Assembly (NCBI GenBank): GCA_025462725.1
Contig: JAOAPE010000002.1
Span: 124,001 to 188,000, forward strand
DNA length: 64,000 bases
Origin: Terriglobales bacterium
Lineage (GTDB): Bacteria; Acidobacteriota; Terriglobia; Terriglobales; Acidobacteriaceae
Direction of reading: 5' to 3'
Part shown: piece by piece, positions 1 through 64,000 of the stretch
Layout of the letters: every line of letters begins with the position of its first letter
Numbering within the stretch: the first letter of the stretch is position 1
Program-made: the position numbers and the translations under genes
The notes under the pieces: generated by a model
What the model was told of the DNA's origin: nothing
Seen by the model: the letters and a program-made list of their open reading frames with translations, nothing else
Databases searched by the model: none

Positions 1-82
1 AGCAACGTGACAGCTTTAGTATTCTTTGAGTGTGTCCAATCCCGACGCCGTTGATTGACCACATCGCGGGCCTCTGAATCAC
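1..82 (-). CDS. Probable glycosyltransferase, N-terminus only (runs off window)
   Basis: A reading frame opens at a GTG (80-82) overlapping the TGA stop of the upstream GNAT gene in the GTGA arrangement typical of translational coupling, and stays open to the window edge. About 27 residues are visible. They contain a GVGIGHTQR stretch, which resembles the N-terminal G-x-GH-x2-R nucleotide-sugar loop of GT-B glycosyltransferases related to MurG. An internal ATG seven codons in is an alternative start. Together with the deacetylase and acyltransferase upstream this suggests a cell-surface or exopolysaccharide modification operon. The glycosyltransferase call is inference from one short motif. 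Confidence 0.45.
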   Translation of the reverse strand, partial: MIQRPAMWSINGVGIGHTQRILKLSRC

Positions 83-1002
83 CATGGGAATTGATCCATA
101 TCAGAGTCGGAGAATGAAATGTAAGCGTTCTCAAATGCCTTTCCAAAAAAGCCTGCGGGGAGGTTTGTTGTAATGGGATAGACACTCCGAGGTCTCCATC
201 CCTCGGCTTCCAATTGCAAACATTCTAGCTCTGTTGTTCCGGACGTTCGCACAGTGGTACATCCAGCGCCGAAAAGATATCGCATTCCAAGCGACCTGAG
301 TTCCGCTATTTTGGATTTATCTTCACAGAATATATCGGTAATCAGGCCCGTGCCGAATCGCTTGTATCCACATTTCCGTACTAGTACTACATCGGGCCCA
401 ACCGATATTTGCCAATATTCCGCGAAAGGTTGGGCTGCGTATCGCCATTTACAGTAGCTTTCAGTCCGCTTCACATAGAAAGTTCGGTCTCGCAATGCTC
501 GAAAAGCGCTCTCCGCGATTGTACTCGGGTCAGGAACAGAAATCTTTATCTCGTCTGATCTTATTGAATGGCAAGATGAAACTGAAACGCTCTGTTCATA
601 AATTTTCAGTTCTCCAACAAGGTAGTCTCCAGTCTTAAGCTTTAGATCCACGTTTTTTGCGGACATCCACGTGCTGAGAATTCCAAAGCACTGTTTACCG
701 CTGAATCTATGCACCTCACTACTAACCCCCATGTTTCGAAAATGTGCCAAGACAAAGTTGTCGATAGCCCAGTGGAAGACGCAAGAATTGCCGTTCATCG
801 CAATATCTGTCCTTAGAAGTCCTTGGTGCCCGATTATCGCCCCGTCCGCAGAAGCGACAACTGAGACCGCGTGCCTACCGTAAAGCCATTCCCACCGTTC
901 GGGAAATTTGAATGCAAAACGTCCGGGGTAGGCTTGTTGGAGGAAGGTCTTGATCAGTTCATTTTTGTCGGACTCGCGTGTCAGTAAACTTATGGAGTAC
1001 AC
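79..1002 (-). CDS. GNAT-superfamily N-acetyltransferase-like protein
   Basis: A 307-residue protein with a GNAT-like N-terminal half: a predicted beta-strand (residues about 75-90) followed by FRNMGVSSEV, which fits the R/Q-x-x-G-x-G/A acetyl-CoA pyrophosphate loop in degenerate form. The C-terminal half, about 150 residues, has no motif I recognise and may be a second GNAT fold. The start overlaps the end of the deacetylase gene by 44 bp, and the stop overlaps the next gene, so all three are probably one transcript. Likely role: acylation of a surface sugar or of a lipid-linked intermediate. Known: GNAT enzymes of this size occur in polysaccharide loci. Inferred: the substrate class. Confidence 0.6.
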   Translation of the reverse strand: MYSISLLTRESDKNELIKTFLQQAYPGRFAFKFPERWEWLYGRHAVSVVASADGAIIGHQGLLRTDIAMNGNSCVFHWAIDNFVLAHFRNMGVSSEVHRFSGKQCFGILSTWMSAKNVDLKLKTGDYLVGELKIYEQSVSVSSCHSIRSDEIKISVPDPSTIAESAFRALRDRTFYVKRTESYCKWRYAAQPFAEYWQISVGPDVVLVRKCGYKRFGTGLITDIFCEDKSKIAELRSLGMRYLFGAGCTTVRTSGTTELECLQLEAEGWRPRSVYPITTNLPAGFFGKAFENAYISFSDSDMDQFPW

Positions 1003-1600
1003 GATAAGAACTCGGAAAGAAATTTCGTAAATCGATGTGGGGTATCTTCATCGAAGAGTAGTGAGCAACAATTCTCGATGTCAACTCCAGACAGAAACTG
1101 CGATCAAGATATTCGCAATTCGGAGCGACGCCGTCGTGCAATAGGATGATGTCCTGATTCTTTAAAGTGAAAACAGACGATATTGCTTCCTTTCGACTTG
1201 GAAGCCAATCTTGGAGCTTTGCTGACCAAAGAATCATCACAGACTGAGGCGCGATTTCTGTGCCACATTTCTCCAAATCTCCATAGGGCGGGCGGATGAA
1301 CTGGCTCTCAATGTGGAATTCTTTCCGCAGTTTTTTTGTCATTGCTTCAAAATCGCAGTCTACGCCACGGACGTGAAGCAAACCGTGATTGCCAATGATA
1401 TGTCCCTGCTCAATCGCTTCGAACAAGGTGTTCCTGTTCTCCTTATTCTTGAGTGATGCCCCGGTTACAAAAAATATTGCGCTAATACCAAAATCAGCGA
1501 GAATGCGTAAGAGAGGGCGCGTTACTGTCGAGTTTGGGCCATCGTCAAAGCTTAGGCAGTATCCTGTACAGGGCAACTTTCGAATCACTTGCATGAGCAA
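959..1600 (-). CDS. Polysaccharide deacetylase (CE4, NodB-like)
   Basis: A 213-aa protein with the CE4 esterase motifs in order: SFDDGP (residues 17-22, catalytic base and metal Asp), NHGLLH (71-76, the two metal-binding His), RPPYG (103-107) and the C-terminal LLHDG loop holding the second catalytic His. There is no signal peptide and the size matches a bare NodB domain. It would remove N- or O-acetyl groups from a polysaccharide or lipid-linked sugar, using a divalent metal. It follows the Hsp70-like gene by about 100 bp and overlaps the GNAT gene. The ATG at 1600 is the only start that keeps the first strand before motif 1. Confidence 0.85.
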   Translation of the reverse strand: MLMQVIRKLPCTGYCLSFDDGPNSTVTRPLLRILADFGISAIFFVTGASLKNKENRNTLFEAIEQGHIIGNHGLLHVRGVDCDFEAMTKKLRKEFHIESQFIRPPYGDLEKCGTEIAPQSVMILWSAKLQDWLPSRKEAISSVFTLKNQDIILLHDGVAPNCEYLDRSFCLELTSRIVAHYSSMKIPHIDLRNFFPSSYRVLHKFTDTRVRQK

Positions 1601-1702
1601 ATCGTGGCTAAATTACGGGCAGCTTTCTTAGAATGGGATTGCAAGCTCGATGCAGTCATGGCTGGCATCATTGTCACGCTTATTCGAGTTCGGCGCAATC
1701 TA

Positions 1703-2980
1703 CTAGCTCTGAAGTTTGTTCGGCAAAGGAAGTGAAATTGGAGGAACGCCGTCACGGTGGAGTAATGCCAATCCTTTGGTAACCGCGCAAAGGCAAGTTT
1801 CGACATCTGCGGGGTTGCTTGGGTTAGGCAAGACAAAGCGATCTTCGGGTACATGCTTGAACAATGCGACGACTGTTTGCTGTACGACAGGGCTCAGGGC
1901 AGAGCCACCGCTCAACACGACATATGTAATATCTGACATCGTTCGCCCGTTTTTGTAAATTACTTCCATGGTGCGGGCGACCATCCGTGTCATAATTGGG
2001 CTAAGTGCAAATGCGATATCTGCTCTGTCGAGAAGTAGCTCTTCCGTATCCAAACCGGGTAAGCGCACCTGCACACTATCCGTCCTAGACAGTTCGATTT
2101 TTGCTTTCTCTACATTCCGAGAAATACGCTGCTTTGCGACAGGTTTTAGGGATTCGTATTTTTGAGCGGATTGTCCGCCAGCCTTTTCAAGACAACGCAA
2201 GACGAGCGCCTTATCCATTTTGGCGCCGCCTTCCGGAAATCCGCCCTGGCTAATGGTGCTCATGTTGATATTCATATGTTCATCGACATGCGACACACAA
2301 ATATCTAGAGTTCCCCCACCATAATCAAGTACTAAAAGATTGCCAGGTTTGGTGATTTGCAGGTACGCCCTGGCCGCAGCCAGCGGCTCAGAGTACATCA
2401 CCACGTTGTCATAACCTGCATCAGGTCCGAAGGCGCCCAGCTTAACTGCTTCCCGAACCATTCTTCTGCCACTGTCGCCGAATGTCGCTGGCACGCCGAC
2501 CGCGACAAGCTTTCTTGTATGATCCCTAAAGTTTGCGGTACGTGCCAAATGTTTAACAATCTTGGCTGTCCCTGGGACAAATTGTGCACGTGTTAACGGA
2601 ACGTCCGCGGCATAAACCGCTTGGTATCTCTTTTTTTTCTCGGGAGTAAGGAAGCCTCCCTCGTCACGTAGCACCCAATCCTCTCGGACTTCCACCATCG
2701 ACGGCTCGCTGATAGTGCTCTGGTCGAAGGAAAGCTTCATTTCTTGCAGGAGCATTGTGTCATGCCCTGTCTCAAAATAATGCCTCAGGGCTGGGTGTCC
2801 GAACATTTCTGGCGCATTCTGACACTCTACGTTCTTGCAGTCACAGACTGCGGATGGCAAAACAGATGGATCATAGCTGTCTTCGTCGCCGTACTCCAAA
2901 GAGACCACTCTCGGCACTTGATCAGACGGTTCCATCACTGCTACCGAGGAGTTAGTTGTTCCAAAATCAATCGCTATCAT
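1703..2980 (-). CDS. Hsp70-like ATPase, nucleotide-binding domain only
   Basis: Actin/Hsp70 ATPase motifs are clear: phosphate-1 IDFGTTNSSVAVM at the N-terminus, phosphate-2 LVLDYGGGTLDICV mid-protein and the adenosine motif VLSGGSAL near the C-terminus. At about 425 aa it is only slightly longer than an Hsp70 nucleotide-binding domain, and no beta-sandwich substrate-binding domain or lid follows. The chosen ATG (2980) has a GGAG six bases upstream. The start lies inside the last 14 codons or so of the 788-aa gene, so the two are translationally coupled. No DnaJ or GrpE gene is nearby. It is probably a dedicated ATPase switch for its partner rather than a general chaperone (inference). Confidence 0.85.
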   Translation of the reverse strand: MIAIDFGTTNSSVAVMEPSDQVPRVVSLEYGDEDSYDPSVLPSAVCDCKNVECQNAPEMFGHPALRHYFETGHDTMLLQEMKLSFDQSTISEPSMVEVREDWVLRDEGGFLTPEKKKRYQAVYAADVPLTRAQFVPGTAKIVKHLARTANFRDHTRKLVAVGVPATFGDSGRRMVREAVKLGAFGPDAGYDNVVMYSEPLAAARAYLQITKPGNLLVLDYGGGTLDICVSHVDEHMNINMSTISQGGFPEGGAKMDKALVLRCLEKAGGQSAQKYESLKPVAKQRISRNVEKAKIELSRTDSVQVRLPGLDTEELLLDRADIAFALSPIMTRMVARTMEVIYKNGRTMSDITYVVLSGGSALSPVVQQTVVALFKHVPEDRFVLPNPSNPADVETCLCAVTKGLALLHRDGVPPISLPLPNKLQS

Positions 2981-5333
2981 TGTCATCTCCACTTCGAACA
3001 ATCAATGAAGTCGCAATTACTTTTCGTTCCGCTGTAGTCAACCCGTGAGTAAAGATCCTTGGCGTCCCTGTTCTAGATGGATCTTTGAGAGCTCTATGCT
3101 TAATCGCATTCATATCATGCGCACTCTTTGGCACCCCGAGTTGTGGTTCAATAGGTTGCAATCCGATCTCATTCAATCTCGACCTGAACACGTAATACCC
3201 GGCGATTTCGGATTCAATGTCGCCGAGTTCTGTTCGAAGTGCCATTCCCAACTCTTCGAGCAATAACCCCTCAACAGCGCTCATTCGAGCTTTGATAACA
3301 TCCTTCCGCTGAGACCACAGCACATGGGCCGCAGAAATCTGCTGCCAAATAGTCTCAGGCGAAGGCCACTGCCCCTTGACGTCAAACAACTGCCTTACAG
3401 CCCAATCATTCTTGCCTAGGAAAAGACATAAAAAACTTTCGTATGGCGGCTGTTCTCGGAATAACCTCTTCAAGAAGTCTTCGCTTTCGAACTCAACCGG
3501 AATCGACGATACATCCGGAATTGCAGCAGCCTCCCATGCCGGTGCTGCAGCTTGCACCCATTTCTCAATGATAACTTGAAGAGAATCGTAGTGTGTTGCG
3601 AGCTCCCGAAGTCCGGCTATAGTCGTCCTTGCTGCCGCCAATCCGGAGAACAGCTCACTGGCAAACTTCATTTTGACTTCACGCACTCTAGTCGGCCACG
3701 ACTCTGATAATGTGGAATATTCTGCTACGTTACGGAGAGTGGCCTTTGCCAAACCCGCCGCAGAGTTGCGCAGGAACTGTCGATCAGTGACTAACTCAAA
3801 AAAAAGTCCTGCGGACGCAGTACTCCTTATGGTGGTAGGCACTGCTTCATCAAAAGTCCACGTCTTCCAGTCGTTCACTTCTTTCCATGGAATCCTTTGT
3901 TCCAACATGACAATCTGCGACTCAAGCGGAAGGTCAAGTTCAGCCAAAACCCGAATTCTCTCAGAAGGCAGGTCAGAATCAAAAAGCTCACTGAACCACT
4001 CCGCAAACTGCTTTTTGATCTCTCCTTTTTGTGCCAATACGCCAACGCTAACTTGCTTTCGGTGCAAGACGTCAACCAGTCTTTTAGTTGTTGACACACC
4101 CAATAAGACCGAAGCTTCTAGCAGCGGACTGAACAGTTCTGAAACCAATTTGTCTGGATAACTAATGAACGACTCGATTAAGGAGCTCACGTTCTGTACC
4201 TGAGAAGTCTGTACATACTTCACCAATAATCGCTTTATGAAAGGCGGCTTCAATTCCTGAAATGGAACGTCACGTTGGGACTCATAGTTACTTAGCCACT
4301 CTGAAATCCTGCCGTTCCTGTCGACACTTGCTGCTCGTCGTAGTACTGAATCGAATTGCTTCGATGTTCGATCACCAATTCGCAGAAGTGCCGACGTAGC
4401 CGCTAAAGCCATCAAATGGGACCGGGATTTTGCTAACTTCTCGATATCCGTGCGACACCGAATCAGAAGGTTTGGATGTTCTTTTCGCATTAAATCCAAG
4501 TGAGCGGAAACAAACATGTCATCAACGGCCTTCGTTCGGAGCGAATCATGAAAGGATTGTTCTAGTTTCTGAGGATCGAGCATTGAATACGCGAGAGCAA
4601 CAACGGGATACCTTACGGCGGCGACAGTCGCTTCGGCGCGATTGCGAGTTGGAGAACTCTCTGCGAGCAAATAAATCAAGAGCCCAAGTCGGAAAAGGAC
4701 AAACTTGCCGAAAGCAACAGCACTGGTACTGAAAAAGATATTCTCGGCAAGCCCCAACAGGTCCGCACGACGCTCTTCGGGCAATTTGTCAAAAAAACTC
4801 CGCTGTTTGCGGGGCACTACCGACGCAAGCTCAAACAATTGGGACAGAGAGTTCGAAAAGACCTCAGCGGTTCGGTCTTCTAGTTGATACGCTGCTTTTT
4901 CTCCGCGCGATAGCCACACTTTGAATTGACTTGTTAGCGGCCCGCCCTCGACTTTCCTTAGCGCATTCTCGACGAAATCTCCGCTTTCTTCTGAGAGAGC
5001 AATCAACGTTAATACACGATTTCTTGGATTTGCCTTTGCTAAGGCTACTTCATAGGCGATCCGCTTGAACTCTTCTGGTAGCCGGGGAAGTTCAGACAGG
5101 AATGTAGCCCTTTCTGGTCCTTGAACACCTTTCTCAACCAGTTCCCGCGTGGCTCTATCACGTCCCGCGAGCCAATCGTTGTACTCCTCCCGTAGTTCCG
5201 CTTTTTTCTTTATTTCAACCGTTCGATAGTCATGACCTCTAGTTCTTAAGAACTCATTAAATCCGTTTGGGTCATTGGACGAATATCGCCAATCCTCAGA
5301 CAGTGTCGAGTTCGTGAAGAAGCTATTCTGCAA
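2967..5333 (-). CDS. Large alpha-helical protein, partner of the Hsp70-like ATPase
   Basis: A 788-aa protein I do not recognise. It is almost entirely helical by eye, with regularly spaced Leu/Ala-rich amphipathic helices of 15-20 residues, consistent with a HEAT/ARM-type solenoid. There is one hydrophobic stretch near residues 215-230 (FVLFRLGLLIYLLAE) that is probably a buried helix rather than a membrane span. No catalytic motif, signal peptide or zinc ligand set is visible. The C-terminus is acidic (GDDNDSD) and overlaps the start of the Hsp70-like gene, implying coupled synthesis and probably a complex. Codon use looks more AT-tolerant than in the core genes after 6 kb. Function unknown. 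Confidence 0.75.
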   Translation of the reverse strand: MQNSFFTNSTLSEDWRYSSNDPNGFNEFLRTRGHDYRTVEIKKKAELREEYNDWLAGRDRATRELVEKGVQGPERATFLSELPRLPEEFKRIAYEVALAKANPRNRVLTLIALSEESGDFVENALRKVEGGPLTSQFKVWLSRGEKAAYQLEDRTAEVFSNSLSQLFELASVVPRKQRSFFDKLPEERRADLLGLAENIFFSTSAVAFGKFVLFRLGLLIYLLAESSPTRNRAEATVAAVRYPVVALAYSMLDPQKLEQSFHDSLRTKAVDDMFVSAHLDLMRKEHPNLLIRCRTDIEKLAKSRSHLMALAATSALLRIGDRTSKQFDSVLRRAASVDRNGRISEWLSNYESQRDVPFQELKPPFIKRLLVKYVQTSQVQNVSSLIESFISYPDKLVSELFSPLLEASVLLGVSTTKRLVDVLHRKQVSVGVLAQKGEIKKQFAEWFSELFDSDLPSERIRVLAELDLPLESQIVMLEQRIPWKEVNDWKTWTFDEAVPTTIRSTASAGLFFELVTDRQFLRNSAAGLAKATLRNVAEYSTLSESWPTRVREVKMKFASELFSGLAAARTTIAGLRELATHYDSLQVIIEKWVQAAAPAWEAAAIPDVSSIPVEFESEDFLKRLFREQPPYESFLCLFLGKNDWAVRQLFDVKGQWPSPETIWQQISAAHVLWSQRKDVIKARMSAVEGLLLEELGMALRTELGDIESEIAGYYVFRSRLNEIGLQPIEPQLGVPKSAHDMNAIKHRALKDPSRTGTPRIFTHGLTTAERKVIATSLIVRSGDDNDSD

Positions 5334-5340
5334 TTTAATT

Positions 5341-5943
<603 letters not shown>

Positions 5944-6066
5944 ACATTATGAGGAAGATTGCGCTCGGGTCAGAAGCGCAAATGAAGACGCAGCCCCGAT
6001 GAAACGGGCTGCCGGGTGCTTCATCTGCGATTATAACAGAGCACCGCGCCTGCCTATCGAGCCCGT

Positions 6067-6086
6067 AAAGCTTTAGCCTAAGCTTT
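6067..6086. repeat. 7-bp inverted repeat before lepB
   Basis: AAAGCTT, a 6-nt spacer, then AAGCTTT. It lies between the divergently transcribed tRNA-Pro and lepB, so it could be an operator or a small hairpin. No T-run follows, so it is not a clear terminator. Confidence 0.3.
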
Positions 6087-6133
6087 CTCCCCGATTTCTA
6101 CTCTCTGCAAAAACAAACTACTATCTCCTCAAC

Positions 6134-6880
6134 GTGCTCCTGGAAACTCCAAGCATCTCCGAGGCAGTCATCACTACCGCTGCGCCCCGGATCGTACTCA
6201 TCAAGCCACGGTCACGCCGCAACGCGCCCAACAAACTTCGCCGATGGACAACCCGCATCCTGCTACTCATCGCCGTCGCATTTCTCGTGAACACATTTAT
6301 CGGAGAAGCCGCGCTCGTGCCCACCGGTTCCATGCAAGGCACCATCCTCATCGGCGACCACATTCTTCTAAATAAACTTTCCTATGGTCCCGCTATCCCC
6401 TTCACCGGATGGCGACTCCCACAGTTCAAATCCGTTCAGCGCGGCAACATCATCGCGTTCCACTATCCGCGTGATCCCAGTATGAATTTTCTGAAGCGGG
6501 TCGCCGCAGTCGGCGGAGACGTCGTTGAGATCCGCGACGACATCCTTTACATAAACGGAATCCCCATTCGCGAACCCTACGCTGTTCACACCGCGAAGCG
6601 CTGGCTCAGGCACCCCGAGCAGATGTCTCCGCGCCTTGTGCCTGCGGGAAATCTCTTCGTCCTCGGCGATAACCGCGACAACTCTGACGACAGCCGTTAT
6701 TGGGGAATGGTCCCCGTCGCCAACGTCATCGGAGAGCCCTTCATGATCGTATGGTCGTATGATGCGCCCAGCCGCGACTGGCTTGACGAAAACCCCGCCC
6801 GCCAACTTCGCTTCTACGCGTCCATCATGACCAACCTCGTCGGACGCACCCGCTGGTCCCGCACCGGCTCCCTACTGTAA
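6134..6880 (+). CDS. lepB: Signal peptidase I
   Basis: A 248-aa type I signal peptidase (family S26A), which removes signal peptides from exported proteins at the periplasmic face of the inner membrane. One N-terminal membrane segment (about residues 42-58) is followed by the catalytic Ser in PTGSMQGT (S66) and the general-base Lys in FLKRVAAVGGD (K121). The box D/E sequence GDNRDNSDDSRYWG follows. The start is a GTG; no upstream ATG keeps the membrane anchor, and there is no strong ribosome site. The last 9 bp overlap tail-to-tail with the M48 protease gene. Confidence 0.93.
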   Translation: MLLETPSISEAVITTAAPRIVLIKPRSRRNAPNKLRRWTTRILLLIAVAFLVNTFIGEAALVPTGSMQGTILIGDHILLNKLSYGPAIPFTGWRLPQFKSVQRGNIIAFHYPRDPSMNFLKRVAAVGGDVVEIRDDILYINGIPIREPYAVHTAKRWLRHPEQMSPRLVPAGNLFVLGDNRDNSDDSRYWGMVPVANVIGEPFMIVWSYDAPSRDWLDENPARQLRFYASIMTNLVGRTRWSRTGSLL

Positions 6881-9784
6881 TAACGTCGAAGCAGAAACCG
6901 CTCCCTGCTTCAACTCCGAAGTCGTTTGCGCCGCCTTCGACGCCGCTGTTGCGGAAACATTCAGCACGAACAGCGTTTGGTCTTCGGTCAGCACCACGAG
7001 CTTCTGGCTGTCTTCGCTGAAGTCGTAATAGAGCACTCGCGAGCCAAAGGTATACTGCTCGCGCTTTTTTACTAACGCCACATCGTACAGGTTTAACCGA
7101 CCCGGTTCCGGCTCCACAGTCAGCAGACTTCCATCTTTTGAGATCGCCGGCAATCTGCCGAACAGCCTGCCTTTCCGCTCACCTTTATATGAGTACAGCA
7201 GGACGCGCCCTTGATTGTCAGCGACAACCACCAGGCCAGCCCGCGCATATGCGCTCTGAACGCGAAAAGATCCATGTCCAGTGTCGACAGGAAACTTGCC
7301 GATGGCTTTCCCCGTTCGTGCGTCGACAACCTCGATGAGATAACTCCCCTCGCTGTCTTTGATCGCCTCGACGGTTTTCTTCAGATCAGGATCGCCACTC
7401 AGTTCTTCTTTGACTCCGCTCGTGCCAAAATCCCATCCGAAGACCGCAACATCTTCCGCATCGCTGGCATTGATTCGCGGCAGCGTCTTCGGAAACTTCC
7501 GGCTCCACAGCACCGAGCCCGACTGCATATCTTTTGCTTCTACCGTCATGTGCTTGCCCGGTTCATCATCATCTTCCGGCGTGAACACCAGTTCCACTGA
7601 GCCCGCCTGCTGCAAACGGTTTCTGTGTTGAAAGCTTGCCACCTCCGATATCTTGCGTCCCTCGAACTCCACTTTCGCAACGCTATGTCCTGGTTTGTTC
7701 GCCTCGCGCTTGCGCATGTCTTTTTCTGATTCATCTTGCGCCTGCAATGCTGCGAACTGGTCGGGAGCAATGAAATCGACGAGCAGCGACCCGGTTCCAA
7801 AATGCGCTCCGCGAAATCCGCGTATGTGGAAGATGCGCTCTCCGCTCGTGAGGTCCCAGACTGCGCCGCGCGTGCGATCGCTCACGGCGAAGTGCTTGAA
7901 GTCTGGCGACACCGCCGCCGCATACGCTCTCCGCAGCGGACTCCGTGGCAATGCCAATGTCGCAATGGGCTTTTGTCCCTTCGTCTCGTAGATGCCGACT
8001 TCCCCATTCACTCTTTCGGACACGTACTGGTTTTCGTAAATGTCCATCGCGTCCGTCCGGCTCCCCAGGAATATGCGTTTCGCTTCCAGATCCATAATGC
8101 CGATGGGCGCTTTCGCGATCGGACGCAATATCGCGAAACTTCCCTTTGCCGCCGGATACAGTGAAAGCGGCCCGATCGGAATATCCGATATCAATATCTT
8201 TCCCGAGGGAAATTGCACCAGCGCTCCGTGTTGTCCTTCGCCATCATTCGTGCCAACGATTCTGTCGGGACCAACAAACGCGAAGTTGTGCGCCGTGAAT
8301 TTTTTCAAATCGCCCGTCATGGACACATCGCTACGCGTTCTTAAATCCACCATCAGGTGTGACTCAGTCCGTCCCGCGACAAAGTATTTCGAATCCGGCG
8401 AGAAGCCCATCACGATGATCGGACGCCCACTTTGCAATATCAGATAATCAAGAAAGCTATGCATTCCAAAACTCGCCGGGCCGACGAAGGATTTCTTGAA
8501 GAATGCCGGTTCACCCGTAGCCACATCGATCAATGACATGTCCATTGGGAAAAACGTCTGCCGATTCGGAATGAGACACGCCAAGATAGCGCCGTCTGGA
8601 GACAATGCAGATTGCGCGCAACCTTGCAGCACGTGTACTTCATTCGCATCTTCCATTCTCGCGTCGGCAATGTTCCAACGCTCCACTCGCAATCCCTGAT
8701 CGTAAAAAGTGACAAAGTGCGAATCGGGCGAGAATTGTGCCGGATGCGCGTCGCCTGCATCAATCCTGAAAAGATTCGCCAGCGGTTTTGTGCTCATTAC
8801 GAAAATGCTGGAATCATCCTGCGCTAATAGATATTGCCCTTCAGGACTAAACTTGAAGTGCCGGATGTCTCCGCGCAGCGCCGGCTCCAGAGAGGTGCGC
8901 TTCACGAGGTTGTGCAGGTCTTCTTTTTTTCCGAACCCCGAATAGTTCTTTACACTCGCCTGCCATTTCGCGAAATCCTCCCCTGATGGATGCGACGCAG
9001 TTGCGACACACGATGCTGGTAACGCTCCTAGGCTCTTCGTGAATTCGCGCAGACGTTTCGATTCAGCCAGAGTGGTGCCGAACATGTCAGAGAACCAGCT
9101 TCCCTTTTTTCCTTTCGTTTCCGCGAAGCGGTCCCAGAACGCCACCACTGCTGCCGGAGAATATCCCGCTCGTGCCAACGAATACACAGCCACCTGATCG
9201 GCGCCGAGTTGCTCATGCTCTGCCTGATCGCCGGTCTTTAATAAGCCTTCCTTCTTCCGATACATCTCCAAAAACTGCTGATACTTGTCTTCGATGTCCG
9301 CGCGATCACCCAGCTTTTCCACGCCCATCATCTCGTGGAACATTCGGCTCCAATCGAGCGCTAGTTGATGGGTGACCTGGTGCCCCATCTCATGACCAAG
9401 CACCCCGGCCAATTCATCTTCGGACTTCACAAATGCGATCATCTTCTTCGTAATGAAAATGCGTCCACCGGGAAGCGTAAAGGCATTGTTGTAGGGAGCG
9501 TCGAGCACAAAGACTTTGAATTGCAGCTTCGTCGGCGGCATCTGCTGAAGCAACCGGTCGGCGATCTTCTGCAATGGCCCGGATATCTCTTCCGTCTCGA
9601 TCACCTTCAACGACGCCATCTGTTGTTCCGCGACAATGTCCCCAAACTGCACTTCCTGCTCTTCGGTAAAGAGGTTGAGGCTGTGCGATGCAGAAAGGAT
9701 CGGCGCATTCGGACACTGCTGCGCCCACCCACACACGGACAAAAGGAAGAACATACCTGCAACTTGAAGCAATCGCATTTTCAT
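6872..9784 (-). CDS. Secreted M48 metalloprotease fused to a beta-propeller domain
   Basis: A 970-aa protein with a signal peptide (residues 1-21, cut after a WAQ). An M48 peptidase domain follows, with the zinc site HEMGH at 131-135 and a downstream E...GAD segment (about 187-195) supplying the third ligand. After about residue 290 come repeated units of the 'FSPDGxxL/V' kind (FKFSPEGQYLLAQD, GFSPDSKYFVAGR, VSPDFKHFAVSD, DFSEDSQKLVVLT), typical of WD40/PD40-like propellers. The BepA/LoiP branch of M48 acts in periplasmic outer-membrane protein quality control. Fusing it to a propeller would add a protein-docking platform (inference). It is divergent from purM. Confidence 0.85.
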   Translation of the reverse strand: MKMRLLQVAGMFFLLSVCGWAQQCPNAPILSASHSLNLFTEEQEVQFGDIVAEQQMASLKVIETEEISGPLQKIADRLLQQMPPTKLQFKVFVLDAPYNNAFTLPGGRIFITKKMIAFVKSEDELAGVLGHEMGHQVTHQLALDWSRMFHEMMGVEKLGDRADIEDKYQQFLEMYRKKEGLLKTGDQAEHEQLGADQVAVYSLARAGYSPAAVVAFWDRFAETKGKKGSWFSDMFGTTLAESKRLREFTKSLGALPASCVATASHPSGEDFAKWQASVKNYSGFGKKEDLHNLVKRTSLEPALRGDIRHFKFSPEGQYLLAQDDSSIFVMSTKPLANLFRIDAGDAHPAQFSPDSHFVTFYDQGLRVERWNIADARMEDANEVHVLQGCAQSALSPDGAILACLIPNRQTFFPMDMSLIDVATGEPAFFKKSFVGPASFGMHSFLDYLILQSGRPIIVMGFSPDSKYFVAGRTESHLMVDLRTRSDVSMTGDLKKFTAHNFAFVGPDRIVGTNDGEGQHGALVQFPSGKILISDIPIGPLSLYPAAKGSFAILRPIAKAPIGIMDLEAKRIFLGSRTDAMDIYENQYVSERVNGEVGIYETKGQKPIATLALPRSPLRRAYAAAVSPDFKHFAVSDRTRGAVWDLTSGERIFHIRGFRGAHFGTGSLLVDFIAPDQFAALQAQDESEKDMRKREANKPGHSVAKVEFEGRKISEVASFQHRNRLQQAGSVELVFTPEDDDEPGKHMTVEAKDMQSGSVLWSRKFPKTLPRINASDAEDVAVFGWDFGTSGVKEELSGDPDLKKTVEAIKDSEGSYLIEVVDARTGKAIGKFPVDTGHGSFRVQSAYARAGLVVVADNQGRVLLYSYKGERKGRLFGRLPAISKDGSLLTVEPEPGRLNLYDVALVKKREQYTFGSRVLYYDFSEDSQKLVVLTEDQTLFVLNVSATAASKAAQTTSELKQGAVSASTLLQ

Positions 9785-10016
9785 AGTTTTTGGGGAGTCC
9801 CGGCCAAGAATTTCGAGCGCTATTTATACACCGAAAAACGCTGCAACCGCCACAGAAACAACAGAGGGGTGTTCCATCTGCCTCCGGCGCGCCCAATGTT
9901 TTTGCCCCTCCGGCCTGTTTCCACCCTGAATAGTGCTAAAATCACTGCTCCCGCACATTCCCAGGTGGAACAACGCAACGCGCATCGCCCAATAGCAATC
10001 ACTGAAGAGACATCAC

Positions 10017-11066
10017 TTGGCCAAAGACACCGCAGCTAAACCCGTTACCTACGCCGATGCAGGCGTGGACATCGCCGTCGCCAACAAGACCAAGCAGCGC
10101 ATCAAGTATCTTGCGCAGAAGACTTTTACCAAAGGCGTCTTGAGTGAGATCGGCGGATTCGGCGGCCTCTTCGCGGTAGACAAATCCAAGTTCCACGATC
10201 CCGTCCTCGTCTCCAGTGTTGACGGCGTCGGCACCAAGCTCAAAGTCGCCTTCGAGATGAAGATGCACCACACTGTCGGCGCGGACCTCGTCAATCACTG
10301 CGTGAATGACATTGCTGTGCAAGGCGCCACGCCCATGTTTTTCATGGACTACGTCGCCGCAGGAAAGCTCACGCCGGAGATCATCGAGAAAGTCATCGCC
10401 GGGATCGCTGACGCCTGCCGACACAACGGGTGCGCGCTCATCGGCGGGGAGACGGCAGAGATGCCCGGCTTCTATCCCCCGGGCGAATACGATCTCGCAG
10501 GATTCATCGTGGGCGTTGTTGATCGCAGCAAGATCATCACCGGAGAAAAAGTTCAGGTCGGCGACGTCCTCATCGGACTTCCATCCAACGGTCTTCACAC
10601 TAACGGATACTCGCTCGCCCGCAAACTCCTCTTCGAGATCGCGCGCTACTCTCCCGACAAATACGTGAATGAATTGAAAGCCAAAGTCGGGAACGAATTG
10701 ATGCGCACGCACAAAAGCTACTGGCCAACCATCCGACGCTTGCTCGACGCGGACTGCGTGAACGCGATGGCTCACATCACTGGTGGCGGCATCACGGAAA
10801 ATCTGCCGCGCGTGTTGCCGAAAGGAATCGGTGCGATCGTGGAGATGGGCTCCTGGCCCGTCCTGCCGATCTTCGAGCACCTGCAAAAGCTCGGTAACAT
10901 TCCACAGGATGAAATGCTGCGCACGTTTAATATGGGCATCGGCATGGTCTTAGTTGTGCCTTCAAAAAAGTTTAAGAAAGTGCAAACATTAATCGACCGC
11001 GCTGGCGAAAAGGCATACACGATTGGCCGCGTGGTGAAGGGTGATCGCAAGGTTACCTACTCATAA
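10017..11066 (+). CDS. purM: Phosphoribosylformylglycinamidine cyclo-ligase (AIR synthetase)
   Basis: A 349-aa PurM, fifth step of purine synthesis, converting FGAM to AIR with ATP. Visible signatures are the N-terminal YADAGVDIAVANK, the GGFGGLF and SSVDGVGTK stretches, the NDI/GATPMFFMDY region, GGETAEMPGFY (ATP-binding) and the C-terminal HITGGGITENLPRVLP. The start is a TTG with a GAAGAGA ribosome site upstream; no ATG is available before the conserved N-terminus. A cyclophilin gene starts 3 bp downstream and purN follows, forming a purM-ppi-purN operon. Confidence 0.97.
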   Translation: MAKDTAAKPVTYADAGVDIAVANKTKQRIKYLAQKTFTKGVLSEIGGFGGLFAVDKSKFHDPVLVSSVDGVGTKLKVAFEMKMHHTVGADLVNHCVNDIAVQGATPMFFMDYVAAGKLTPEIIEKVIAGIADACRHNGCALIGGETAEMPGFYPPGEYDLAGFIVGVVDRSKIITGEKVQVGDVLIGLPSNGLHTNGYSLARKLLFEIARYSPDKYVNELKAKVGNELMRTHKSYWPTIRRLLDADCVNAMAHITGGGITENLPRVLPKGIGAIVEMGSWPVLPIFEHLQKLGNIPQDEMLRTFNMGIGMVLVVPSKKFKKVQTLIDRAGEKAYTIGRVVKGDRKVTYS

Positions 11067-11069
11067 AAT

Positions 11070-11738
11070 ATGAAATCGATTTTTCCGAAAAATGTTCCAC
11101 GTGGAACACTGTGGAAATGGAACATACGATTAATAATCAGTTGCGTATTGCTGCTATCAATACCTATGAGCGCGGAACAGAAGAAAAAAACTGCTGATTC
11201 CGGGGTGCACGTGGTGTTTTCCACGGAACTGGGGAATTTTGAAGTCGTGATTTTCCCATCAAAGGCGCCAATCACCGTCACAAATTTCCTGAAGTATTTA
11301 GATAGTGGTTACTACAATGGCGGGGTTTTTCATCGCACGGTGAAGATGGACAACCAGCCGGGGAAGAATGTCCTGATCGAAGTCGTGCAAGCGGGCCCGA
11401 ATCCCGCAAGCGGCGAAGGCTTCCCGCCGATCATCTTGGAACGAACTGACAAGACTGGCATCAAGCATCAGGATGGAACGATATCGATGGCGCGCGATGC
11501 TGCCGATACGGCAACATCCGACTTCTTCATCTGCATTAATGATCAGCCGGAGCTGGATTTTGGCGGCAAGCGAAATCCCGATGGGCAGGGCTTCGCAGCA
11601 TTCGGTCATGTTGTGAGTGGCATGCATGTGATCAGAAAAATACAAGCGGCACCTGCCGAAGGCCAGAGACTCACTCCTCCCATTCGCATCCTCTCTGTAA
11701 AAAGAAAACCTTCGCTGACACCGGCTCCAAAAAGCTGA
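11070..11738 (+). CDS. Exported cyclophilin-type peptidyl-prolyl cis-trans isomerase
   Basis: A 222-aa protein with an N-terminal hydrophobic segment (about residues 20-35, then PMSA), suggesting export or membrane anchoring. The cyclophilin fold follows: FSTELGNFEVVIFPSKAPITV, GVFHRTVKMDNQ (the active-site Arg/Phe region), SMARDAADTATSDFFICIND and FAAFGHVVSGMHVI. It would catalyse proline isomerisation during folding of exported proteins. It sits between purM and purN (3-bp gap before, 1-bp overlap after). The N-terminal coding sequence carries a parS-like palindrome, which may constrain these first residues. Confidence 0.9.
   Translation: MKSIFPKNVPRGTLWKWNIRLIISCVLLLSIPMSAEQKKKTADSGVHVVFSTELGNFEVVIFPSKAPITVTNFLKYLDSGYYNGGVFHRTVKMDNQPGKNVLIEVVQAGPNPASGEGFPPIILERTDKTGIKHQDGTISMARDAADTATSDFFICINDQPELDFGGKRNPDGQGFAAFGHVVSGMHVIRKIQAAPAEGQRLTPPIRILSVKRKPSLTPAPKS
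11093..11108. other. parS: parS-like centromere site
   Basis: TGTTCCACGTGGAACA is a perfect 16-bp palindrome that fits the bacterial parS consensus TGTTnCACGTGnAACA. parS sites are bound by the CTP-dependent clamp ParB for chromosome segregation, cluster near the replication origin, and often lie within genes. Here it encodes codons 9-13 of the cyclophilin. I found no second copy in the window. Confidence 0.8.
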
Positions 11739-12349
11739 TGGCTCGGCTGGGAATATTGCTGTCGGGTCGCGGATCGAACTTCATCGCCATCGCCGACCAC
11801 ATCGCTTCCGGAAAACTAAAAGCTGAGATTGCGATTGTGATCTCGAATCGCGGTGACGCTCCGGGGATCGAAGTGGCGCGGCAGCGTGGATTGCATGCGG
11901 TCGTGATTCCATCGAAGGGCCTGACGCGGGAAGCGCATGATGCGCAGATCATTGCGGCACTGCAGTCGGCGAAAGTGGATTTGATATGTCTCGCGGGTTA
12001 TATGCGGTTGTTGTCGCCGGCGTTTGTGCGAGCGTTTCCGCAACGCATCATCAATATTCATCCGTCATTGCTGCCAGCGTTCCCCGGACTGGAAGCGCAG
12101 AAGCAGGCACTGGAGTACGGCGCGAAGATCACTGGATGCACTGTCCACTTTGTGGATGAGGATCTGGATCATGGACCGATCATCCTGCAGCGGGCGGTAC
12201 AGGTGCTTGACGAGGATGATGTCAGTTCGCTCTCGGCGCGCATCCTCCATGAAGAACACCTTGCATACAGCGAAGCGATCGCGATGGTCATCAATGGTGA
12301 CTGTGAGATTCGCGGGAGATGTGTGAAGAAGTCTCCGCGACAACGTTGA
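11738..12349 (+). CDS. purN: Phosphoribosylglycinamide formyltransferase (GAR transformylase)
   Basis: A 203-aa PurN, third step of purine synthesis, using 10-formyl-THF. Motifs are the N-terminal LLSGRGSNF phosphate loop, AGYMRLLSPAFV, the catalytic Asn-His in NIHPSLLPAFPG and the conserved Asp in HFVDEDLDHGPII. Length is typical. The ATG overlaps the stop of the cyclophilin gene by one base (TGATG), so the purine operon is translationally coupled. Confidence 0.97.
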   Translation: MARLGILLSGRGSNFIAIADHIASGKLKAEIAIVISNRGDAPGIEVARQRGLHAVVIPSKGLTREAHDAQIIAALQSAKVDLICLAGYMRLLSPAFVRAFPQRIINIHPSLLPAFPGLEAQKQALEYGAKITGCTVHFVDEDLDHGPIILQRAVQVLDEDDVSSLSARILHEEHLAYSEAIAMVINGDCEIRGRCVKKSPRQR

Positions 12350-12582
12350 CCTCAGCGGCTAGAGGCGGAGCGTGCGAGAGCGCGATAATGCAGGGCTGAA
12401 GCCCTGCTCCACCCAAGAGCTAACCCAAAAACTCGAGTTTCAAGTTTCGAGTTTCAAGTTTCAAAATCCCAAGGACGAAACCCTGCACACCCGAAGGCCG
12501 ACCATCAGCGGGCTCTTTGGTGAAGTCAGCAACATCCCAACGTTAGCTTCGCGAAGATGGGGCACCCGAAAATAAGCCGCTG
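12350..12582. repeat. Intergenic stretch with short tandem repeats
   Basis: No gene. It holds a small hairpin, gcagggctgaagccctgc (about 12389-12406), of a type scattered through acidobacterial intergenic DNA. It also holds a run of near-identical 'gagtttcaagtttc' units (about 12433-12463). Convergent gene ends (purN and the DUF4383 gene) flank it, so some of this may act in transcript termination. Confidence 0.5.
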
Positions 12583-13032
12583 TTACGCCACTCTGCGCGT
12601 GCGTTCGTCTCGCGTTTCCACCTGGTCAAGGACAGCCGTACGCGTCATTGCTGCGCCGATGATGAACAATATCCCGAGCAGGATGTGCACGGTGTGATCG
12701 GCGCTGCCAAACTCGAGCGAACCGGGAATGAGGCTCCACAATCGCGAGTCGCTGCCCATGTTGCCTGCGCCAGCGCCCGCAATAGCCGGACGCCCGAGCA
12801 AGAACCCGAAGACACCGAGCAGCAGGTACAAGATGCCGAAGGTGTAATCGAAATTCTTTGCGGACCGGAGATCAGTGGCGCTGCCGAAATAGAGCGCGAC
12901 GAATCCGCTGATCAGGTGGATCCAATTGTGAGCGTTGCTCAAGTGCATGCCCATGAAATCATGTTTTATGAAACCGATGATCCCAACGAGCACGAAGATA
13001 ACTCCGAGGACAGTAGCAAACGTCTTTGCCAT
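12583..13032 (-). CDS. DUF4383-like four-helix membrane protein
   Basis: About 149 aa with four predicted membrane helices: FATVLGVIFVLVGIIGF, IHLISGFVALYFGS, YTFGILYLLLGVFGFLLG, and VHILLGILFIIGAAM near the C-terminus. The conserved NAHNWIHLISG and ADHTVHILLGI motifs match the DUF4383 family, whose function is unknown. The ATG at 13032 puts the first helix right at the N-terminus; an upstream in-frame ATG at 13062 exists but adds a charged leader. It stands alone between purN and dut. Confidence 0.75.
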   Translation of the reverse strand: MAKTFATVLGVIFVLVGIIGFIKHDFMGMHLSNAHNWIHLISGFVALYFGSATDLRSAKNFDYTFGILYLLLGVFGFLLGRPAIAGAGAGNMGSDSRLWSLIPGSLEFGSADHTVHILLGILFIIGAAMTRTAVLDQVETRDERTRRVA

Positions 13033-13235
13033 CTCGAGACTCCTGCGTCGAAATACCTGCACCCATTAGAGTGTGTTTATGCAGGCCCTGAAGGTACGAT
13101 GCGGAAGTAGTGTCGGCAAGTTTCCACTTTTGAAAGTGATGGAACTCTGCCCAGAGCTGCCCGGAGTGGGTGGCGCTACTCTGACGTACTCTCGTCCCTC
13201 CTGGGTGGGGAGTTCACGCCTGATAAGATTCAGGA

Positions 13236-13670
13236 ATGCTGAATGTAAAACTTCTGCGAACTGAGGCGAAGGCGCCGACGGTGGCGCATCCGGGCGAAGA
13301 TCTGGGATATGACATATACGCTGCCGAGAATGTCACACTTGGTGCCAGAGGACATGCGATCGTGTCTACCGGGATTTCTGTGCAAGTCACATCGAACAGC
13401 GGCGAGGCGATGGGAGCGTTGTTGCGCGACAAGTCTTCGCTAGCGGCGAGGAGATTGATCGTGACTGCGGGAGTGATTGATTCGGGGTATCGCGGCGAGA
13501 TCAAAGTTGTAATGGAGAATCTTGGGGATACGCCAGCGGAGATCCATGCTGGGGACAAGATTGCTAACCTGATTCCTTATCCGGTGCTGACGGGTGAAGT
13601 AGTTGTGGTGAATGAGTTGTCGGAATCGAGCCGCGCGGCAGGTGGGTTTGGGTCGACGGGAAAGAAGTGA
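13236..13670 (+). CDS. dut: dUTP diphosphatase
   Basis: A 144-aa trimeric dUTPase that hydrolyses dUTP to dUMP, keeping uracil out of DNA and feeding thymidylate synthesis. All five motifs are present: DLGYDIYAAE (1), RDKSSLAARR (2), GVIDSGYRGEI with the catalytic Asp (3), GDKIANLIPYP (4), and the C-terminal flexible arm RAAGGFGSTG (5). The ATG at 13236 is the natural start. A second copy of the last 15 codons lies at 24.1 kb (see the entry at 24103). Confidence 0.97.
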   Translation: MLNVKLLRTEAKAPTVAHPGEDLGYDIYAAENVTLGARGHAIVSTGISVQVTSNSGEAMGALLRDKSSLAARRLIVTAGVIDSGYRGEIKVVMENLGDTPAEIHAGDKIANLIPYPVLTGEVVVVNELSESSRAAGGFGSTGKK

Positions 13671-13861
13671 AATGCCTTGGGCACGATGAAAGCATTGAGC
13701 GCACTGTTCTTTTCTTTATGTCCTTGGTTGATCCACCTGAAACAAAAATGAAGTGTTAAGTTAGAAAACTCTGAGTTATCCACAACGCGGGAAGAACTTC
13801 CAACTTATTCCAGTGTTCTTGTTCTCACCTTCGCAAGACAAATAACGACCTCAAGGAAATC

Positions 13862-15925
13862 ATGGATCGAAATCGTGAAAACGGTTGTGGGAAATCCTCG
13901 CCTTCGCAACAGCTAAGAACCAGGACATCACTGCAAAAACGTAACTGGAAACCGATATCGCTTGCGAGCATCGTCGTGTGTTTCTTGATCGTGTGCACGG
14001 GATGCGGCGGTTCGTCAGCTTCCTCAAGCACTGATCCGGTGACCATTGTGATTTCCCCGACGACCGTGACCTTACCGGTGAGCACATCGCAGCAATTTTC
14101 CGTGTCAATCGGGAATTCGACCAACACCAACGTCACTTGGCAGGTGAACGGTACGACCGGTGGAAGTGCCACGTTCGGCACGATCTCGACGGGTGGCCTC
14201 TACACAGCGCCGAGTTCGGTGCCAGCAACCGCGATCACAGTAACGGCAATTGCGCAGGCAGATACGACGAAGACTGCAACTACGACCGTTACCGTAAGCA
14301 ACTCAACGAAGATCGTCGTCAGCCCGGCGCAAAGCACGATAGCTGCTGGTGGCCAGCAGACATTCAGTGCAACGCTAGGTGGACAGGTAGTGAGTGCAAC
14401 GTGGTCACTCTCCTGCCAGAACGCAACTGCGGGAGCTTGTGGCACGGTGTCGCAAAGCGGCATTTATACCGCGCCGTTGTCTCCTCCTCCGGGACAATCG
14501 GTTTCGGTCGTCGCAAGTTCGACAAACAACACTGCGAATGCGGGCAACGCCAATGTCGTTGTGACTTTCGGCAGCGGCACGCTCTTTGGGCAGTACAGTT
14601 TCGGGCTCGCCGGCCTCGATGCAGGTCAGCCATTCAGCTCTGCCGGCAGCATCACCTTCGACGGCAAAGGAGGAATCACCGGCGGCATCGAAGACGTGCA
14701 CGGCAAAGGTGCGCCCATCACGATCACCGGGGGAACGTATGTCTCAGGAGCAGACGGTCGCGCGACTGCTACTGTTCATACAAGCAGCGGGGACGAGGGT
14801 TGGGAAATCGTCTTTGTGAACCATGCGCGCGCACTTGTGACGCGGGTGGATTCTGTGATCGCACGCGGCGAACTGGATGCGCAAGACAGCCTGCAATTCG
14901 GCAAGAGCCTGAACGGAGCCCTTAGCTTCCAGCTGGCAGGGAGTACGGGATCAGCAATTCCTGTGTCCGCCATGCTCGGTGGTCTGACGCTCGATGCACA
15001 AGGGAACATCACTTCGGGAGCGCTTGATAGCAACAATGGTGGCACCCTATCGACGAATGTGCCGGTCAGCGGGAACTCCAGCATCTCGAGTTCAGACAAC
15101 GGACGAGGCACGCTTACCTTAACGAGCAGCTTGGGCACTCAACAATTCGCCTACTACGTAGTCAGCTCTGCCTCCGCAAAGTTGCTTGAGATAGATGGAT
15201 TGCGCAACCTCTCTGGCACCCTTGGTTGGCGAACGTCAACGACGACCGCGGCGAATTATTCCGGGGCGTACGCATTCATCTTTTCCGGAGCAAATAGTCA
15301 AGGCGCAGTGGGTCAAGGAGGCACTTTCTCTGCAGACGCGAATGGCAACGTGACTAGCGGCACCTTTGATTTGAGCACTGACACGACATTCGGGCTTGGA
15401 TTTCTTTTTGCCGGATCGTTCGTAGTTTCAGATCCAGCGATAGGACGAACCATCGCAACTTTCAATGTGGGTGGATCGACATTGCAGTACGTTGTCTATC
15501 CGCCAAACCTGAATAACGAGATCGCGTTTCTTGAGATCGATAACCAGAACGTAACCAGTGGAACTGCTTTTCGACAAAGCAGCATTTCCAGTAATGGCTC
15601 CGCTCCATCCATCTCCGGGCAATTTGCCTTCGGCGCGGGTGAAACCAGCGCTGTTGTTCGGGAGGCAATCAGCGGAATCATCTCCCCTGCAGCAGCGGCG
15701 ACGGGGACGCTGGACCTGAACAACAACGGAAACATCACGCTGGGCACAAGCTTACAAAGCAGCCAGTTCTCTGTGACGTCACTGTCAGGCCGCGGAAGCC
15801 TTCTGTTGCAGGCGGGCAGTTATAAAGCCAGCTATACGACGTACATCCTAGACAACAACAACGTGCTCATGTTGCAGACAGATGGCAAAGGCGTTCTCAG
15901 CGGAACAATGCGGAGGCAGTACTGA
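13862..15925 (+). CDS. Secreted lipoprotein with Ig-like domains (family A, copy 1)
   Basis: A 687-aa protein with a lipoprotein signal: basic N-region, hydrophobic core LASIVVCFLIV and lipobox CTGC with the lipidated Cys near residue 48. Residues about 60-240 are two or three bacterial Ig-like repeats (VTIVISPTTVTLPVSTSQQFSVSI, then KIVVSPAQSTIAAGGQQTFSATL). The rest is a Gly/Ser/Thr-rich region with repeated 'FDGKGGITGG' and 'LDAQGNITSG' beta motifs. It is paralogous to the gene at 16551 and is the first gene of a three-gene operon. Probable outer-membrane-anchored surface protein; binding partner unknown. Confidence 0.8.
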   Translation: MDRNRENGCGKSSPSQQLRTRTSLQKRNWKPISLASIVVCFLIVCTGCGGSSASSSTDPVTIVISPTTVTLPVSTSQQFSVSIGNSTNTNVTWQVNGTTGGSATFGTISTGGLYTAPSSVPATAITVTAIAQADTTKTATTTVTVSNSTKIVVSPAQSTIAAGGQQTFSATLGGQVVSATWSLSCQNATAGACGTVSQSGIYTAPLSPPPGQSVSVVASSTNNTANAGNANVVVTFGSGTLFGQYSFGLAGLDAGQPFSSAGSITFDGKGGITGGIEDVHGKGAPITITGGTYVSGADGRATATVHTSSGDEGWEIVFVNHARALVTRVDSVIARGELDAQDSLQFGKSLNGALSFQLAGSTGSAIPVSAMLGGLTLDAQGNITSGALDSNNGGTLSTNVPVSGNSSISSSDNGRGTLTLTSSLGTQQFAYYVVSSASAKLLEIDGLRNLSGTLGWRTSTTTAANYSGAYAFIFSGANSQGAVGQGGTFSADANGNVTSGTFDLSTDTTFGLGFLFAGSFVVSDPAIGRTIATFNVGGSTLQYVVYPPNLNNEIAFLEIDNQNVTSGTAFRQSSISSNGSAPSISGQFAFGAGETSAVVREAISGIISPAAAATGTLDLNNNGNITLGTSLQSSQFSVTSLSGRGSLLLQAGSYKASYTTYILDNNNVLMLQTDGKGVLSGTMRRQY

Positions 15926-15930
15926 TCCCA

Positions 15931-16554
15931 ATGAAATCAATGGCCCGCTCCAAAAAAGTAGTTTCACTGTTGGTTTGCTCGGCAATAGGCACAATCATGT
16001 TACTGGCTTCGTCGTGTGGAGGATCGGCAAGTTCGGCCACGAGCGTGAGCAGTATCGTGGTGATCCCATCGGTCAGTTCAACGACCGTGAATGGACATCA
16101 AACCTTCACGGCGAATGCATTGAACTCTGACAGCAATAGCGTGGGCACAGTCACGTTCACATGGGCCAGCAGTGACGCGAACGTGGCCGTGATCGACAGT
16201 ACCGGCGTGGCGACGGGCAAGAGCGGTGGCACAACTCAAATCACCGCGACCTCGAACAATGTCACCAGCCCGCCTGTGAACCTCACCGTGTTTCCGGATG
16301 TCGCGTCCGTATCGATCACACCAATCAACGCCACAATCAAGGTTGGCCAGCAACAGCATTTCGTCGCCACCGCCACTGATGTGAAAGGCAACATCATTGC
16401 TAACGCAGTGCTCAATTGGTCGGTCAGCTTTTCCGGAGTAGCCACAATTGACAGCAGCGGCACCGCAACTGCCGTTTCAGTTGGAACGGTGCTCGTGACA
16501 GCCAGTGTCGGCGGCGTGAGCAGTCCCATTGCGACGCTGAATGTAACCCCGTGA
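15931..16554 (+). CDS. Secreted lipoprotein with BIG2-type Ig-like domains
   Basis: A 207-aa protein with a lipobox near residue 29 (LASSCGG). Two Ig-like domains of the BIG_2 type follow: SIVVIPSVSSTTVNGHQTFTAN with VAVIDSTGVATGKSGGTTQITA, and SVSITPINATIKVGQQQHFVA with VATIDSSGTATAVSVGTVLVTA. It starts 5 bp after family A copy 1 and overlaps the next gene by 4 bp (ATGA), so the three lipoproteins are co-expressed. An alternative ATG lies three codons in. Confidence 0.8.
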   Translation: MKSMARSKKVVSLLVCSAIGTIMLLASSCGGSASSATSVSSIVVIPSVSSTTVNGHQTFTANALNSDSNSVGTVTFTWASSDANVAVIDSTGVATGKSGGTTQITATSNNVTSPPVNLTVFPDVASVSITPINATIKVGQQQHFVATATDVKGNIIANAVLNWSVSFSGVATIDSSGTATAVSVGTVLVTASVGGVSSPIATLNVTP

Positions 16555-18845
16555 ATAAGCCTGATCTGGAACGAAACCTATTTCCCCTGGAGCCATCTGT
16601 GAAGTCCTACTCTTGCGTCGTTTTCGCGATATTTCTGCTGTTGCTATGTGGATGCGGTGGCGGGAGCAGTAGCACCTCAGGCACAGTTGCCGTAACGGTT
16701 TCCCCGACAAGCGGAACTATTGCGACCGGGACATCGATGCAGTTCACGAATACCGTACAGAACACCAGTAACACCAGTGTGATCTGGCGGGTGAATGGAG
16801 TTGCAGGTGGTAGCGCCGCGTTCGGAACGATAAGCGGATCAGGATTATATACAGCTCCGTCTGTCGTTCCAACCGTGCCGAACATCACCGTCACGGCTGT
16901 GGCCGCGGCTGACAGCAGCAAGAGCGCCGATGCAAGCGTGACCATCGCTTTACCAATATCCGTAAGCCCCTCGAGCGTGTCAGTGGTGGCGGCGCAAAAC
17001 GTGCAGTTCACGGCGAGCGTGACTTTCTCCACAAACACGGGCGTAAATTGGCTGGTGAACGGTGTGACCGGAGGGAATTCGTCAACGGGAACAATCGATT
17101 CAAACGGGTTGTATACCGCACCGAATTCGGTACCCGCGCCGAACAAAGTTACCGTGACAGCGGTTTCGAAGGCCGATGGGTCCCGTAATGCTTTGGCGAC
17201 CGTGACCATTACGCCGGCAGCGATTGTGATCTCTCCGACAGATGCATTACTGAGCGCGGGGGCGCAGCAAGCCTATACGGCAACAGTGTTGTCGAGCGCT
17301 GTGAAGCCGGTTTGGAAAGTAATGTGCGCAAGCACACAGCCGGGTGACTGCGGGAGCATCACATCCGATGGAACGTACACTGCGCCTCCGGGACCGCCTC
17401 TTCACGGAGTGGTTACGATTGAGGCCAATCTGAGCGATGGCAGTGGATCGAACGGAAATGTGACCGCAACCATCCAGTTCGGAAACGCAACTCTGGCCGG
17501 ACGGTATGTTTTCTCTACGGCAGACGAAGTCGGCCATGCGGTTCCGTCGCAAACTGGCACCATTGTTTTTGACGGCTCCGGAAACATTTCCGGTGGCCTC
17601 TTCGATACTGCGGATAAGCCGGGCGCGCCGACCTCTGTCACCGGAGGCACCTACCAGGTTGGCAGCGATGGCCGGGGCACAGCAGCAGTCCAGACAACGA
17701 GTGGACCGTTCAATCTACAGTTTGCTTTATCCAGCCACACAAAAGGATTTGTGGTTCGCACCGATTCAACAGCGAATCAGGCGGCGGGCACTTTGGAGTT
17801 GCAACAAATCATCCCAGGAACATCGGCATTGAACGGCGCGCATGTGCTAAGTGTTTCCGGATTCACCACGAGTGCATCAGCGGTACGCTTTGCCGAGGCG
17901 GGCAGTATCCTCACGAGCAACACCGGGGCAATCACTGGCGGGTCTATTGACTTGAACAAGAATCTCACGCTGCAAGCAAACAGTGTGAGCGCCGGCTCCT
18001 TCACGCAGCCTTCAATTGACGGCCGCGGAACGCTGACGTTTTCGAGCGCGAGTAGCACTCAAACTTTTGCTTACTATCTGATCGACAATGCACACGCCAG
18101 GATTGTCGCTGTGGATGGCTCGGATGCAGTCGGTGAGTTGTTCAGGCAGGCACAGGGATCTGTTTCCAGTCTGAGCCTTAGAGGACGCTATGCGTTTTTA
18201 GTAAATGGAACGATGAATGGCGATCCGTTTGGAGTGGCCGGTGTCTTTGCGCTGGACGGCTCTACAAGTGTCACGGATCAGCTGTTCGACGGACTCGCTC
18301 AAACGGTTTTCGATTTCAATCCGGGCAGCTATTCTGTGACTGATCCAACCACGGGACGCACCACAGCGACTTGGACAGCCAATTCAGGAACGAAAATCCA
18401 ATACGTCATGTATCCCCGAAGCGATGGTGGGCTGGCAATGTTAGAGAGCGACGGCCTATATCAAGCTTCCGGAGTTGCGTTGCCACAGACCTCGTCGGTT
18501 GGGAATTTTCTGGTAACACAAGGTGGTTTTGCATTGCACTTGCGAGGCAGTAGCTTCGCCACACCACTTATTGCAGAGCGTTATACGGGTCAGATCCGCT
18601 ACTCGAGCAGTTCCGCCTTAGTCGCGACCGTAGATGGAGCCAGCGTAAGTCAGGGATCAGCATTCACGCTCAATCTAACGAACCTCAATACAACTCGACA
18701 ACGTTACGTGTTTGGAACCGCTTCGGATGTAGCCACCCTCGCAGGTAAAGTCACCATTATGTATCGGATCAATGACGATGAAGTATTCGCGATTGAATCC
18801 AACGAGAACAGAACGTTGACAGGAATACTACAGCGGCAATTCTAG
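16551..18845 (+). CDS. Secreted lipoprotein with Ig-like domains (family A, copy 2)
   Basis: A 764-aa paralogue of the gene at 13862. The lipobox is LLCGC with Cys35. Three Ig-like repeats follow, marked by the recurring 'NTSVIWRVNGVAGGSAAFGTIS...GLYTAPS.VP' type unit, then the same Gly-rich 'FDGSGNISGG' C-terminal region. The extra length over copy 1 comes from one additional Ig-like unit. The start ATG overlaps the preceding stop (ATGA). Likely exposed on the cell surface; no enzyme motif seen. Confidence 0.8.
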   Translation: MNKPDLERNLFPLEPSVKSYSCVVFAIFLLLLCGCGGGSSSTSGTVAVTVSPTSGTIATGTSMQFTNTVQNTSNTSVIWRVNGVAGGSAAFGTISGSGLYTAPSVVPTVPNITVTAVAAADSSKSADASVTIALPISVSPSSVSVVAAQNVQFTASVTFSTNTGVNWLVNGVTGGNSSTGTIDSNGLYTAPNSVPAPNKVTVTAVSKADGSRNALATVTITPAAIVISPTDALLSAGAQQAYTATVLSSAVKPVWKVMCASTQPGDCGSITSDGTYTAPPGPPLHGVVTIEANLSDGSGSNGNVTATIQFGNATLAGRYVFSTADEVGHAVPSQTGTIVFDGSGNISGGLFDTADKPGAPTSVTGGTYQVGSDGRGTAAVQTTSGPFNLQFALSSHTKGFVVRTDSTANQAAGTLELQQIIPGTSALNGAHVLSVSGFTTSASAVRFAEAGSILTSNTGAITGGSIDLNKNLTLQANSVSAGSFTQPSIDGRGTLTFSSASSTQTFAYYLIDNAHARIVAVDGSDAVGELFRQAQGSVSSLSLRGRYAFLVNGTMNGDPFGVAGVFALDGSTSVTDQLFDGLAQTVFDFNPGSYSVTDPTTGRTTATWTANSGTKIQYVMYPRSDGGLAMLESDGLYQASGVALPQTSSVGNFLVTQGGFALHLRGSSFATPLIAERYTGQIRYSSSSALVATVDGASVSQGSAFTLNLTNLNTTRQRYVFGTASDVATLAGKVTIMYRINDDEVFAIESNENRTLTGILQRQF

Positions 18846-18919
18846 CCGTGTATCTGAACAATGAGCGCTGCCTCACTGTGCTTTTGCAGCGCGTGTTTGT
18901 GAGTATCCTCGCCGCGTGA

Positions 18920-19345
18920 TCAACGTGTGGTGAATTGCTTGACAGGGCTTTTCACTCCGTCGCCCTTGCCGTTGGACTCCATTGACTCCACTTTGTAGTA
19001 GTAGGTTGTGCCGGACTTGAGACTCGGCATGCGAACGCGGAAGACGGTATAAGAATGGCCCGGATTCAACCTGATCGGATTTTTCGCCATCTGGCTCAGG
19101 TCTGTGGGATTCGTACCGTAGCGCACAACGCCGTAGTGCTCGGGCGTGCCTCCGGGGTTGTTGCTTGTCCAGGTGATAATTGCAAAATTGGGATCGATGC
19201 GTTCCGGCTCAGGCCCTTTCGTGATTTTCACGGTTGCGGCTTTTTTAGTAATGGGACTCTCCTGCGTTGCCGCCGGGATTGAGAGCAGGCCTCCGATCAC
19301 AAGCATCGTTGCAAAACTCAGAAACAACTTATTCGATCTATTCAT
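18920..19345 (-). CDS. Secreted FN3-like protein (cassette 1)
   Basis: About 141 aa with a signal peptide (MNRSNKLFLSFATMLVIGGL...IPAATQ). A single fibronectin type III-like domain follows: VKITKGPEPERIDPNFAIITW, YGVVRYGT and TTYYYKVESMESNGKGDG. Such a domain resembles the N-terminal Fn3 module of purple acid phosphatases, but no phosphatase follows. The ATG at 19345 is preferred because it begins the signal peptide; an upstream in-frame start would add 40 non-hydrophobic residues. It lies downstream of di-heme peroxidase 1, and this two-gene order is duplicated at 21.5-23.9 kb. Confidence 0.7.
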   Translation of the reverse strand: MNRSNKLFLSFATMLVIGGLLSIPAATQESPITKKAATVKITKGPEPERIDPNFAIITWTSNNPGGTPEHYGVVRYGTNPTDLSQMAKNPIRLNPGHSYTVFRVRMPSLKSGTTYYYKVESMESNGKGDGVKSPVKQFTTR

Positions 19346-19387
19346 AGACAGAACTCCAGCCCAGTTAGGCAATTGATATCCGCTTGG

Positions 19388-19430
19388 AAAAACAAAAAGG
19401 AGCATGGAGGCCCGAAGGCCCCCATGCTTT
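19388..19430 (-). terminator. Hairpin terminator after di-heme peroxidase 1
   Basis: On the minus strand AGCATGG pairs with CCATGCT and an inner GGCC/GGCC stem is capped by a TTCG loop. CC-TTTTT-G-TTTTT follows. It sits between the peroxidase and its FN3-like neighbour, so it may attenuate rather than stop transcription. Confidence 0.7.
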
Positions 19431-19461
19431 CTATAGTTGCGTACGCCGACCAGCCTTTCGA

Positions 19462-21303
19462 TCACTGAATGGGCTTAGTCGGGAGAGGCTGCACACCGCA
19501 TACAGCCGATGCGCAGGCCGGAAGTGGCGGAGTCGGGATAAGCGACTCGTTACCTTGAGTCGCCGCCGTACCACCGGTCGCGCATTTACCAGTAAAAGTA
19601 TCGCTGTTGGGATAAGGTTTCGTGAACCCATCCGTAAGTGTTTGCAGAAATGCGACGACCTGATCCTCTTCCTTGTCTGTCAAGCCGAGTTTACCGATTG
19701 TCATGTCCATGTTGTTCGGAACCTCGGGCTTAGGCCAGCAGTCTACTTTCTCGGTCGTTCCTGCCGGGCAGTGTCCGGAAGTGACGTCGGTGGGAAAAAC
19801 GTCGCGAGTGTTGTAGAAATGGACGAGTTGTTTCAGGCTCTTGATATACCCATTGTGAAAGAACTCCTTCTGGAAGTAAGGTCCGGGCGCCTCGGTGCTG
19901 CACCCTGGAGGCGCCATAGCCACATTGCGCGCCGAAGACGTCTGGAATTGGCCGTCACTAGTTGGTGCGAATTGGACCCAACTGGCGTTCGGGTTGGGAC
20001 CAGAGCCGAAGCCGCTCCTTAGGAAAGTTCCTAATCCCAGATCTCTGTAGCCGAAGCCTAATGGATTGGCAGTGAACCCTAAGGAATCCGGCGTGGTCTG
20101 GTAGAAGAAAGCGTCCCTGGGATTCAGGGGCACTCCGAGATTGGACGACCCGAAGCAGGTGAACAGAGGATTTGTTTGTGCTGCTGCGCCAGTGTCCTGA
20201 CTGTTCGGGGCGGTGCCTTCCGGTGGAGGCGGTGTTGGAGCGGTTGACCTGCCGTCGAGGTGACATGAGTTGCAATTGGCTTTGCCACGGAAAAGGTCAT
20301 AGCCAGCCTTCTCATCTGCGGTCAACGTGTATTTGCCATCGAGGAACGCGTCGAATTTTGACGAGAAAGCGCTGACCTGCACCGACTGCTCGTATGCATC
20401 AATGGCCTGCGCCCAGTGGCCATAATCGTTGTTTGACTTAGTGCGATCTGCTGGGGATAGGTTAATCGGAGTAGTGTTCGTGCCGAACCCCTTTGCACCT
20501 CCCGGGGTTTCGCAGAGTTCCTCGGTATCAGGTGGGAAGTTGATATTGAAGGAGTCTGCGCCAAATAGCTGCTCAAAGAGTGGTCTGTACGTAGCCTGCG
20601 AAAGTTTGAACACGATGCAAGCAGTATCAGGATTGCCCATCTCTTGCGTATCGACGGGAGGATGCTGCGACTGTTCGGCGTCAGGGTTCCTTAACAAATA
20701 TCCGGTCGCTCGTGAATCCCAGAAGTTTCCACCAAAGAAAGCTTCTTGTGTTTCATTGAATTGGAGTACTGGGAAGAACGGTGCGTACGGGTATCGCTGC
20801 GCTGTCCGCTTGCCCGCCCGGAAATGAAATGTTCCGGGATAGGCGACCATGGTTAGATTGACTGATGGTATCGGTCCGCTGAATGCCACGTACGGCATGT
20901 GGCATGAAGCGCACGCTTGATCTCTACCCGGCGAGATGTTCCTGTCGTAATTCATAAGCTCGCCAAGTGTTTCTATCGCTTCAGCTCCATTGCCCTGAAT
21001 TGTTGGGGGTTGACTGGTAAATGTCACGGGCTGTAATGCCTTAAACCGTGCAATCGCTCTCGCTTCAATGGTATCTATCTCCCGCTCGACCCTGAGTAAC
21101 TCCGAATTTATATCGGACGGCAGAATCCCGGGCGGGTATGGGTTATAGGTTGCCGCTGGCTTGTCTTGCTCGTCTCCTGGCGCTGATTGTCCGGGCGCGG
21201 CTCCTGGTGGGACTGGTGTGGTTTGTGCCGAAACGCGTTGGGAATAAATCATGGCGACCAGCACAAAAACGAGAAATGTGGCTATTTTTATCGACGCCCT
21301 CAT
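19462..21303 (-). CDS. Di-heme cytochrome c peroxidase/MauG family protein (cassette 1)
   Basis: About 613 aa, exported (signal peptide ending VSAQ). Two c-type heme sites are seen: CASCHMP in the N-terminal third, and CNSCHLDG in the second. The HNGYIKSLKQLVHFYNTRD segment near the C-terminus matches the H-x-G...L-x-E/Q-V/L-V-x-F/HY motif of MauG/CcpA di-heme enzymes. Members reduce peroxide or oxidise protein or small-molecule substrates in the periplasm. The ATG at 21303 has an AAGGGA site upstream. About 70% similar by eye to the copy at 22068, indicating a tandem duplication. Confidence 0.85.
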   Translation of the reverse strand: MRASIKIATFLVFVLVAMIYSQRVSAQTTPVPPGAAPGQSAPGDEQDKPAATYNPYPPGILPSDINSELLRVEREIDTIEARAIARFKALQPVTFTSQPPTIQGNGAEAIETLGELMNYDRNISPGRDQACASCHMPYVAFSGPIPSVNLTMVAYPGTFHFRAGKRTAQRYPYAPFFPVLQFNETQEAFFGGNFWDSRATGYLLRNPDAEQSQHPPVDTQEMGNPDTACIVFKLSQATYRPLFEQLFGADSFNINFPPDTEELCETPGGAKGFGTNTTPINLSPADRTKSNNDYGHWAQAIDAYEQSVQVSAFSSKFDAFLDGKYTLTADEKAGYDLFRGKANCNSCHLDGRSTAPTPPPPEGTAPNSQDTGAAAQTNPLFTCFGSSNLGVPLNPRDAFFYQTTPDSLGFTANPLGFGYRDLGLGTFLRSGFGSGPNPNASWVQFAPTSDGQFQTSSARNVAMAPPGCSTEAPGPYFQKEFFHNGYIKSLKQLVHFYNTRDVFPTDVTSGHCPAGTTEKVDCWPKPEVPNNMDMTIGKLGLTDKEEDQVVAFLQTLTDGFTKPYPNSDTFTGKCATGGTAATQGNESLIPTPPLPACASAVCGVQPLPTKPIQ

Positions 21304-21374
21304 TGGGGTTCCCTTTCTTTTGCGAATCGTTCTCGCAGGTTTGCCCCACGCTATCACTGATACAAAGTCATACG

Positions 21375-21418
21375 CCTGAGTGACGTGGATTGTCGTAAGC
21401 AAAAGTGCGTCACTCAGG
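21375..21418. promoter_or_regulatory. Conserved dyad upstream of di-heme peroxidase 1
   Basis: CCTGAGTGACG (21375-21385) and its exact complement CGTCACTCAGG (21408-21418) flank a 22-nt spacer containing attgtcg-taagcaaaa. The same dyad and spacer core occur upstream of copy 2 (24025-24069). Its position, 72-115 bp before the start codon, suggests an operator or a 5'-UTR stem. Confidence 0.55.
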
Positions 21419-21522
21419 ATTGGTGCAATTTGGGAACAGAAAATGCAGCCGACGGAAGTTGTTGTCTAAGCGGTGCGCGGTGACACCCGCAGAAAAATCA
21501 GATCATTATTTATCGACCTAGC

Positions 21523-21951
21523 TCACTGCTTCTGACTTGTGGTGAATCGCTTGACAGCGCTCTTCACCCCATCGCCTTTACCATTGGCTTCCATCGAGTC
21601 GACGGTGTAGTAATAGGTCGTCGCAGGCTTAAGGCCGTGGATGCGCACGCGGAAAATTGTAGTGGGATGGTTGGGGTTTAGTCTGATGGGAGATTTCGCA
21701 GTCTGGCTCAGGTTTTTGGGATCCGTACCATAATGCACGACGGCGAAATGCTCGGGAGAACCCCCAGGGTTGGTGGTGGTCCACCGGATAATGGTCAAAT
21801 ACTCCTTTGCCATTTCGGGTTCCGGACCTTGGGTGATCTTGACGTGCGCGGCTTTTGGAGTAGTTGGACTTAGCTGAGCGACAGTCGGGGTAGACGAGAG
21901 CAAACTGCCGACTGCAGCCGTGATTGCCATCTTTAGAAGCAGTTTATTCAT
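21523..21951 (-). CDS. Secreted FN3-like protein (cassette 2)
   Basis: About 142 aa, paralogue of the protein at 18920. A signal peptide (MNKLLLKMAITAAVGSLL) is followed by one FN3-like domain with the same landmarks: VKITQGPEPE, IIRWTTTNPGGSPEHFAVVHYGT, TTYYYTVDSMEANGKGDGVKS. The start was chosen by analogy with copy 1 and by the signal peptide; the upstream in-frame extension is not conserved. Located directly after di-heme peroxidase 2. Function unknown; a periplasmic partner or substrate-binding module for the peroxidase is plausible. Confidence 0.7.
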   Translation of the reverse strand: MNKLLLKMAITAAVGSLLSSTPTVAQLSPTTPKAAHVKITQGPEPEMAKEYLTIIRWTTTNPGGSPEHFAVVHYGTDPKNLSQTAKSPIRLNPNHPTTIFRVRIHGLKPATTYYYTVDSMEANGKGDGVKSAVKRFTTSQKQ

Positions 21952-21984
21952 GCGCAGACCTCGCAGCGAGATTAGTGAATTACT

Positions 21985-22020
21985 AAAAGGGGGCAGGGAG
22001 GCCCGGGCGGGCCCCCCATG
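21985..22020 (-). terminator. GC-rich hairpin after di-heme peroxidase 2
   Basis: On the minus strand a GGGGGGCCCG...GGGCCTCCC stem is followed by CCCCCTTTTAG. It occupies the same place as the hairpin in cassette 1, between the peroxidase and FN3-like genes. The stem sequence differs while the structure is kept. Confidence 0.5.
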
Positions 22021-22067
22021 CGTCAATATTTCGTTCCACTCGTTCTCGTATCCGATCAACCCTTTGA

Positions 22068-23939
22068 TCACGGGATAGGCTTAGTCGGGAGAGGCTGCAC
22101 GCCGCAGACGGCCGATGCACAGGCCGGAAGTTGCGGAGTCGCAATAAGGGATTCGTTACCTTGAGTCGCAGCCGTACCACCCTTCATGCAAGCACCCGTA
22201 AACGTATCGATGTCAGTGTAGTTACTCACGCCGGGGTGAGCCGGGTCGAAACCGTCCGTCAGATCTTGCATGATGAGCACGAGCTGGTTCTCCTCCTGCT
22301 CCGTTAAACCAAGATTACCGACCGTCATGTCGACGTTGTCCGGGACCTCGGGCATCGGCCAGCAATCAACCTTTTCGGTCGTGCCTGCCGGGCAGTGTCC
22401 GGAAGTTACGGGCATCGCAAACTTGTCGCGCGTGTTGTAGAAATGGACGAGCTGCTTCAGGCTCTTGATGTAGCCATTGTGGAAGAACTCTTTCTGGAAA
22501 TAGCCGACATTCACGCCGTTCACAACTGCTCCGGGCGCCTCGGTGGTGGGACACTGTGGCGGTGCCATACCCACATTGCGCACCGTAGACACTTGCTGCC
22601 GGCCGTCCATCCGCGGCGCGAGCGACGTCCAACTCGAGTTCGGGTTGGGCGCAGAGCCGAAACCGCTTCTGAGGAAAGTTCCTAATCCCAAATCTCTGTA
22701 GCCGAAACCTAAAGGATTCGCAGTGAATCCTAAGGAATCCGGCGTGGTCTGGTAGAAGAAAGCATCCCTGGGATTCAGGGGCAGGCCGAGATTGGAAAAT
22801 CCGAAACAGGTGAACAATGCCCTCGCATTTGTGGGGTAATTGCCGGTTTGGTTCTGGCCCGGCGTCAGGGTGGTCCTTTGTCCGTCAATGTGGCAGGAAT
22901 TACAGTTGCCTTTACCGGCGAACAAAATGGCGCCCGCTTGCTCATCCGGCGAGTACTCGGAACCAGGCACCCCGTTTATGTTGGCATCGACTTTCGAGGT
23001 GAAAGGGCTGACTTGCGGTGAGTCTTCGAAGAAGGAGATGGATTGCGCCCAGTGGTTGTAGACCTCGTTTGCGCGTAGGCGGTCTGCCGGGTCTAGCTTG
23101 ACTGGTTCGACATCCGTGCCGAAGCCCTTAGCGCCTCCTGGGAGTTCGCAAATCGTCTCGGTGTCCGGTGGGAACTTGATATTAAAGGAATCTTTGCCCC
23201 ATACCGTTTCAAAGAGAGGTCTGTACACAGCCTGCGAAAGCTTGAACGCTATGCAAGCAGTATCAGGATTGCCCATCTCTTGCGTATCGACGGGAGGATG
23301 CTGCGACTGCTCGGCATCGGCATTCTGTAGGAGATATCCGGTCGAGCGTCCATCCCAGAAGTTTCCGCCAACGAAAAGCTCCTGGTCTGGGTAGAGTTGG
23401 AGGACAGGATATCTGGGTGAATAGGTGTATCTCTGCGCCGTCCGCTTTCCCGCCCGGAAACGAAACGTTCCGGGATAGGCGACCATGGTTAGATTGACTG
23501 ATGGGATCGGTCCGCTAAAGCCGACGTAAGGCATGTGGCAAGAGGCGCACGCGGTATTCCTCCCCGGTGACATGTTCCTGTCGTAATTCATAAGCTTACC
23601 GAGTGTTTGTACTGCCTGATATCCGGTGCCCTGAATCGTCGGCGGTTGACCTGTGAATGTAATGGGGCCTAAGGCCTTCCACTTTGCAATGGCTCTAAAT
23701 TCGATGGTATCGACCTCGCGAATGACCCGGGCTAACTCCGGATTTATATCGGAAGGGACAATCCCAGCCGGGTACGGGTTATAGGTTGCGGCTGGAGTGT
23801 CTTTCTCGTCTCCAGGTGCTGATTGTCCAGGCAGTGCTCCTGGTGGGACTGGTGTCGTTTGTGCAGAAACGCCTGGGGAATAAATCATGGCGGCCAACAC
23901 AAAGACGAGGAATGTGGCTAGCATTGTCGACGTCCTCAT
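22068..23939 (-). CDS. Di-heme cytochrome c peroxidase/MauG family protein (cassette 2)
   Basis: A 623-aa paralogue of the protein at 19462 with the same architecture: a signal peptide ending VSAQ, a CASCHMP heme site, a CNSCHIDG heme site and HNGYIKSLKQLVHFYNTRD. Long stretches, such as the region around PRDAFFYQTTPDSLGFTAN, are identical between copies, while the segments around the second heme have diverged and differ in length. The ATG at 23939 follows a GAGAGGA site. Its upstream region shares the dyad with copy 1, so the two are probably under common control. Confidence 0.85.
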   Translation of the reverse strand: MRTSTMLATFLVFVLAAMIYSPGVSAQTTPVPPGALPGQSAPGDEKDTPAATYNPYPAGIVPSDINPELARVIREVDTIEFRAIAKWKALGPITFTGQPPTIQGTGYQAVQTLGKLMNYDRNMSPGRNTACASCHMPYVGFSGPIPSVNLTMVAYPGTFRFRAGKRTAQRYTYSPRYPVLQLYPDQELFVGGNFWDGRSTGYLLQNADAEQSQHPPVDTQEMGNPDTACIAFKLSQAVYRPLFETVWGKDSFNIKFPPDTETICELPGGAKGFGTDVEPVKLDPADRLRANEVYNHWAQSISFFEDSPQVSPFTSKVDANINGVPGSEYSPDEQAGAILFAGKGNCNSCHIDGQRTTLTPGQNQTGNYPTNARALFTCFGFSNLGLPLNPRDAFFYQTTPDSLGFTANPLGFGYRDLGLGTFLRSGFGSAPNPNSSWTSLAPRMDGRQQVSTVRNVGMAPPQCPTTEAPGAVVNGVNVGYFQKEFFHNGYIKSLKQLVHFYNTRDKFAMPVTSGHCPAGTTEKVDCWPMPEVPDNVDMTVGNLGLTEQEENQLVLIMQDLTDGFDPAHPGVSNYTDIDTFTGACMKGGTAATQGNESLIATPQLPACASAVCGVQPLPTKPIP

Positions 23940-24024
23940 TGGGGAATCCTCTCTTTTAACTGCGATTATCTGCGATCTTGTTCTCGCAGGTTTGACTACG
24001 CTAGCACCGATACAAAGTCATGCG

Positions 24025-24069
24025 CCTGAGTGACGGTTATTGTCGATAAGCAAAAAAGCGTCACTCAGG
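24025..24069. promoter_or_regulatory. Conserved dyad upstream of di-heme peroxidase 2
   Basis: CCTGAGTGACG (24025-24035) and CGTCACTCAGG (24059-24069) flank a 23-nt spacer with attgtcgataagcaaaa. It is essentially the same element as at 21375-21418, including the flanking 'tacaaagtca' before it and 'attggtgcaat' after it. Confidence 0.55.
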
Positions 24070-24102
24070 ATTGGTGCAATGAGAGCCAAACACAAAGACG
24101 AA

Positions 24103-24162
24103 ATGGAATCGGCGGAATCGAGCCGCGCGGCGGGTAGGTTTGGTTCGATTGGGAAACGCTAA
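24103..24162 (+). pseudogene. Remnant of a second dut gene (motif 5 only)
   Basis: A 19-codon frame ending in TAA encodes ESSRAAGRFGSIGKR, which aligns without gaps to the dUTPase C-terminal arm at 13623-13670 (12 of 15 residues identical). At DNA level the first 19 bases, cggaatcgagccgcgcggc, are identical. No dut motifs 1-4 precede it. It is either the scar of a duplicated gene or the far end of a segment inserted at the dut 3' end. Confidence 0.7.
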
Positions 24163-24328
24163 CAGCGTGGCCGTGGATGGACGCGGCTCAACAGGAACTA
24201 TCTTCGAACCGAATTTGTTGTGCTATCACCGCTACGCCAGAACGAAGCCGGCGAGCAATAGTGACCAGACGTTCCCGTTCCGAGCTTCTATGCTGTTCAT
24301 TGAAGCAACTTCGCTTAAGGGATGTGAA

Positions 24329-24709
24329 ATGAGAAGACAGTATCTTCACCTATGCATTTATCGTTGCGACAACTGTGAAGGGCCGGTGGTTACAGGCTCG
24401 CTCGCGGTACGCGAAAACGAGATTTCCGAGAGAAGTGAGATTCGCGAGCTGGGGGCAATGTGCCTCTCCTGCGGCAAGAAACAAGCAAAGCCAGCAGATC
24501 TCCACGCGAGCCGGTATATTCCAGCCGTTCCATGGGAGCAAACCTCTGCGCTCGATGCCGTGCGCATTGCGACTGCACCTTTAGATTACATATCTACCAA
24601 TTGCTCTGACGAGATTGCACCGCCGGTTGTTGCAGTGCCACAGAGTCGGATGCTCCTCGTTGAACTCGACACGGTGACACCAATTGCTGAGCAGACGCCG
24701 CTCTCCTAA
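24329..24709 (+). CDS. Small zinc-ribbon protein (gene pair, copy 1)
   Basis: About 126 aa from the ATG at 24329. Two CXXC pairs (YRCDNCEG near residue 15 and MCLSCGKK near residue 50) would bind one zinc ion. The remainder is unremarkable and mildly acidic. An upstream GTG at 24140 would add 63 residues of low-quality sequence that begins near the dut remnant, so I prefer the internal ATG. It is followed 10 bp later by a small 'NNAG' protein gene, the same order seen at 27039-27418. Function unknown. Confidence 0.5.
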   Translation: MRRQYLHLCIYRCDNCEGPVVTGSLAVRENEISERSEIRELGAMCLSCGKKQAKPADLHASRYIPAVPWEQTSALDAVRIATAPLDYISTNCSDEIAPPVVAVPQSRMLLVELDTVTPIAEQTPLS

Positions 24710-24719
24710 GGCCAGAATT

Positions 24720-24965
24720 ATGACAAAATTTGCGAGTACACAACTGACTGACAAGTTAGTAGGTGATCTGACTACACAGAACAGCATGCATATAGTGAGA
24801 AATGGCTATGCTGCTCATATCTTCATCAGCAATAATGCTGGCTCTCCCCTGTTTCATTACACGGTTCACCGGATCGGGTCTACCGAGATTCTTCATTGGG
24901 GACAGGAAGCTTCGATGTCCGAAGCCCAATCCGCCGTGGATGAGCTTCTAGATTCAAAAACATAG
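24720..24965 (+). CDS. Small conserved 'NNAG' protein (gene pair, copy 1)
   Basis: An 81-aa protein that I do not recognise by family. Its core, HIFISNNAGSPLFHYTVHR...EILHWGQE.SM.EAQSAVDELL, is closely repeated in the frame at 27206-27418, so it is a genuine conserved small protein. It is predicted to form a short beta-sheet followed by one helix. The ATG at 24720 follows AAGG at a suitable distance; an earlier in-frame ATG at 24684 overlaps the preceding gene. Probably co-transcribed with the zinc-ribbon gene. Confidence 0.6.
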   Translation: MTKFASTQLTDKLVGDLTTQNSMHIVRNGYAAHIFISNNAGSPLFHYTVHRIGSTEILHWGQEASMSEAQSAVDELLDSKT

Positions 24966-25061
24966 AAGAACACCCTCCCGCGATCAATCCTGACATCCTT
25001 TGAAAACGGTACATGCCCCTTAGTGTTCAAAAGTGCTCACCGGGGTGTGTATCATTGAAGG

Positions 25062-25931
25062 ATGTCACCAAAGACTCCCCGAATGCCCGATTCAGCTGAT
25101 TTGCACAAAAAGGAGGCCACCCCCGAGAGCAGCATACTGTTGGTTCAGTCGCACTCTGGAGAACTCAGCACATTAGAGCGGGCTCTTCGGAAAAGTGGGT
25201 TCAAGGTGATCGCCGCATCCACAGTAAAAGAAGCCTTGGGGCTCCTTGTCTCAGGTAAGTTTTCTGCCCTGCTCTGTATGCTCCAGGGTCCAACTCCAGG
25301 TGACAGCTTTACGTTGATAAACGCAATGCGGCATGTACACCCGGATGCTGTCACGATGATCATCACGGACTATCCAGCATTGAAGGAATCTCTAGTTGCA
25401 CTTCTTCCGTTGGCAGACGAACTTGTAGTGACCCCTGTACCGCCCACCGAGATCATTGCACTCCTGAAAGACAGGTTGAGATCGCCCAGGCCTAAAAAAT
25501 GGAAACCTCCTGAACCTGTCGCCAACATCTTGGAGCGTAATGCGAAGCAAACGATCTCGGAGTGGCTGGTCCGCGTGAATGATGTTAAGGACTTGGTTGA
25601 TCAGCCACTCAGTGATGAGGGCCGTACCGGACACTTGCCCAGGCTTTTGCAAGAGGTAATCAAACGACTTCGTGCGCCGCGGCTGGAAGAAGGCGATGCG
25701 AGCGTGTCTATGGCGGCGATCAGTCACGGAAAAGTGAGACGCGAGCAGGGTTATACCGCGGCGATGCTAGTGACGGAATCGCGTATCCTTCAGGTCTGTA
25801 TTTTTAAGACTCTGCGCAGCAATCTAGCGTCCCTGGATTGGACGTTGGTCCTCACCGATGTAATGACGATTGCCGATGAAGTGGATTCACAGCTCACGCA
25901 AACAATGGCTAGTTTCTCCGGAAAGAACTGA
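25062..25931 (+). CDS. Degenerate response-regulator receiver protein with RsbRD-like C-terminal domain
   Basis: A 289-aa protein. Residues about 22-140 follow the CheY fold (SSILLVQSHSGELSTLERALRKSGFKVIAAST, IITDYP, PVPPTEIIALL), but the usual phospho-acceptor region reads SALLCMLQGPTPGD, with no Asp at the expected place. The conserved switch Thr (ITDYP) and Pro (VPP, in place of KP) are also altered. The C-terminal part contains TISEWLVRVNDVK...LPRLLQEVIKRL, resembling the RsbRD/KinB N-terminal all-helical sensor family. It is probably a phosphorylation-independent signalling or scaffold protein. It stands alone, with no kinase next to it. Confidence 0.65.
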   Translation: MSPKTPRMPDSADLHKKEATPESSILLVQSHSGELSTLERALRKSGFKVIAASTVKEALGLLVSGKFSALLCMLQGPTPGDSFTLINAMRHVHPDAVTMIITDYPALKESLVALLPLADELVVTPVPPTEIIALLKDRLRSPRPKKWKPPEPVANILERNAKQTISEWLVRVNDVKDLVDQPLSDEGRTGHLPRLLQEVIKRLRAPRLEEGDASVSMAAISHGKVRREQGYTAAMLVTESRILQVCIFKTLRSNLASLDWTLVLTDVMTIADEVDSQLTQTMASFSGKN

Positions 25932-25988
25932 AGAAGAAGACCAGCAACTCAGGACGCGATTCGCTGAAGGGGTAGTTGAGCGAAATCA

Positions 25989-26249
25989 TTAAAATACGGC
26001 CTTGGGCGCAACTTGCGCGGACCAGTGCGCCGCCCTCTGCCAAGGCTCCTCAATTCTGCGGAGCGCATCCGAAGCAATCGAGATTTCTCGATCAGCACTC
26101 TCGAGGTGCTCTTGAGTTCCTGTTTCGATTTGAGTGCGACTCGATTCAATGGTGCTTCCTATTCGCCTCGCTAAGCTAGAGCCACCTCGATAATACGCGT
26201 CACCATGTGTCATAAGCTGCAAAACAAACCTTACCAGTGAGGTTTTCAT
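25989..26249 (-). CDS. Hypothetical small protein (weak)
   Basis: An 86-residue frame starting at the ATG at 26249, with GAGG six bases upstream. The sequence has a helical, coiled-coil-like centre (SSRTQIETGTQEHLESADRE). No family recognised. Its codon pattern is not clearly coding and an overlapping plus-strand frame of 67 codons exists, so it could be chance. Confidence 0.3.
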   Translation of the reverse strand: MKTSLVRFVLQLMTHGDAYYRGGSSLARRIGSTIESSRTQIETGTQEHLESADREISIASDALRRIEEPWQRAAHWSAQVAPKAVF

Positions 26250-26296
26250 GCTTAACCTCACGCTTAACAGTTCAGACTAGTAAAAGCCAAAGCGAT

Positions 26297-26325
26297 TTGA
26301 CAGCGATGTCCAATGAGCCTATGGT
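26297..26325 (+). promoter_or_regulatory. Sigma-70-type promoter candidate
   Basis: TTGACA (26297-26302), a 17-bp spacer and TATGGT (26320-26325), about 100 bp upstream of the gene at 26427. The -35 box is perfect and the -10 box is weak. Confidence 0.4.
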
Positions 26326-26426
26326 CGAAATTGAGAAGGCAATTCCTTCCTCTTTCAGGTTCCCTGAACTAAGTCAGCCCATCTGAAGTACTCTCCCCTT
26401 AGCAACCCAACCCTAGGAGGTTGCAA

Positions 26427-26777
26427 ATGTTCATACGTAATCTTTCCATTCAGCTGAAACCAAATTCGGTGAATAAATTCACCACTCATTTTGCAACAGA
26501 GATCATTCCCGTCCTACGCAAGCAAAAAGGCTTTCAGAATGCATTGATTCTTGGCGCACCGGGCAAAGATTCTGTCACAGCGCTCAGCTTTTGGGACACC
26601 AATGAAAATGCTGACTTGTACGCTGCCGCTGTGTACCCGGAGATGCTGACGAAGATGTCCCAATTTCTTGAGAGCACGCCGGTCGTGCATCCTGCCGAAT
26701 TCCTTTATTCCACCTTCAGTCAGGCCGCAGCCGTAGCCGCCACTGGTAATCCTGAAGCAAAGATCTTTGCTGCCTGA
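26427..26777 (+). CDS. Small dimeric alpha/beta-barrel (ABM-like) protein
   Basis: A 116-aa protein with a ferredoxin-like pattern: FIRNLSIQLKPNSVNKFTTHFATEIIPVLRKQKGFQNALIL, then DSVTALSFWDTNENADLYAAAVYPEMLTKMSQFL. This matches the antibiotic-biosynthesis-monooxygenase/EthD-type dimeric barrel. The ATG at 26427 has an excellent AGGAGG six bases upstream, so it is preferred over the TTG two codons earlier. Members bind small aromatic molecules or heme, or are stress proteins; the ligand here is unknown. It is monocistronic, and a structured non-coding stretch follows. Confidence 0.6.
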   Translation: MFIRNLSIQLKPNSVNKFTTHFATEIIPVLRKQKGFQNALILGAPGKDSVTALSFWDTNENADLYAAAVYPEMLTKMSQFLESTPVVHPAEFLYSTFSQAAAVAATGNPEAKIFAA

Positions 26778-26810
26778 ACCTCTTAACTGAGGTGCAGGCG
26801 CTCAGCTAGT

Positions 26811-26862
26811 CTGCCCAATCTCTCGTGACCTATGCATAGGACGAGCGTCGGACTGGGAAGAT
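26811..26862 (+). ncRNA. Structured leader element, hairpin A
   Basis: Outer stem CCCA/TGGG (26815-26818 with 26855-26858). Middle stem CTCGT/ACGAG (26823-26827 with 26842-26846), with a GA bulge. Inner stem CCTA/TAGG closes a TGCA loop (26830-26841). The core is nearly identical to hairpin B 138 nt downstream, with paired substitutions in the stems. No known RNA family recognised. Confidence 0.5.
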
Positions 26863-26951
26863 CTGATGCTGCACCCGCTGCCGTTGAAAACGACGGAAGC
26901 AAGCCTCTTCGACATGCGAGATTGCAGCTCGAAGATTAACGTGAGTCAGTC

Positions 26952-26997
26952 CCCGTTTTCGCGTGACCTGTGCACAGGACGAGCGCCGGAACGGGGT
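26952..26997 (+). ncRNA. Structured leader element, hairpin B
   Basis: Outer stem CCCCGTT/AACGGGG (26952-26958 with 26991-26997). Inner hairpin CCTG-TGCA-CAGG (26968-26979) with the same GA bulge and ACGAGCG 3' flank as hairpin A. It ends 41 nt before the start codon of the small CXXC protein at 27039, the position of a cis-regulatory leader. Confidence 0.5.
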
Positions 26998-27038
26998 CAT
27001 TCACCTCGTGTCACACAACATTCTATTAGGTGGTACTT

Positions 27039-27209
27039 ATGGCTTTAACTCGACTCATTAAGTGTCCTACATGCATTGGCATCGGCTACTGCGGCGAAGG
27101 CGACAAATGCACCACCTGCGAAGGCACTGGCGAAGTCCCCTGCGATGAGGTCATTCTGGATGATCCCTGCCAACCCTTACATGTTCATAAATTAAGGCAG
27201 GCGATCTGA
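27039..27209 (+). CDS. Small DnaJ-type zinc protein (gene pair, copy 2)
   Basis: A 56-aa protein starting at an ATG with AGGTGG six bases upstream. The sequence KCPTCIGIGYCGEGDKCTTCEGTG contains two CXXCXGXG-like units, the zinc motif of DnaJ and related small chaperone-like zinc proteins; a single zinc site is likely. It sits downstream of the two structured hairpins and its stop overlaps the next frame, so it is probably translated together with the following NNAG-type protein. It parallels the zinc-ribbon gene at 24329. Exact role unknown. Confidence 0.6.
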   Translation: MALTRLIKCPTCIGIGYCGEGDKCTTCEGTGEVPCDEVILDDPCQPLHVHKLRQAI

Positions 27210-27418
27210 CCACCGAGAGAATACTGCTAGAGCGAAATGGCCACCGCGCCCATATCTTTGTTAGCAACAATGCTGGCACTCCCATATTCCATTACACCGT
27301 TCAGCGGGTAGGGTTGCCAGAAATACTTCACTGGGGACAGGAATATTCGATGGAGGACGCTCAGTCAGCCGTGGACGAACTTCTTTATTCTAAGGAAGAA
27401 CACAGGAAGGTGAGTTAA
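27206..27418 (+). CDS. Small conserved 'NNAG' protein (gene pair, copy 2), non-ATG start or 5'-truncated
   Basis: A frame of about 70 codons whose protein (HIFVSNNAGTPIFHYTVQR, EILHWGQEYSMEDAQSAVDELL) closely matches the protein at 24720. There is no ATG, GTG or TTG in the homologous part. The best start is a CTG at 27206 overlapping the TGA of the zinc gene (CTGA), or an ATT at 27191; a stop at 27188-27190 blocks the frame upstream. It is therefore either translated by coupling from a CTG or has lost about 20 N-terminal codons. The 3' extension KEEHRKVS is specific to this copy. Confidence 0.5.
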   Translation: MTTERILLERNGHRAHIFVSNNAGTPIFHYTVQRVGLPEILHWGQEYSMEDAQSAVDELLYSKEEHRKVS

Positions 27419-27562
27419 TCCCCTGAAGTCTGCATCATTCCCGCAGTTTCATCCTCATGTTCATTTGCGAGTGTAGCGAATGCGATGCACGGCAATCGTG
27501 CGATCACACCGCCCTGCTGTCGCAAACGAGCAAGTCGCGCCAACGGTACTTGCGTTCCCGCC

Positions 27563-28204
27563 CTACCGCAGTTCTACCTGGACGAAACCAAAACCCTTGA
27601 GCATGGTGGAAACAGTGTTGCGGGCGTTCTGGTTTGCGGTCTTTAGAATGCCGTCCTGAAGGGCTGCTTGTTGAAGTTGGCGTTCGGCTTCGGTGCGGAC
27701 TTCGCTTTCGAGATTCGGGTCAGGAGAAGTGAAGAGCCCGGTATCGCGCGAGTAGACGCGGGTGCGTCCGTTATCAATGCGCGTGGTGAAGAGTTCCGCA
27801 TCCGGCAAATGAATGGATAGAGTGCTGCCATTCACGCTCACATCCGCAGGTTGAAGCTTTGCCAAATCAACTCCAGCGATGACCTCCCCATGGACCACGA
27901 GCAGGAGGCGATCTCCAGCCAAGAATTTTGGCAGGTAAGGATTGTCATGTTCGCCGGAAATGATCTTGTCCATCCGGTAGCTGACCGTTTCCAACCGCTG
28001 CAGTTGTTGGATCTGGCGGACGACGGTGGGTTGATCCACGTTGATGGTAGTGCGGCTGCCGCGAAGCAGCGCCATCAAACCCGAACCAGCGACCATCCAA
28101 AGCAGGAGTCCGCAGAGCAACACCGTGAAAGACATGCCGATGAGCATCCCCCGCAAGGTTGCGCGGGGGAAGGGCGTTTGAGTTGGCTCGTTCGCGATCA
28201 GCAT
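27563..28204 (-). CDS. DUF4230 family membrane-anchored protein
   Basis: A 213-aa protein with one N-terminal membrane helix (GMSFTVLLCGLLLWMVAGSGL). A DUF4230-type domain follows: VVRQIQQLQRLETVSYRMDKII, LLLVVHGEVIAGVDLAKL, VSVNGSTLSIHLPDAELF and TEAERQLQQAALQDGI. The family is widespread, probably periplasmic and of unknown function. It lies 13 bp downstream of the YtxH-like gene, so the two probably form an operon. Confidence 0.8.
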   Translation of the reverse strand: MLIANEPTQTPFPRATLRGMLIGMSFTVLLCGLLLWMVAGSGLMALLRGSRTTINVDQPTVVRQIQQLQRLETVSYRMDKIISGEHDNPYLPKFLAGDRLLLVVHGEVIAGVDLAKLQPADVSVNGSTLSIHLPDAELFTTRIDNGRTRVYSRDTGLFTSPDPNLESEVRTEAERQLQQAALQDGILKTANQNARNTVSTMLKGFGFVQVELR

Positions 28205-28217
28205 TGGTGATACTCAG

Positions 28218-28613
28218 CTACGACTTTGTGTCTGTTCCGGCTTTGTAGGCTTCGCGTCCGGCATCAATCGCAGAGGCGATGTTGTCCTTTTGACGCTTGG
28301 CAGAGCGCAGCTCCCGGTCAGCAACTGCGACGATCTGTTCTTTCTTCTCCTCCACTACATCCTTCGCGGTATCTACCCATGAATTCACAACCTGTCGTGC
28401 TTCGCGACTGCGTGCGATCAAAGAATCACGGCTTTGGTCCACGCTACGCAAGATGTCTGCGCGGAGTTGCTGCCCGGATTTAGGAGCATAGAAAATACCC
28501 ACTGCTGCGCCCAAGCCCAGCCCTGCTAAAAACCAACCCACATTATTGACGCGGCTCGCGAACACTTTATTTTCGTGGTATTCGGACATTTCATTCATAC
28601 GGCTATCGGACAT
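28218..28613 (-). CDS. YtxH domain-containing protein
   Basis: About 131 aa. NNVGWFLAGLGLGAAVGIFYAPKSGQQLRADI is the typical YtxH motif: a short Gly-rich membrane helix followed by APKSG. The remainder is a charged amphipathic helix of about 80 residues (SRDSLIARSREARQVVNSW...). The start at 28613 is chosen because AGGAGG lies four bases upstream; an ATG six codons earlier lacks such a site. YtxH proteins are general-stress-associated in Bacillus, but their biochemical role is unknown. Confidence 0.8.
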   Translation of the reverse strand: MSDSRMNEMSEYHENKVFASRVNNVGWFLAGLGLGAAVGIFYAPKSGQQLRADILRSVDQSRDSLIARSREARQVVNSWVDTAKDVVEEKKEQIVAVADRELRSAKRQKDNIASAIDAGREAYKAGTDTKS

Positions 28614-28784
28614 CTTGCCTCCTGAGATCATGATTTCTATTCCTCTACGTTAGCCCCTGCGGCGGAGAAAAGGTGTGCAACATCGCTCACTACAGCATTT
28701 TTGCAAGGGTGAGCACTTATGACCAGACCCGCTCATGACGGGCTGTTAGCGTGGTTCTGTCGAGATAGATAGAGGAGATTCACT

Positions 28785-30863
28785 TTGAAGAAATTACTTA
28801 CATCGCTAGTCCTGCTTTTTTTGATAGCCATCCCAATGGCCGCTGCAGCCCAGACCAGCTGGGAAATCGTGCGCGCCGATTACGGTTCGGGAAACAGCTG
28901 GGTAGATGTGACGGATAAAGTCCACTCACTTGTTCAAGGCAACAAGCTTTACTTCAGGGTAAGCGGAACCACGTTGGGAGCGAATTCGCGTCGTGGCAGT
29001 GCTCGGACACTGCGGCTGCAGTTGAGAGACATCAGCGGCAACAACAAACAAGTGACATTCAGAGACGCGCAGCAGGTGAATCTGCAAGTTTATGGCGCGA
29101 ACCAAAACAGCCTGCGTATCAGCAGCGCGGTTTATGGCAGCGGCAACAGATCGATGGACGTGACGTCCCGGTTGAACTCGCAAGTTCGTGGAGATCAACT
29201 CAACCTGCAAGTTAATAACGACAACATGGGCGGCGATCCTGCTCCGAACCGGTCGAAAACTCTGACTGTGCAATACGCGATGAATGGTCAGTCGAATCAA
29301 GTAGTCATCAACGAAGGCGATATGCTGCGCCTGCCTTACAGCAACAACAATCAAGGTGCACTGCAGATCAATCGCGCGACTTACGGCAATGGGAATCGCT
29401 CTAACGACGTGACCTCGCGATTAAACTCGCAGATTCAGGGCGGCCAACTCAATCTGGAAGTGAACAACAACAACATGGGTGGTGATCCGGCGCCGAGAGA
29501 GATGAAGACGCTGACTGTGCAATACGCAATGAACGGTCAGTCAAATCAAGTAGTTATCAATGAAGGCGATATGCTGCGCTTGCCTTACAGCAACAACAAT
29601 CAGGGCGCATTGCAGATCAGCCGTGCGACTTACGGCAGTGGGAATCATTCCTACGACGTGACCTCGCGACTGAACTCGCAAATCCAGGGAAACCAACTCA
29701 ACCTGCAAGTGAACACCAATACTATGGGTGGTGATCCTGCTCCAAATCAGGCGAAGACGCTCACGGTGCAATATGTGATGAATGGTCAATCGAATCAGGT
29801 AGTCATCAATGATGGCGACATGCTGCGCTTGCCCTACAGCAACAACAATCAGGGCGCGTTGCAGATTAGCCGTGCGACTTACGGCAGTGGCAATCGCTCG
29901 TACGACGTGACATCCCGCTTGAACTCGCAGATACAAGGAAACCAACTCAACCTGCAAGTGAACACCAATACGATGGGTGGTGATCCTGCTCCGAATCAGA
30001 CGAAGACGCTTACGGTGCAGTATGTGATGAATGGTCAATCGAATCAGGTAGTCATCAATGATGGCGACATGCTGCGCTTGCCTTACAGCAACAGCAACGG
30101 AAACATCGGCACCGGCCTGGCACAAAGGGTTCGCTGCGAATCGCTGCAAAACGACGGCAATGGACGCAAATACTGCGCTGCGGATACGCGCGGCGGCGTC
30201 AGACTCAGCCGGCGTCTTAGCGACTCGGATTGCATTGAAGGCTCGAGTTGGGGCTACGACAATGGCGGTGTCTGGGTAGATAAGGGCTGTCGCGCCGACT
30301 TCCAATTACAGTCGAACAGCCGAACGACGGGCGGTCTTTCTTCAGCGACCATCCCGAATGGCACGGAGTTGAGTGTCAGAACAAATGAAGCAATCGATTC
30401 GAAGACAGCGAATGTAGGCCAGACGTTTTCCGCAGTGCTCGCTGCAGACGTGGTTGACAGCTCCGGTTCAGTAACGATTCCGAAAGGATCGGATGCGCGG
30501 CTGGTAATCCGGAGCGCTTCTGGCGGGAGCATGACGTCAGCTTCTGACTTGGTATTGGATGTTGATAACGTGACAGTGGCGGGGATTAACTACATCGTGA
30601 GCACCGGCGATATGGTTCAGCAGGGCGGACAAGGCGTGGGCGCAAACCAGAAAACTGCAGTCATGGTGGGTGGTGGTGCGGCGCTGGGAACATTAATCGG
30701 CGCGTTAGTAGGCGGCGGCAAAGGTGCGGCGATTGGTGCAGCGATTGGTGCCGGCGCTGGCGTGGGCACGGAAGTCCTAACCAAAGGCAAACAGGTACGC
30801 GTTCCGGCGGAGACGGTATTGAACTTCAAGCTGGATCAGGACTTGCGACTGCAACAGCGCTGA
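28785..30863 (+). CDS. Secreted multi-repeat protein with DUF3011-like and glycine-zipper regions
   Basis: A 692-aa exported protein (signal peptide to about residue 23, AAAAQ) with a TTG start behind a GAGGAG site. One divergent unit (ADYGSGNSWVDVTDKV...) is followed by four units of 83 residues at 29112, 29361, 29610 and 29859. Each has ATYGSGNRSYDVTSRLNSQ, NTMGGDPAP, LTVQY and GDMLRLPYSN. A DUF3011-like domain follows (VRCESLQNDGNGRKYC...WVDKGCRADF), then a beta domain and a Gly-zipper (LGTLIGALVGGGKGAAIG). Probably a surface or outer-membrane-associated protein. Units 3 and 4 are almost identical in DNA, showing recent duplication or gene conversion. Confidence 0.75.
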   Translation: MKKLLTSLVLLFLIAIPMAAAAQTSWEIVRADYGSGNSWVDVTDKVHSLVQGNKLYFRVSGTTLGANSRRGSARTLRLQLRDISGNNKQVTFRDAQQVNLQVYGANQNSLRISSAVYGSGNRSMDVTSRLNSQVRGDQLNLQVNNDNMGGDPAPNRSKTLTVQYAMNGQSNQVVINEGDMLRLPYSNNNQGALQINRATYGNGNRSNDVTSRLNSQIQGGQLNLEVNNNNMGGDPAPREMKTLTVQYAMNGQSNQVVINEGDMLRLPYSNNNQGALQISRATYGSGNHSYDVTSRLNSQIQGNQLNLQVNTNTMGGDPAPNQAKTLTVQYVMNGQSNQVVINDGDMLRLPYSNNNQGALQISRATYGSGNRSYDVTSRLNSQIQGNQLNLQVNTNTMGGDPAPNQTKTLTVQYVMNGQSNQVVINDGDMLRLPYSNSNGNIGTGLAQRVRCESLQNDGNGRKYCAADTRGGVRLSRRLSDSDCIEGSSWGYDNGGVWVDKGCRADFQLQSNSRTTGGLSSATIPNGTELSVRTNEAIDSKTANVGQTFSAVLAADVVDSSGSVTIPKGSDARLVIRSASGGSMTSASDLVLDVDNVTVAGINYIVSTGDMVQQGGQGVGANQKTAVMVGGGAALGTLIGALVGGGKGAAIGAAIGAGAGVGTEVLTKGKQVRVPAETVLNFKLDQDLRLQQR
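29112..30101 (+). repeat. Four 249-bp coding tandem repeats
   Basis: Units start at 29112, 29361, 29610 and 29859, each 83 codons (the last slightly shorter). Units 3 and 4 differ by only scattered silent bases, while unit 1 is the most divergent. Confidence 0.85.
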
Positions 30864-30878
30864 AGCGAACCCTGCATC

Positions 30879-30910
30879 TGCCCGGCACTCAAGTGCCGGG
30901 CAATTTTATT
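30879..30910 (+). terminator. Rho-independent terminator
   Basis: A 10-bp stem, TGCCCGGCAC/GTGCCGGGCA, with a TCAA loop is followed by ATTTTATT. It ends the repeat-protein gene. Confidence 0.85.
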
Positions 30911-30928
30911 GCCTGTTCGGCCGTGTCG

Positions 30929-31705
30929 CTACGCTGGAGGATTGGGGCCGGCGAGGAATCCGCCGTCGAGAACGATGGATTGGCCGGTCATGAATGATGC
31001 GCGGTCGGAGCACATCCAGAGGACGGCTTCGGCGATTTCCATCGGCATGCCAAAACGGCCGATCGGATGCATGCTGATCGCCCACTGCTTCATATCAGGC
31101 GCGCCGAATAAGCGCTCTCCCATGGGAGTTTCAATAACCGCAGGACAGACGACATTCACGCGAATCCCAGTGCGGGCGGTCTCAAGTGCGGCGGATTTCG
31201 TCAGCGCCATCACTCCGTGTTTGCTCGCGCAATAGGTGGAGGCACCAGCGGAACCCATCAGGCCTGCGATCGACGCCATGTTGACGATAGCGCCGCCAGT
31301 TCCCTGCTTGAGCATCTGCTGAAGTTCATATTTCAAACAGAGCCAGACCCCTTTGAGATTAATGTCGATGGTCTGGTCCCAATCTTCTTCCGTCTGCTCT
31401 GTGATGGGAACCCACGCGCCCTCGACCCCGGCATTGTTGAATGCAACATCGACGCGGCCAAATTTTGCTACGGTCTTCTCGACGAGCGCGCGGACATCGG
31501 CTGATTGCGAAACATCGGTCTTTACGAAAAGGCCGTCGGCGCCAGCGGCGCGAACGAGATCAAGTGTTTCGGTGCCCTCGGTTTCGCGGCGGCCTGCGAT
31601 GACAACTTTGGCGCCGTGACGGGCGAAGAGCACGGCGGTGTCGCGTCCGATACCGGAGGTGCCTCCGGTCACGATCGCAACTTTATCCTGCAAATCCTTT
31701 GACAT
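30929..31705 (-). CDS. SDR family oxidoreductase
   Basis: A 258-aa short-chain dehydrogenase/reductase. The cofactor motif is VTGGTSGIG (TGxxxGxG). NNAG and the active site Ser...YCASK (Y-x3-K) follow. The C-terminal FMTGQSIVLDGGF is typical of FabG-like SDRs. The basic residue in AGRRETEG after the second strand suggests NADP(H) preference, but this is weak evidence. The substrate cannot be told from sequence. The start at 31705 has CGGAGA upstream; a longer frame to 31759 runs into the terminator hairpin and is unlikely. Confidence 0.88.
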   Translation of the reverse strand: MSKDLQDKVAIVTGGTSGIGRDTAVLFARHGAKVVIAGRRETEGTETLDLVRAAGADGLFVKTDVSQSADVRALVEKTVAKFGRVDVAFNNAGVEGAWVPITEQTEEDWDQTIDINLKGVWLCLKYELQQMLKQGTGGAIVNMASIAGLMGSAGASTYCASKHGVMALTKSAALETARTGIRVNVVCPAVIETPMGERLFGAPDMKQWAISMHPIGRFGMPMEIAEAVLWMCSDRASFMTGQSIVLDGGFLAGPNPPA

Positions 31706-31746
31706 GATTTCTCCGAATGATGACGAGGTGATTCGAATCCCAGAAA

Positions 31747-31780
31747 AAAGCCCCACCATCTTTGTGGAGAGTGGGGCTTT
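31747..31780 (-). terminator. Terminator after the gene at 31804
   Basis: On the minus strand AAAGCCCCAC...GTGGGGCTTT is followed by TTTTCTG. It sits downstream of the 154-aa secreted protein gene and before the SDR gene. Confidence 0.8.
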
Positions 31781-31803
31781 CAGGGTGTCGAGGTGAGTTA
31801 GAG

Positions 31804-32268
31804 CTACTGCTTATCGTAAACGGCGACGCTGTGGACTTTCTTACCTTTGGAGTCAGTGCCATCAGTGGTAAGGGTGCGGGTCTTGCCGTCCGGCGAGAAA
31901 GCGATCGTGCCGGTTACGACAGGCTTCCCCGCTTTCTTGTTGGTCAGCGAGTATTTTCTCTTACTAACCATTTTCAGCGAGCGCGTGTCAGCATTGCCGT
32001 CGCCGGTGACGGGGTAGTCTTTGCCGTCAGTCTTGCCGGTCCATTCGGTGTGCATGGGTTTGCCGGAGCTATCTACGCCGTCTGTGACGCACTTCAAATT
32101 GTCTCCGTCGGCGGTGTACACGACAGTGGTGTTCTTCTGTGCGCCTGCGGGGATCTTCGATTTGGCATCGTTCAGTTTCCAAGTGCCGACGTTCGCGTCA
32201 GCGGCGAAGCTGGCGATGACTGTCGCAAAGCAAAACACGAATGTGCAAAGTAATGTTCTTGTCTTCAT
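31804..32268 (-). CDS. Small secreted protein, unrecognised family
   Basis: A 154-aa protein with a clear signal peptide (MKTRTLLCTFVFCFATVIASFAAD). The mature part is rich in Thr, Lys, Asp and Gly, with alternating strands (VGTWKLNDAKSK, TVVYTADGDNLKCVTDGVDS, GTIAFSPDGKTRTLTTDGTDS). This suggests a small beta-barrel or lipocalin-like fold. Similar short 'GTWKLN...KSK' secreted proteins are common in Acidobacteria; function unknown. It is monocistronic with its own terminator. Confidence 0.7.
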   Translation of the reverse strand: MKTRTLLCTFVFCFATVIASFAADANVGTWKLNDAKSKIPAGAQKNTTVVYTADGDNLKCVTDGVDSSGKPMHTEWTGKTDGKDYPVTGDGNADTRSLKMVSKRKYSLTNKKAGKPVVTGTIAFSPDGKTRTLTTDGTDSKGKKVHSVAVYDKQ

Positions 32269-32412
32269 ATTGGTTCTCTTTCTTGGAGCAATTCCAGAAT
32301 GCGTTCTTAGGGTTTGCGGGAATCCTACTCCAAATCAGGGTAGGCGGCAACAGCGGGCATTTTTTGCGCTGCTGCCTACGGGACCAGCAACCGTTAGCGA
32401 TTAAAAGAACGA

Positions 32413-35082
32413 CTATTCGAAGTTTTCCAGCATCCATATGTCGCCGCCATGGGGGCGGAAGCGATCAAAGATCACCCACTTACCGTCAGGAGACCAGACT
32501 GGGTAATCAATCCGGCTTTCGCTCTCAGTAAACTCATAGACCTTTACGGGCTTGCCTGGCGCAACAGGTGAAACCCAGAGCGTTTTGTGTCCGACGACAT
32601 CAATGAGCAGAGAATGATCTGGCGAGAACGACATGTGAGAGCCGCCAGCTATTTCATTGTTCAATGCAACCGGATCTCCCCCATTCAGTGAGACTTTGTA
32701 GGTCTGCCGCTTTCCGCTGCAAGGACAAGTAAAAACTACGTCACCTTCAGGGGACCAGCGCAAGAAATGTCCCGTGACTCCGATCTTCGACAACTGCCGC
32801 TGATTACTGCCGTCAGCAGCCATGACCCAGACCTCAAGACGGCCACTGCGGTCTGACTGAAAGGCGATGTTTGCGCCGTCGGGAGAAAAGAACGGATTGA
32901 TGTCCAGTGAAGGATCCGATGTGAGTTGCTTGAGGGACGTCGTCGCGAGATCAACGACCCATATATCTCCGTTACCGGCGCGGGAGGAGAAGAAAGCAAT
33001 CCGTTTTCCGTCGGGCGACCATTGCGGCTGGAAGTCGCCGCCCAGGCCGGTCGTTAGCTGGCGATTTGCGCTATCGCTAAGTGAGTGCACATAAATGTTC
33101 ATCTCGCCAGAACGGTCTGAATTGAAAGCGATCTGAGTGCTGTCCGGCGACCATGCGGCGCGGCTGTCCTCGCGAGTGCTCGCTACAACTTCCTGAGGTT
33201 CACCCGTGGGCAATCCTGTTTCTGGAGAGACTGGGAGTCGCCACAAGTCTGCGTTCTGACGCAGGATGGAAAATCCCAACTGCTTCCCGGAGGGAGACAT
33301 CGAAAGTTGCACGTCTTGTCCGGAACCCATGGTCACCTGCTGAGGAGTACCGGTGGCTTGTCCGGCGGCGGAAACAGCGACTCTCCAAATGTTTAGTCCT
33401 CCGCCTCGATCAGACGAGAAGTAAATAAATTTTCCCGAGCGCGACCAAATGGGATTGAGATCATGGAAGCGTCCTTCAGTGAGCGGGGTGACAACGTGCG
33501 TGGAAACATTGACGACCTTTATGCTGAACTTAGTGCGCTCGAGATCCTGAAAGACGATGAACTTGCCATCCGGTGACCAAGTGGGCTCAAGGTGGCCGAC
33601 GGCTTCTGAATTGTCTGACGTGACCTGCTGCGGGTTGTGACCTTGCGCATCAACGATCCAGATGCGGCGAGGACCCGCTAAGGAAGTGTCAACCGCGAGC
33701 AGTTTCCCGTCCGGGGAAAATGATGGATTAAATGCGTTGTCGAGAAATTTTTCTTCCTTACCGGAAGAAAAATCCTTTTTCCAAATGTCGCCAGCATCGT
33801 ATTGACCGAAAACATCACCGGGCTCCAATTTCCCGCGGGGCTGATTGGAGCGGACGAACAAAATCGCGTGACCATCGGGAGTCCATCTGGGCTGAATGTC
33901 ATCGGCACTGCCGAAGGTAAACTGCTGCGGGTCACCTTGGAGCGGCTTCAAGAAAATCTTCTTGAAACCGTTTACTTCCCTACTGTAGGCAATGCGATCT
34001 CCATCAGGAGCCCAAGCGGGAAATTCGTGGAGGCCCTCGGTAGTGGTTATCTGTACCAGTTTGGAGGCGCTGAGTGACTGCGAAGAATGTCCGGCGAGTT
34101 GATTGCGAACTAAATAGCCTATGAGCAACAGAGTAGCGATAAAAACCGGGACCCACATTGGAATGCTGCGGCGGGCATGGGGCGTCGTTATGGATTCCGT
34201 TAGACTGGTTGAATCGATCTGCCGTTTCAGCCGCTTCAGGTCAGCGTTGAGTTCAGCAGCGCTTTGGCTGCGCAATTCCCTTTTCTTTTCGAGAGCCTTG
34301 TTGATGATCTCCGATATTCGCGGAGAGGCGCCGGGATTCAACCGCGCGGGAGGAACTGGAGACTCATTAATGATTGCATTGAAGACTGCAGCGGATGTGG
34401 GACCTTTGAACGGCAGCACCCCGGTGGTCATCTCATACAACATAGTGCCGAAGGAGAACAGATCTGTACGTGCGTCCAATTCCTCGCCGAGCGCCTGCTC
34501 CGGAGACATGTAAGCGACTGTTCCCAGCGCCGTTCCGGGACTTGTGAGATGCGAATCAGGGGTTCCAAAAGAAGTAGGATCGTTCGGTCCGGCAGCGACT
34601 CTGCGGTTCTGCAATGTCGAGATCGCAAGTCCGAAATCGAGTACCTTGGCCTGTCCTTTCGGAGTGACGAAAATGTTGGCGGGCTTGATGTCGCGATGGA
34701 TAATGCCGGCTGAGTGCGCGGCGTCGAGTGCATCAGTCACTTGGATAGCAATCTCGAGTATCCGCTCAAGCGCGAGTGGTTTATTTGCGATTAGGGAAGA
34801 CAGCGGCTGACCTTGCAGCAATTCCATGGCGATAAAGGACTGGCCGTCGTGTTCGCCGATCTCATGAATAGTGCAAATGTTCGGATGATTGAGAGCGGAG
34901 GCGAGGCGCGCTTCCCGGCGGAACCGCTCGAGAACATCTGCTGCGCGGGAGAGTTCTTCGGGCAGGAACTTGAGTGCGACAAGACGGCCCAGAGAAGTGT
35001 CCTCAGCCTTATAAACCACGCCCATACCACCAGCCCCGAGCTTCTCGAGAATGATGTAGTGAGCTACTTTCTTACCAATCAT
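32413..35082 (-). CDS. Membrane Ser/Thr protein kinase with PD40 beta-propeller sensor
   Basis: An 889-aa protein. Residues 1-280 are a PknB-type kinase: glycine loop LGAGGMGVVYKAED, VALKFL lysine, catalytic HRDIKPANIFV, DFGLA and GTVAYMSPEQ. One membrane helix (about residues 312-328, VPVFIATLLLIGYLV) precedes some 550 residues of PD40/TolB-like propeller repeats ('WSPDGKFIVF', 'FSPDGANIAF', 'WSPDGKRIAFFSS'). Cytoplasmic kinase plus periplasmic propeller is a recurrent acidobacterial layout, presumably ligand- or protein-sensing. It stands alone, with no phosphatase nearby. Confidence 0.92.
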   Translation of the reverse strand: MIGKKVAHYIILEKLGAGGMGVVYKAEDTSLGRLVALKFLPEELSRAADVLERFRREARLASALNHPNICTIHEIGEHDGQSFIAMELLQGQPLSSLIANKPLALERILEIAIQVTDALDAAHSAGIIHRDIKPANIFVTPKGQAKVLDFGLAISTLQNRRVAAGPNDPTSFGTPDSHLTSPGTALGTVAYMSPEQALGEELDARTDLFSFGTMLYEMTTGVLPFKGPTSAAVFNAIINESPVPPARLNPGASPRISEIINKALEKKRELRSQSAAELNADLKRLKRQIDSTSLTESITTPHARRSIPMWVPVFIATLLLIGYLVRNQLAGHSSQSLSASKLVQITTTEGLHEFPAWAPDGDRIAYSREVNGFKKIFLKPLQGDPQQFTFGSADDIQPRWTPDGHAILFVRSNQPRGKLEPGDVFGQYDAGDIWKKDFSSGKEEKFLDNAFNPSFSPDGKLLAVDTSLAGPRRIWIVDAQGHNPQQVTSDNSEAVGHLEPTWSPDGKFIVFQDLERTKFSIKVVNVSTHVVTPLTEGRFHDLNPIWSRSGKFIYFSSDRGGGLNIWRVAVSAAGQATGTPQQVTMGSGQDVQLSMSPSGKQLGFSILRQNADLWRLPVSPETGLPTGEPQEVVASTREDSRAAWSPDSTQIAFNSDRSGEMNIYVHSLSDSANRQLTTGLGGDFQPQWSPDGKRIAFFSSRAGNGDIWVVDLATTSLKQLTSDPSLDINPFFSPDGANIAFQSDRSGRLEVWVMAADGSNQRQLSKIGVTGHFLRWSPEGDVVFTCPCSGKRQTYKVSLNGGDPVALNNEIAGGSHMSFSPDHSLLIDVVGHKTLWVSPVAPGKPVKVYEFTESESRIDYPVWSPDGKWVIFDRFRPHGGDIWMLENFE

Positions 35083-35189
35083 GTAAACCCCGCGCAGTGG
35101 TAGCTGATGGTAATGCGCTAGGCAAAAGCCGTCAATAAAAGTGACTCCGGTGTGATTCGCGCGGAAGACTTGCAGAGTTCGCGTAAGCT

Positions 35190-35483
35190 ATGAACATGAT
35201 CTGTCTGGCTGTCCATCTGCTTGTGAAGAGCGGTACGGAATCTGAAGTGGCGGAACTGTTTCGTCCGTTGACGGAGGCGAGCCGTCGGGAACCCGGGTGC
35301 ATTCTTTATATAGTGCATCAGCGCAAGGATGATCCGCGCAAATTCCTCGTCTATGAACAATATAAGGATGAAGCGGCGCTCGAGGCGCATCGAAACTCGG
35401 AGCATTTCGCGCAATATGCGACCAACGGCATTTACACAATGGTCGAGGATCGCGATGCAGGGATGTATCATCCGCTGCCGTAG
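35190..35483 (+). CDS. Putative quinol monooxygenase (ABM domain)
   Basis: A 97-aa YgiN-like protein: ICLAVHLLVKSGTESEVAELFRPLTEASRREPGCILY, then DPRKFLVYEQYKDEAALEAHRNSEHF. This is the ABM dimeric-barrel signature, with the conserved 'ExPGCxxY' and 'H..S.HF' segments. Members oxidise quinols or bind small aromatics without a cofactor. The start could be the ATG at 35190 or two codons later. It lies between the kinase gene and tyrS and is probably monocistronic. Confidence 0.8.
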   Translation: MNMICLAVHLLVKSGTESEVAELFRPLTEASRREPGCILYIVHQRKDDPRKFLVYEQYKDEAALEAHRNSEHFAQYATNGIYTMVEDRDAGMYHPLP

Positions 35484-35504
35484 TCTTGTGCCGGCAAGAA
35501 AGCT

Positions 35505-35575
35505 TTTTCACCACAGAGGCACAGAGAAAACCCCTTTAGTCGCAGATGAACGCGGATAGACGCAGATCTAGCCAG
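35505..35575. repeat. Acidobacterial-type intergenic repeats
   Basis: Contains 'ttcaccacagaggcacagag' and 'cgcagatgaacgcggatagacgcagat', two short repeat types that I know from many acidobacterial and related intergenic regions. Function unknown. Confidence 0.5.
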
Positions 35576-35602
35576 ATGTTCTCAAGACAGAAGTGCCCCC
35601 GC

Positions 35603-35608
35603 TATAAT
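35603..35608 (+). promoter_or_regulatory. -10 box placing tyrS transcription at or near its ATG
   Basis: A perfect TATAAT ends 7 bases before the tyrS start codon at 35616, and no ribosome binding site lies between. If used, it would give a leaderless tyrS mRNA. No good -35 box is visible. Confidence 0.35.
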
Positions 35609-35615
35609 CAAATCA

Positions 35616-36863
35616 ATGTTCCAGTTCAAACCAGTTGAAGAGCAGCTTGCTTACATTAAGAAGGGCTCGGCGGAGATCATCCGCGAGAGCGAACTTCGGG
35701 ACAAGCTTGCGCAGTCGCTTAAGACGGGCAAGCCGTTGATCGTCAAAGCGGGATTCGATCCGACCGCGCCAGACCTGCACTTGGGGCACACTGTCCTTAT
35801 CCGTAAGCTGAAACATTTCCAAGATCTGGGACACACTGTTGTATTTCTGATTGGCGATTTCACAGGCCTGATCGGCGATCCTACGGGGCGGTCGGCAACA
35901 CGGAAGCCGCTCACGCGCGAAGAGATCGATCAGAACGCGGAGACATACAAGGCGCAGGTGTTCAAGATCCTGGACGCGAACAAGACGGTGGTGGACTTCA
36001 ACAGCCGGTGGTTTTCGAAATTCACGGCAGAAGATTTCATCCGGTTGGCGGCGAAGTACACGGTCTCACAAATCCTCGAGCGCGAGGATTTCCATAAACG
36101 CTTTCAGGAAGAAAAGCCGATCGCGATCCATGAATTGTTGTATCCACTGGCGCAGGGGTATGACTCGGTGACGCTGCAAGCGGATGTTGAGCTAGGCGGC
36201 ACCGATCAGAAATTTAATCTGCTGGTTGGGCGCGAGTTGCAGCGGTCATGGGGACAGCCGTCGCAAGTAGTCTTGACGACGCCGATCATCGAAGGACTCG
36301 ATGGCGTGCAGAAGATGTCAAAGTCGCTGGGCAATGCGATCGGCATTGCTGAGGCGCCGCAGGAGATGTACGGGAAGTTGATGTCGATCTCTGACGAGCT
36401 GATGTGGAAGTACTACGAATTTCTCACGGATATGTCGCTCGAAGAGATTGCGCGAGTCAAGCACCAGTGCGCAACGGGCGAAGCGCATCCGATGAAAGTG
36501 AAGCAGGAGTTGGCGAAGCGGATCGTCACTGATTTCCATTCGGCGGAAACGGCGGAGAAGGCCGCGGAGAGCTGGGCGGGAATGTTCCAGAAGAATGAGA
36601 CTCCGGAAGATCTGGAAACAGTGGAAATTCAGTTTGCCGATGTTGCGGGCTCAGGAAATGGAACGACAGTAAAGTTGGAAAAACTTCTGCATCGAAGCGG
36701 CCTGGCTGATTCCGTCACAGATGGCGTGAGGAAGATCAAACAGAAGGCTGTGCGAATCGGAAATGAAGTGAAAGCGGATTCTGCTCTGCTGGTTGAGAGC
36801 TTCCCTCTTAACATAACCGTCCGCGTGGGCCGAAAGATAAAAAGAGTTCTGATCCACAAGTAA
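35616..36863 (+). CDS. tyrS: Tyrosyl-tRNA synthetase
   Basis: A 415-aa class I synthetase. The HIGH-like motif is HLGH in [31 protein letters not shown] forms the Tyr pocket and KMSKS is present as [10 protein letters not shown]-terminal S4-type RNA-binding domain follows ([31 protein letters not shown]). The form with HLGH and the S4 domain at about 415 aa is the TyrRS branch of many Gram-negative bacteria (TyrZ-like). The lipid kinase gene starts 4 bp after the stop. Confidence 0.96.
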
Positions 36864-36867
36864 CCTC

Positions 36868-37743
36868 ATGCGCGCTCTAGCTCTGCTTGGACCTCGCGCT
36901 CTTACAAAACAAGTTGAACAATTCCGCAGCGGTGATGCGGAGATGGTTGTGCTGGAGTCGCCTGCTCCGGATGCGGTGGCGCGCGCGTTGGAGGCGCGTC
37001 CGGATGTTGCGCTGGTGTTTGGCGGAGACGGAACGCTGAATCGGCATCTTGCTGCGCTGGTTGGAAGTGAGACACCAGTCATCGTTGTGCCCACGGGAAG
37101 CGGAAACGATTTTGCGCGGGCGACGGGGACTCCCACGATCGACGATGCAAAGAAGGTCTGGCTGGCCGCGCTTCAAGGATTGACGAAGATTGTCAACGCC
37201 GACTTGGGGTGCATTGATTATGGCAACGGGGCGGGGGCGAGATTCTTTTCCTGCTGCACGAACATTGGTCTGGATGCGGACGGGGCTCGGCGCACTGACC
37301 AGTTTCCGAATTGGGTAAAGCAGAATGGCGGATATTTCCTGGGCGGATTGATGGCGCTGTTGCGGTATCAGCCGTTGCGGATGCAAATATTGTGCGAGGG
37401 CAATGCAGACATCGACGAGACGAGCTGGTTCGTGTCGGTATCGAATACTCCGACTTATGGTGGCGAGTTGAAGATCGCTCCGCAGGCGAGCATCGTGGAT
37501 GGTTTTCTTGATGTCACATTTGCGAGCAGGAAGAACTTCTCGCGCGGAGAGTTGGCGTGGCACTTTCCAAAAATATTGGCGGGCGAACACATCAAACTTC
37601 CGCAACTTGCGATCACGCGGACGAGGCAAATCACGGTGGAGTCCGAGGCAATGCCGATCTATGCGGACGGTGAGTGCTTCGGGAAGACGCCTTGCAGGAT
37701 TATTGTGCGTCCAAATGCACTCAGAGTTGTGCAAATGGGCTAA
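36868..37743 (+). CDS. Diacylglycerol kinase-family lipid kinase
   Basis: A 291-aa protein with the lipid-kinase nucleotide loop VFGGDGTLNRHLAAL and the second signature PTGSGNDFARATG. The C-terminal beta domain contains DGFLDVTFASRK and ADGECFGKTPCRI. It resembles YegS/DgkB/BmrU proteins, which phosphorylate diacylglycerol or related lipids using ATP and Mg2+. The ATG is 4 bp after the tyrS stop, so the two are probably co-transcribed, although there is no functional link. Confidence 0.9.
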   Translation: MRALALLGPRALTKQVEQFRSGDAEMVVLESPAPDAVARALEARPDVALVFGGDGTLNRHLAALVGSETPVIVVPTGSGNDFARATGTPTIDDAKKVWLAALQGLTKIVNADLGCIDYGNGAGARFFSCCTNIGLDADGARRTDQFPNWVKQNGGYFLGGLMALLRYQPLRMQILCEGNADIDETSWFVSVSNTPTYGGELKIAPQASIVDGFLDVTFASRKNFSRGELAWHFPKILAGEHIKLPQLAITRTRQITVESEAMPIYADGECFGKTPCRIIVRPNALRVVQMG

Positions 37744-37934
37744 TTGTCCCGAATCGGTACACCTATTCGGCCCGCTCACCTTAACCCGAAGGTGTTAGTA
37801 ATATATTTTCCAGCGCGTGACCGAGTTCCTGTGTGACAATCTGTCCGGTATTAAGACCGATTTTATTTGGTTAAGGGCTTCTTCCTAAGAACGCGATCGG
37901 TTTGAAGCAAATTCAAATTGAGGGTTTATCCAGT

Positions 37935-38849
37935 ATGAGTGTTTCACGACAGAAAGTCAGAATTGTCACGACAATTATGGTTGTTCTATCGTTTGCTGCC
38001 ATTGCGGTAGCGCAAGCGGGCGGCAACGCTCCTGAACTGCAACCGACAGGCAAAGGCTGGGGCGAAAGAGTGGAGCACGCGGCGAAGCCCACCGGCGGTG
38101 CGACTACCAATGGCATCGTCTATCACGGCGGCCCGGTGATGACCGGCACCGGTAATCACATCTATTTCATCTGGTACGGAAACTGGTCAGGAAACACTGC
38201 AACCACGATCCTTACAGACCTGGCGTCAAAGATCGGCGGATCACCATACTTCAACATCAACACCACCTACTACGATGGCTCTAACACTCATGTGAGCAAC
38301 GCAGTGGCGTACGCTGGCAACACGACCGACAACTATTCGCTGGGAAAATCACTGACCGACGCGAACATCCAGTCGATCGTGGCCTCTGCAATCACCAGCG
38401 GCAGGTTGCCGCTTGATTCGCACGCCGTATATTTCGTACTCACCTCTTCTGACGTTACTGCAAGCTCCGGCTTCTGCACTCAGTATTGCGGATGGCACAC
38501 CAATGGCACGATAAGCGGAACCGACATCAAGTATTCATTCGTAGGAAACCCGGATCGCTGTCCTTCTGCTTGCGAAGATCAGACGACCAGCCCTAACGGC
38601 AATGCCGGTGCTGATGGAATGGCCAGCATCATCGCGCATGAATTGGAAGAAGCGACCACCGATCCCGATTTGAATGCCTGGTATGACCGCCGCGGACAAG
38701 AGAATGCTGACAAGTGTGCCTGGACGTTCGGGACCACCTATGCCGCATCGAATGGATCGCTAGCGAACATGAAGCTGGGAACCCGAGACTTCCTCATCCA
38801 GAGGAACTGGGTCAATGCCAACGGAGGCTTCTGCGCCCTGTCGTGGTAA
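37935..38849 (+). CDS. Secreted EXORDIUM/phosphate-induced protein 1-like protein
   Basis: About 304 aa with a signal peptide (QKVRIVTTIMVVLSFAAIAVAQA). The mature protein carries the landmarks of the phosphate-induced-protein-1 (EXORDIUM) family: IVYHGGPVMTGTGNHIYFIWYGNW, a central YFVLTSSDVTASSGFCTQYCGWH, and the HELEEATTDPDLNAWYDR segment near the C-terminus. Cysteines are paired. In plants this family affects cell-wall growth; bacterial members have no defined role that I know of. An upstream TTG at 37902 is possible, but the ATG gives the proper signal peptide. Confidence 0.8.
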   Translation: MSVSRQKVRIVTTIMVVLSFAAIAVAQAGGNAPELQPTGKGWGERVEHAAKPTGGATTNGIVYHGGPVMTGTGNHIYFIWYGNWSGNTATTILTDLASKIGGSPYFNINTTYYDGSNTHVSNAVAYAGNTTDNYSLGKSLTDANIQSIVASAITSGRLPLDSHAVYFVLTSSDVTASSGFCTQYCGWHTNGTISGTDIKYSFVGNPDRCPSACEDQTTSPNGNAGADGMASIIAHELEEATTDPDLNAWYDRRGQENADKCAWTFGTTYAASNGSLANMKLGTRDFLIQRNWVNANGGFCALSW

Positions 38850-38869
38850 ACGAATAACGTTCTTTAGGA

Positions 38870-38899
38870 AAATCGCCTGAGCAATCAGGCGATTTTTTT
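38870..38899 (+). terminator. Rho-independent terminator
   Basis: AAATCGCCTGA/TCAGGCGATTT with a GCAA loop is followed by TTTT. It ends the EXORDIUM-like gene. Confidence 0.88.
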
Positions 38900-38979
38900 G
38901 CGTGATAGTTTCCTCCGGCTGTGCGGCGATATCTGAGAAAATCATCTGTCCCTGAAATCATGAAAGTGAATCCTTCTAA

Positions 38980-40032
38980 TTGACTTCTACTGAGAAGACT
39001 CGTATCGCCGTAATCGGCGTGGGCGCGTTTGGACGCAACCACGCGCGTGTCTATTCCGAAATGCAGAAACAAGGCGAGCCAGTAGAACTGGCGGCGGTGT
39101 GCGATGCGAATCCGGAACGCGCTGCTGAATTGGCAATGGAGTTCAAGACGCAGGCGTTCACTTCACTCGATCAGTTGATCGCGAAGGGGAAGATAACGGC
39201 CGCGAGCGTGGCAGTGCCGACAGTCCATCACCTGAACGTGGCGCGAACATTGATGGAAGCGGGAATCGATGTACTCATCGAGAAGCCGGTGGCAACATCA
39301 TTGCCCGAGGCGGATGAGTTGATTCGACTAGCGAAGCAGAAAAGCCGCGTCGCTATGGTGGGACACCTGGAGCGGTTTAATCCGGCGGTGAGGGCGACGA
39401 TGCCGCTGATCACACAGCCGATGTTTTTTGAAGTCCACCGGTTGAGCTTGTTTTCTCCGCGCGCATTGGATGTGGATGTCGTGCTCGATCTGATGATCCA
39501 CGATCTGGATGTGGTGCTATCGATGGTGAACTCTCCGGTTAAGGAAGTCCGTGCGGTGGGATTGCCGATCATCAGCTCTAAAGTTGATATCGCAAATGTG
39601 CGATTGGAATTTGATTCGGGATGCGTTGCCAATCTCACGGCGAGCCGGGTGAGCACGGAGCGGGTGCGCAAATTGCGGTTCTTCCAGCCACATCAATATG
39701 TATCAGTGGATTACGCTAAGCAGGATGTGTTTGCGCTGTCAGTGGATCCGAGCGCGATGGGCGCGGGCGGCGCGGCAAATGCGCTGGCATCGGCGGCGGC
39801 GAATCCGAATGCTTTGCCGATCCCGGGAGTGAGTTTGCAGCGTCCCAAGGTGGAAGCTGAAGAGCCGTTGCATGCCGAACTAAAGGCATTTCTCAAAGCA
39901 GTGCGCGAGCGGAGTACGCCGATGGTGTCGTTGGAAGAAGGGCGTCGCGCGTTGGCTGTGGCTTTGGATATTGCGCATGCGATCGCGGAACATCACCGGA
40001 GAGCAAAGCTGGATAGGGTGGCCGGGAGCTAG
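38980..40032 (+). CDS. Gfo/Idh/MocA family oxidoreductase
   Basis: A 350-aa NAD(P)-dependent sugar-type dehydrogenase. The Rossmann start is RIAVIGVGAFGRNHARVY, the cofactor motif is DVLIEKPVATSLPEADEL (EKP), and the C-terminal domain has VVLDLMIHDLDVVLSMV, with the catalytic H-D seen in the family. It resembles UDP-GlcNAc 3-dehydrogenases (GnnA type), but the substrate is not certain. The start is a TTG; there is no upstream ATG before the first strand. It is followed by a non-coding repeat stretch. Confidence 0.82.
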   Translation: MTSTEKTRIAVIGVGAFGRNHARVYSEMQKQGEPVELAAVCDANPERAAELAMEFKTQAFTSLDQLIAKGKITAASVAVPTVHHLNVARTLMEAGIDVLIEKPVATSLPEADELIRLAKQKSRVAMVGHLERFNPAVRATMPLITQPMFFEVHRLSLFSPRALDVDVVLDLMIHDLDVVLSMVNSPVKEVRAVGLPIISSKVDIANVRLEFDSGCVANLTASRVSTERVRKLRFFQPHQYVSVDYAKQDVFALSVDPSAMGAGGAANALASAAANPNALPIPGVSLQRPKVEAEEPLHAELKAFLKAVRERSTPMVSLEEGRRALAVALDIAHAIAEHHRRAKLDRVAGS

Positions 40033-40235
40033 TGGTCAGTGGCTAGTGTTTAGTGGGTGGCAAGAAGCAAGAGCAAACCGGCAACGCTGCGACTTTCGAG
40101 AAGATATTTGCGAACGGTCTTATCGAAGGCAGCGAGCATTGCGACCATGCGGCTTCAATCCGGGTGGCGACAATGCATAAAGTGGTTCGGCAGACTTTGA
40201 TCTCGACTTTGTTTTTGCCAACGCTAACTTTGCAC
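40033..40235. other. Intergenic stretch, no gene seen
   Basis: It begins with the low-complexity 'agtggtcagtggctagtgtttagtggg', a filler common in acidobacterial spacers. The rest, between convergent genes, shows no clear coding frame or terminator. Confidence 0.4.
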
Positions 40236-41387
40236 TCATGCTGTTTGGTGGATCTCGCCCAACGCAACAGTCACGTCCATTTTCTTTTTGCCGCGGTAGA
40301 TGGTGACCTTCACCGTGTCTCCGGTGCGATGGTTGTTCATGATGCCGCCGAGGTCGCGACTGTCATTGACGTCTTGTCCGTCAATGGCGACGATTAAATC
40401 TCCGCCGAGCATGATGGGAGTATTGCCGAAATATGCGCGTTCGGTCCCGCCGCGAAGCCCTGCGCGCTCTGCCGCGCCACCGGGAATCGCTTGCACGATC
40501 AGGACGCCGTAGTCCGCGGGGAGGCCGATCTGCTCCGCAATCTCAGGGCTAACGGGAAGAGAACGGATGCCGAGCGATGGACGCTGCACACGACCGACGG
40601 TGACAAGATCATTCAACACGGCTTTGGCGGCATTGATGGGAATGGCGAATCCGATGCCCGCGCTTTGATTTGCTCCGCCGGTAGCGATCTGCGAGTTGAT
40701 GCCGACAACTTCTCCACGAGAGTTCAGCATAGGCCCGCCGGAGTTTCCGGGATTGATGGCGGCGTCAGTCTGGATGGCTTCGTCGATCGGGGTGCCGTCA
40801 GGTCCTCGAATCGAGCGCAGCGAACTGATGATGCCGCGCGTCATGGTGCCGCTGAGTCCGAAGGGGTTTCCGATGGCATAAACCTTTTGTCCGACGACGA
40901 GAGTCTTAGAATCACCGAGGACGGCAGGGACTAGTCCAGTTCCGATGATGCGGATCACCGCAAGATCGTGCGAGGGATCCGCACCGATTACTTCAGCTTT
41001 ATATTTTTTTCGATTTGAAAGAGTGACCTCAAGCTGCCTTGCGTTGGCGACGACGTGGTAGTTGGTGAGGATGTGTCCTTCTTTGTCAATGATGAAGCCG
41101 GAGCCCTGGCCTTCCTGCGGCACGGCGCCGTAAAAGAAATCAAAAGCAACCGCGGTGGAAGTGATGTTTACGACGGACGGCAATGCGCGTTTGTAAACAG
41201 CAATATTGTTCTGCTCGTCGGCATCGTAGTTCGGCGCGACAGCAGCACCTTCTGTTAACTCAAGCTTTGCGGCGCGACTGGATTCGGGATGGATCCAGGA
41301 CGGTAGATCAAAGGCGCGGCGATTAGTCCCTAGATAGAAGCCTGTGACCAGGATCAATGCGATCAAGATAGGACGTGCTAGTTTCAT
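40236..41387 (-). CDS. HtrA/DegP-like periplasmic serine protease
   Basis: A 383-aa S1C protease with one N-terminal membrane anchor (residues about 5-22). The trypsin-fold triad is His in TNYHVVAN, Asp in SHDLAVIRI and Ser in INPGNSGGPM. A single C-terminal PDZ domain (LGIRSLPVSPEIAEQIGLP...AGLRGG...IVAIDGQDV) follows, making it DegS-like in layout. Likely envelope protein quality control or signalling. It lies 33 bp downstream of coaE on the same strand, so it is probably part of the folD-coaE-htrA operon. Confidence 0.92.
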   Translation of the reverse strand: MKLARPILIALILVTGFYLGTNRRAFDLPSWIHPESSRAAKLELTEGAAVAPNYDADEQNNIAVYKRALPSVVNITSTAVAFDFFYGAVPQEGQGSGFIIDKEGHILTNYHVVANARQLEVTLSNRKKYKAEVIGADPSHDLAVIRIIGTGLVPAVLGDSKTLVVGQKVYAIGNPFGLSGTMTRGIISSLRSIRGPDGTPIDEAIQTDAAINPGNSGGPMLNSRGEVVGINSQIATGGANQSAGIGFAIPINAAKAVLNDLVTVGRVQRPSLGIRSLPVSPEIAEQIGLPADYGVLIVQAIPGGAAERAGLRGGTERAYFGNTPIMLGGDLIVAIDGQDVNDSRDLGGIMNNHRTGDTVKVTIYRGKKKMDVTVALGEIHQTA

Positions 41388-41419
41388 TCTGCGTACTCCG
41401 AAAAATGAATTGCTGAATT

Positions 41420-42067
41420 TTAGGTAGCGGCGGCAAGAGTTCGCAACTCTTGCATGAGAGTGTCCACCTGCGCTTCGGTCTCGGCGAGCGACCCGGAATT
41501 GTCTATGACGAAGTCAGCGCGTTTTACTTTTTCTTCGTCCGGCAACTGTGCAGCCATCCGGCGGCGAATCTCGCGAACAGCAGCATCTTGCGGCAGTCGG
41601 CGAATGGGATCGCCATTGGCCGAGCGCGAAACGAAGCGGCTGATCTTGTCATCCTCGGGGCAAGTCACGACGACGAGTTTGTCGAAGCGTCCGTCGACTC
41701 CGGCTTCGATGATCAATGCTGCTTCCACAACAGCGATTCCTTGCGGCTCTCGACGACCAATCTCAGCCATCCATTCCTCTTGCCTTTTGATGACGGCAGG
41801 ATGAACGATCTGATTGAGTTCGGTGATGCGGCCGTTTCCAAAAGCGACGTCTGCGAGCTTGGCCCGGTTGATGGTATTCCCCTCATTTATATTGACGATT
41901 TCCGGGCCAAAACGTTTCACAACTTCTGCATAGACGGGTTCGCCGGGCTTCATGAGTTCGTGGGCAATCAGGTCAGCCTGGATGAGGAATGCCCCGCGTT
42001 CTTCCATCATCCGGGCGACAGCGGACTTACCGCAGGCGACACCGCCGGTGAGACCGACTCGCAGCAT
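41420..42067 (-). CDS. coaE: Dephospho-CoA kinase
   Basis: A 215-aa enzyme for the last step of CoA synthesis, phosphorylating the 3'-OH of dephospho-CoA. The P-loop is GLTGGVACGKSAVA. A HPAVIKRQEEW motif, VEAALIIEAG and the lid with RFVSRSANGDPIRRL also match the family. Its ATG follows the folD TAA with no gap (TAAATG), which makes translational coupling likely. Confidence 0.95.
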   Translation of the reverse strand: MLRVGLTGGVACGKSAVARMMEERGAFLIQADLIAHELMKPGEPVYAEVVKRFGPEIVNINEGNTINRAKLADVAFGNGRITELNQIVHPAVIKRQEEWMAEIGRREPQGIAVVEAALIIEAGVDGRFDKLVVVTCPEDDKISRFVSRSANGDPIRRLPQDAAVREIRRRMAAQLPDEEKVKRADFVIDNSGSLAETEAQVDTLMQELRTLAAAT

Positions 42068-43015
42068 TTATTCGTTGCCTCTTGCTGTGGACTTCATGCG
42101 TACGCCGCGGCGGAGCTTTGCGGCTTTGACGGTGTTCGACATCAACATAGCAATGGTCAGGGGGCCGACGCCGCCCGGTACGGGAGTGATGGCACCGGCA
42201 ACTTCTGCGACTTCGGGATGCACGTCTCCCATTAGGACGGAACCTTTGGCGGCGAAATCCTGCTCGCGCTTAGCATTGCCTGCAAAGAATCGTTTGAACT
42301 CGGCGGGATCGGTGACGCGGTTCATGCCGACATCGATAACGGTGGCGCCGGGCTTGATGAAATCACGGGTGACCATGCCCGCGCGTCCGATGGCGGCTAT
42401 GACGATGTCCGCGGTGCGACAAACGGCCGGCAAATCCCTGGTCTTTGAATGGCAGACGGTCACGGTGGCGTTGGCATTGAGCAACAACATGGCGACGGGC
42501 TTGCCCACGATGTCGCTGCGTCCAATGACGACGGCGTTTGCGCCCGCGATAGGAATGTTGCTGCGCTTGAGAATCTCCATGCAGCCGAGCGGAGTGCAGG
42601 CGACCAAGCCGGGGCGCTGCGTGGAAAGATTGCCGACGTTCATAGGGTGGAATCCGTCGACGTCTTTTTCCGGCGAGACGGCGAGGAGGACTTTCTTTGC
42701 ATCGACTTGTTTCGGAAGCGGAAGCTGGATGAGGATGCCGTCGATGTCATCACGGCGATTGAGGTCGGCGACGAGGGCGAGCATTTCTTCCGTAGTGACA
42801 GACTCCGGGGGAGTGATCTTCTCACTGTAGATGTTCAGCGCCTCAGAAGCTTTGACTTTGCTGCGAACGTAAACCTCGGAAGCGGGATCGTTGCCGACGA
42901 GCACAGCGGCCAATCCGGGGCGCAGCCCGGAGGCGGCAAGGGATTTCACTTCTTCGGCAATCTCGGCTTTGATGTCGGCCGCAATCTTCTGGCCGTCGAG
43001 TATGGTGGCGGGCAT
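42068..43015 (-). CDS. folD: Bifunctional methylenetetrahydrofolate dehydrogenase/cyclohydrolase
   Basis: A 315-aa FolD interconverting 5,10-methylene-THF, 5,10-methenyl-THF and 10-formyl-THF with NADP. Motifs are YVRSKVKASEAL with the catalytic Lys, ILIQLPLPKQVD, SPEKDVDGFHPMNVGNL and the Rossmann VVIGRSDIVGKPVAMLLL. The C-terminus is about 20 residues longer than usual and basic (KLRRGVRMKSTARGNE). It supplies formyl-THF that PurN uses elsewhere in the window. First gene of the folD-coaE-htrA operon. Confidence 0.96.
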   Translation of the reverse strand: MPATILDGQKIAADIKAEIAEEVKSLAASGLRPGLAAVLVGNDPASEVYVRSKVKASEALNIYSEKITPPESVTTEEMLALVADLNRRDDIDGILIQLPLPKQVDAKKVLLAVSPEKDVDGFHPMNVGNLSTQRPGLVACTPLGCMEILKRSNIPIAGANAVVIGRSDIVGKPVAMLLLNANATVTVCHSKTRDLPAVCRTADIVIAAIGRAGMVTRDFIKPGATVIDVGMNRVTDPAEFKRFFAGNAKREQDFAAKGSVLMGDVHPEVAEVAGAITPVPGGVGPLTIAMLMSNTVKAAKLRRGVRMKSTARGNE

Positions 43016-43122
43016 GGGACTATCTTAAACGAAGGTGTCAGCTCTCAGGGGTCAGCTCGGCACGTCTCAGCCATCCGCATCAGCAAAGGCGTAAGTGCGA
43101 CGAGGCCATACATATGCGCACA

Positions 43123-44265
43123 TTAAGGCAAAGGTTTGGTAAATGCGCTCTTAACGGCAAGAGCGTTTTCATTATCTGTGAATGTGGGAATGGGAGCGGT
43201 GCGATTGTTTCTGTAATCCTGGATTACGACTTCAATCTTCGGTTGCAAGCCTTCAGCCTCTGCAGAGGTTAAGAGCCCCTTCTCTCGCAGCAAGGATGTG
43301 ACGCGGAGAAACTTCGCCTGCTCGTCCTTTACAGCCGCTATCAAATCGCTCTTGAACATTGCTTCGCTGCGCCAGGCAATTGAAGTAGTGGGATATGCGC
43401 TTAAATTAATGGATTGGGAGGGAGATTGGAGAAACTGATTTAGATACTCAGCACGATAATCGTCGCGATTTCCGTCATTGCAAGCGTCAGGGATGTCGGA
43501 TGGATTGTCGTAGTTTCCGTGCTCCAGGCGTCCGAAGTAGACCGGTGTTTTGCCGCCTACTAAAAACGTTACCGGCAACCCCATGCGCTCAGGGAACTGT
43601 GTGAGGTAATACAATCCCACCTGTGGCCAACCAGATTTCGGTAGGCTGCCCCCACCGCAGCATGAACTTGCCCCACCTATGCCTCCGCCCATGCCGTGAT
43701 CAAACACTGAAATCGTAAGATGCTGGGTGAAGGAGCCCATCAGCAAGGCTGCAAACCCCGGCGGTCTAGATTTCGCCAAGACATTTCCGGCTGCCAGCCA
43801 TGTCCAATTTGCCTTCGCCTCATTGAAAATCTGCAGCAACGCTGATTGCGAATGCGGAGAGCGGACGAGCAATATCACTGCTTGGGCAGGAAATTCCGGG
43901 TAAAGCTTGCGAGCGTCTTCGGTAGAGACTGCGGCTTGCATTTCAATGATCGCATCGAGCACTGCAAGCATGGCATCGTGACGATCACGATCTAGAACCG
44001 AGGGGTCCTGCGGGGAATATTCTGACAACTTCCGCACGAGTTCTGGCAGTAACGTCCTCTGCGTGTCGCGCCTCGCAAGCCAAGCGCCCCAGGCGAGTCG
44101 GACCGGGTCTTGCGAATTAACCCACTCAGCGGCCCATAAAGCGCGCTGTTCAGAATCGGCATGAACAATGGCCGATGGATCCACCTGAGCAGTTTGCTGC
44201 GCTGCCAGAAGAATAGAGGCTAGTAAGAAGTACCCGAGAATGATGGCGCGAGAAGCGTTGTTCAT
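43123..44265 (-). CDS. Secreted hypothetical protein
   Basis: A 380-aa protein I do not recognise. It has a signal peptide (AIILGYFLLASILLAAQQ). The N-terminal half is helical (LWAAEWVNSQDPVRLAWGAWLA, HDAMLAVLDAIIEMQA), somewhat HEAT-like. The middle has a Cys/Gly-rich loop (GGIGGASSCCGGGS), and the C-terminal half is beta-rich. There are no catalytic motifs. It is separated from folD by about 100 bp of low-complexity repeat sequence and is probably an independent transcript. Confidence 0.65.
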   Translation of the reverse strand: MNNASRAIILGYFLLASILLAAQQTAQVDPSAIVHADSEQRALWAAEWVNSQDPVRLAWGAWLARRDTQRTLLPELVRKLSEYSPQDPSVLDRDRHDAMLAVLDAIIEMQAAVSTEDARKLYPEFPAQAVILLVRSPHSQSALLQIFNEAKANWTWLAAGNVLAKSRPPGFAALLMGSFTQHLTISVFDHGMGGGIGGASSCCGGGSLPKSGWPQVGLYYLTQFPERMGLPVTFLVGGKTPVYFGRLEHGNYDNPSDIPDACNDGNRDDYRAEYLNQFLQSPSQSINLSAYPTTSIAWRSEAMFKSDLIAAVKDEQAKFLRVTSLLREKGLLTSAEAEGLQPKIEVVIQDYRNNRTAPIPTFTDNENALAVKSAFTKPLP

Positions 44266-44325
44266 CTTCTTTATTCGATGCTACATACGATGGAAGTTTA
44301 CGCCTCGTAGCATAGAATCTCTGAC

Positions 44326-44490
44326 ATGCATTGGAAGGATTTATTGGACAAACTTGTGTGTCCGGAGTGCAAGAAGCCGCTGGTGTTGGGGGCGGCACCG
44401 GATACCATCAAATGCACGGGATGCGGGAGGGTGTATCCAGTGCAGGATGATATTCCGATCCTGTTGGTGGATAGGGCGAGTAGCGAGTAG
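44326..44490 (+). CDS. Trm112 family small zinc protein
   Basis: A 54-aa protein of the Trm112p-like/UPF0434 family: LLDKLVCPECKKPLVL with the first CPEC, TIKCTGCGRVYPV with the second C-x2-C, and QDDIPILLVDRA. In eukaryotes Trm112 activates methyltransferases; bacterial UPF0434 proteins are small zinc-binding proteins of similar fold whose partner is often unknown. Short but unmistakable. The next gene on the minus strand ends 23 bp away. Confidence 0.88.
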   Translation: MHWKDLLDKLVCPECKKPLVLGAAPDTIKCTGCGRVYPVQDDIPILLVDRASSE

Positions 44491-44513
44491 CTCTTAGCCC
44501 AAGGCTGAAAGCC

Positions 44514-45983
44514 CTACTGCTTCTGCCACGATTTGCCTGCGTCTGACGTGGTCCAGCGATCTTGTGCGGAGGTTCGTAATTCGCCGTGTTGGGGATCGCG
44601 GAAGGCGAGATAGGTGATGTCGCTTTCGGTAGACCATCCGCCAACGACGGTGAGCCAAGTCTTGCCGGAGTCGGGTGAGTGATAGAGGACGCCCTTGGCG
44701 CCGCCCACCCAGATGTCTGAGGGTTGTACAGACAATGCGATGAGGCGTGGATTACCGGGAAGTTTGATCCGCTTCCACCGGCTGCTGCCGTCAGAGTTGG
44801 AAAACAACTTTCCACCACTGACGTTCCAGCCAGTCTTGGCAGTGACTGCGCTGAGTTCTATCACTGGCGCTGCCGAACTCACTTCAACAGTCTGGCTGTA
44901 AGAGCGGGCGGTGAGATTTTCGTCCTTTGCCTTGGCGGCTAAATTTGCATCGTTGCTCGCTACGACCTCAGTCGTATTGTTATTCGTCGCGGGCCCAACT
45001 GATCTCTTTCGCGCTATATCGTTTGCGGAGACCTGTGCGGACGGAGGAGGAGGAGCGGGTGCAGGAGCTGATTTTTCGGTGTCGGTCTTCTTCGCAGGGG
45101 TGGCAGATGAAGAAGTGGTAGCAGCACCGGAGATTCCTCCACTTGCGCCCCGAGCCTCTCCGTAAGAGATTGCCGGGCGAGGTGCGCTGGCGGCGTCGGA
45201 AGGTGCTTGCGGAGCCACTCTCTTTGAATCTATCGCTGCGGAGTCGGAGTTGGCGTGTTGCACAGACCTGTCAGCATCAGCGAATGCGTTTGGCGAAGAC
45301 TTACGATTCGAGCTTTCGGGGGAGACTGCTGATGGTGGTGGGGGAAAGACGTTTCGGCTTTGCAACGGAGCGTTCTGGATGACGCCCCCCAATACACCAC
45401 CGGCGGATTGTCCGTTGTAGCTGTTGACGTTCGGGGCGGTAACCTCACGCGAAGGATTTTTCGCTGCCAAGGCTTTGGATCTGGCGGCGGAATCGTTACG
45501 AGGATTTTCGGTGGGGCTGTTCGCGGCGTCGATTCCTTGCTTCGCAGCTTGAGTGGCCGGAGGTGGTGGAGGAGAAATGAAGGTCGAGGGTTTGGATTCG
45601 GTGGCACGTTCGTAGTTGTCGGTTGAGATGACTAATTTGCTAGATTGCTGCGGATTCATCAGCATCACCGCTGCACCGACGATAATGATTCCAGCTGCGA
45701 CGGCTGTCCAGCGCATCATGCCAAGATTCGTGAGCCACGAGGTCGCGGGGGCGGCGTCGGACTTTTGGACAAAAGCGGCATCGAATTCGGGCAGGCTAAG
45801 AGCGACTACTTCCCTGCAATCGGCGCAATCGGAAAGGTGCGCGAGCAGATCGGTGCGCTCGGAGCTGGCCAGCGAGCCTTCGACAAAAGCCGAGAGCAGG
45901 TTGGCATCGGGATGGATGCCACCCTTGGCGGACGCTTGCTGCGAGCGTAATCTGGCTTGCGCGATTTTTGGCAGGTCGGACAT
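44514..45983 (-). CDS. Anti-sigma factor-like membrane protein with C-terminal BNR/YCF48-like domain
   Basis: A 489-aa protein. The N-terminus has a zinc-finger-type anti-sigma pattern (LLSAFVEGSLASSERTDLLAHLSDCADCREVVALSLPE, lacking the first His). A membrane helix follows near residue 95 (WTAVAAGIIIVGAAVMLM), then a roughly 250-residue Pro/Ser/Ala-rich linker and a C-terminal domain with BNR/YCF48-like motifs (SPDSGKTWLTV, TTSDAGKSWQK). Its ATG directly follows the sigma factor stop (TAGATG), so the two are a coupled pair. Probably senses an envelope signal and holds the sigma factor. Confidence 0.85.
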   Translation of the reverse strand: MSDLPKIAQARLRSQQASAKGGIHPDANLLSAFVEGSLASSERTDLLAHLSDCADCREVVALSLPEFDAAFVQKSDAAPATSWLTNLGMMRWTAVAAGIIIVGAAVMLMNPQQSSKLVISTDNYERATESKPSTFISPPPPPATQAAKQGIDAANSPTENPRNDSAARSKALAAKNPSREVTAPNVNSYNGQSAGGVLGGVIQNAPLQSRNVFPPPPSAVSPESSNRKSSPNAFADADRSVQHANSDSAAIDSKRVAPQAPSDAASAPRPAISYGEARGASGGISGAATTSSSATPAKKTDTEKSAPAPAPPPPSAQVSANDIARKRSVGPATNNNTTEVVASNDANLAAKAKDENLTARSYSQTVEVSSAAPVIELSAVTAKTGWNVSGGKLFSNSDGSSRWKRIKLPGNPRLIALSVQPSDIWVGGAKGVLYHSPDSGKTWLTVVGGWSTESDITYLAFRDPQHGELRTSAQDRWTTSDAGKSWQKQ

Positions 45984-46952
45984 CTAGATTCTTTTACTTT
46001 CCTTTTTTTCCTCTACTACTGGGAACGTCTCTTTCAATGATTCTTGCGCAAGCCCGAGGGATATATTCGGGCCGGGCAGGGCTTGGTCAGGCGCCTCTCG
46101 CGATAGTTGCGCACGCAAATCCGCGGGCCAGTCACGAACGTCGAAATCCAGCGCTTCTTCGGCCTGGCGTTTGCTCATGCCGGATTTAATAAGACGATCG
46201 ACGATGTTCTTTCGAACGACGTTTGCGAGCTTTTCGACTTTGCGGCTGATAGTGGACTCGTGGACTCGTAGAGTTCGGGCGATGTCGGCGAGGGTACGCT
46301 TGTCGAGATAATAGGAACTGAGAATGTAGCGGTCTTCGGGGGCGAGGCCGGAGAGAGCGGCATCCGTGGCGGCGACTACGGGTTGGTCGATCGCGGCTAT
46401 CTCGACTGGCTGCGGCGCAACCAATTGCGCTCCTTCGTCGGATTCCTCTTCGATGCTGACTTCCCTTTTGCGCTTGCGGTATCGGTTCACCCACTCCTGG
46501 GCGAGCACGGTGCGGAGCCATCCTTCAAGGGAGCCGCGTCCGGTGTAGAAGGAGAGCTTGGAGACACGAACGCCGTCGCGAACGGTGGTGCCATAAAGAT
46601 CGGCGTAGAGAGAGTCTGCCAATTCGCGCGCGGAAGAATCCTCGCGGGTGATGTGGCGGGCTGAATCGTAAAGCTTCTCCCTGAATCTAATGAGGAAGAC
46701 TTCCCAAGCTGAGTCGTGTCCGGCGGCGCATCCGCGCGCCAAGGCAAGTTCCTCAAGACGCAGGCTGCGGTAGAAATCCACCGCCGTGGTTTTATTGGTA
46801 CCTGTGGAAACAGGTGGATCAATGCGGGCGAGGACTTCCTCGAATTCAGTCTCACTTACGCCAAAAGCTTTCGCGTTACTCAGTGAATAGAGTTCATTGA
46901 GCAGTCCTTTTTCAAAAGGCTGCGCGGTGCGCGAATTGGCGCTGGTGGGCAT
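45984..46952 (-). CDS. ECF-type RNA polymerase sigma factor
   Basis: A sigma-70-family factor of about 322 aa. Region 2 is seen as FLIRFREKLYDSARHITRED...GSLEGWLRTVLAQEWVNRYRKRKRE, and region 4 as LSGLAPEDRYILSSYYLDKRTLADIARTLRVHESTISRKVEKL. The C-terminal extension of about 90 residues is unusual for an ECF factor and may carry regulatory contacts. The start at 46952 is uncertain; a TTG at 47003 would add 17 residues. Co-encoded with an anti-sigma-like protein. Confidence 0.88.
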   Translation of the reverse strand: MPTSANSRTAQPFEKGLLNELYSLSNAKAFGVSETEFEEVLARIDPPVSTGTNKTTAVDFYRSLRLEELALARGCAAGHDSAWEVFLIRFREKLYDSARHITREDSSARELADSLYADLYGTTVRDGVRVSKLSFYTGRGSLEGWLRTVLAQEWVNRYRKRKREVSIEEESDEGAQLVAPQPVEIAAIDQPVVAATDAALSGLAPEDRYILSSYYLDKRTLADIARTLRVHESTISRKVEKLANVVRKNIVDRLIKSGMSKRQAEEALDFDVRDWPADLRAQLSREAPDQALPGPNISLGLAQESLKETFPVVEEKKESKRI

Positions 46953-47295
46953 GGAAACTAAACGTGAAACGCTGGGTTGGATACTATCAACTTTCCCGTG
47001 CAAGAACAGGCAAAAGCCACGTTCTACCTGTTAGACGCTCATGAAGGTGGACCGGGCAACAGGAGATTTCGTAACTCCGGCAGCGGAGAAAAGTTGCACG
47101 AAATATTTTGGAATTGTACGTAGCTTCCGAAGAGGCTTGTACATCTGATAGGTAAGTTGGTTACCAAGGTGACTTGGGTGTTACTGAAGTCAGTGGCGGA
47201 GCAAAGAAAATCGAAACAAACTATGTGCTGCTTACGTCTAATGATTTAGCAGCAAAAACGGGCCGAACCAATAACCCGGGTCGGAGGTGACCCAG
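46953..47295. other. Intergenic region between sigma factor and small gene
   Basis: No gene seen. It holds divergent promoters by position. An imperfect hairpin near 47229-47256 has TGCTGC/GCAGCA ends. No other structure stood out. Confidence 0.35.
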
Positions 47296-47538
47296 ATGAA
47301 AATGACGACGATGGTAGAGAAATTCTCAGCAACCGAATTAGCGGTTTTGCGCAGTGAGTTGTTGCAGGGCGCTTTGGATTCCTGGCAGGCAGCCGAGCTG
47401 TTCCAGATATTCCTGGCTGGACGCGGCTATGGGGTTTCGCCGAATGAGGCATTCGACGCAGCCGGACGCATTGAAGGCTCCGGATGCTCGATCGAGGTCA
47501 TGCAGAAGGAGCTTGAACAGCTCGCGTTGGTAATGTAA
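47296..47538 (+). CDS. Small hypothetical protein
   Basis: An 80-aa protein that is fully helical by eye (FSATELAVLRSELLQGALDSWQAAELFQIFLAGRGYGVS, then EAFDAAGRIEGSGCSIEVMQKELEQLALVM). The start at 47296 has GGAGG nine bases upstream; a GTG three codons earlier is the alternative. No family recognised. Stands alone between divergent genes. Confidence 0.65.
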   Translation: MKMTTMVEKFSATELAVLRSELLQGALDSWQAAELFQIFLAGRGYGVSPNEAFDAAGRIEGSGCSIEVMQKELEQLALVM

Positions 47539-47691
47539 TGAATCTCTACCGAACAGGATCGATGTTAATAGCGTCCCGCGGGAACGGTGATGTTCCTACG
47601 CTGCGCGAGCACCACGGTGACGGTAGCTCTGCGTAAAACGGGCGCTTACTGATCAACGCCGGCCAACCATTCGGGGTTTGATCTAGAACGA

Positions 47692-47717
47692 AAAGCCGGG
47701 CAAAACTGCCCGGCTTT
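47692..47717 (-). terminator. Terminator after the ABC permease (bidirectional stem)
   Basis: An 11-bp stem, AAAGCCGGGCA/TGCCCGGCTTT, with a four-base loop. On the minus strand it is followed by TCGTTC after TTTT. It may also serve the small gene on the other side. Confidence 0.8.
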
Positions 47718-47738
47718 CGTGCGTTTGGAGCAAATACT

Positions 47739-49001
47739 TTATTCGTAGTGGAGCGAAGTAACAGGATCCATCTCCGCGGCGCGCGCAGCGGGAACCGTGC
47801 CGAAGATTATCCCGACGAGCGAAGCGACGAGAATCGCGATGATCGCCGAAAGGCCGGAGATAGGGATGCGGTAGTCGGTGAGAAAACGGACGGAGAATGG
47901 GATTGCTAGTCCGATCAGTGTCCCGACCAAGCCTCCGCTTAGTGAAATGAAAACAGCTTCGGTCAGGAACTGCAGGCGGATCTCGCGGTTGGTAGCGCCA
48001 ACAGCTTTGCGGATCCCAATCTCACGGATACGCGAACGAACATTCGCAAGCATTATGTTCATGATGCCAACACCGCTGACGATCAGCGTGACCAGCGAAA
48101 TCAGGAATAACACAACGGTGAGCGCATTGGCGGTCTTGCCTGCGACTTGGATCAGTTGCGTGAGGTTTTCGACTTTGTATCCGGATTCGGGACGGTGGCG
48201 CGATTGCAATACGCGTCGGACCTCTTCGGTGGCCTCGGGAACATTGCCAGCGTCTGCAACAGAGAAGAACAATTGCGTGACCGCGTCAGTGGAAGTGAAG
48301 TATCGGCCAACACTGTAGGGGATGAGGATGGTGTCTTCCGCGATCTCAGACTGGCCGAAGGTTTCCACGCGCTCTTTGAACGTGCCCACAACGATGAAAG
48401 AAAGTCCGCTGACCTTGACGGTCTGTCCTACCGCGTTTTGTGAACTGCCGAATGCCTTCTTTGCAAACGAAGGCGTTACAAGAGCAACCTTGTTGCGGGC
48501 TTGGGAGTCCTGCTGATCGAAAAAGCGTCCGTTGACAATGAGAAGATTGCGCACGATTTTGTACTCGGGATCGACGCCTAGGACGAGGATGTCGCGCTCT
48601 TTGCCCCCACCGATGGAGATGCGGTCATGGAGTTCCAACATGGGCGAGGCCGCCTGAATACCCGCGACCTGCTGGCGCACGGCACGCATGTCATCCATGG
48701 TGAGTAGATCTTGCTGCACGGTGCTGACTGCTGCGTTTCCGCCACCTTCGTAGTAGGCGTAGATCATGTTGGCCCCGATGGCCTGGATCTGGTTCATGAT
48801 GTACTGCTTGCCCGTCATGCCGATGGTGACTACTAAAATCAGAGAAGCTGTGCCGATGACCATCCCCAAAGCCGTGAGCATGAACCGCACCTTGGCGCTC
48901 CGGAAGGAGTCGATGGCCAAGGCGGCGATCTCGGCGAACGGCATCGTGTTCATGGGGTAGGTTCTTACCTCATGGACAGGGGTGGCTGAAGTAGCATTCA
49001 T
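47739..49001 (-). CDS. MacB-type ABC transporter permease
   Basis: About 420 aa. Four membrane helices are seen: one after a short cytoplasmic N-terminus (MLTALGMVIGTASLILVVTIG) and three in the C-terminal FtsX domain (VVLFLISLVTLIVSGVGI, SLSGGLVGTLIGLAIPF, AIIAILVASLVGIIFGTVPAARAA). The large periplasmic domain between them is the MacB core. GIRKAVGATNREI is the cytoplasmic coupling region. Family members export macrolides, peptides or signals, or drive periplasmic mechanotransmission. No ATPase gene is adjacent. The start is uncertain (TTG 49040 or ATG 49001). Confidence 0.85.
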   Translation of the reverse strand: MNATSATPVHEVRTYPMNTMPFAEIAALAIDSFRSAKVRFMLTALGMVIGTASLILVVTIGMTGKQYIMNQIQAIGANMIYAYYEGGGNAAVSTVQQDLLTMDDMRAVRQQVAGIQAASPMLELHDRISIGGGKERDILVLGVDPEYKIVRNLLIVNGRFFDQQDSQARNKVALVTPSFAKKAFGSSQNAVGQTVKVSGLSFIVVGTFKERVETFGQSEIAEDTILIPYSVGRYFTSTDAVTQLFFSVADAGNVPEATEEVRRVLQSRHRPESGYKVENLTQLIQVAGKTANALTVVLFLISLVTLIVSGVGIMNIMLANVRSRIREIGIRKAVGATNREIRLQFLTEAVFISLSGGLVGTLIGLAIPFSVRFLTDYRIPISGLSAIIAILVASLVGIIFGTVPAARAAEMDPVTSLHYE

Positions 49002-49161
49002 CGTTGTCTGAAGGTTAAATGCTGTTGGAGATTGCGGCAATTTTATTCCTTTTTGATTGGATACGCCTCCTCAGGCAAAGGGTTCTGGATTGCCGCTGCA
49101 AGTTGACGCATTTGGCAGGAAAGAAATCTGCATCTATTCTGGAATAGTTCAAAGTACACAA

Positions 49162-50664
49162 ATGTTTAAGAGCAAAATCAAGTCAGCGGTGACAGTTTTC
49201 GGGCTTAGCCTGCTGGCGATCATCCCGGTATGGACGGTGGCGCGGCTACCGCTGCTGGACTATCCGAACCATCTAGCGCGGGCATTCGTGCTCGCGCATC
49301 TGCATGATCCGCAATACCAGTTCGCGCATTTCTTTCGCGCGGATTGGGGTCTGTATCCATATATAGGGATGGATGCGATCCTCGTGTGGCTGCAGACATT
49401 TGTGTCCATCGAGACTTCTGGGCGGATTTTTGTCAGCCTGTGCGTAATCGCACTGCCGCTGAGCATCCTGTGGTTCTTGCGAAGGGTGAATCCCGGGCAC
49501 GATTCGCTAGCGCTATTTGCGCTTTTTCTTACCTACGACGTTTTCCTCTTGCAGGGTTTCCTGAACTTCAAGCTGAGCTTGGCGGCGTGTTTCTTTGTGG
49601 CCGGCTTGTGGTTCTGGTATCAAGAGAGGCCATCATGGTGGCGTTGGCTCTTGCTGTTGCTGTGCGTGACCGGAACATATTTCATTCACCTTATCGGATT
49701 CGCACTGACTGGGTTCATCCTGTTTTTTTACATCGTCTTTTCGCGCAGTAACTGGAAACCGTACGCACAGATGTTCTTGCTATTCCTGCCGGGCGCGGCG
49801 CTGTTCTTAATCTCGAGACCAGGATTGGGCGCGCGACACGAGATGGAGTTCCGGACAATCTCTGACAAAGTGCTGTCCGCCCTGGTGGTGCCGATACATG
49901 GATTCTCGGCGGGGTTCGACAATCTATTTGTTGTTCTGATCATTGGCTGCTTTTTATTGGCACGATGGAAGAATCCGGAATTTAAGTGGAACGGCACATG
50001 GCCTTACGTGGCACCCGCGCTTTTCGTCACCTACTGGTTGCTGCCGCTGAGTTGGGGGCAGACCTTTGATATTGATATCCGGCTGTTGCCGCCGTTGTTG
50101 CTGGTGCTGCTGGCGACGGCAAATGTTGGACAACAGCGACAGCGCGCACTGACGTTGATGGCGCTACTGCTATTTGCGTTGCGGATGGTGAACGTGTCGC
50201 AGACGTTTCATAGCGACCAAAAACTGCTGGCGGGAATGACCAACTCATTTTCGATAATGAAGCCTGACGCGAAGATTCTTCCCATCGTTGAATCAGGGGA
50301 GGACGAAGACCAATTGCTGCGTCCTTATGCGCATTATTGGGCTTACGCAGTCATCCAGCGCGGGGCGTATTCGCCATACTTATTCGACATCCAAGGGCAG
50401 ACGCCGCTGCGCATGACATACGATCCGTACGCTCCGGATGATTTTTGGGATTTGGAATATAAAGACATGCCGGAATGGAACAACATCCGCGAGGATTACG
50501 ACTACGTGTGGGCGTACAACGTCCCTAAGTTTGCGCCGCAGTTGAAGGCGATCGGCGAATTGGTTTATCAGGATGGGCTGCTGCGGGTATATCAGATGAG
50601 GAAATCAGAGCCGTTGCCGCGGGTCAAAAGGCGGCGTGGGGCGCCGAAGCACAGGGCGGTGTAG
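49162..50664 (+). CDS. Polytopic membrane protein, glycosyltransferase-like (GT-C)
   Basis: About 500 aa with roughly ten predicted membrane helices through residue 380, then a C-terminal soluble domain with YSPYLFDIQGQTPLRMTYDPY. The N-terminal loop LLDYPNHLARAFVLAHLHD has the early acidic/aromatic character of GT-C fold glycosyltransferases that use lipid-phosphate sugars. No exact DxD or ExD motif was found, so the assignment is by layout only. The start at 49162 puts the first helix at the N-terminus; an upstream in-frame ATG at 49057 adds 35 soluble residues. Confidence 0.6.
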   Translation: MFKSKIKSAVTVFGLSLLAIIPVWTVARLPLLDYPNHLARAFVLAHLHDPQYQFAHFFRADWGLYPYIGMDAILVWLQTFVSIETSGRIFVSLCVIALPLSILWFLRRVNPGHDSLALFALFLTYDVFLLQGFLNFKLSLAACFFVAGLWFWYQERPSWWRWLLLLLCVTGTYFIHLIGFALTGFILFFYIVFSRSNWKPYAQMFLLFLPGAALFLISRPGLGARHEMEFRTISDKVLSALVVPIHGFSAGFDNLFVVLIIGCFLLARWKNPEFKWNGTWPYVAPALFVTYWLLPLSWGQTFDIDIRLLPPLLLVLLATANVGQQRQRALTLMALLLFALRMVNVSQTFHSDQKLLAGMTNSFSIMKPDAKILPIVESGEDEDQLLRPYAHYWAYAVIQRGAYSPYLFDIQGQTPLRMTYDPYAPDDFWDLEYKDMPEWNNIREDYDYVWAYNVPKFAPQLKAIGELVYQDGLLRVYQMRKSEPLPRVKRRRGAPKHRAV

Positions 50665-50723
50665 TCATTCGCGTCCTGTAGGCTGCGGAAATCTTCGCTT
50701 ATAATGTGACTACCCACCCTCGC

Positions 50724-50813
50724 GGAGAGATGTGTGAGTGGTTGAAACAGGCGGTCTTGAAAACCGCTGTACCTTAACGGGTACCGGGGGTTCGAATCCC
50801 TCTCTCTCCGCCA
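50724..50813 (+). tRNA. tRNA-Ser (anticodon TGA), CCA encoded
   Basis: Acceptor stem GGAGAGA/TCTCTCC with discriminator G and CCA. The anticodon stem is GCGGT/ACCGC with loop CTTGAAA giving TGA. A long variable arm (TACC/GGTA) follows, and the T-arm is GGGGG/CCCTC with TTCGAAT in the loop. The integrase gene starts 70 bp after its 3' end. Confidence 0.96.
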
Positions 50814-50882
50814 TAAACCCTATTTTCAATGACTTACGTATTGGTGATACCATAGGTGATACCTAGTTCCTGAGGTAAGCCT

Positions 50883-52031
50883 ATGAATCGAGAAGTAAAT
50901 CTTACGAAGCGAGTATCCACTTCCAGCGGCCCTCGCTACTGCCGTGTCGTCTTTGCTGCAAACGGACGTGTCAAGCCGAATTACGTCATTTTGGGCGAAA
51001 AAGAAGAGCGGCATCCTGAGGGTGCCTACTACATCGAGTGGCGGAAGGACGGCAGACGGCACAGACTCTCAGTTGGAACAGATGCAGCCGACGCCCTTGC
51101 TCAGCGTGAGCGCAAAGCCGCTGAATTGGATGCCGTCAATAAAGGTGTGCCAATCATCGCGGGTGATCCCAAGACAAAGAAGCGATCCGTGGAGTGGGCG
51201 ATTGCTGACTTTCTCGAAAAGGTGCGCCTCAGCAAGAAGCCAAAGACACTGGCTGCTTACAAGACTGCCCTCGACTACTTTCAGCAGTCATGCTCCAAGC
51301 TCTACTTGGAGGACATAGAGAAGATCGACCTTCTGCGGTTTGCGAAGTTCCTCGACGAAGAAAAGGAGTTGGCCCCGCGCAGTGTGTTCAACAAGTTCGC
51401 CAGCATAGTTACCTTCCTCAAGGAATACAAAATCCGCGAACTGGTCAAGAAGGCGGACTGGCCTCGTTTCGTGGAAGAAGAGCCAGAGGTTTACGAGAAG
51501 GAAGAACTCAAGAAGTTGTTCGCTGTCTGCAATAGCCAGGAACGGCTATGGCTTCAATTCTTTCTGATGACTGGAATGCGTGAGCAAGAGGTTATGTATT
51601 GCTCATGGCCTGACATTAACTTCCGCGAGCGCACTGTCACGGTGCGGTTCAACAAGAAGTTCGGTTTCCAGCCCAAAAACTATAAAGGGCGTGAAATCCC
51701 TATTCCGGCAAAGCTCTCGAAGGATTTGAAGATTGCAAAGGGCAAGGCTGACGCCGAGCACGGACTGGTGTTCCCAACTGGAGGGGACAAGCCGAAGTTC
51801 GACTTCCTGGACAACCTGAAAGCCATCGCCAGACGCGCAAAGCTCGATCCAGATCAGTTCTGGTTACACAAGTTCAGAGCGACGTTCGCAACGTGGAGCC
51901 TTTGGGCGGGAATCGATTTGAGGAGTGTTCAGGAATGGTTGGGGCATACGGACATGGAGAGCACGATGCGGTATCTCAAACCCGCTCGGAACCAGGCGGT
52001 GAGGGACAAGGTAAACGAGATTTTTGCGTGA
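50883..52031 (+). CDS. Tyrosine-type site-specific integrase
   Basis: A 382-aa phage-type integrase. There is an N-terminal arm-binding-like region (VILGEKEERHPEGAYYIEW) and a core-binding SAM-like domain (WAIADFLEKVRLSKKPKTLAAYKTALDYF). The catalytic domain has Arg in TGMREQEV, Lys in NYKGREIPI, H-x2-R in LHKFRATFAT, His in LGHTDMESTMRYL and the nucleophile Tyr in the same segment (MRYL). Immediately downstream of tRNA-Ser and transcribed away from it, the standard position for an island integrase using the tRNA 3' end as attB. Confidence 0.93.
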   Translation: MNREVNLTKRVSTSSGPRYCRVVFAANGRVKPNYVILGEKEERHPEGAYYIEWRKDGRRHRLSVGTDAADALAQRERKAAELDAVNKGVPIIAGDPKTKKRSVEWAIADFLEKVRLSKKPKTLAAYKTALDYFQQSCSKLYLEDIEKIDLLRFAKFLDEEKELAPRSVFNKFASIVTFLKEYKIRELVKKADWPRFVEEEPEVYEKEELKKLFAVCNSQERLWLQFFLMTGMREQEVMYCSWPDINFRERTVTVRFNKKFGFQPKNYKGREIPIPAKLSKDLKIAKGKADAEHGLVFPTGGDKPKFDFLDNLKAIARRAKLDPDQFWLHKFRATFATWSLWAGIDLRSVQEWLGHTDMESTMRYLKPARNQAVRDKVNEIFA

Positions 52032-52223
52032 TAATTCCTGACCTCTGCGGTTTATGCGTTTAGGGTTGATTTCTATAGGCTATCTGTCAATATTGTTTAT
52101 GCTGTCGGGAGATGGTTGAAAGCTTGCGGCTCGGTTGACTTCTTCTGAGCCGCGAGACAGCAGCGGGGTTTCCCAGACCCCTATAAGCGAGCGGGGTGCG
52201 CTCCCGCAATCAGTGAGAATAAA
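52032..52223. other. Intergenic stretch between integrase and excisionase-like gene
   Basis: No gene. It holds a stable hairpin with a GCGGCTC stem pairing GAGCCGC (about 52127-52155). The T-run after it is weak, so termination of the integrase transcript is possible but not certain. Confidence 0.4.
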
Positions 52224-52451
52224 TTGGCTTCCCAAGCTTTGGTATCACATCACCCTGAAATCTTATCCATCATCGAAAGAATCGAACGTACGCCCCACGC
52301 TCTAACCGCACCTCAGTTGGCGGAGTTCCTCAGCGTGTCGGCAATCACTGTGTTCAAGAGAGCTAAGGCGGGACGCATCCCATCATTCCGCATTGGGACG
52401 TGTGTCCGCTTCGACCCAAAGAGCGTTGGCCAGTGGTTGCGAACGCAGTAG
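52224..52451 (+). CDS. Excisionase-like MerR-type DNA-binding protein
   Basis: A 75-aa protein with the winged-helix excisionase pattern: ALTAPQLAEFLSVSAITVFKRAKAGRIPSFRIGTCVRFDPKSVGQWL. This family (AlpA/Xis) controls directionality of tyrosine integrases or regulates element genes. It begins with TTG and has no other start. It is located between the integrase and the primase-like gene, as expected of an integrative element. Confidence 0.85.
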   Translation: MASQALVSHHPEILSIIERIERTPHALTAPQLAEFLSVSAITVFKRAKAGRIPSFRIGTCVRFDPKSVGQWLRTQ

Positions 52452-52691
52452 AGGAGCGCGACAACGCACAAAACATTTAACAGTAGTGCTCTTCGATGAA
52501 TCGCCTTTCAAGGAGATTCCGAGCAAATCAGAAAATGCAGGGCAGATGCTGTGGTTAGCGGTTTCCTTGCTCTGCATTTGCTGACCACTGTTTGTTCAAT
52601 AAACGCAGGGCAGATGCTGAGTTTAGGAGCGTTTAAGCACCTCTCCTAGTATAGAGGGGGAATATCAACGCTCTTAGGCGGATAACAATGA
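52452..52691. repeat. Direct repeats upstream of the primase-like gene
   Basis: GCAGGGCAGATGCTG occurs exactly twice (52537-52551 and 52605-52619), 68 bp apart, in an AT-richer stretch ahead of the primase-like gene. Inverted fragments (ctctgcatttgctg near 52570) lie between them. The arrangement resembles iterons of a small replication origin or protein-binding sites of an integrative element. No gene seen. Confidence 0.5.
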
Positions 52692-52706
52692 GTGATCGGA
52701 GGAAAG

Positions 52707-54275
52707 TTGCAGAGAGATAGTTCAAGCTTCGCCAATTTGTTTTGGCACCGATGTCGAGTGAACACATTCAGAGTGCCGTATTCGGCATACCACATGATTC
52801 TCGACATCGAAAATAGCAAGATGAGATCGTCAGTTTACAAACTGTACAGATGGATGTGTGCTGAGACAGACCGCAGTTGCGTTCTCACGGCGCAGACATC
52901 GGACATCCGCAAAGCCATCGGGCTGTGTGAAAACGCAATCATAAAGGCCAGGAATGAACTTGTGCGCTTGTGCCTCATCCGCGCTGAACTCATGGGCGGA
53001 CCAGGAGGCGGCTATCACTTCACGATGATGAATCCAAAGACCAGCCTCCCGATAGAGTGGGGAGTTCGCTCACGACCTCAATTTTTTCGTGTGCCGTATG
53101 CGTCTACACTGTCCTCTATTTTTCCTGAGAAGTGGTCTGGGACAGACGCACTGGTCTATGACGAGCTTTGCCAAAGGATGGGACAGTCGGGCATCAACGA
53201 AGTCCCCAGGACAGAGTGTCACTGGTTAAAGCAAATAAGCAAGAACACGCTTAACGCTGCCGAGCGACACCTCGCTGAGACAGGATTCATTCGTGTCACG
53301 GACAGCATCATCGAAGTGCTGCATCCCGAAACTTCGCAATCAATGCCGGCAAGGGCTTGGAATCAAGAGCCGAGTGATCGAGCTTACTACGTTGAAAAAG
53401 ATACGGGATTTCGGAAGGTATTCACGGAGGAACTGTTAACTCCGCAGGTCATCGAAACATACTTCCGCAAGAGCTTGCCAAGGCCAGAGGAGTGGAACGG
53501 AGGCGACGCGCACTGCCCATTTCACGACGACCAAACTCCGTCACTCTCTATTAACACGGAGACTGGCCAATTTTGCTGCCACGGTTGCGGGGCCGCCGGG
53601 AACAAACTTGTAACCTTTGAAATGCGCCTCATGGAGACAGAGGACGTGCAAGCTGCGTTTACGAGTGTCGCAAGAAAGATCGGAGTTACGCTCTGCCCAC
53701 GGGGTCGCGGCAAAGTAACGCACCAGCACGAGTATGTTGATGCGAAGGGCATACCGCAATATCTATTAAGAAGATACGAGGACGGCACTGCAAGCTTTTA
53801 CCATTACCAGGGATCGTTCTTGAAGCCAGGATTGAAGCGCAGGAAACGGTTGCTGTACAACTTGCCCCAAGTCATCCAAGCGCAAGTAGTGCTCATTGTT
53901 GAGGGAGAGAAGAAAGCCGATATCCTCAGCGCACTTGGTCTGTGCGATCCCAATGGTCGGCCGGTTGCCGTCACTGCCACAGGTGGGGCCGATTCCTGGC
54001 ATACAGAGTTCGTCGAGCATTTATTGGGCAAGCAAGTACTTCTCTTGCCGGATTGCGATGATCCGGGTATTACATACAGCGACTCAGTAGAGGCATCATT
54101 GCAACGAGTGGGAATAGAGTTCAATACGGTCTACTTCAATGAGTTCGGAAACGATTTCCGATGCTATCTAGAGACATTCGGGAAGGAGAGCTTCGTGCGG
54201 TATCTGGATTGCCCTTGGGTTGCACTTTCCCCAGTGCTGCCAGCCTTCATAGGTACAGGTGAAATCTCGATCTAG
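52707..54275 (+). CDS. Primase-like replication protein (CHC2 zinc finger and TOPRIM)
   Basis: About 522 aa. The N-terminal 230 residues are winged-helix-like (SSVYKLYRWMCAETDRSCVLTAQTSDIRKAI), as in small replication initiators. A DnaG-type CHC2 zinc finger follows (HCPFHDDQTPSLSI...FCCHGCGAAGNKL). A TOPRIM domain comes next (VVLIVEGEKKADILSALGL, LLLPDCDDPGITYSD, the Glu and DxD pattern). The start is taken as the TTG at 52707 with GGAGG four bases upstream; GTG 52692 is the alternative. It would prime replication of the integrated element. The C-terminus lacks a helicase domain. Confidence 0.85.
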   Translation: MQRDSSSFANLFWHRCRVNTFRVPYSAYHMILDIENSKMRSSVYKLYRWMCAETDRSCVLTAQTSDIRKAIGLCENAIIKARNELVRLCLIRAELMGGPGGGYHFTMMNPKTSLPIEWGVRSRPQFFRVPYASTLSSIFPEKWSGTDALVYDELCQRMGQSGINEVPRTECHWLKQISKNTLNAAERHLAETGFIRVTDSIIEVLHPETSQSMPARAWNQEPSDRAYYVEKDTGFRKVFTEELLTPQVIETYFRKSLPRPEEWNGGDAHCPFHDDQTPSLSINTETGQFCCHGCGAAGNKLVTFEMRLMETEDVQAAFTSVARKIGVTLCPRGRGKVTHQHEYVDAKGIPQYLLRRYEDGTASFYHYQGSFLKPGLKRRKRLLYNLPQVIQAQVVLIVEGEKKADILSALGLCDPNGRPVAVTATGGADSWHTEFVEHLLGKQVLLLPDCDDPGITYSDSVEASLQRVGIEFNTVYFNEFGNDFRCYLETFGKESFVRYLDCPWVALSPVLPAFIGTGEISI

Positions 54276-54302
54276 CAGCAAGGAGATCAGCGTCGTCGAT
54301 TG

Positions 54303-54776
54303 CTAGAGAAACCTATCGGGGATACAGGTAAGACCATGCACTAGAAACATAAAAGCTGCAATCCCGCACCCGAAGCAACTTAGAAATAGGTTCTTCGTCT
54401 CACTGATGCAGAACCCAACGAGTGCGAGTGCGACAAGAATTGTGCTCGTACCGATATAACGAAGCGACTGGCTATATCCATGCCTCTCGTCTCTATCACC
54501 CCAATCAGAAACTTTCTTCCATCCCGACAACAGCGTGTAGATGACGTAAAGATCAAGCAATAGGAAAACGCCAGCGAAAATAGCAAATTCATAAGCCTTG
54601 AAGAAACGCACCGAGAACAACGTCAGGCCAACAAACAAAGGGCCGACCCAGTAGATTGCGCAGCCAATGATGGCGAAGCTGATCCAGCGACTAAGAGTTT
54701 CTTGTCTTTCCTTAACTGGCTCACACAGAAGCACAACAATCACTACCAATAAAATGACCACTGCCGCGTTTGCCAT
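54303..54776 (-). CDS. Hypothetical membrane protein
   Basis: About 157 aa with five predicted membrane helices (AAVVILLVVIVVLLC, WISFAIIGCAIYWVGPLFVGL, FAIFAGVFLLLDLYVIYTLL, TSTILVALALVGF, LFLSCFGCGIAAFMFLV). Length and topology match no family that I can name. The ATG at 54776 has GGAG eight bases upstream; a longer frame to 54839 would add a poor leader. It is divergent from the XRE regulator and could be an immunity, phage or island-specific membrane protein. Confidence 0.55.
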   Translation of the reverse strand: MANAAVVILLVVIVVLLCEPVKERQETLSRWISFAIIGCAIYWVGPLFVGLTLFSVRFFKAYEFAIFAGVFLLLDLYVIYTLLSGWKKVSDWGDRDERHGYSQSLRYIGTSTILVALALVGFCISETKNLFLSCFGCGIAAFMFLVHGLTCIPDRFL

Positions 54777-54892
54777 AAGACCGACTCCAATTTCTGGACA
54801 GCAAATCGTCATCCAGATCAGAACTGAAGTCAAGCACAATGTGACTCATAGGATGTTTACGCATCGGCTGTGCGCCCCGAAGATGGCTGGGA

Positions 54893-55108
54893 ATGCCAGT
54901 AGACATCCGAATCCGCTTTGGCCGCGCGATCCGGCGCATCCGAGAAAAGCAAGCAATTAATCAAGAAGAAGCAGCCGAGCGCTGCGGCTTGCATCGCACG
55001 TACTATTCTGGGATAGAGCGCGGCGTAAGGAACATTTCTATTATCAATATTGAGAAGATCGCCCGTGGTTTGAAGATCAGCCTTCCTGAACTCTTCAAGC
55101 GTCTTTGA
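54893..55108 (+). CDS. XRE-family transcriptional regulator
   Basis: A 71-aa protein that is one helix-turn-helix domain: FGRAIRRIREKQAINQEEAAERCGLHRTYYSGIERGVRNISIINIEKIARGLKISLPELF. Size and sequence resemble the controller (C) proteins of type II restriction-modification systems and small phage repressors. The R-M cluster lies 0.9-4 kb downstream on the opposite strand, which supports that role. No C-box palindrome was recognised in front of it. Confidence 0.85.
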   Translation: MPVDIRIRFGRAIRRIREKQAINQEEAAERCGLHRTYYSGIERGVRNISIINIEKIARGLKISLPELFKRL

Positions 55109-55136
55109 TACGGTGGCATCAGCGGTAAATTAGGCC

Positions 55137-55316
55137 ATGTCCACTAGAACGTTCTACGGGCCAGAGACGCAAACCAACTCTCGCGACGAAGCGATCCAGC
55201 GTTCAAGAATTTACTTAGTGTGGACACTTCACCGAATCACTAAGGACTCGGATTACGAACTTGTAGAGATCGAAACTCTGTCGCAGCAAATCGAACAAGA
55301 CTCACAGCCGCTTTAG
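55137..55316 (+). CDS. Possible small protein after the XRE gene (weak)
   Basis: A 59-aa frame starting 29 bp after the XRE stop and overlapping the 3' end of the convergent HEPN-like gene by 77 bp. The sequence (IYLVWTLHRITKDSDYELVEIETLSQQIEQD) has no recognised family. It may be a chance frame. Confidence 0.25.
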   Translation: MSTRTFYGPETQTNSRDEAIQRSRIYLVWTLHRITKDSDYELVEIETLSQQIEQDSQPL

Positions 55317-55938
55317 CGTTTAGGTCTAACTTCGCACTGCCAAAGTCAATTTCACCCTGAGCGGAAACATATTCCAAAAATGCACTCGCGCTATTCAAAT
55401 CGGGAGTGCCATCTGGTCTACGCTCATAAGGGTCCGCGCCATGATGGACTATTCGGTTACGGGCTGCGACCATCGGCCAGAGGAAATCCGTAATAGTCGC
55501 CGGGAAATCAATCCCAAAACGCTGTTCGATGTTATTCAGAATCGATCCCCATTCCCCCTTATCTTTGAATCTGTCGGTTCGATTGCGCGGCGCAGGAGGG
55601 GTCACAAAAACCCGTGCATCTCTGACCATCCAGAGAAATGCTGCTTGCAAACGCGAAACCAAAGCGACGAGGGCATTATTCCTTAGGAACTTCGTTTGAT
55701 CGCTGTGGGTAGAGAGTGTCTCGACGTATTCATCATCCAGACGGCTGCTTCCGCCATATTTCTTTACAAGGCTTTCAATCTCAGCCACATTCCTGTCGGT
55801 TTCTTCAGAGAGCTTTGCAATTGCAGCACCGAAAGTGCCGAGAACCAGCAGATGAACGTCGCGCTCGAATAAGCTAAGCTCAAGCCCAAAGGGATCGTAA
55901 TCTTCCAAACCTTCGATCATCGGCTCTAATGTATCCAT
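55240..55938 (-). CDS. HEPN-like domain protein
   Basis: A 232-aa, largely helical protein. Its C-terminal half contains AARNRIVHHGA, a clean R-x4-H motif, the signature of HEPN ribonucleases and of catalytic or structural HEPN folds in antiphage systems. The N-terminal half is a long amphipathic region (HLLVLGTFGAAIAKLSEETDRNVAEIESLVKKY). It follows the PD-(D/E)XK gene by 72 bp on the same strand, so it is the last gene of the restriction-modification cluster. Whether it is an abortive-infection effector is inference from the motif and the location. Confidence 0.55.
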   Translation of the reverse strand: MDTLEPMIEGLEDYDPFGLELSLFERDVHLLVLGTFGAAIAKLSEETDRNVAEIESLVKKYGGSSRLDDEYVETLSTHSDQTKFLRNNALVALVSRLQAAFLWMVRDARVFVTPPAPRNRTDRFKDKGEWGSILNNIEQRFGIDFPATITDFLWPMVAARNRIVHHGADPYERRPDGTPDLNSASAFLEYVSAQGEIDFGSAKLDLNAKAAVSLVRFAATEFRSLQVRNPSP

Positions 55939-56010
55939 CGGACTCCCATTCGGCCCATGTCAACCCCGTGTTGGGGGCCAGAACTAGGTTGCGCCGCAGC
56001 GCGATCGGGC

Positions 56011-57516
56011 TTACCCAAACAACTGAGAGGAAGCATTGAAATCAGAAAAGACGCGCAGTCTGCCGGACTCAAGAGTCAGCAAATCTGTGTCTACATGGTT
56101 GTTAAGGAACCTGATAGACCAAGAATTGGCGGGGACATTGGCCGCGAGAGCGATTACTTTTCTTCGAGGAAGATGTGTTTGCGTAGACCTCAGAAAGTCA
56201 TAGTGCAGAACTTGCCCTAGCCCACATCGCAACCTAGCAATAAAATTCTTTGGAGTGATGCTCTTTACTTCTATGATGAACTCCTGCTGTTGATGCCGAA
56301 CAAGTAAATCAACTGTGTTCCGATCCGAGAAAACGTCCGCCCCCTTATCTCTGCAGGTTTGAGCAATCAACAACACCATTTGATCGTGAAGCCTGTGAGC
56401 ACTTCTCGTAAGTTCCGCGTTGTAGACTGACTCGATAGTGCGGTTCGCTGGAGGATTGGCGGGAGGCTCGACTCCTTCAAAGGGCGTCAGCGTTATTGCT
56501 CCCCCTTCCGGCAAATTGCCTCCTGGCAACTCATCATCTTGTTCTTCCCCTGCAACGAACTCCCTTTCGGCTCGTACCGCAGGAGTCTCCGCTTCGGGAA
56601 GTTCGGGAATTGAGAGATCGACGCCTCCGTATTCGGAATACCAACGCAACCTGTCCGCTTGACTTACTGTTCCAATTGTCCAAAATGAAGAGGGAATCTC
56701 TAACGCCGCGCAGAAATGACTAATTTCTTGCGCGTGTTCATTGCCAAAAGCACTGATTTCGAGAAAAGGCGACCGCCCTTCATGAATAACCGTAAAGATT
56801 TCGGTTAGTCCTAGAAACTTAAGCCAATCTTGGGCATTGCGCCGCTGTCGCAATCCTTGACGTGGCAACCTGACTCCACCATTTCTCGCAGCGACAATCG
56901 CGGCAACGCAAGGTGCATGATCACCGTTTGTCGAGCAGCGCATTACATAAGTTTCAAATTCGTCCACTGTAAGACTGGGGGCAGCACCTGCCTGAGAGAG
57001 GCCGCGTAAGACTCTCCATGCGAGAACGGAAGGTCTAATCAGGATGCCGGATCGGTGTTGCAACTCCGTGAAAGTACGAACTGCAGCTAATGGCGTACCC
57101 TCGATCGCCGTCCGCTGTGTTGTGCTGATCGCAACATGATGTCCGTTTGGGTATTGGAACCTCAGGGCTTGTAGCGTAATGATTTCCGTGAAGCCCATCG
57201 AGCCATCGAGCAACGCGAGACCCAAAGGTGTCAGTGTTATTTGGGGAACGACTTCAAGGGAATACGTAAGCCCCAACTCGCTGAGCACCTGTTGATAGTC
57301 TCTCCAGGCGTCGGGCTGTCCAGTATCTTCTCTGACGTTTGCCGTGAACTGCTGATTAGCGATCAGGTAATTGTTGATGTCCGTGGCAGGATCAGCGTTT
57401 CTGGAAAACTCATTCGCAGCCCACAGTATGTGGTACAGATGCTCCGCCGTAAGGATTCCCATGTGGTGGTTGAGCCGCCACGAATAGCCGGGATGGGGGA
57501 GGTCTGGAAATGCCAT
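56011..57516 (-). CDS. Probable restriction endonuclease (PD-(D/E)XK)
   Basis: A 501-aa protein with no close family that I recognise. Near the C-terminus it has a D-x10-E-V-K core (VDLLVRHQQQEFIIEVKSI) followed by a conserved Gln (GLGQVLHYD). That is the PD-(D/E)XK nuclease pattern with the Asp, Glu and Lys in place. The N-terminal region is helical and may recognise DNA. The gene starts 5 bp after the methyltransferase stop, so the pair is expressed together and it is most likely the cognate nuclease. The recognition site is unknown. Confidence 0.6.
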   Translation of the reverse strand: MAFPDLPHPGYSWRLNHHMGILTAEHLYHILWAANEFSRNADPATDINNYLIANQQFTANVREDTGQPDAWRDYQQVLSELGLTYSLEVVPQITLTPLGLALLDGSMGFTEIITLQALRFQYPNGHHVAISTTQRTAIEGTPLAAVRTFTELQHRSGILIRPSVLAWRVLRGLSQAGAAPSLTVDEFETYVMRCSTNGDHAPCVAAIVAARNGGVRLPRQGLRQRRNAQDWLKFLGLTEIFTVIHEGRSPFLEISAFGNEHAQEISHFCAALEIPSSFWTIGTVSQADRLRWYSEYGGVDLSIPELPEAETPAVRAEREFVAGEEQDDELPGGNLPEGGAITLTPFEGVEPPANPPANRTIESVYNAELTRSAHRLHDQMVLLIAQTCRDKGADVFSDRNTVDLLVRHQQQEFIIEVKSITPKNFIARLRCGLGQVLHYDFLRSTQTHLPRRKVIALAANVPANSWSIRFLNNHVDTDLLTLESGRLRVFSDFNASSQLFG

Positions 57517-57521
57517 TTTGT

Positions 57522-58688
57522 CTACTTGAAACGGGCTATTGCCTCTGCAATTTTCTTCCCGACTTCGTAAGCAAGAAGAGGGGGAACCGCATTTCCTACT
57601 TGTCGATATTGCGCCGTGCTCGTGCCTTGAAACAGGTACCAGTCAGGGAAACTCTGTAGCCGAGCAGCTTCTCTAACACTGATCACGCGAGGCTCGAAGG
57701 GATGAATATGTGGCCGACCGCCACCGGCTCCCGATCCGACAAGAACAGTTCCCGATGGTTTAAGCGGATCGATTCGATCTGTGTGATCCGTTCTGTCCCG
57801 ATGTCCGGGCGCAATCTTCATATAACGCGCTCTCACTTTGGGCCCATGTTCCCGAATGTCATGGTTGGGAAGTCCCGAAACGGACTGAAGGGCCCACGAA
57901 CTCGGTATACCCTCACCGTTCCGGTTTGTAAGCGACGCAGTGATCTCCTCGGCCTTCGGGCCGGTGGGTACTTCCGGGAACTCGAACGCTACATTTTGTT
58001 TTAATCCGACTAGTATGACGCGCTCACGAAACTGGGGAATACCGAATGACGCAGCGTTCAACCTCGCGGAGTGTAAGTAATAGCCAGTCTTTTTCTTTGC
58101 ATACTCGACTAGCGTCCGCCAGTCCTCGCCATTGTTTACGCTGAGCAAGCCGGGAACGTTCTCGAAGAGGAACGCCTTCGGCCTAATCGCAGCAATTAAA
58201 TCGAAGTACTTTAGTGCCAGCTTGCCACGAGGATCGGCTAAGGCTCCTCTTCGTCCTAATATGCTGAACGACTGACAAGGAGGCCCCGCTGCTATCAAGT
58301 CTATCTTTGTCGTGCCAGCGAGGGCGCACAGTTTCTGCTTAGTTAGTTGCAGCGCATCTTCCTTGCAAGCCTTTGCGTGGGGCAAGTTAGCGACGACAGT
58401 ATCAACGAATGCGGGTGCAACATCGCTTGCGACTCGTGTTCCAAACCCAGCAAAACTCAATCCGAGATCGAGTCCGCCACCGCCACAAAATAGGCTAATA
58501 AGATTGTGGGTTGGCTTAGCCAACGACTCTCTTTTGAATGCGCCGAGACGCAAGAGATACGAATTTGGTTCGCGTCTGTTTAGACGCGCCTCCAGCGATT
58601 CGATGGGCTCAAACTCGAAAAGGGGAAGAGAGACGCCGTTGCCCTTAAGAGGCGATTTGAGTCGAGGAGGAGTGGTGACGGTGCTCAT
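57522..58688 (-). CDS. DNA (cytosine-5-)-methyltransferase
   Basis: About 388 aa (m5C type). Motif I is ISLFCGGGGLDLGLSFAGF and motif IV is AAGPPCQSFSILGRRG, with the catalytic Cys. Motif VI is LFENVPGLL, motif VIII is FGIPQFRERVILVG, and motifs IX-X are REAARLQSFPDWY and QVGNAVPPLLAYEVG. The target recognition domain sits between VIII and IX. The ATG at 58688 overlaps the vsr stop by one base (TAATG), so the Vsr and methyltransferase are translationally coupled, as in known dcm-vsr pairs. Cytosine methylation would protect DNA from the co-encoded nuclease. Confidence 0.93.
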   Translation of the reverse strand: MSTVTTPPRLKSPLKGNGVSLPLFEFEPIESLEARLNRREPNSYLLRLGAFKRESLAKPTHNLISLFCGGGGLDLGLSFAGFGTRVASDVAPAFVDTVVANLPHAKACKEDALQLTKQKLCALAGTTKIDLIAAGPPCQSFSILGRRGALADPRGKLALKYFDLIAAIRPKAFLFENVPGLLSVNNGEDWRTLVEYAKKKTGYYLHSARLNAASFGIPQFRERVILVGLKQNVAFEFPEVPTGPKAEEITASLTNRNGEGIPSSWALQSVSGLPNHDIREHGPKVRARYMKIAPGHRDRTDHTDRIDPLKPSGTVLVGSGAGGGRPHIHPFEPRVISVREAARLQSFPDWYLFQGTSTAQYRQVGNAVPPLLAYEVGKKIAEAIARFK

Positions 58689-59107
58689 TAAGCAATATCC
58701 TTGTGTCCGAGGAATTTCTTGATCTTGCTTGCCAGCTTCTCGCGATCTCCAAGTTGACACTCCCAAATGACAAGTTGCTGCCAACCTAGCCGCTGTAATT
58801 TCCTACGTACGATCTTGTCGCGCTTGGCATTCCCTTCGAGCTTTGGCTGCCAATACTGCAATTTTGATTTCGGAGGCCGCGAATTGGAACAACGTCGATG
58901 GAGGTGCCAGAAGCATCCGTTGATGAAAATCACTTTCTGTCTACTCTTGAACACCATGTCGGGATGTCCGGGCAAATCCGAGTCGTGACGGCGGAATCGA
59001 AAGCCCATGTTGTGCGTCAGCTTTCGCACGAAGAGTTCGGGCTTCGTATCCTTAGAGCGAATCAGGCTCATGCGTTGGCTTCGCTCGGCTGGTGTCATGA
59101 TGTCCAA
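58688..59107 (-). CDS. vsr: Very short patch repair endonuclease
   Basis: A 139-aa Vsr: MTPAERSQRMSLIRSKDTKPEL, LGHPDM-type segment GHPDMVFKSRQKVIFINGCFWH (the Asp and zinc-like His/Cys ligands) and the C-terminal RRKLQRLGWQQLVIWECQL. It nicks DNA 5' of T:G mismatches that arise when 5-methylcytosine deaminates, so it belongs with a 5mC methyltransferase. It is the first gene of the cluster. The start may be the internal ATG of MTPAERS at 59098. No terminator is seen before the methyltransferase. Confidence 0.94.
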   Translation of the reverse strand: MDIMTPAERSQRMSLIRSKDTKPELFVRKLTHNMGFRFRRHDSDLPGHPDMVFKSRQKVIFINGCFWHLHRRCSNSRPPKSKLQYWQPKLEGNAKRDKIVRRKLQRLGWQQLVIWECQLGDREKLASKIKKFLGHKDIA

Positions 59108-59215
59108 GTCTGCCCCTCCGAAGGAAAACGCTGGCTGTCGCTACAAAAAAACAACTGATGTGTGTTGTTGGGAGAGTATCGAACAATCGCAAGTGTAATC
59201 AAGCCTAAGTTTTCG

Positions 59216-59881
59216 TTATCGTGACGCTGTTGCCGTTACGTTCAAGATTCGGTAGACAGAAGTTGCGTACCACCGTTTGCCGCTGCGAGGATTCAGCCCT
59301 TCCAAGTTCAGAGTGTTCGCAATCTTGTCTACGGCTAATCCACCCTCGCGCAAAACTTGCATTCTTTTGATTACCTCAATCTCGCCGGGTCTCTCACCGT
59401 ATGGCTTCCTCCCTTCACAGCTTCCAAACTTGGATCGTATCCGTTGACGCGCACCGCGTAGCTTTTGGACAATCATGGTGCGTTCGTACTGGGCAAAAGC
59501 TCCGAGTATTTGCCTCATCAGGATTCGGCTGGGGTCATCAGAGCACATGTCCGGTTCACTAACGCTTACGATTTCAAATCCGTGCCGCTTCATGTCGGCA
59601 ATAATCGATTCCTGAACCATCAAATCACGGGCCAGCCTGTCGAGTTTCTCGACCAGCACCAGCTTTGTGCCGTTAGCGTGAAGCGCAACCAGCAGTTGCT
59701 GAAGAGCCGGACGATGTTCCAAGTCCTTTGTGCCGGACACGCCCTTCTCCTCAAAGATGTGCGCGATCCTGATGCCATTTGCGCTGGCATACTTCTTCAC
59801 GGCTGCAAGCTGACGGGGGAATCCGTCTCCATCTAGTTGTCCTTTGCCAGAAACCCGAAGATACGCAAATGCCTTTTTCAT
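59216..59881 (-). CDS. Serine recombinase (resolvase/invertase family)
   Basis: About 221 aa. The catalytic domain has the Ser in AYLRVSGKGQ, then EKGVSGTKDLEHRPALQQLL, VEKLDRLARDLMVQES and GAFAQYERTMI. A C-terminal DNA-binding part (VIKRMQVLREGGLAVDKIANTLN) contains the HTH. It belongs to the small resolvase type, about the size of Tn3/Hin resolvases. The ATG at 59881 begins directly at the MKKAFAYLRV fold. It marks the far side of the island and may catalyse its excision or resolve a transposon. Confidence 0.92.
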   Translation of the reverse strand: MKKAFAYLRVSGKGQLDGDGFPRQLAAVKKYASANGIRIAHIFEEKGVSGTKDLEHRPALQQLLVALHANGTKLVLVEKLDRLARDLMVQESIIADMKRHGFEIVSVSEPDMCSDDPSRILMRQILGAFAQYERTMIVQKLRGARQRIRSKFGSCEGRKPYGERPGEIEVIKRMQVLREGGLAVDKIANTLNLEGLNPRSGKRWYATSVYRILNVTATASR

Positions 59882-60591
59882 GTTTTCAGTATCCACGTAT
59901 TGGGTACGCACGTCAACACAAATTCTACGGAATTAGTTAACATATTGAAAATAAAGCTCTCCCGCTACGAAAGAAAAGTCCTCGTTTGAACTCTCCTCAG
60001 TCGGCAAACGGTCGTTTTTGGAACGTGGATCGCTGCGCTTCTAAGTGACTGATTTCAGGAGAGAGGAAGATTACTAACGAGACCCCGTTTTTGGAACGCA
60101 ATGAAGAAACGAAACCTTCGGCGTAACCAGTGACCGCAGTGACTATCACCAAAGGGTGTCAACCTCCCCTCTCGATGAGACCGGGGCTAGGAGTCTCCCC
60201 ACCCCGGCTGCAATACGGCGCAAGTCACCAGGCCAAAATGGATGGACTAGGGGGTCAGCACCCGACGAGGCGCACGTGCCAGTTGCTTGGGATGTTAGGA
60301 TGGCCGAAATCGTCACATCATCTCGCTTGTCCAATGAAGCAATTCCGCGTTTTGATCGAGACTGTTCCCCCTTTTGTCCTGATTTCAGAGCACCGCTCTT
60401 TATTAGGTCTGCTCATATACCTACCAGTTATCTCAAAAGTGCTTGATAAATGCGCCTCTGTTCCGTTTTCGTAAATTTTTACCTGCATCCTCTCATTTAG
60501 TTTGACACCAATCCATCCCCCGTTTAATCTTCGCTCGCTCTCCATCGTAACCGGCCCCCATAACGAATCTTCACCATAACGGAGTCCCCCA
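59882..60591. other. Gene-free region between the recombinase and the RHS locus
   Basis: No convincing gene. CGTTTTTGGAACG occurs exactly twice (60013-60025 and 60086-60098), 73 bp apart, upstream of the serine recombinase. A stem of CCGGGG with CCCCGG lies near 60180-60208. A promoter candidate is at 60502 (see separate entry). Confidence 0.45.
60502..60530 (+). promoter_or_regulatory. Weak promoter candidate for the RHS operon
   Basis: TTGACA (60502-60507), a 17-bp spacer and TAATCT (60525-60530), 62 bp before the gene at 60592. The -35 box is perfect and the -10 box is poor. Confidence 0.3.
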
Positions 60592-61389
60592 ATGCGCTTG
60601 AAAGTTGTAGTCGCACTGTCCCTGTATTTGCTCCTCATCTGTTCAGCATTTGCACAAGCCCCAACTTCCTCTGCCGCGCTACTCCCCAAACGCGATCCTG
60701 AAGCGGTGAAGGTTCTTCAAGGTGCTGCATCTGTTCATGGGGACGCAGGAATCGCTGGAATCAGAGACACGAAAGCTCTTGTGAAGATCACTTCCTATTC
60801 GGCTGACGGGACGCCCGTAGCCGTTGACGCTGTGATCATCAGTTCGGGAAACAGCATTCGTATCGAAACAACAGGTTCCGACGGCGGCACTCAAGCATTT
60901 GTCGCTAATGAGACTTCTGCCTGGAACGAAAAGCCAGGAGCGAAGCCTGAGTTTCAGCCCCGCAAGTCAGTAGCACCTATCGGCAACACCCATCTTCCAT
61001 CGCTTGTCTTAAATGCTGATATCAAGAATCCCAACTCAGATGTGTCTTTTAAGGATGCCGAACCAGAGGATGCAAAAGGTCTCAAAAGCATCGTTGTCAC
61101 TCGACATGAGCAGGATTCGACTTCCGGTGACGAACGTTACGAAGTTGCCATCAATGGTGTTTCGGGCCTCGTTCAGCAATTGATTTACCACCGACATGCT
61201 CCCAGTAATCTCAAAATTTCCGTGCCTATTCAGGTGAACTACAGCGACTATCGACAGATCCACGGGGTCGCTATTCCATTTCACGTTGAACAATTCATAA
61301 GGGGCCATCTGGCAAGTTCTACAGACATCAAGAGCTTCGATGTGAATGTCGGAGTTGATACGTCAATCTTCCAAGCGAGGGTGAACTGA
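60592..61389 (+). CDS. Secreted hypothetical protein, coupled to RHS protein
   Basis: A 265-aa protein with a signal peptide (MRLKVVVALSLYLLLICSAFAQ). It has a beta-rich mature domain (ALVKITSYSADGTPVAVDAVIISSGNSIRIETTGSDG, and NLKISVPIQVNYSDYRQIHGVAIPFHVEQF). The 'IPFHVEQF..G' C-terminal motif recalls periplasmic lipid-transport or LolA-like folds, but I could not assign a family. Its TGA overlaps the next ATG (TGATG), so it is made together with the RHS protein and is probably its carrier, chaperone or cognate partner (inference). Confidence 0.65.
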   Translation: MRLKVVVALSLYLLLICSAFAQAPTSSAALLPKRDPEAVKVLQGAASVHGDAGIAGIRDTKALVKITSYSADGTPVAVDAVIISSGNSIRIETTGSDGGTQAFVANETSAWNEKPGAKPEFQPRKSVAPIGNTHLPSLVLNADIKNPNSDVSFKDAEPEDAKGLKSIVVTRHEQDSTSGDERYEVAINGVSGLVQQLIYHRHAPSNLKISVPIQVNYSDYRQIHGVAIPFHVEQFIRGHLASSTDIKSFDVNVGVDTSIFQARVN

Positions 61390-64000
61390 TGAATATCCTC
61401 AAATCCGCACTCCGCACATTCATCGTTGTCTCTGCTCTTTTAGGAATCGCCGCTGCCCAACAGGTGAACGATGGAAATCAAACCGGATATCCCTACTTCG
61501 GCAGCTTTCATGGAACCGACCAAGAAAATGTTTCAGTCCAGAATGGCAATTTGCATTTCGAGATTCCATTGCTGAGCGTTCCTCAGAGAGGTGGAAGAAA
61601 CTTTAACTTTTCATTCGTTTATGACACGCCCACGTGGCAAGTCCTCTGGTACCCGCCAGAAATGCAGGGACAATTGGGGTATTGGACGGTGAATCTTGGC
61701 CCTGACAGTGGAGAAGATTCTCTGTGGCGGGTCGTGGGCCCGACAACATGGGGTATAACGAATGAAATGACTACTGAAACCTGTTCATATTTTGGCTGGA
61801 ACGGGACGACATACGCCGATTCTACGGTAAGACAGAATTGGAATGTCATCGACCCAAGCGGCACAAAACATCCTGTGCCGCTAAGGACTGCCACTATCCC
61901 TAACTGCAATGGCCCTGGACAACACGGGCAACAACTCACGGGGTATGCAACGGATGGAAGCGGGATTTATGTGGATGTCACTCAATTGGACACCCCCACG
62001 GTGTTGTTAAAGGACGGTACTCGCGTTCAGCCCTGGAAAGATACGAATGGTAATACCGCCTCAGATACTAGTGACATGTTGGGACGCAACTTACTCCCGA
62101 TGACATACTACGGGTCTAATTACGTTCTGTACTCTTACACAGACGCGACCGGGACTGCCCAGAGTTATCGGATCGACTACGCAACCTTCAATTATCAAAC
62201 AGATTTCTGTCACGGCACTGGGATCACATCAACAAACTGTTATGAGGCTAGCGGGCAGCAGCAATTACCAATAAAGCTGACCGGCCCCAATAACCTGGTT
62301 TACCAGTTCCATTGGCAAGACAACGGTTCGCTTGATCTTCAAAAGGTAGACCTCCCGACGGGAGGTTCAATCTCCTACACCTATTCGTCAATAAATAAAG
62401 TTACTCCGCACGTGATAGGCAATGCGCGACGCGCCGTCTCAACCAGAACAGTCAATGACGGCACGGATCACGTTTGGACCTATTCAGGTGTAGGTATTGA
62501 AGTGGGAGATACCAGAATCACTGATCCTCTGTCTAATTACGAAGTGCATACATTTAGCCAGTGGAATGGCCACCTAAGAACAAGTTTCGAGACAATGGTG
62601 CGGTACTACGATTCCAGCAACAATCTGCTCAGAACTATTCAGAAGGATTATCTTGCTGAACAAGACCCCACCGGCGGTACTCCGCCAATTAATCTTCGGC
62701 AGATACGTCAAACCACCACTTTGGACGGTGGGCTGGTAAGCAAGTCGGAAACTGATTATGAAACTTTTGCTTCTTCTTACATAGGAACCAGCTATACCAC
62801 TACACGCTTAAATCCCACTGAAAATCGCGAATACGACTTCGGCCAGGGCGCGGCAGGGGCCATGCTACGTAAGACAGCAAAGACCTACGTCCATAACGCC
62901 AATTCGTCCTATCTGGCCGCGAATATCGCGGACAGAGTGCTGAGCAATGCAGTGTCGGATGGCACGTCTACGCTAGTCGCCTGGACAACTTTTGGATATG
63001 ACGACACTGCAATTTCGCCATCGGGCATCACAACTGCCCACGATTCTAGTTACAACACCAGCTACATGACTCGCGGGAATGTTACGAAGGTGAATCGCTG
63101 GCTAAACACCACGGGTGCCTTGTTGACCACCACGAACACCTATGACGATCTAGGAAATCTAAAATCCATTTCTGATCCGCTCGGACACCAAACACAGTTC
63201 TTCTACTCGTCTGCTTTTGCTGGGGCGTATTTGACCCAGACTCAAAATGCTTTGGGACATATCACCTCGGCGAATTACAACTTCTATACAGGGCTGCCGA
63301 TCAGCGCAACTGATGCAAACCAAAACACAACCACCTTCGCCTACGACTACATGTTAAATCGAATTTCAACTACATTTCCCGACACGATGGCGGGTGTGCA
63401 AGGAAATCTGAGCGTCGATTACCATGGGTATTCCTTACCGTTCAAAATCACAACTACTCGACGAGCAAATCCTAATCCGGCAATCGTATCGAACGTCAAC
63501 TTGGACATGCTGGGACGAGCATCCGTTGCGGAGCAGTGTGAGGACGGACCAGCCTGTACTCAAAAGATCAAGTCCGTCAAGACCTACGATGCACTAGGAA
63601 GAATAAGCACAGTATCGAATCCATATCGCAGCACTTCAGATACCACGTACGGCCTTACTACAACAACTTACGATGCACTTGGGCGAGTCGTTTATGTAAT
63701 CAAACCGGACGGTAGCTCTGAGTACAACGAGTATGCAGGTAATTGGCACACCCAATACGATGAATTAAGGAAGCCAAGAAGCTTTAAAACCGACGCACTC
63801 AATCGACTTGCACTTGTGTACGAGCCTGACCCAGCCACTGGCGCATGGGCGTATGGGACGAGTTATGCGTATGACACGCTAAACAATGTGACAACAGTTC
63901 AACAGGACGGCGGTGCGCCTTCCACTGCGCGATGGAGATATTTCAGCTACGATTCTCTTTCGCGACTCCTGAGTGCCAATAACCCCGAAACCGGCACCAT
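61389..64000 (+). CDS. YD/RHS-repeat protein, 5' part (runs off window)
   Basis: An open frame of 870 codons to the window edge. A signal peptide (IVVSALLGIAAAQ) is followed by an N-terminal domain without repeats. From about residue 500 on come repeated 'YDxLGRxxxxxxPDG' style units (TYDALGRISTVSNP, TYDALGRVVYVIKPDGS, YDSLSRLLSANNPETGT). RHS/YD proteins are large, secreted or surface-exposed, fold into a beta-shell and often end in a variable toxin domain, which would lie beyond the window. The ATG overlaps the stop of the preceding gene. Confidence 0.85.
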   Translation, partial: MNILKSALRTFIVVSALLGIAAAQQVNDGNQTGYPYFGSFHGTDQENVSVQNGNLHFEIPLLSVPQRGGRNFNFSFVYDTPTWQVLWYPPEMQGQLGYWTVNLGPDSGEDSLWRVVGPTTWGITNEMTTETCSYFGWNGTTYADSTVRQNWNVIDPSGTKHPVPLRTATIPNCNGPGQHGQQLTGYATDGSGIYVDVTQLDTPTVLLKDGTRVQPWKDTNGNTASDTSDMLGRNLLPMTYYGSNYVLYSYTDATGTAQSYRIDYATFNYQTDFCHGTGITSTNCYEASGQQQLPIKLTGPNNLVYQFHWQDNGSLDLQKVDLPTGGSISYTYSSINKVTPHVIGNARRAVSTRTVNDGTDHVWTYSGVGIEVGDTRITDPLSNYEVHTFSQWNGHLRTSFETMVRYYDSSNNLLRTIQKDYLAEQDPTGGTPPINLRQIRQTTTLDGGLVSKSETDYETFASSYIGTSYTTTRLNPTENREYDFGQGAAGAMLRKTAKTYVHNANSSYLAANIADRVLSNAVSDGTSTLVAWTTFGYDDTAISPSGITTAHDSSYNTSYMTRGNVTKVNRWLNTTGALLTTTNTYDDLGNLKSISDPLGHQTQFFYSSAFAGAYLTQTQNALGHITSANYNFYTGLPISATDANQNTTTFAYDYMLNRISTTFPDTMAGVQGNLSVDYHGYSLPFKITTTRRANPNPAIVSNVNLDMLGRASVAEQCEDGPACTQKIKSVKTYDALGRISTVSNPYRSTSDTTYGLTTTTYDALGRVVYVIKPDGSSEYNEYAGNWHTQYDELRKPRSFKTDALNRLALVYEPDPATGAWAYGTSYAYDTLNNVTTVQQDGGAPSTARWRYFSYDSLSRLLSANNPETGT

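Follow-up and report, generated by a model that had tools for sequence, protein, structure and literature searches.

Results

The window analyzed here is a stretch of 64,000 nt (contig JAOAPE010000002.1, positions 124,001 to 188,000, forward strand) from a Terriglobales bacterium (GCA_025462725.1). Its minus strand carries two overlapping genes, the first encoding a 788-aa orphan protein (2967..5333) and the second an Hsp70-type ATPase domain of 427 aa without a substrate-binding domain (SBD; 1703..2986, read from the ATG at 2986). The ORF list places both frames on the minus strand at 1703-3001 and 2967-5333, exactly as in the initial annotation. That annotation had also placed the Hsp70 start inside the end of the larger gene; the overlap is real, but its length is 20 nt (2967..2986), or 14 nt with the ATG at 2980, and not 35 nt. 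The listed Hsp70 start, TTG 3001, is probably not used, and ATG 2986 or ATG 2980 is preferred because the resulting N-terminus (MTMIAIDFGTTNSS from ATG 2986, MIAIDFGTTNSS from ATG 2980) fits Hsp70 N-termini better. The overlap suggests co-expression of the two proteins, and we infer co-translation as well. No published description of this pair was found in the literature searched.

The smaller protein matches the Pfam HSP70 family at 1.8e-25 and 89.6 bits (cut-off 20.6), with the best stretch at residues 145-386, and the NCBIfam DnaK model over columns 3-354 of 625. As the curated cut-off is passed and the phosphate-1 and phosphate-2 motifs are present, we assign it by sequence to the Hsp70 superfamily, as a nucleotide-binding domain (NBD). 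The protein had been described as stopping right after this domain, and it does: the profile match covers the NBD only, and in the NBD alignment the C-terminus (VTKGLALLHRDGVPPISLPLPNKLQS) lines up with the point at which the DnaK NBD finishes. Both the SBD and the conserved linker of DnaK-type proteins are missing. The gap between the Hsp70 stop and the next gene is 102 bp, and it holds no SBD or SBD remnant. Recent truncation was considered as the cause of the SBD loss and rejected, since no remnant is left in the downstream DNA.

Alignment to E. coli DnaK (1dkg) and to other NBDs indicates that the phosphate-binding motifs are kept (residues numbered from ATG 2986). The phosphate-1 motif (D7, G9, T10, and T11), the catalytic glutamate (E200), and the phosphate-2 motif (D221, GGGT, and D228) are all in place, and 73 of the 158 columns conserved in 22 same-class DnaKs are retained. 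The position of the catalytic lysine, K70 of DnaK, holds a glutamate, with a lysine two residues further on, so ATP hydrolysis is likely rather than certain. The positions through which DnaK contacts DnaJ have changed (R167 to V196 and N170 to S199), and the T173 position is L202. R167 and the linker are required for J-domain action (PMC7289447, PMC8215388). With these three residues and the linker lost, DnaJ-type control is unlikely. The earlier proposal that this Hsp70 could not act alone as an ordinary chaperone is thus borne out by the missing SBD and linker and by the loss of the DnaJ-contact residues. A search of the window and of the 76 kb to its left revealed no J-domain-like pattern, and the contig gave no GrpE match, GrpE being present on other contigs only, in line with the reported absence of both co-chaperones nearby. 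Separately, a 3310-bp contig of the assembly (C30) has an apparently very high G+C content and GrpE- and ClpB-like frames; it is unlike the remaining genome and may be contamination.

In a FastTree phylogeny of NBDs, the query forms a long branch (length 1.7) that groups with DnaK (support 0.987), while YegD-like NBD-only sequences fall outside this group; its identity to DnaK is 26-31%. Two secondary matches were obtained, one to MreB that passes the cut-off of that family (1.1e-7) and one to the phage partition family phrog_691 (6e-4). These would fit an actin-like function for a mobile element, in which the ATPase serves as a filament or segregation partner resembling ParM, MreB, or Alp and the 788-aa protein is its adaptor. 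We consider this very improbable: the Hsp70 match is far stronger, the tree places the protein beside DnaK, the MreB match reflects a common fold, and an integrated island needs no segregation filament.

The 788-aa ORF is a true gene, not an accidental reading frame, since in eight of eight consecutive blocks its own frame has the best coding score and leads the other five by a wide margin. Where translation begins is uncertain; TTG 5333 is the first start codon, has no obvious ribosome site, and is followed by a first internal methionine only at residue 251. The protein has no match in Pfam, NCBIfam, PADLOC, PHROGs, or the PDB, and no effector domain was recognizable in it. Single-sequence AlphaFold2 gave 38 helices for the full protein at low confidence (pLDDT 38), and for residues 640-788, again without an alignment, a 64-residue helix at about 659-722 (pLDDT 51). 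Both models are too poor to use, and we describe the protein as probably alpha-helical.

The C-terminus raises the possibility that the large protein serves this Hsp70 domain alone, as its nucleotide-exchange factor or regulator, with a long helix and a small GrpE-like C-terminal domain, or as a helical-repeat factor that works like Fes1 and HspBP1. In either form, the pair would make up a self-contained, specialized Hsp70 machine that has a client of its own. Inspection by eye suggests a likeness between the final 70 residues (GLQPIEP...GTPRIFTHGLTTAERKVIATSLIVRS) and the C-terminal domain of GrpE, hhalign selects the same register at GLQPIE, and AlphaFold2 puts the 64-residue helix just before this segment. 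The profile score of the segment was reached by 5 of 400 shuffled sequences and by 10 of 468 real C-termini, although the corresponding p-values of 0.01-0.02 are optimistic because the idea arose after the sequence was seen. However, the HMMER and hhalign scores against GrpE are non-significant and exceeded by shuffled sequences, the C-terminus has no Pfam match even at E<=10, and the AlphaFold2 fragment has no beta strands at the GrpE-like segment (pLDDT under 50). On balance, we regard an exchange factor as rather unlikely and keep the GrpE-like C-terminus as a lead that the formal tests do not support.

Relatives were sought at BLAST sensitivity with one query sequence, and remote homologues may exist. 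For the 788-aa protein, none was found in a set of genome contigs, in 150 class, 396 phylum, and 398 family genomes (overlapping sets), or in plasmids, phages, and viral contigs; none was found either in two other phyla (331 and 349 genomes) or in five further genomes, although these last searches had no positive control and carry little weight by themselves. Two matches in the phylum set (E 0.003-0.009) were discarded, being short and fragmentary and lying in frames that do not resemble the query. For the Hsp70 protein, the only relatives in 299 class genomes were ordinary DnaKs scoring about 68 bits, plasmids and phages gave only DnaK-level matches, and the viral set gave no match. A scan for DYGGGTLDIC-type motifs over 84,980 species returned, among the matches listed, mainly YegD-like NBD-only proteins; none of these was nearer to the query than DnaK is, nor did any have a large partner encoded by an overlapping gene. 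PADLOC matched neither protein to its known antiphage models. The pair is absent from about 400 same-family genomes, as would be expected of mobile cargo.

The lack of relatives and the weak start signals of the larger gene could also mark a relic in decay, in which a DnaK-like gene has been stripped of its SBD next to an ORFan and has no present function, in an island that holds many transient genes. We find this quite unlikely, as the two overlapping frames are intact over 788 and 427 codons with a uniform coding signal, the ATP motifs are conserved, and no trace of an SBD lies downstream.

Next in the same direction is a NodB-like polysaccharide deacetylase gene (959..1600, minus strand; ORF list and Pfam/NCBIfam), which may be co-transcribed with the pair. 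It overlaps a gene for an acetyltransferase-like protein (79..1002, minus strand), recognized by eye with no family match above cut-off, that may belong to the same transcript. No strong terminator-like site was found in the intervening gap between the Hsp70 and deacetylase genes. Genes for a UDP-glucose dehydrogenase, a GT8-like protein, and a kinase-like protein come next, and the stretch between the pair and a Shango system further to the left holds glycan and nucleotide-sugar genes. This arrangement, with a shared strand, short spacing, and further glycan genes beyond, would suit a housekeeping role in which the pair regulates or assembles the deacetylase, the acetyltransferase-like protein, and the glycosyltransferases. 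It is an unlikely role in our view, however, as a deacetylase and an acetyltransferase have no evident need for a dedicated ATPase, and we know of no such Hsp70 pair in glycan loci.

On the other side of the pair, ARAGORN predicts a tRNA-Pro(CGG) gene (5867..5943, minus strand) whose 3' end faces the island and serves as the integration target. A 55-bp perfect direct repeat, att-like in character, covers the tRNA 3' end plus the adjoining 6 bp (5861..5915); its far copy lies outside the window, 71 kb to the left and in the same orientation (C40:58680-58734). This copy escaped a first att search, which used 11-14-mers and extended up to 40 kb from the window, and was found in the genus search. 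Judged from these sequences, the tRNA-Pro end is a real integration site, and the repeat bounds a 71-kb island with the gene pair at its tRNA end. The G+C content is 49.6% inside the island and 53.6% to its right, dropping at the tRNA from about 54% to about 48%. The same-genus genome G713 has another, partial repeat approximately 320 bp past the tRNA, with a porin gene beyond it, a sequence arrangement that identifies a nearly empty site. From sequence, the tRNA-Pro site seems to act repeatedly as an integration hot spot.

The end of a tyrosine integrase gene lies 12 bp ahead of the far repeat copy; the gene may belong to a neighboring element, given its position outside the 71-kb segment. 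Three more integrase genes lie inside the segment. The island also contains a complete Shango system (SngA, SngB, and SngC; G000:C40:103859-109666, equivalent to L221:859-6666, minus strand) approximately 16 kb to the left of the pair, along with genes for HATPase, radical-SAM, adenine methyltransferase, HerA/TrwB-like, and replication-relaxation proteins. The comparison to a defense or regulatory island made in the initial annotation finds support in the tRNA integration site, the 55-bp repeat, and the Shango system 16 kb away. A second HATPase/radical-SAM set lies to the left of the far repeat, which suggests tandem islands.

Several further observations were made in and around the island. 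The HATPase (HSP90/MORC-like) and radical-SAM genes form two closely similar pairs in neighboring island segments (L069:9231-12367 and L212:4898-8115, both minus strand), for which PADLOC gave no match. To the left of the far repeat, a gene for a DndH/HerA-like ATPase (L212:1008-4892, plus strand) adjoins an HATPase gene and one for a protein of unknown family, making a candidate conflict operon. More fragments of the tRNA-Pro 3' end occur in this and same-genus genomes (G000:C74:7018, C51:19260, and C51:4008; L214:1929; L219).

Discussion

The reading that we favor, tentatively, treats the pair as a module of two co-expressed proteins that the tRNA-Pro island carries as cargo; in this module, a dedicated ATPase switch would work with a helical partner. 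Within it, a stable complex between the Hsp70 domain and the 788-aa protein is probable. A role for the pair in defense or conflict is possible, though more doubtful than not; it is favored by the company the pair keeps in the island and by the precedent of SBD-less Hsp70s in predicted conflict systems (PMC7159879). Set against this reading is the lack of any homologue that would give conservation, repeated pairing, or a repeated defense context. Further points against it are the absence of a PADLOC match and of a recognizable effector domain, the ordinary glycan and nucleotide-sugar genes that separate Shango from the pair, the identity of the next gene downstream, a deacetylase, the poor structure models, and the glutamate at the K70 position.

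Such a module might operate in three steps. The Hsp70 domain would bind and slowly hydrolyze ATP, acting as a nucleotide-dependent switch and not as a chaperone. The 788-aa protein would be its constant partner, replacing the missing SBD and co-chaperones, and would be bound differently in the ATP and ADP states. A change in nucleotide state would then turn on or release an activity of the 788-aa protein. The trigger would most plausibly be a phage or a competing mobile element; upkeep of the island is a less plausible purpose.

Known systems resemble the pair in part. DnaK (PF00012/TIGR02350) shares the NBD fold and ATP motifs and is the nearest group in the tree, whereas the query lacks the SBD and linker, has lost the DnaJ-contact residues, and is encoded beside an orphan partner gene. 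The YegD-type Hsp70s (PRK11678) are similar in being about 430-500 aa in length and consisting of an NBD with no SBD. However, the query scores 61.2 bits against a cut-off of 331 for that family and lacks the long YegD insertion, and, unlike in the pair, none of the YegD-like loci examined has its Hsp70 gene overlapped by a large partner gene.

A third comparison is with the GAP1-N2 GTPase-centered conflict systems, which carry an HSP70, GrpE, and a second HSP70 lacking the peptide-binding domain (Kaur et al. 2020, PMC7159879). Common to these systems and the pair is an Hsp70 that lacks the SBD and lies where a role in conflict is predicted, but genes for the GTPase, FNIII repeats, and GrpE were not found among the scanned neighbors of the pair, whose partner is an orphan. 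CnuD of the CoCoNuT systems is an Hsp70-like protein with an NBD, an SBD, and HEAT-like helices that belongs with McrB and McrC homologues (PMC11090510). As in the pair, an Hsp70-like domain is combined with a helical partner region, in the case of CnuD within a defense system, but neither an McrB-like GTPase nor an McrC homologue was seen among the scanned island proteins.

A bolder proposal would be that the pair represents a two-gene defense module not yet described, made up of a large helical protein, either sensor or effector, and an SBD-less Hsp70 that serves as its ATP switch. Islands at tRNA-Pro genes would disseminate the module among Acidobacteriota-type bacteria, and the strong divergence of the large protein would have kept it out of current catalogues. 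We offer this as a conjecture with the chances against it. What lies at this integration hot spot is in any case a genuine and odd gene pair, and its orphan status makes it interesting. It also illustrates the kind of orphan defense-island gene that is invisible to catalogue-based searches. While SBD-less Hsp70s have been noted near conflict genes, few of their working partners are known. If the switch model is true, the pair would be a compact and testable example, within a defense-bearing island, of how an Hsp70 domain can act as a pure ATP switch.
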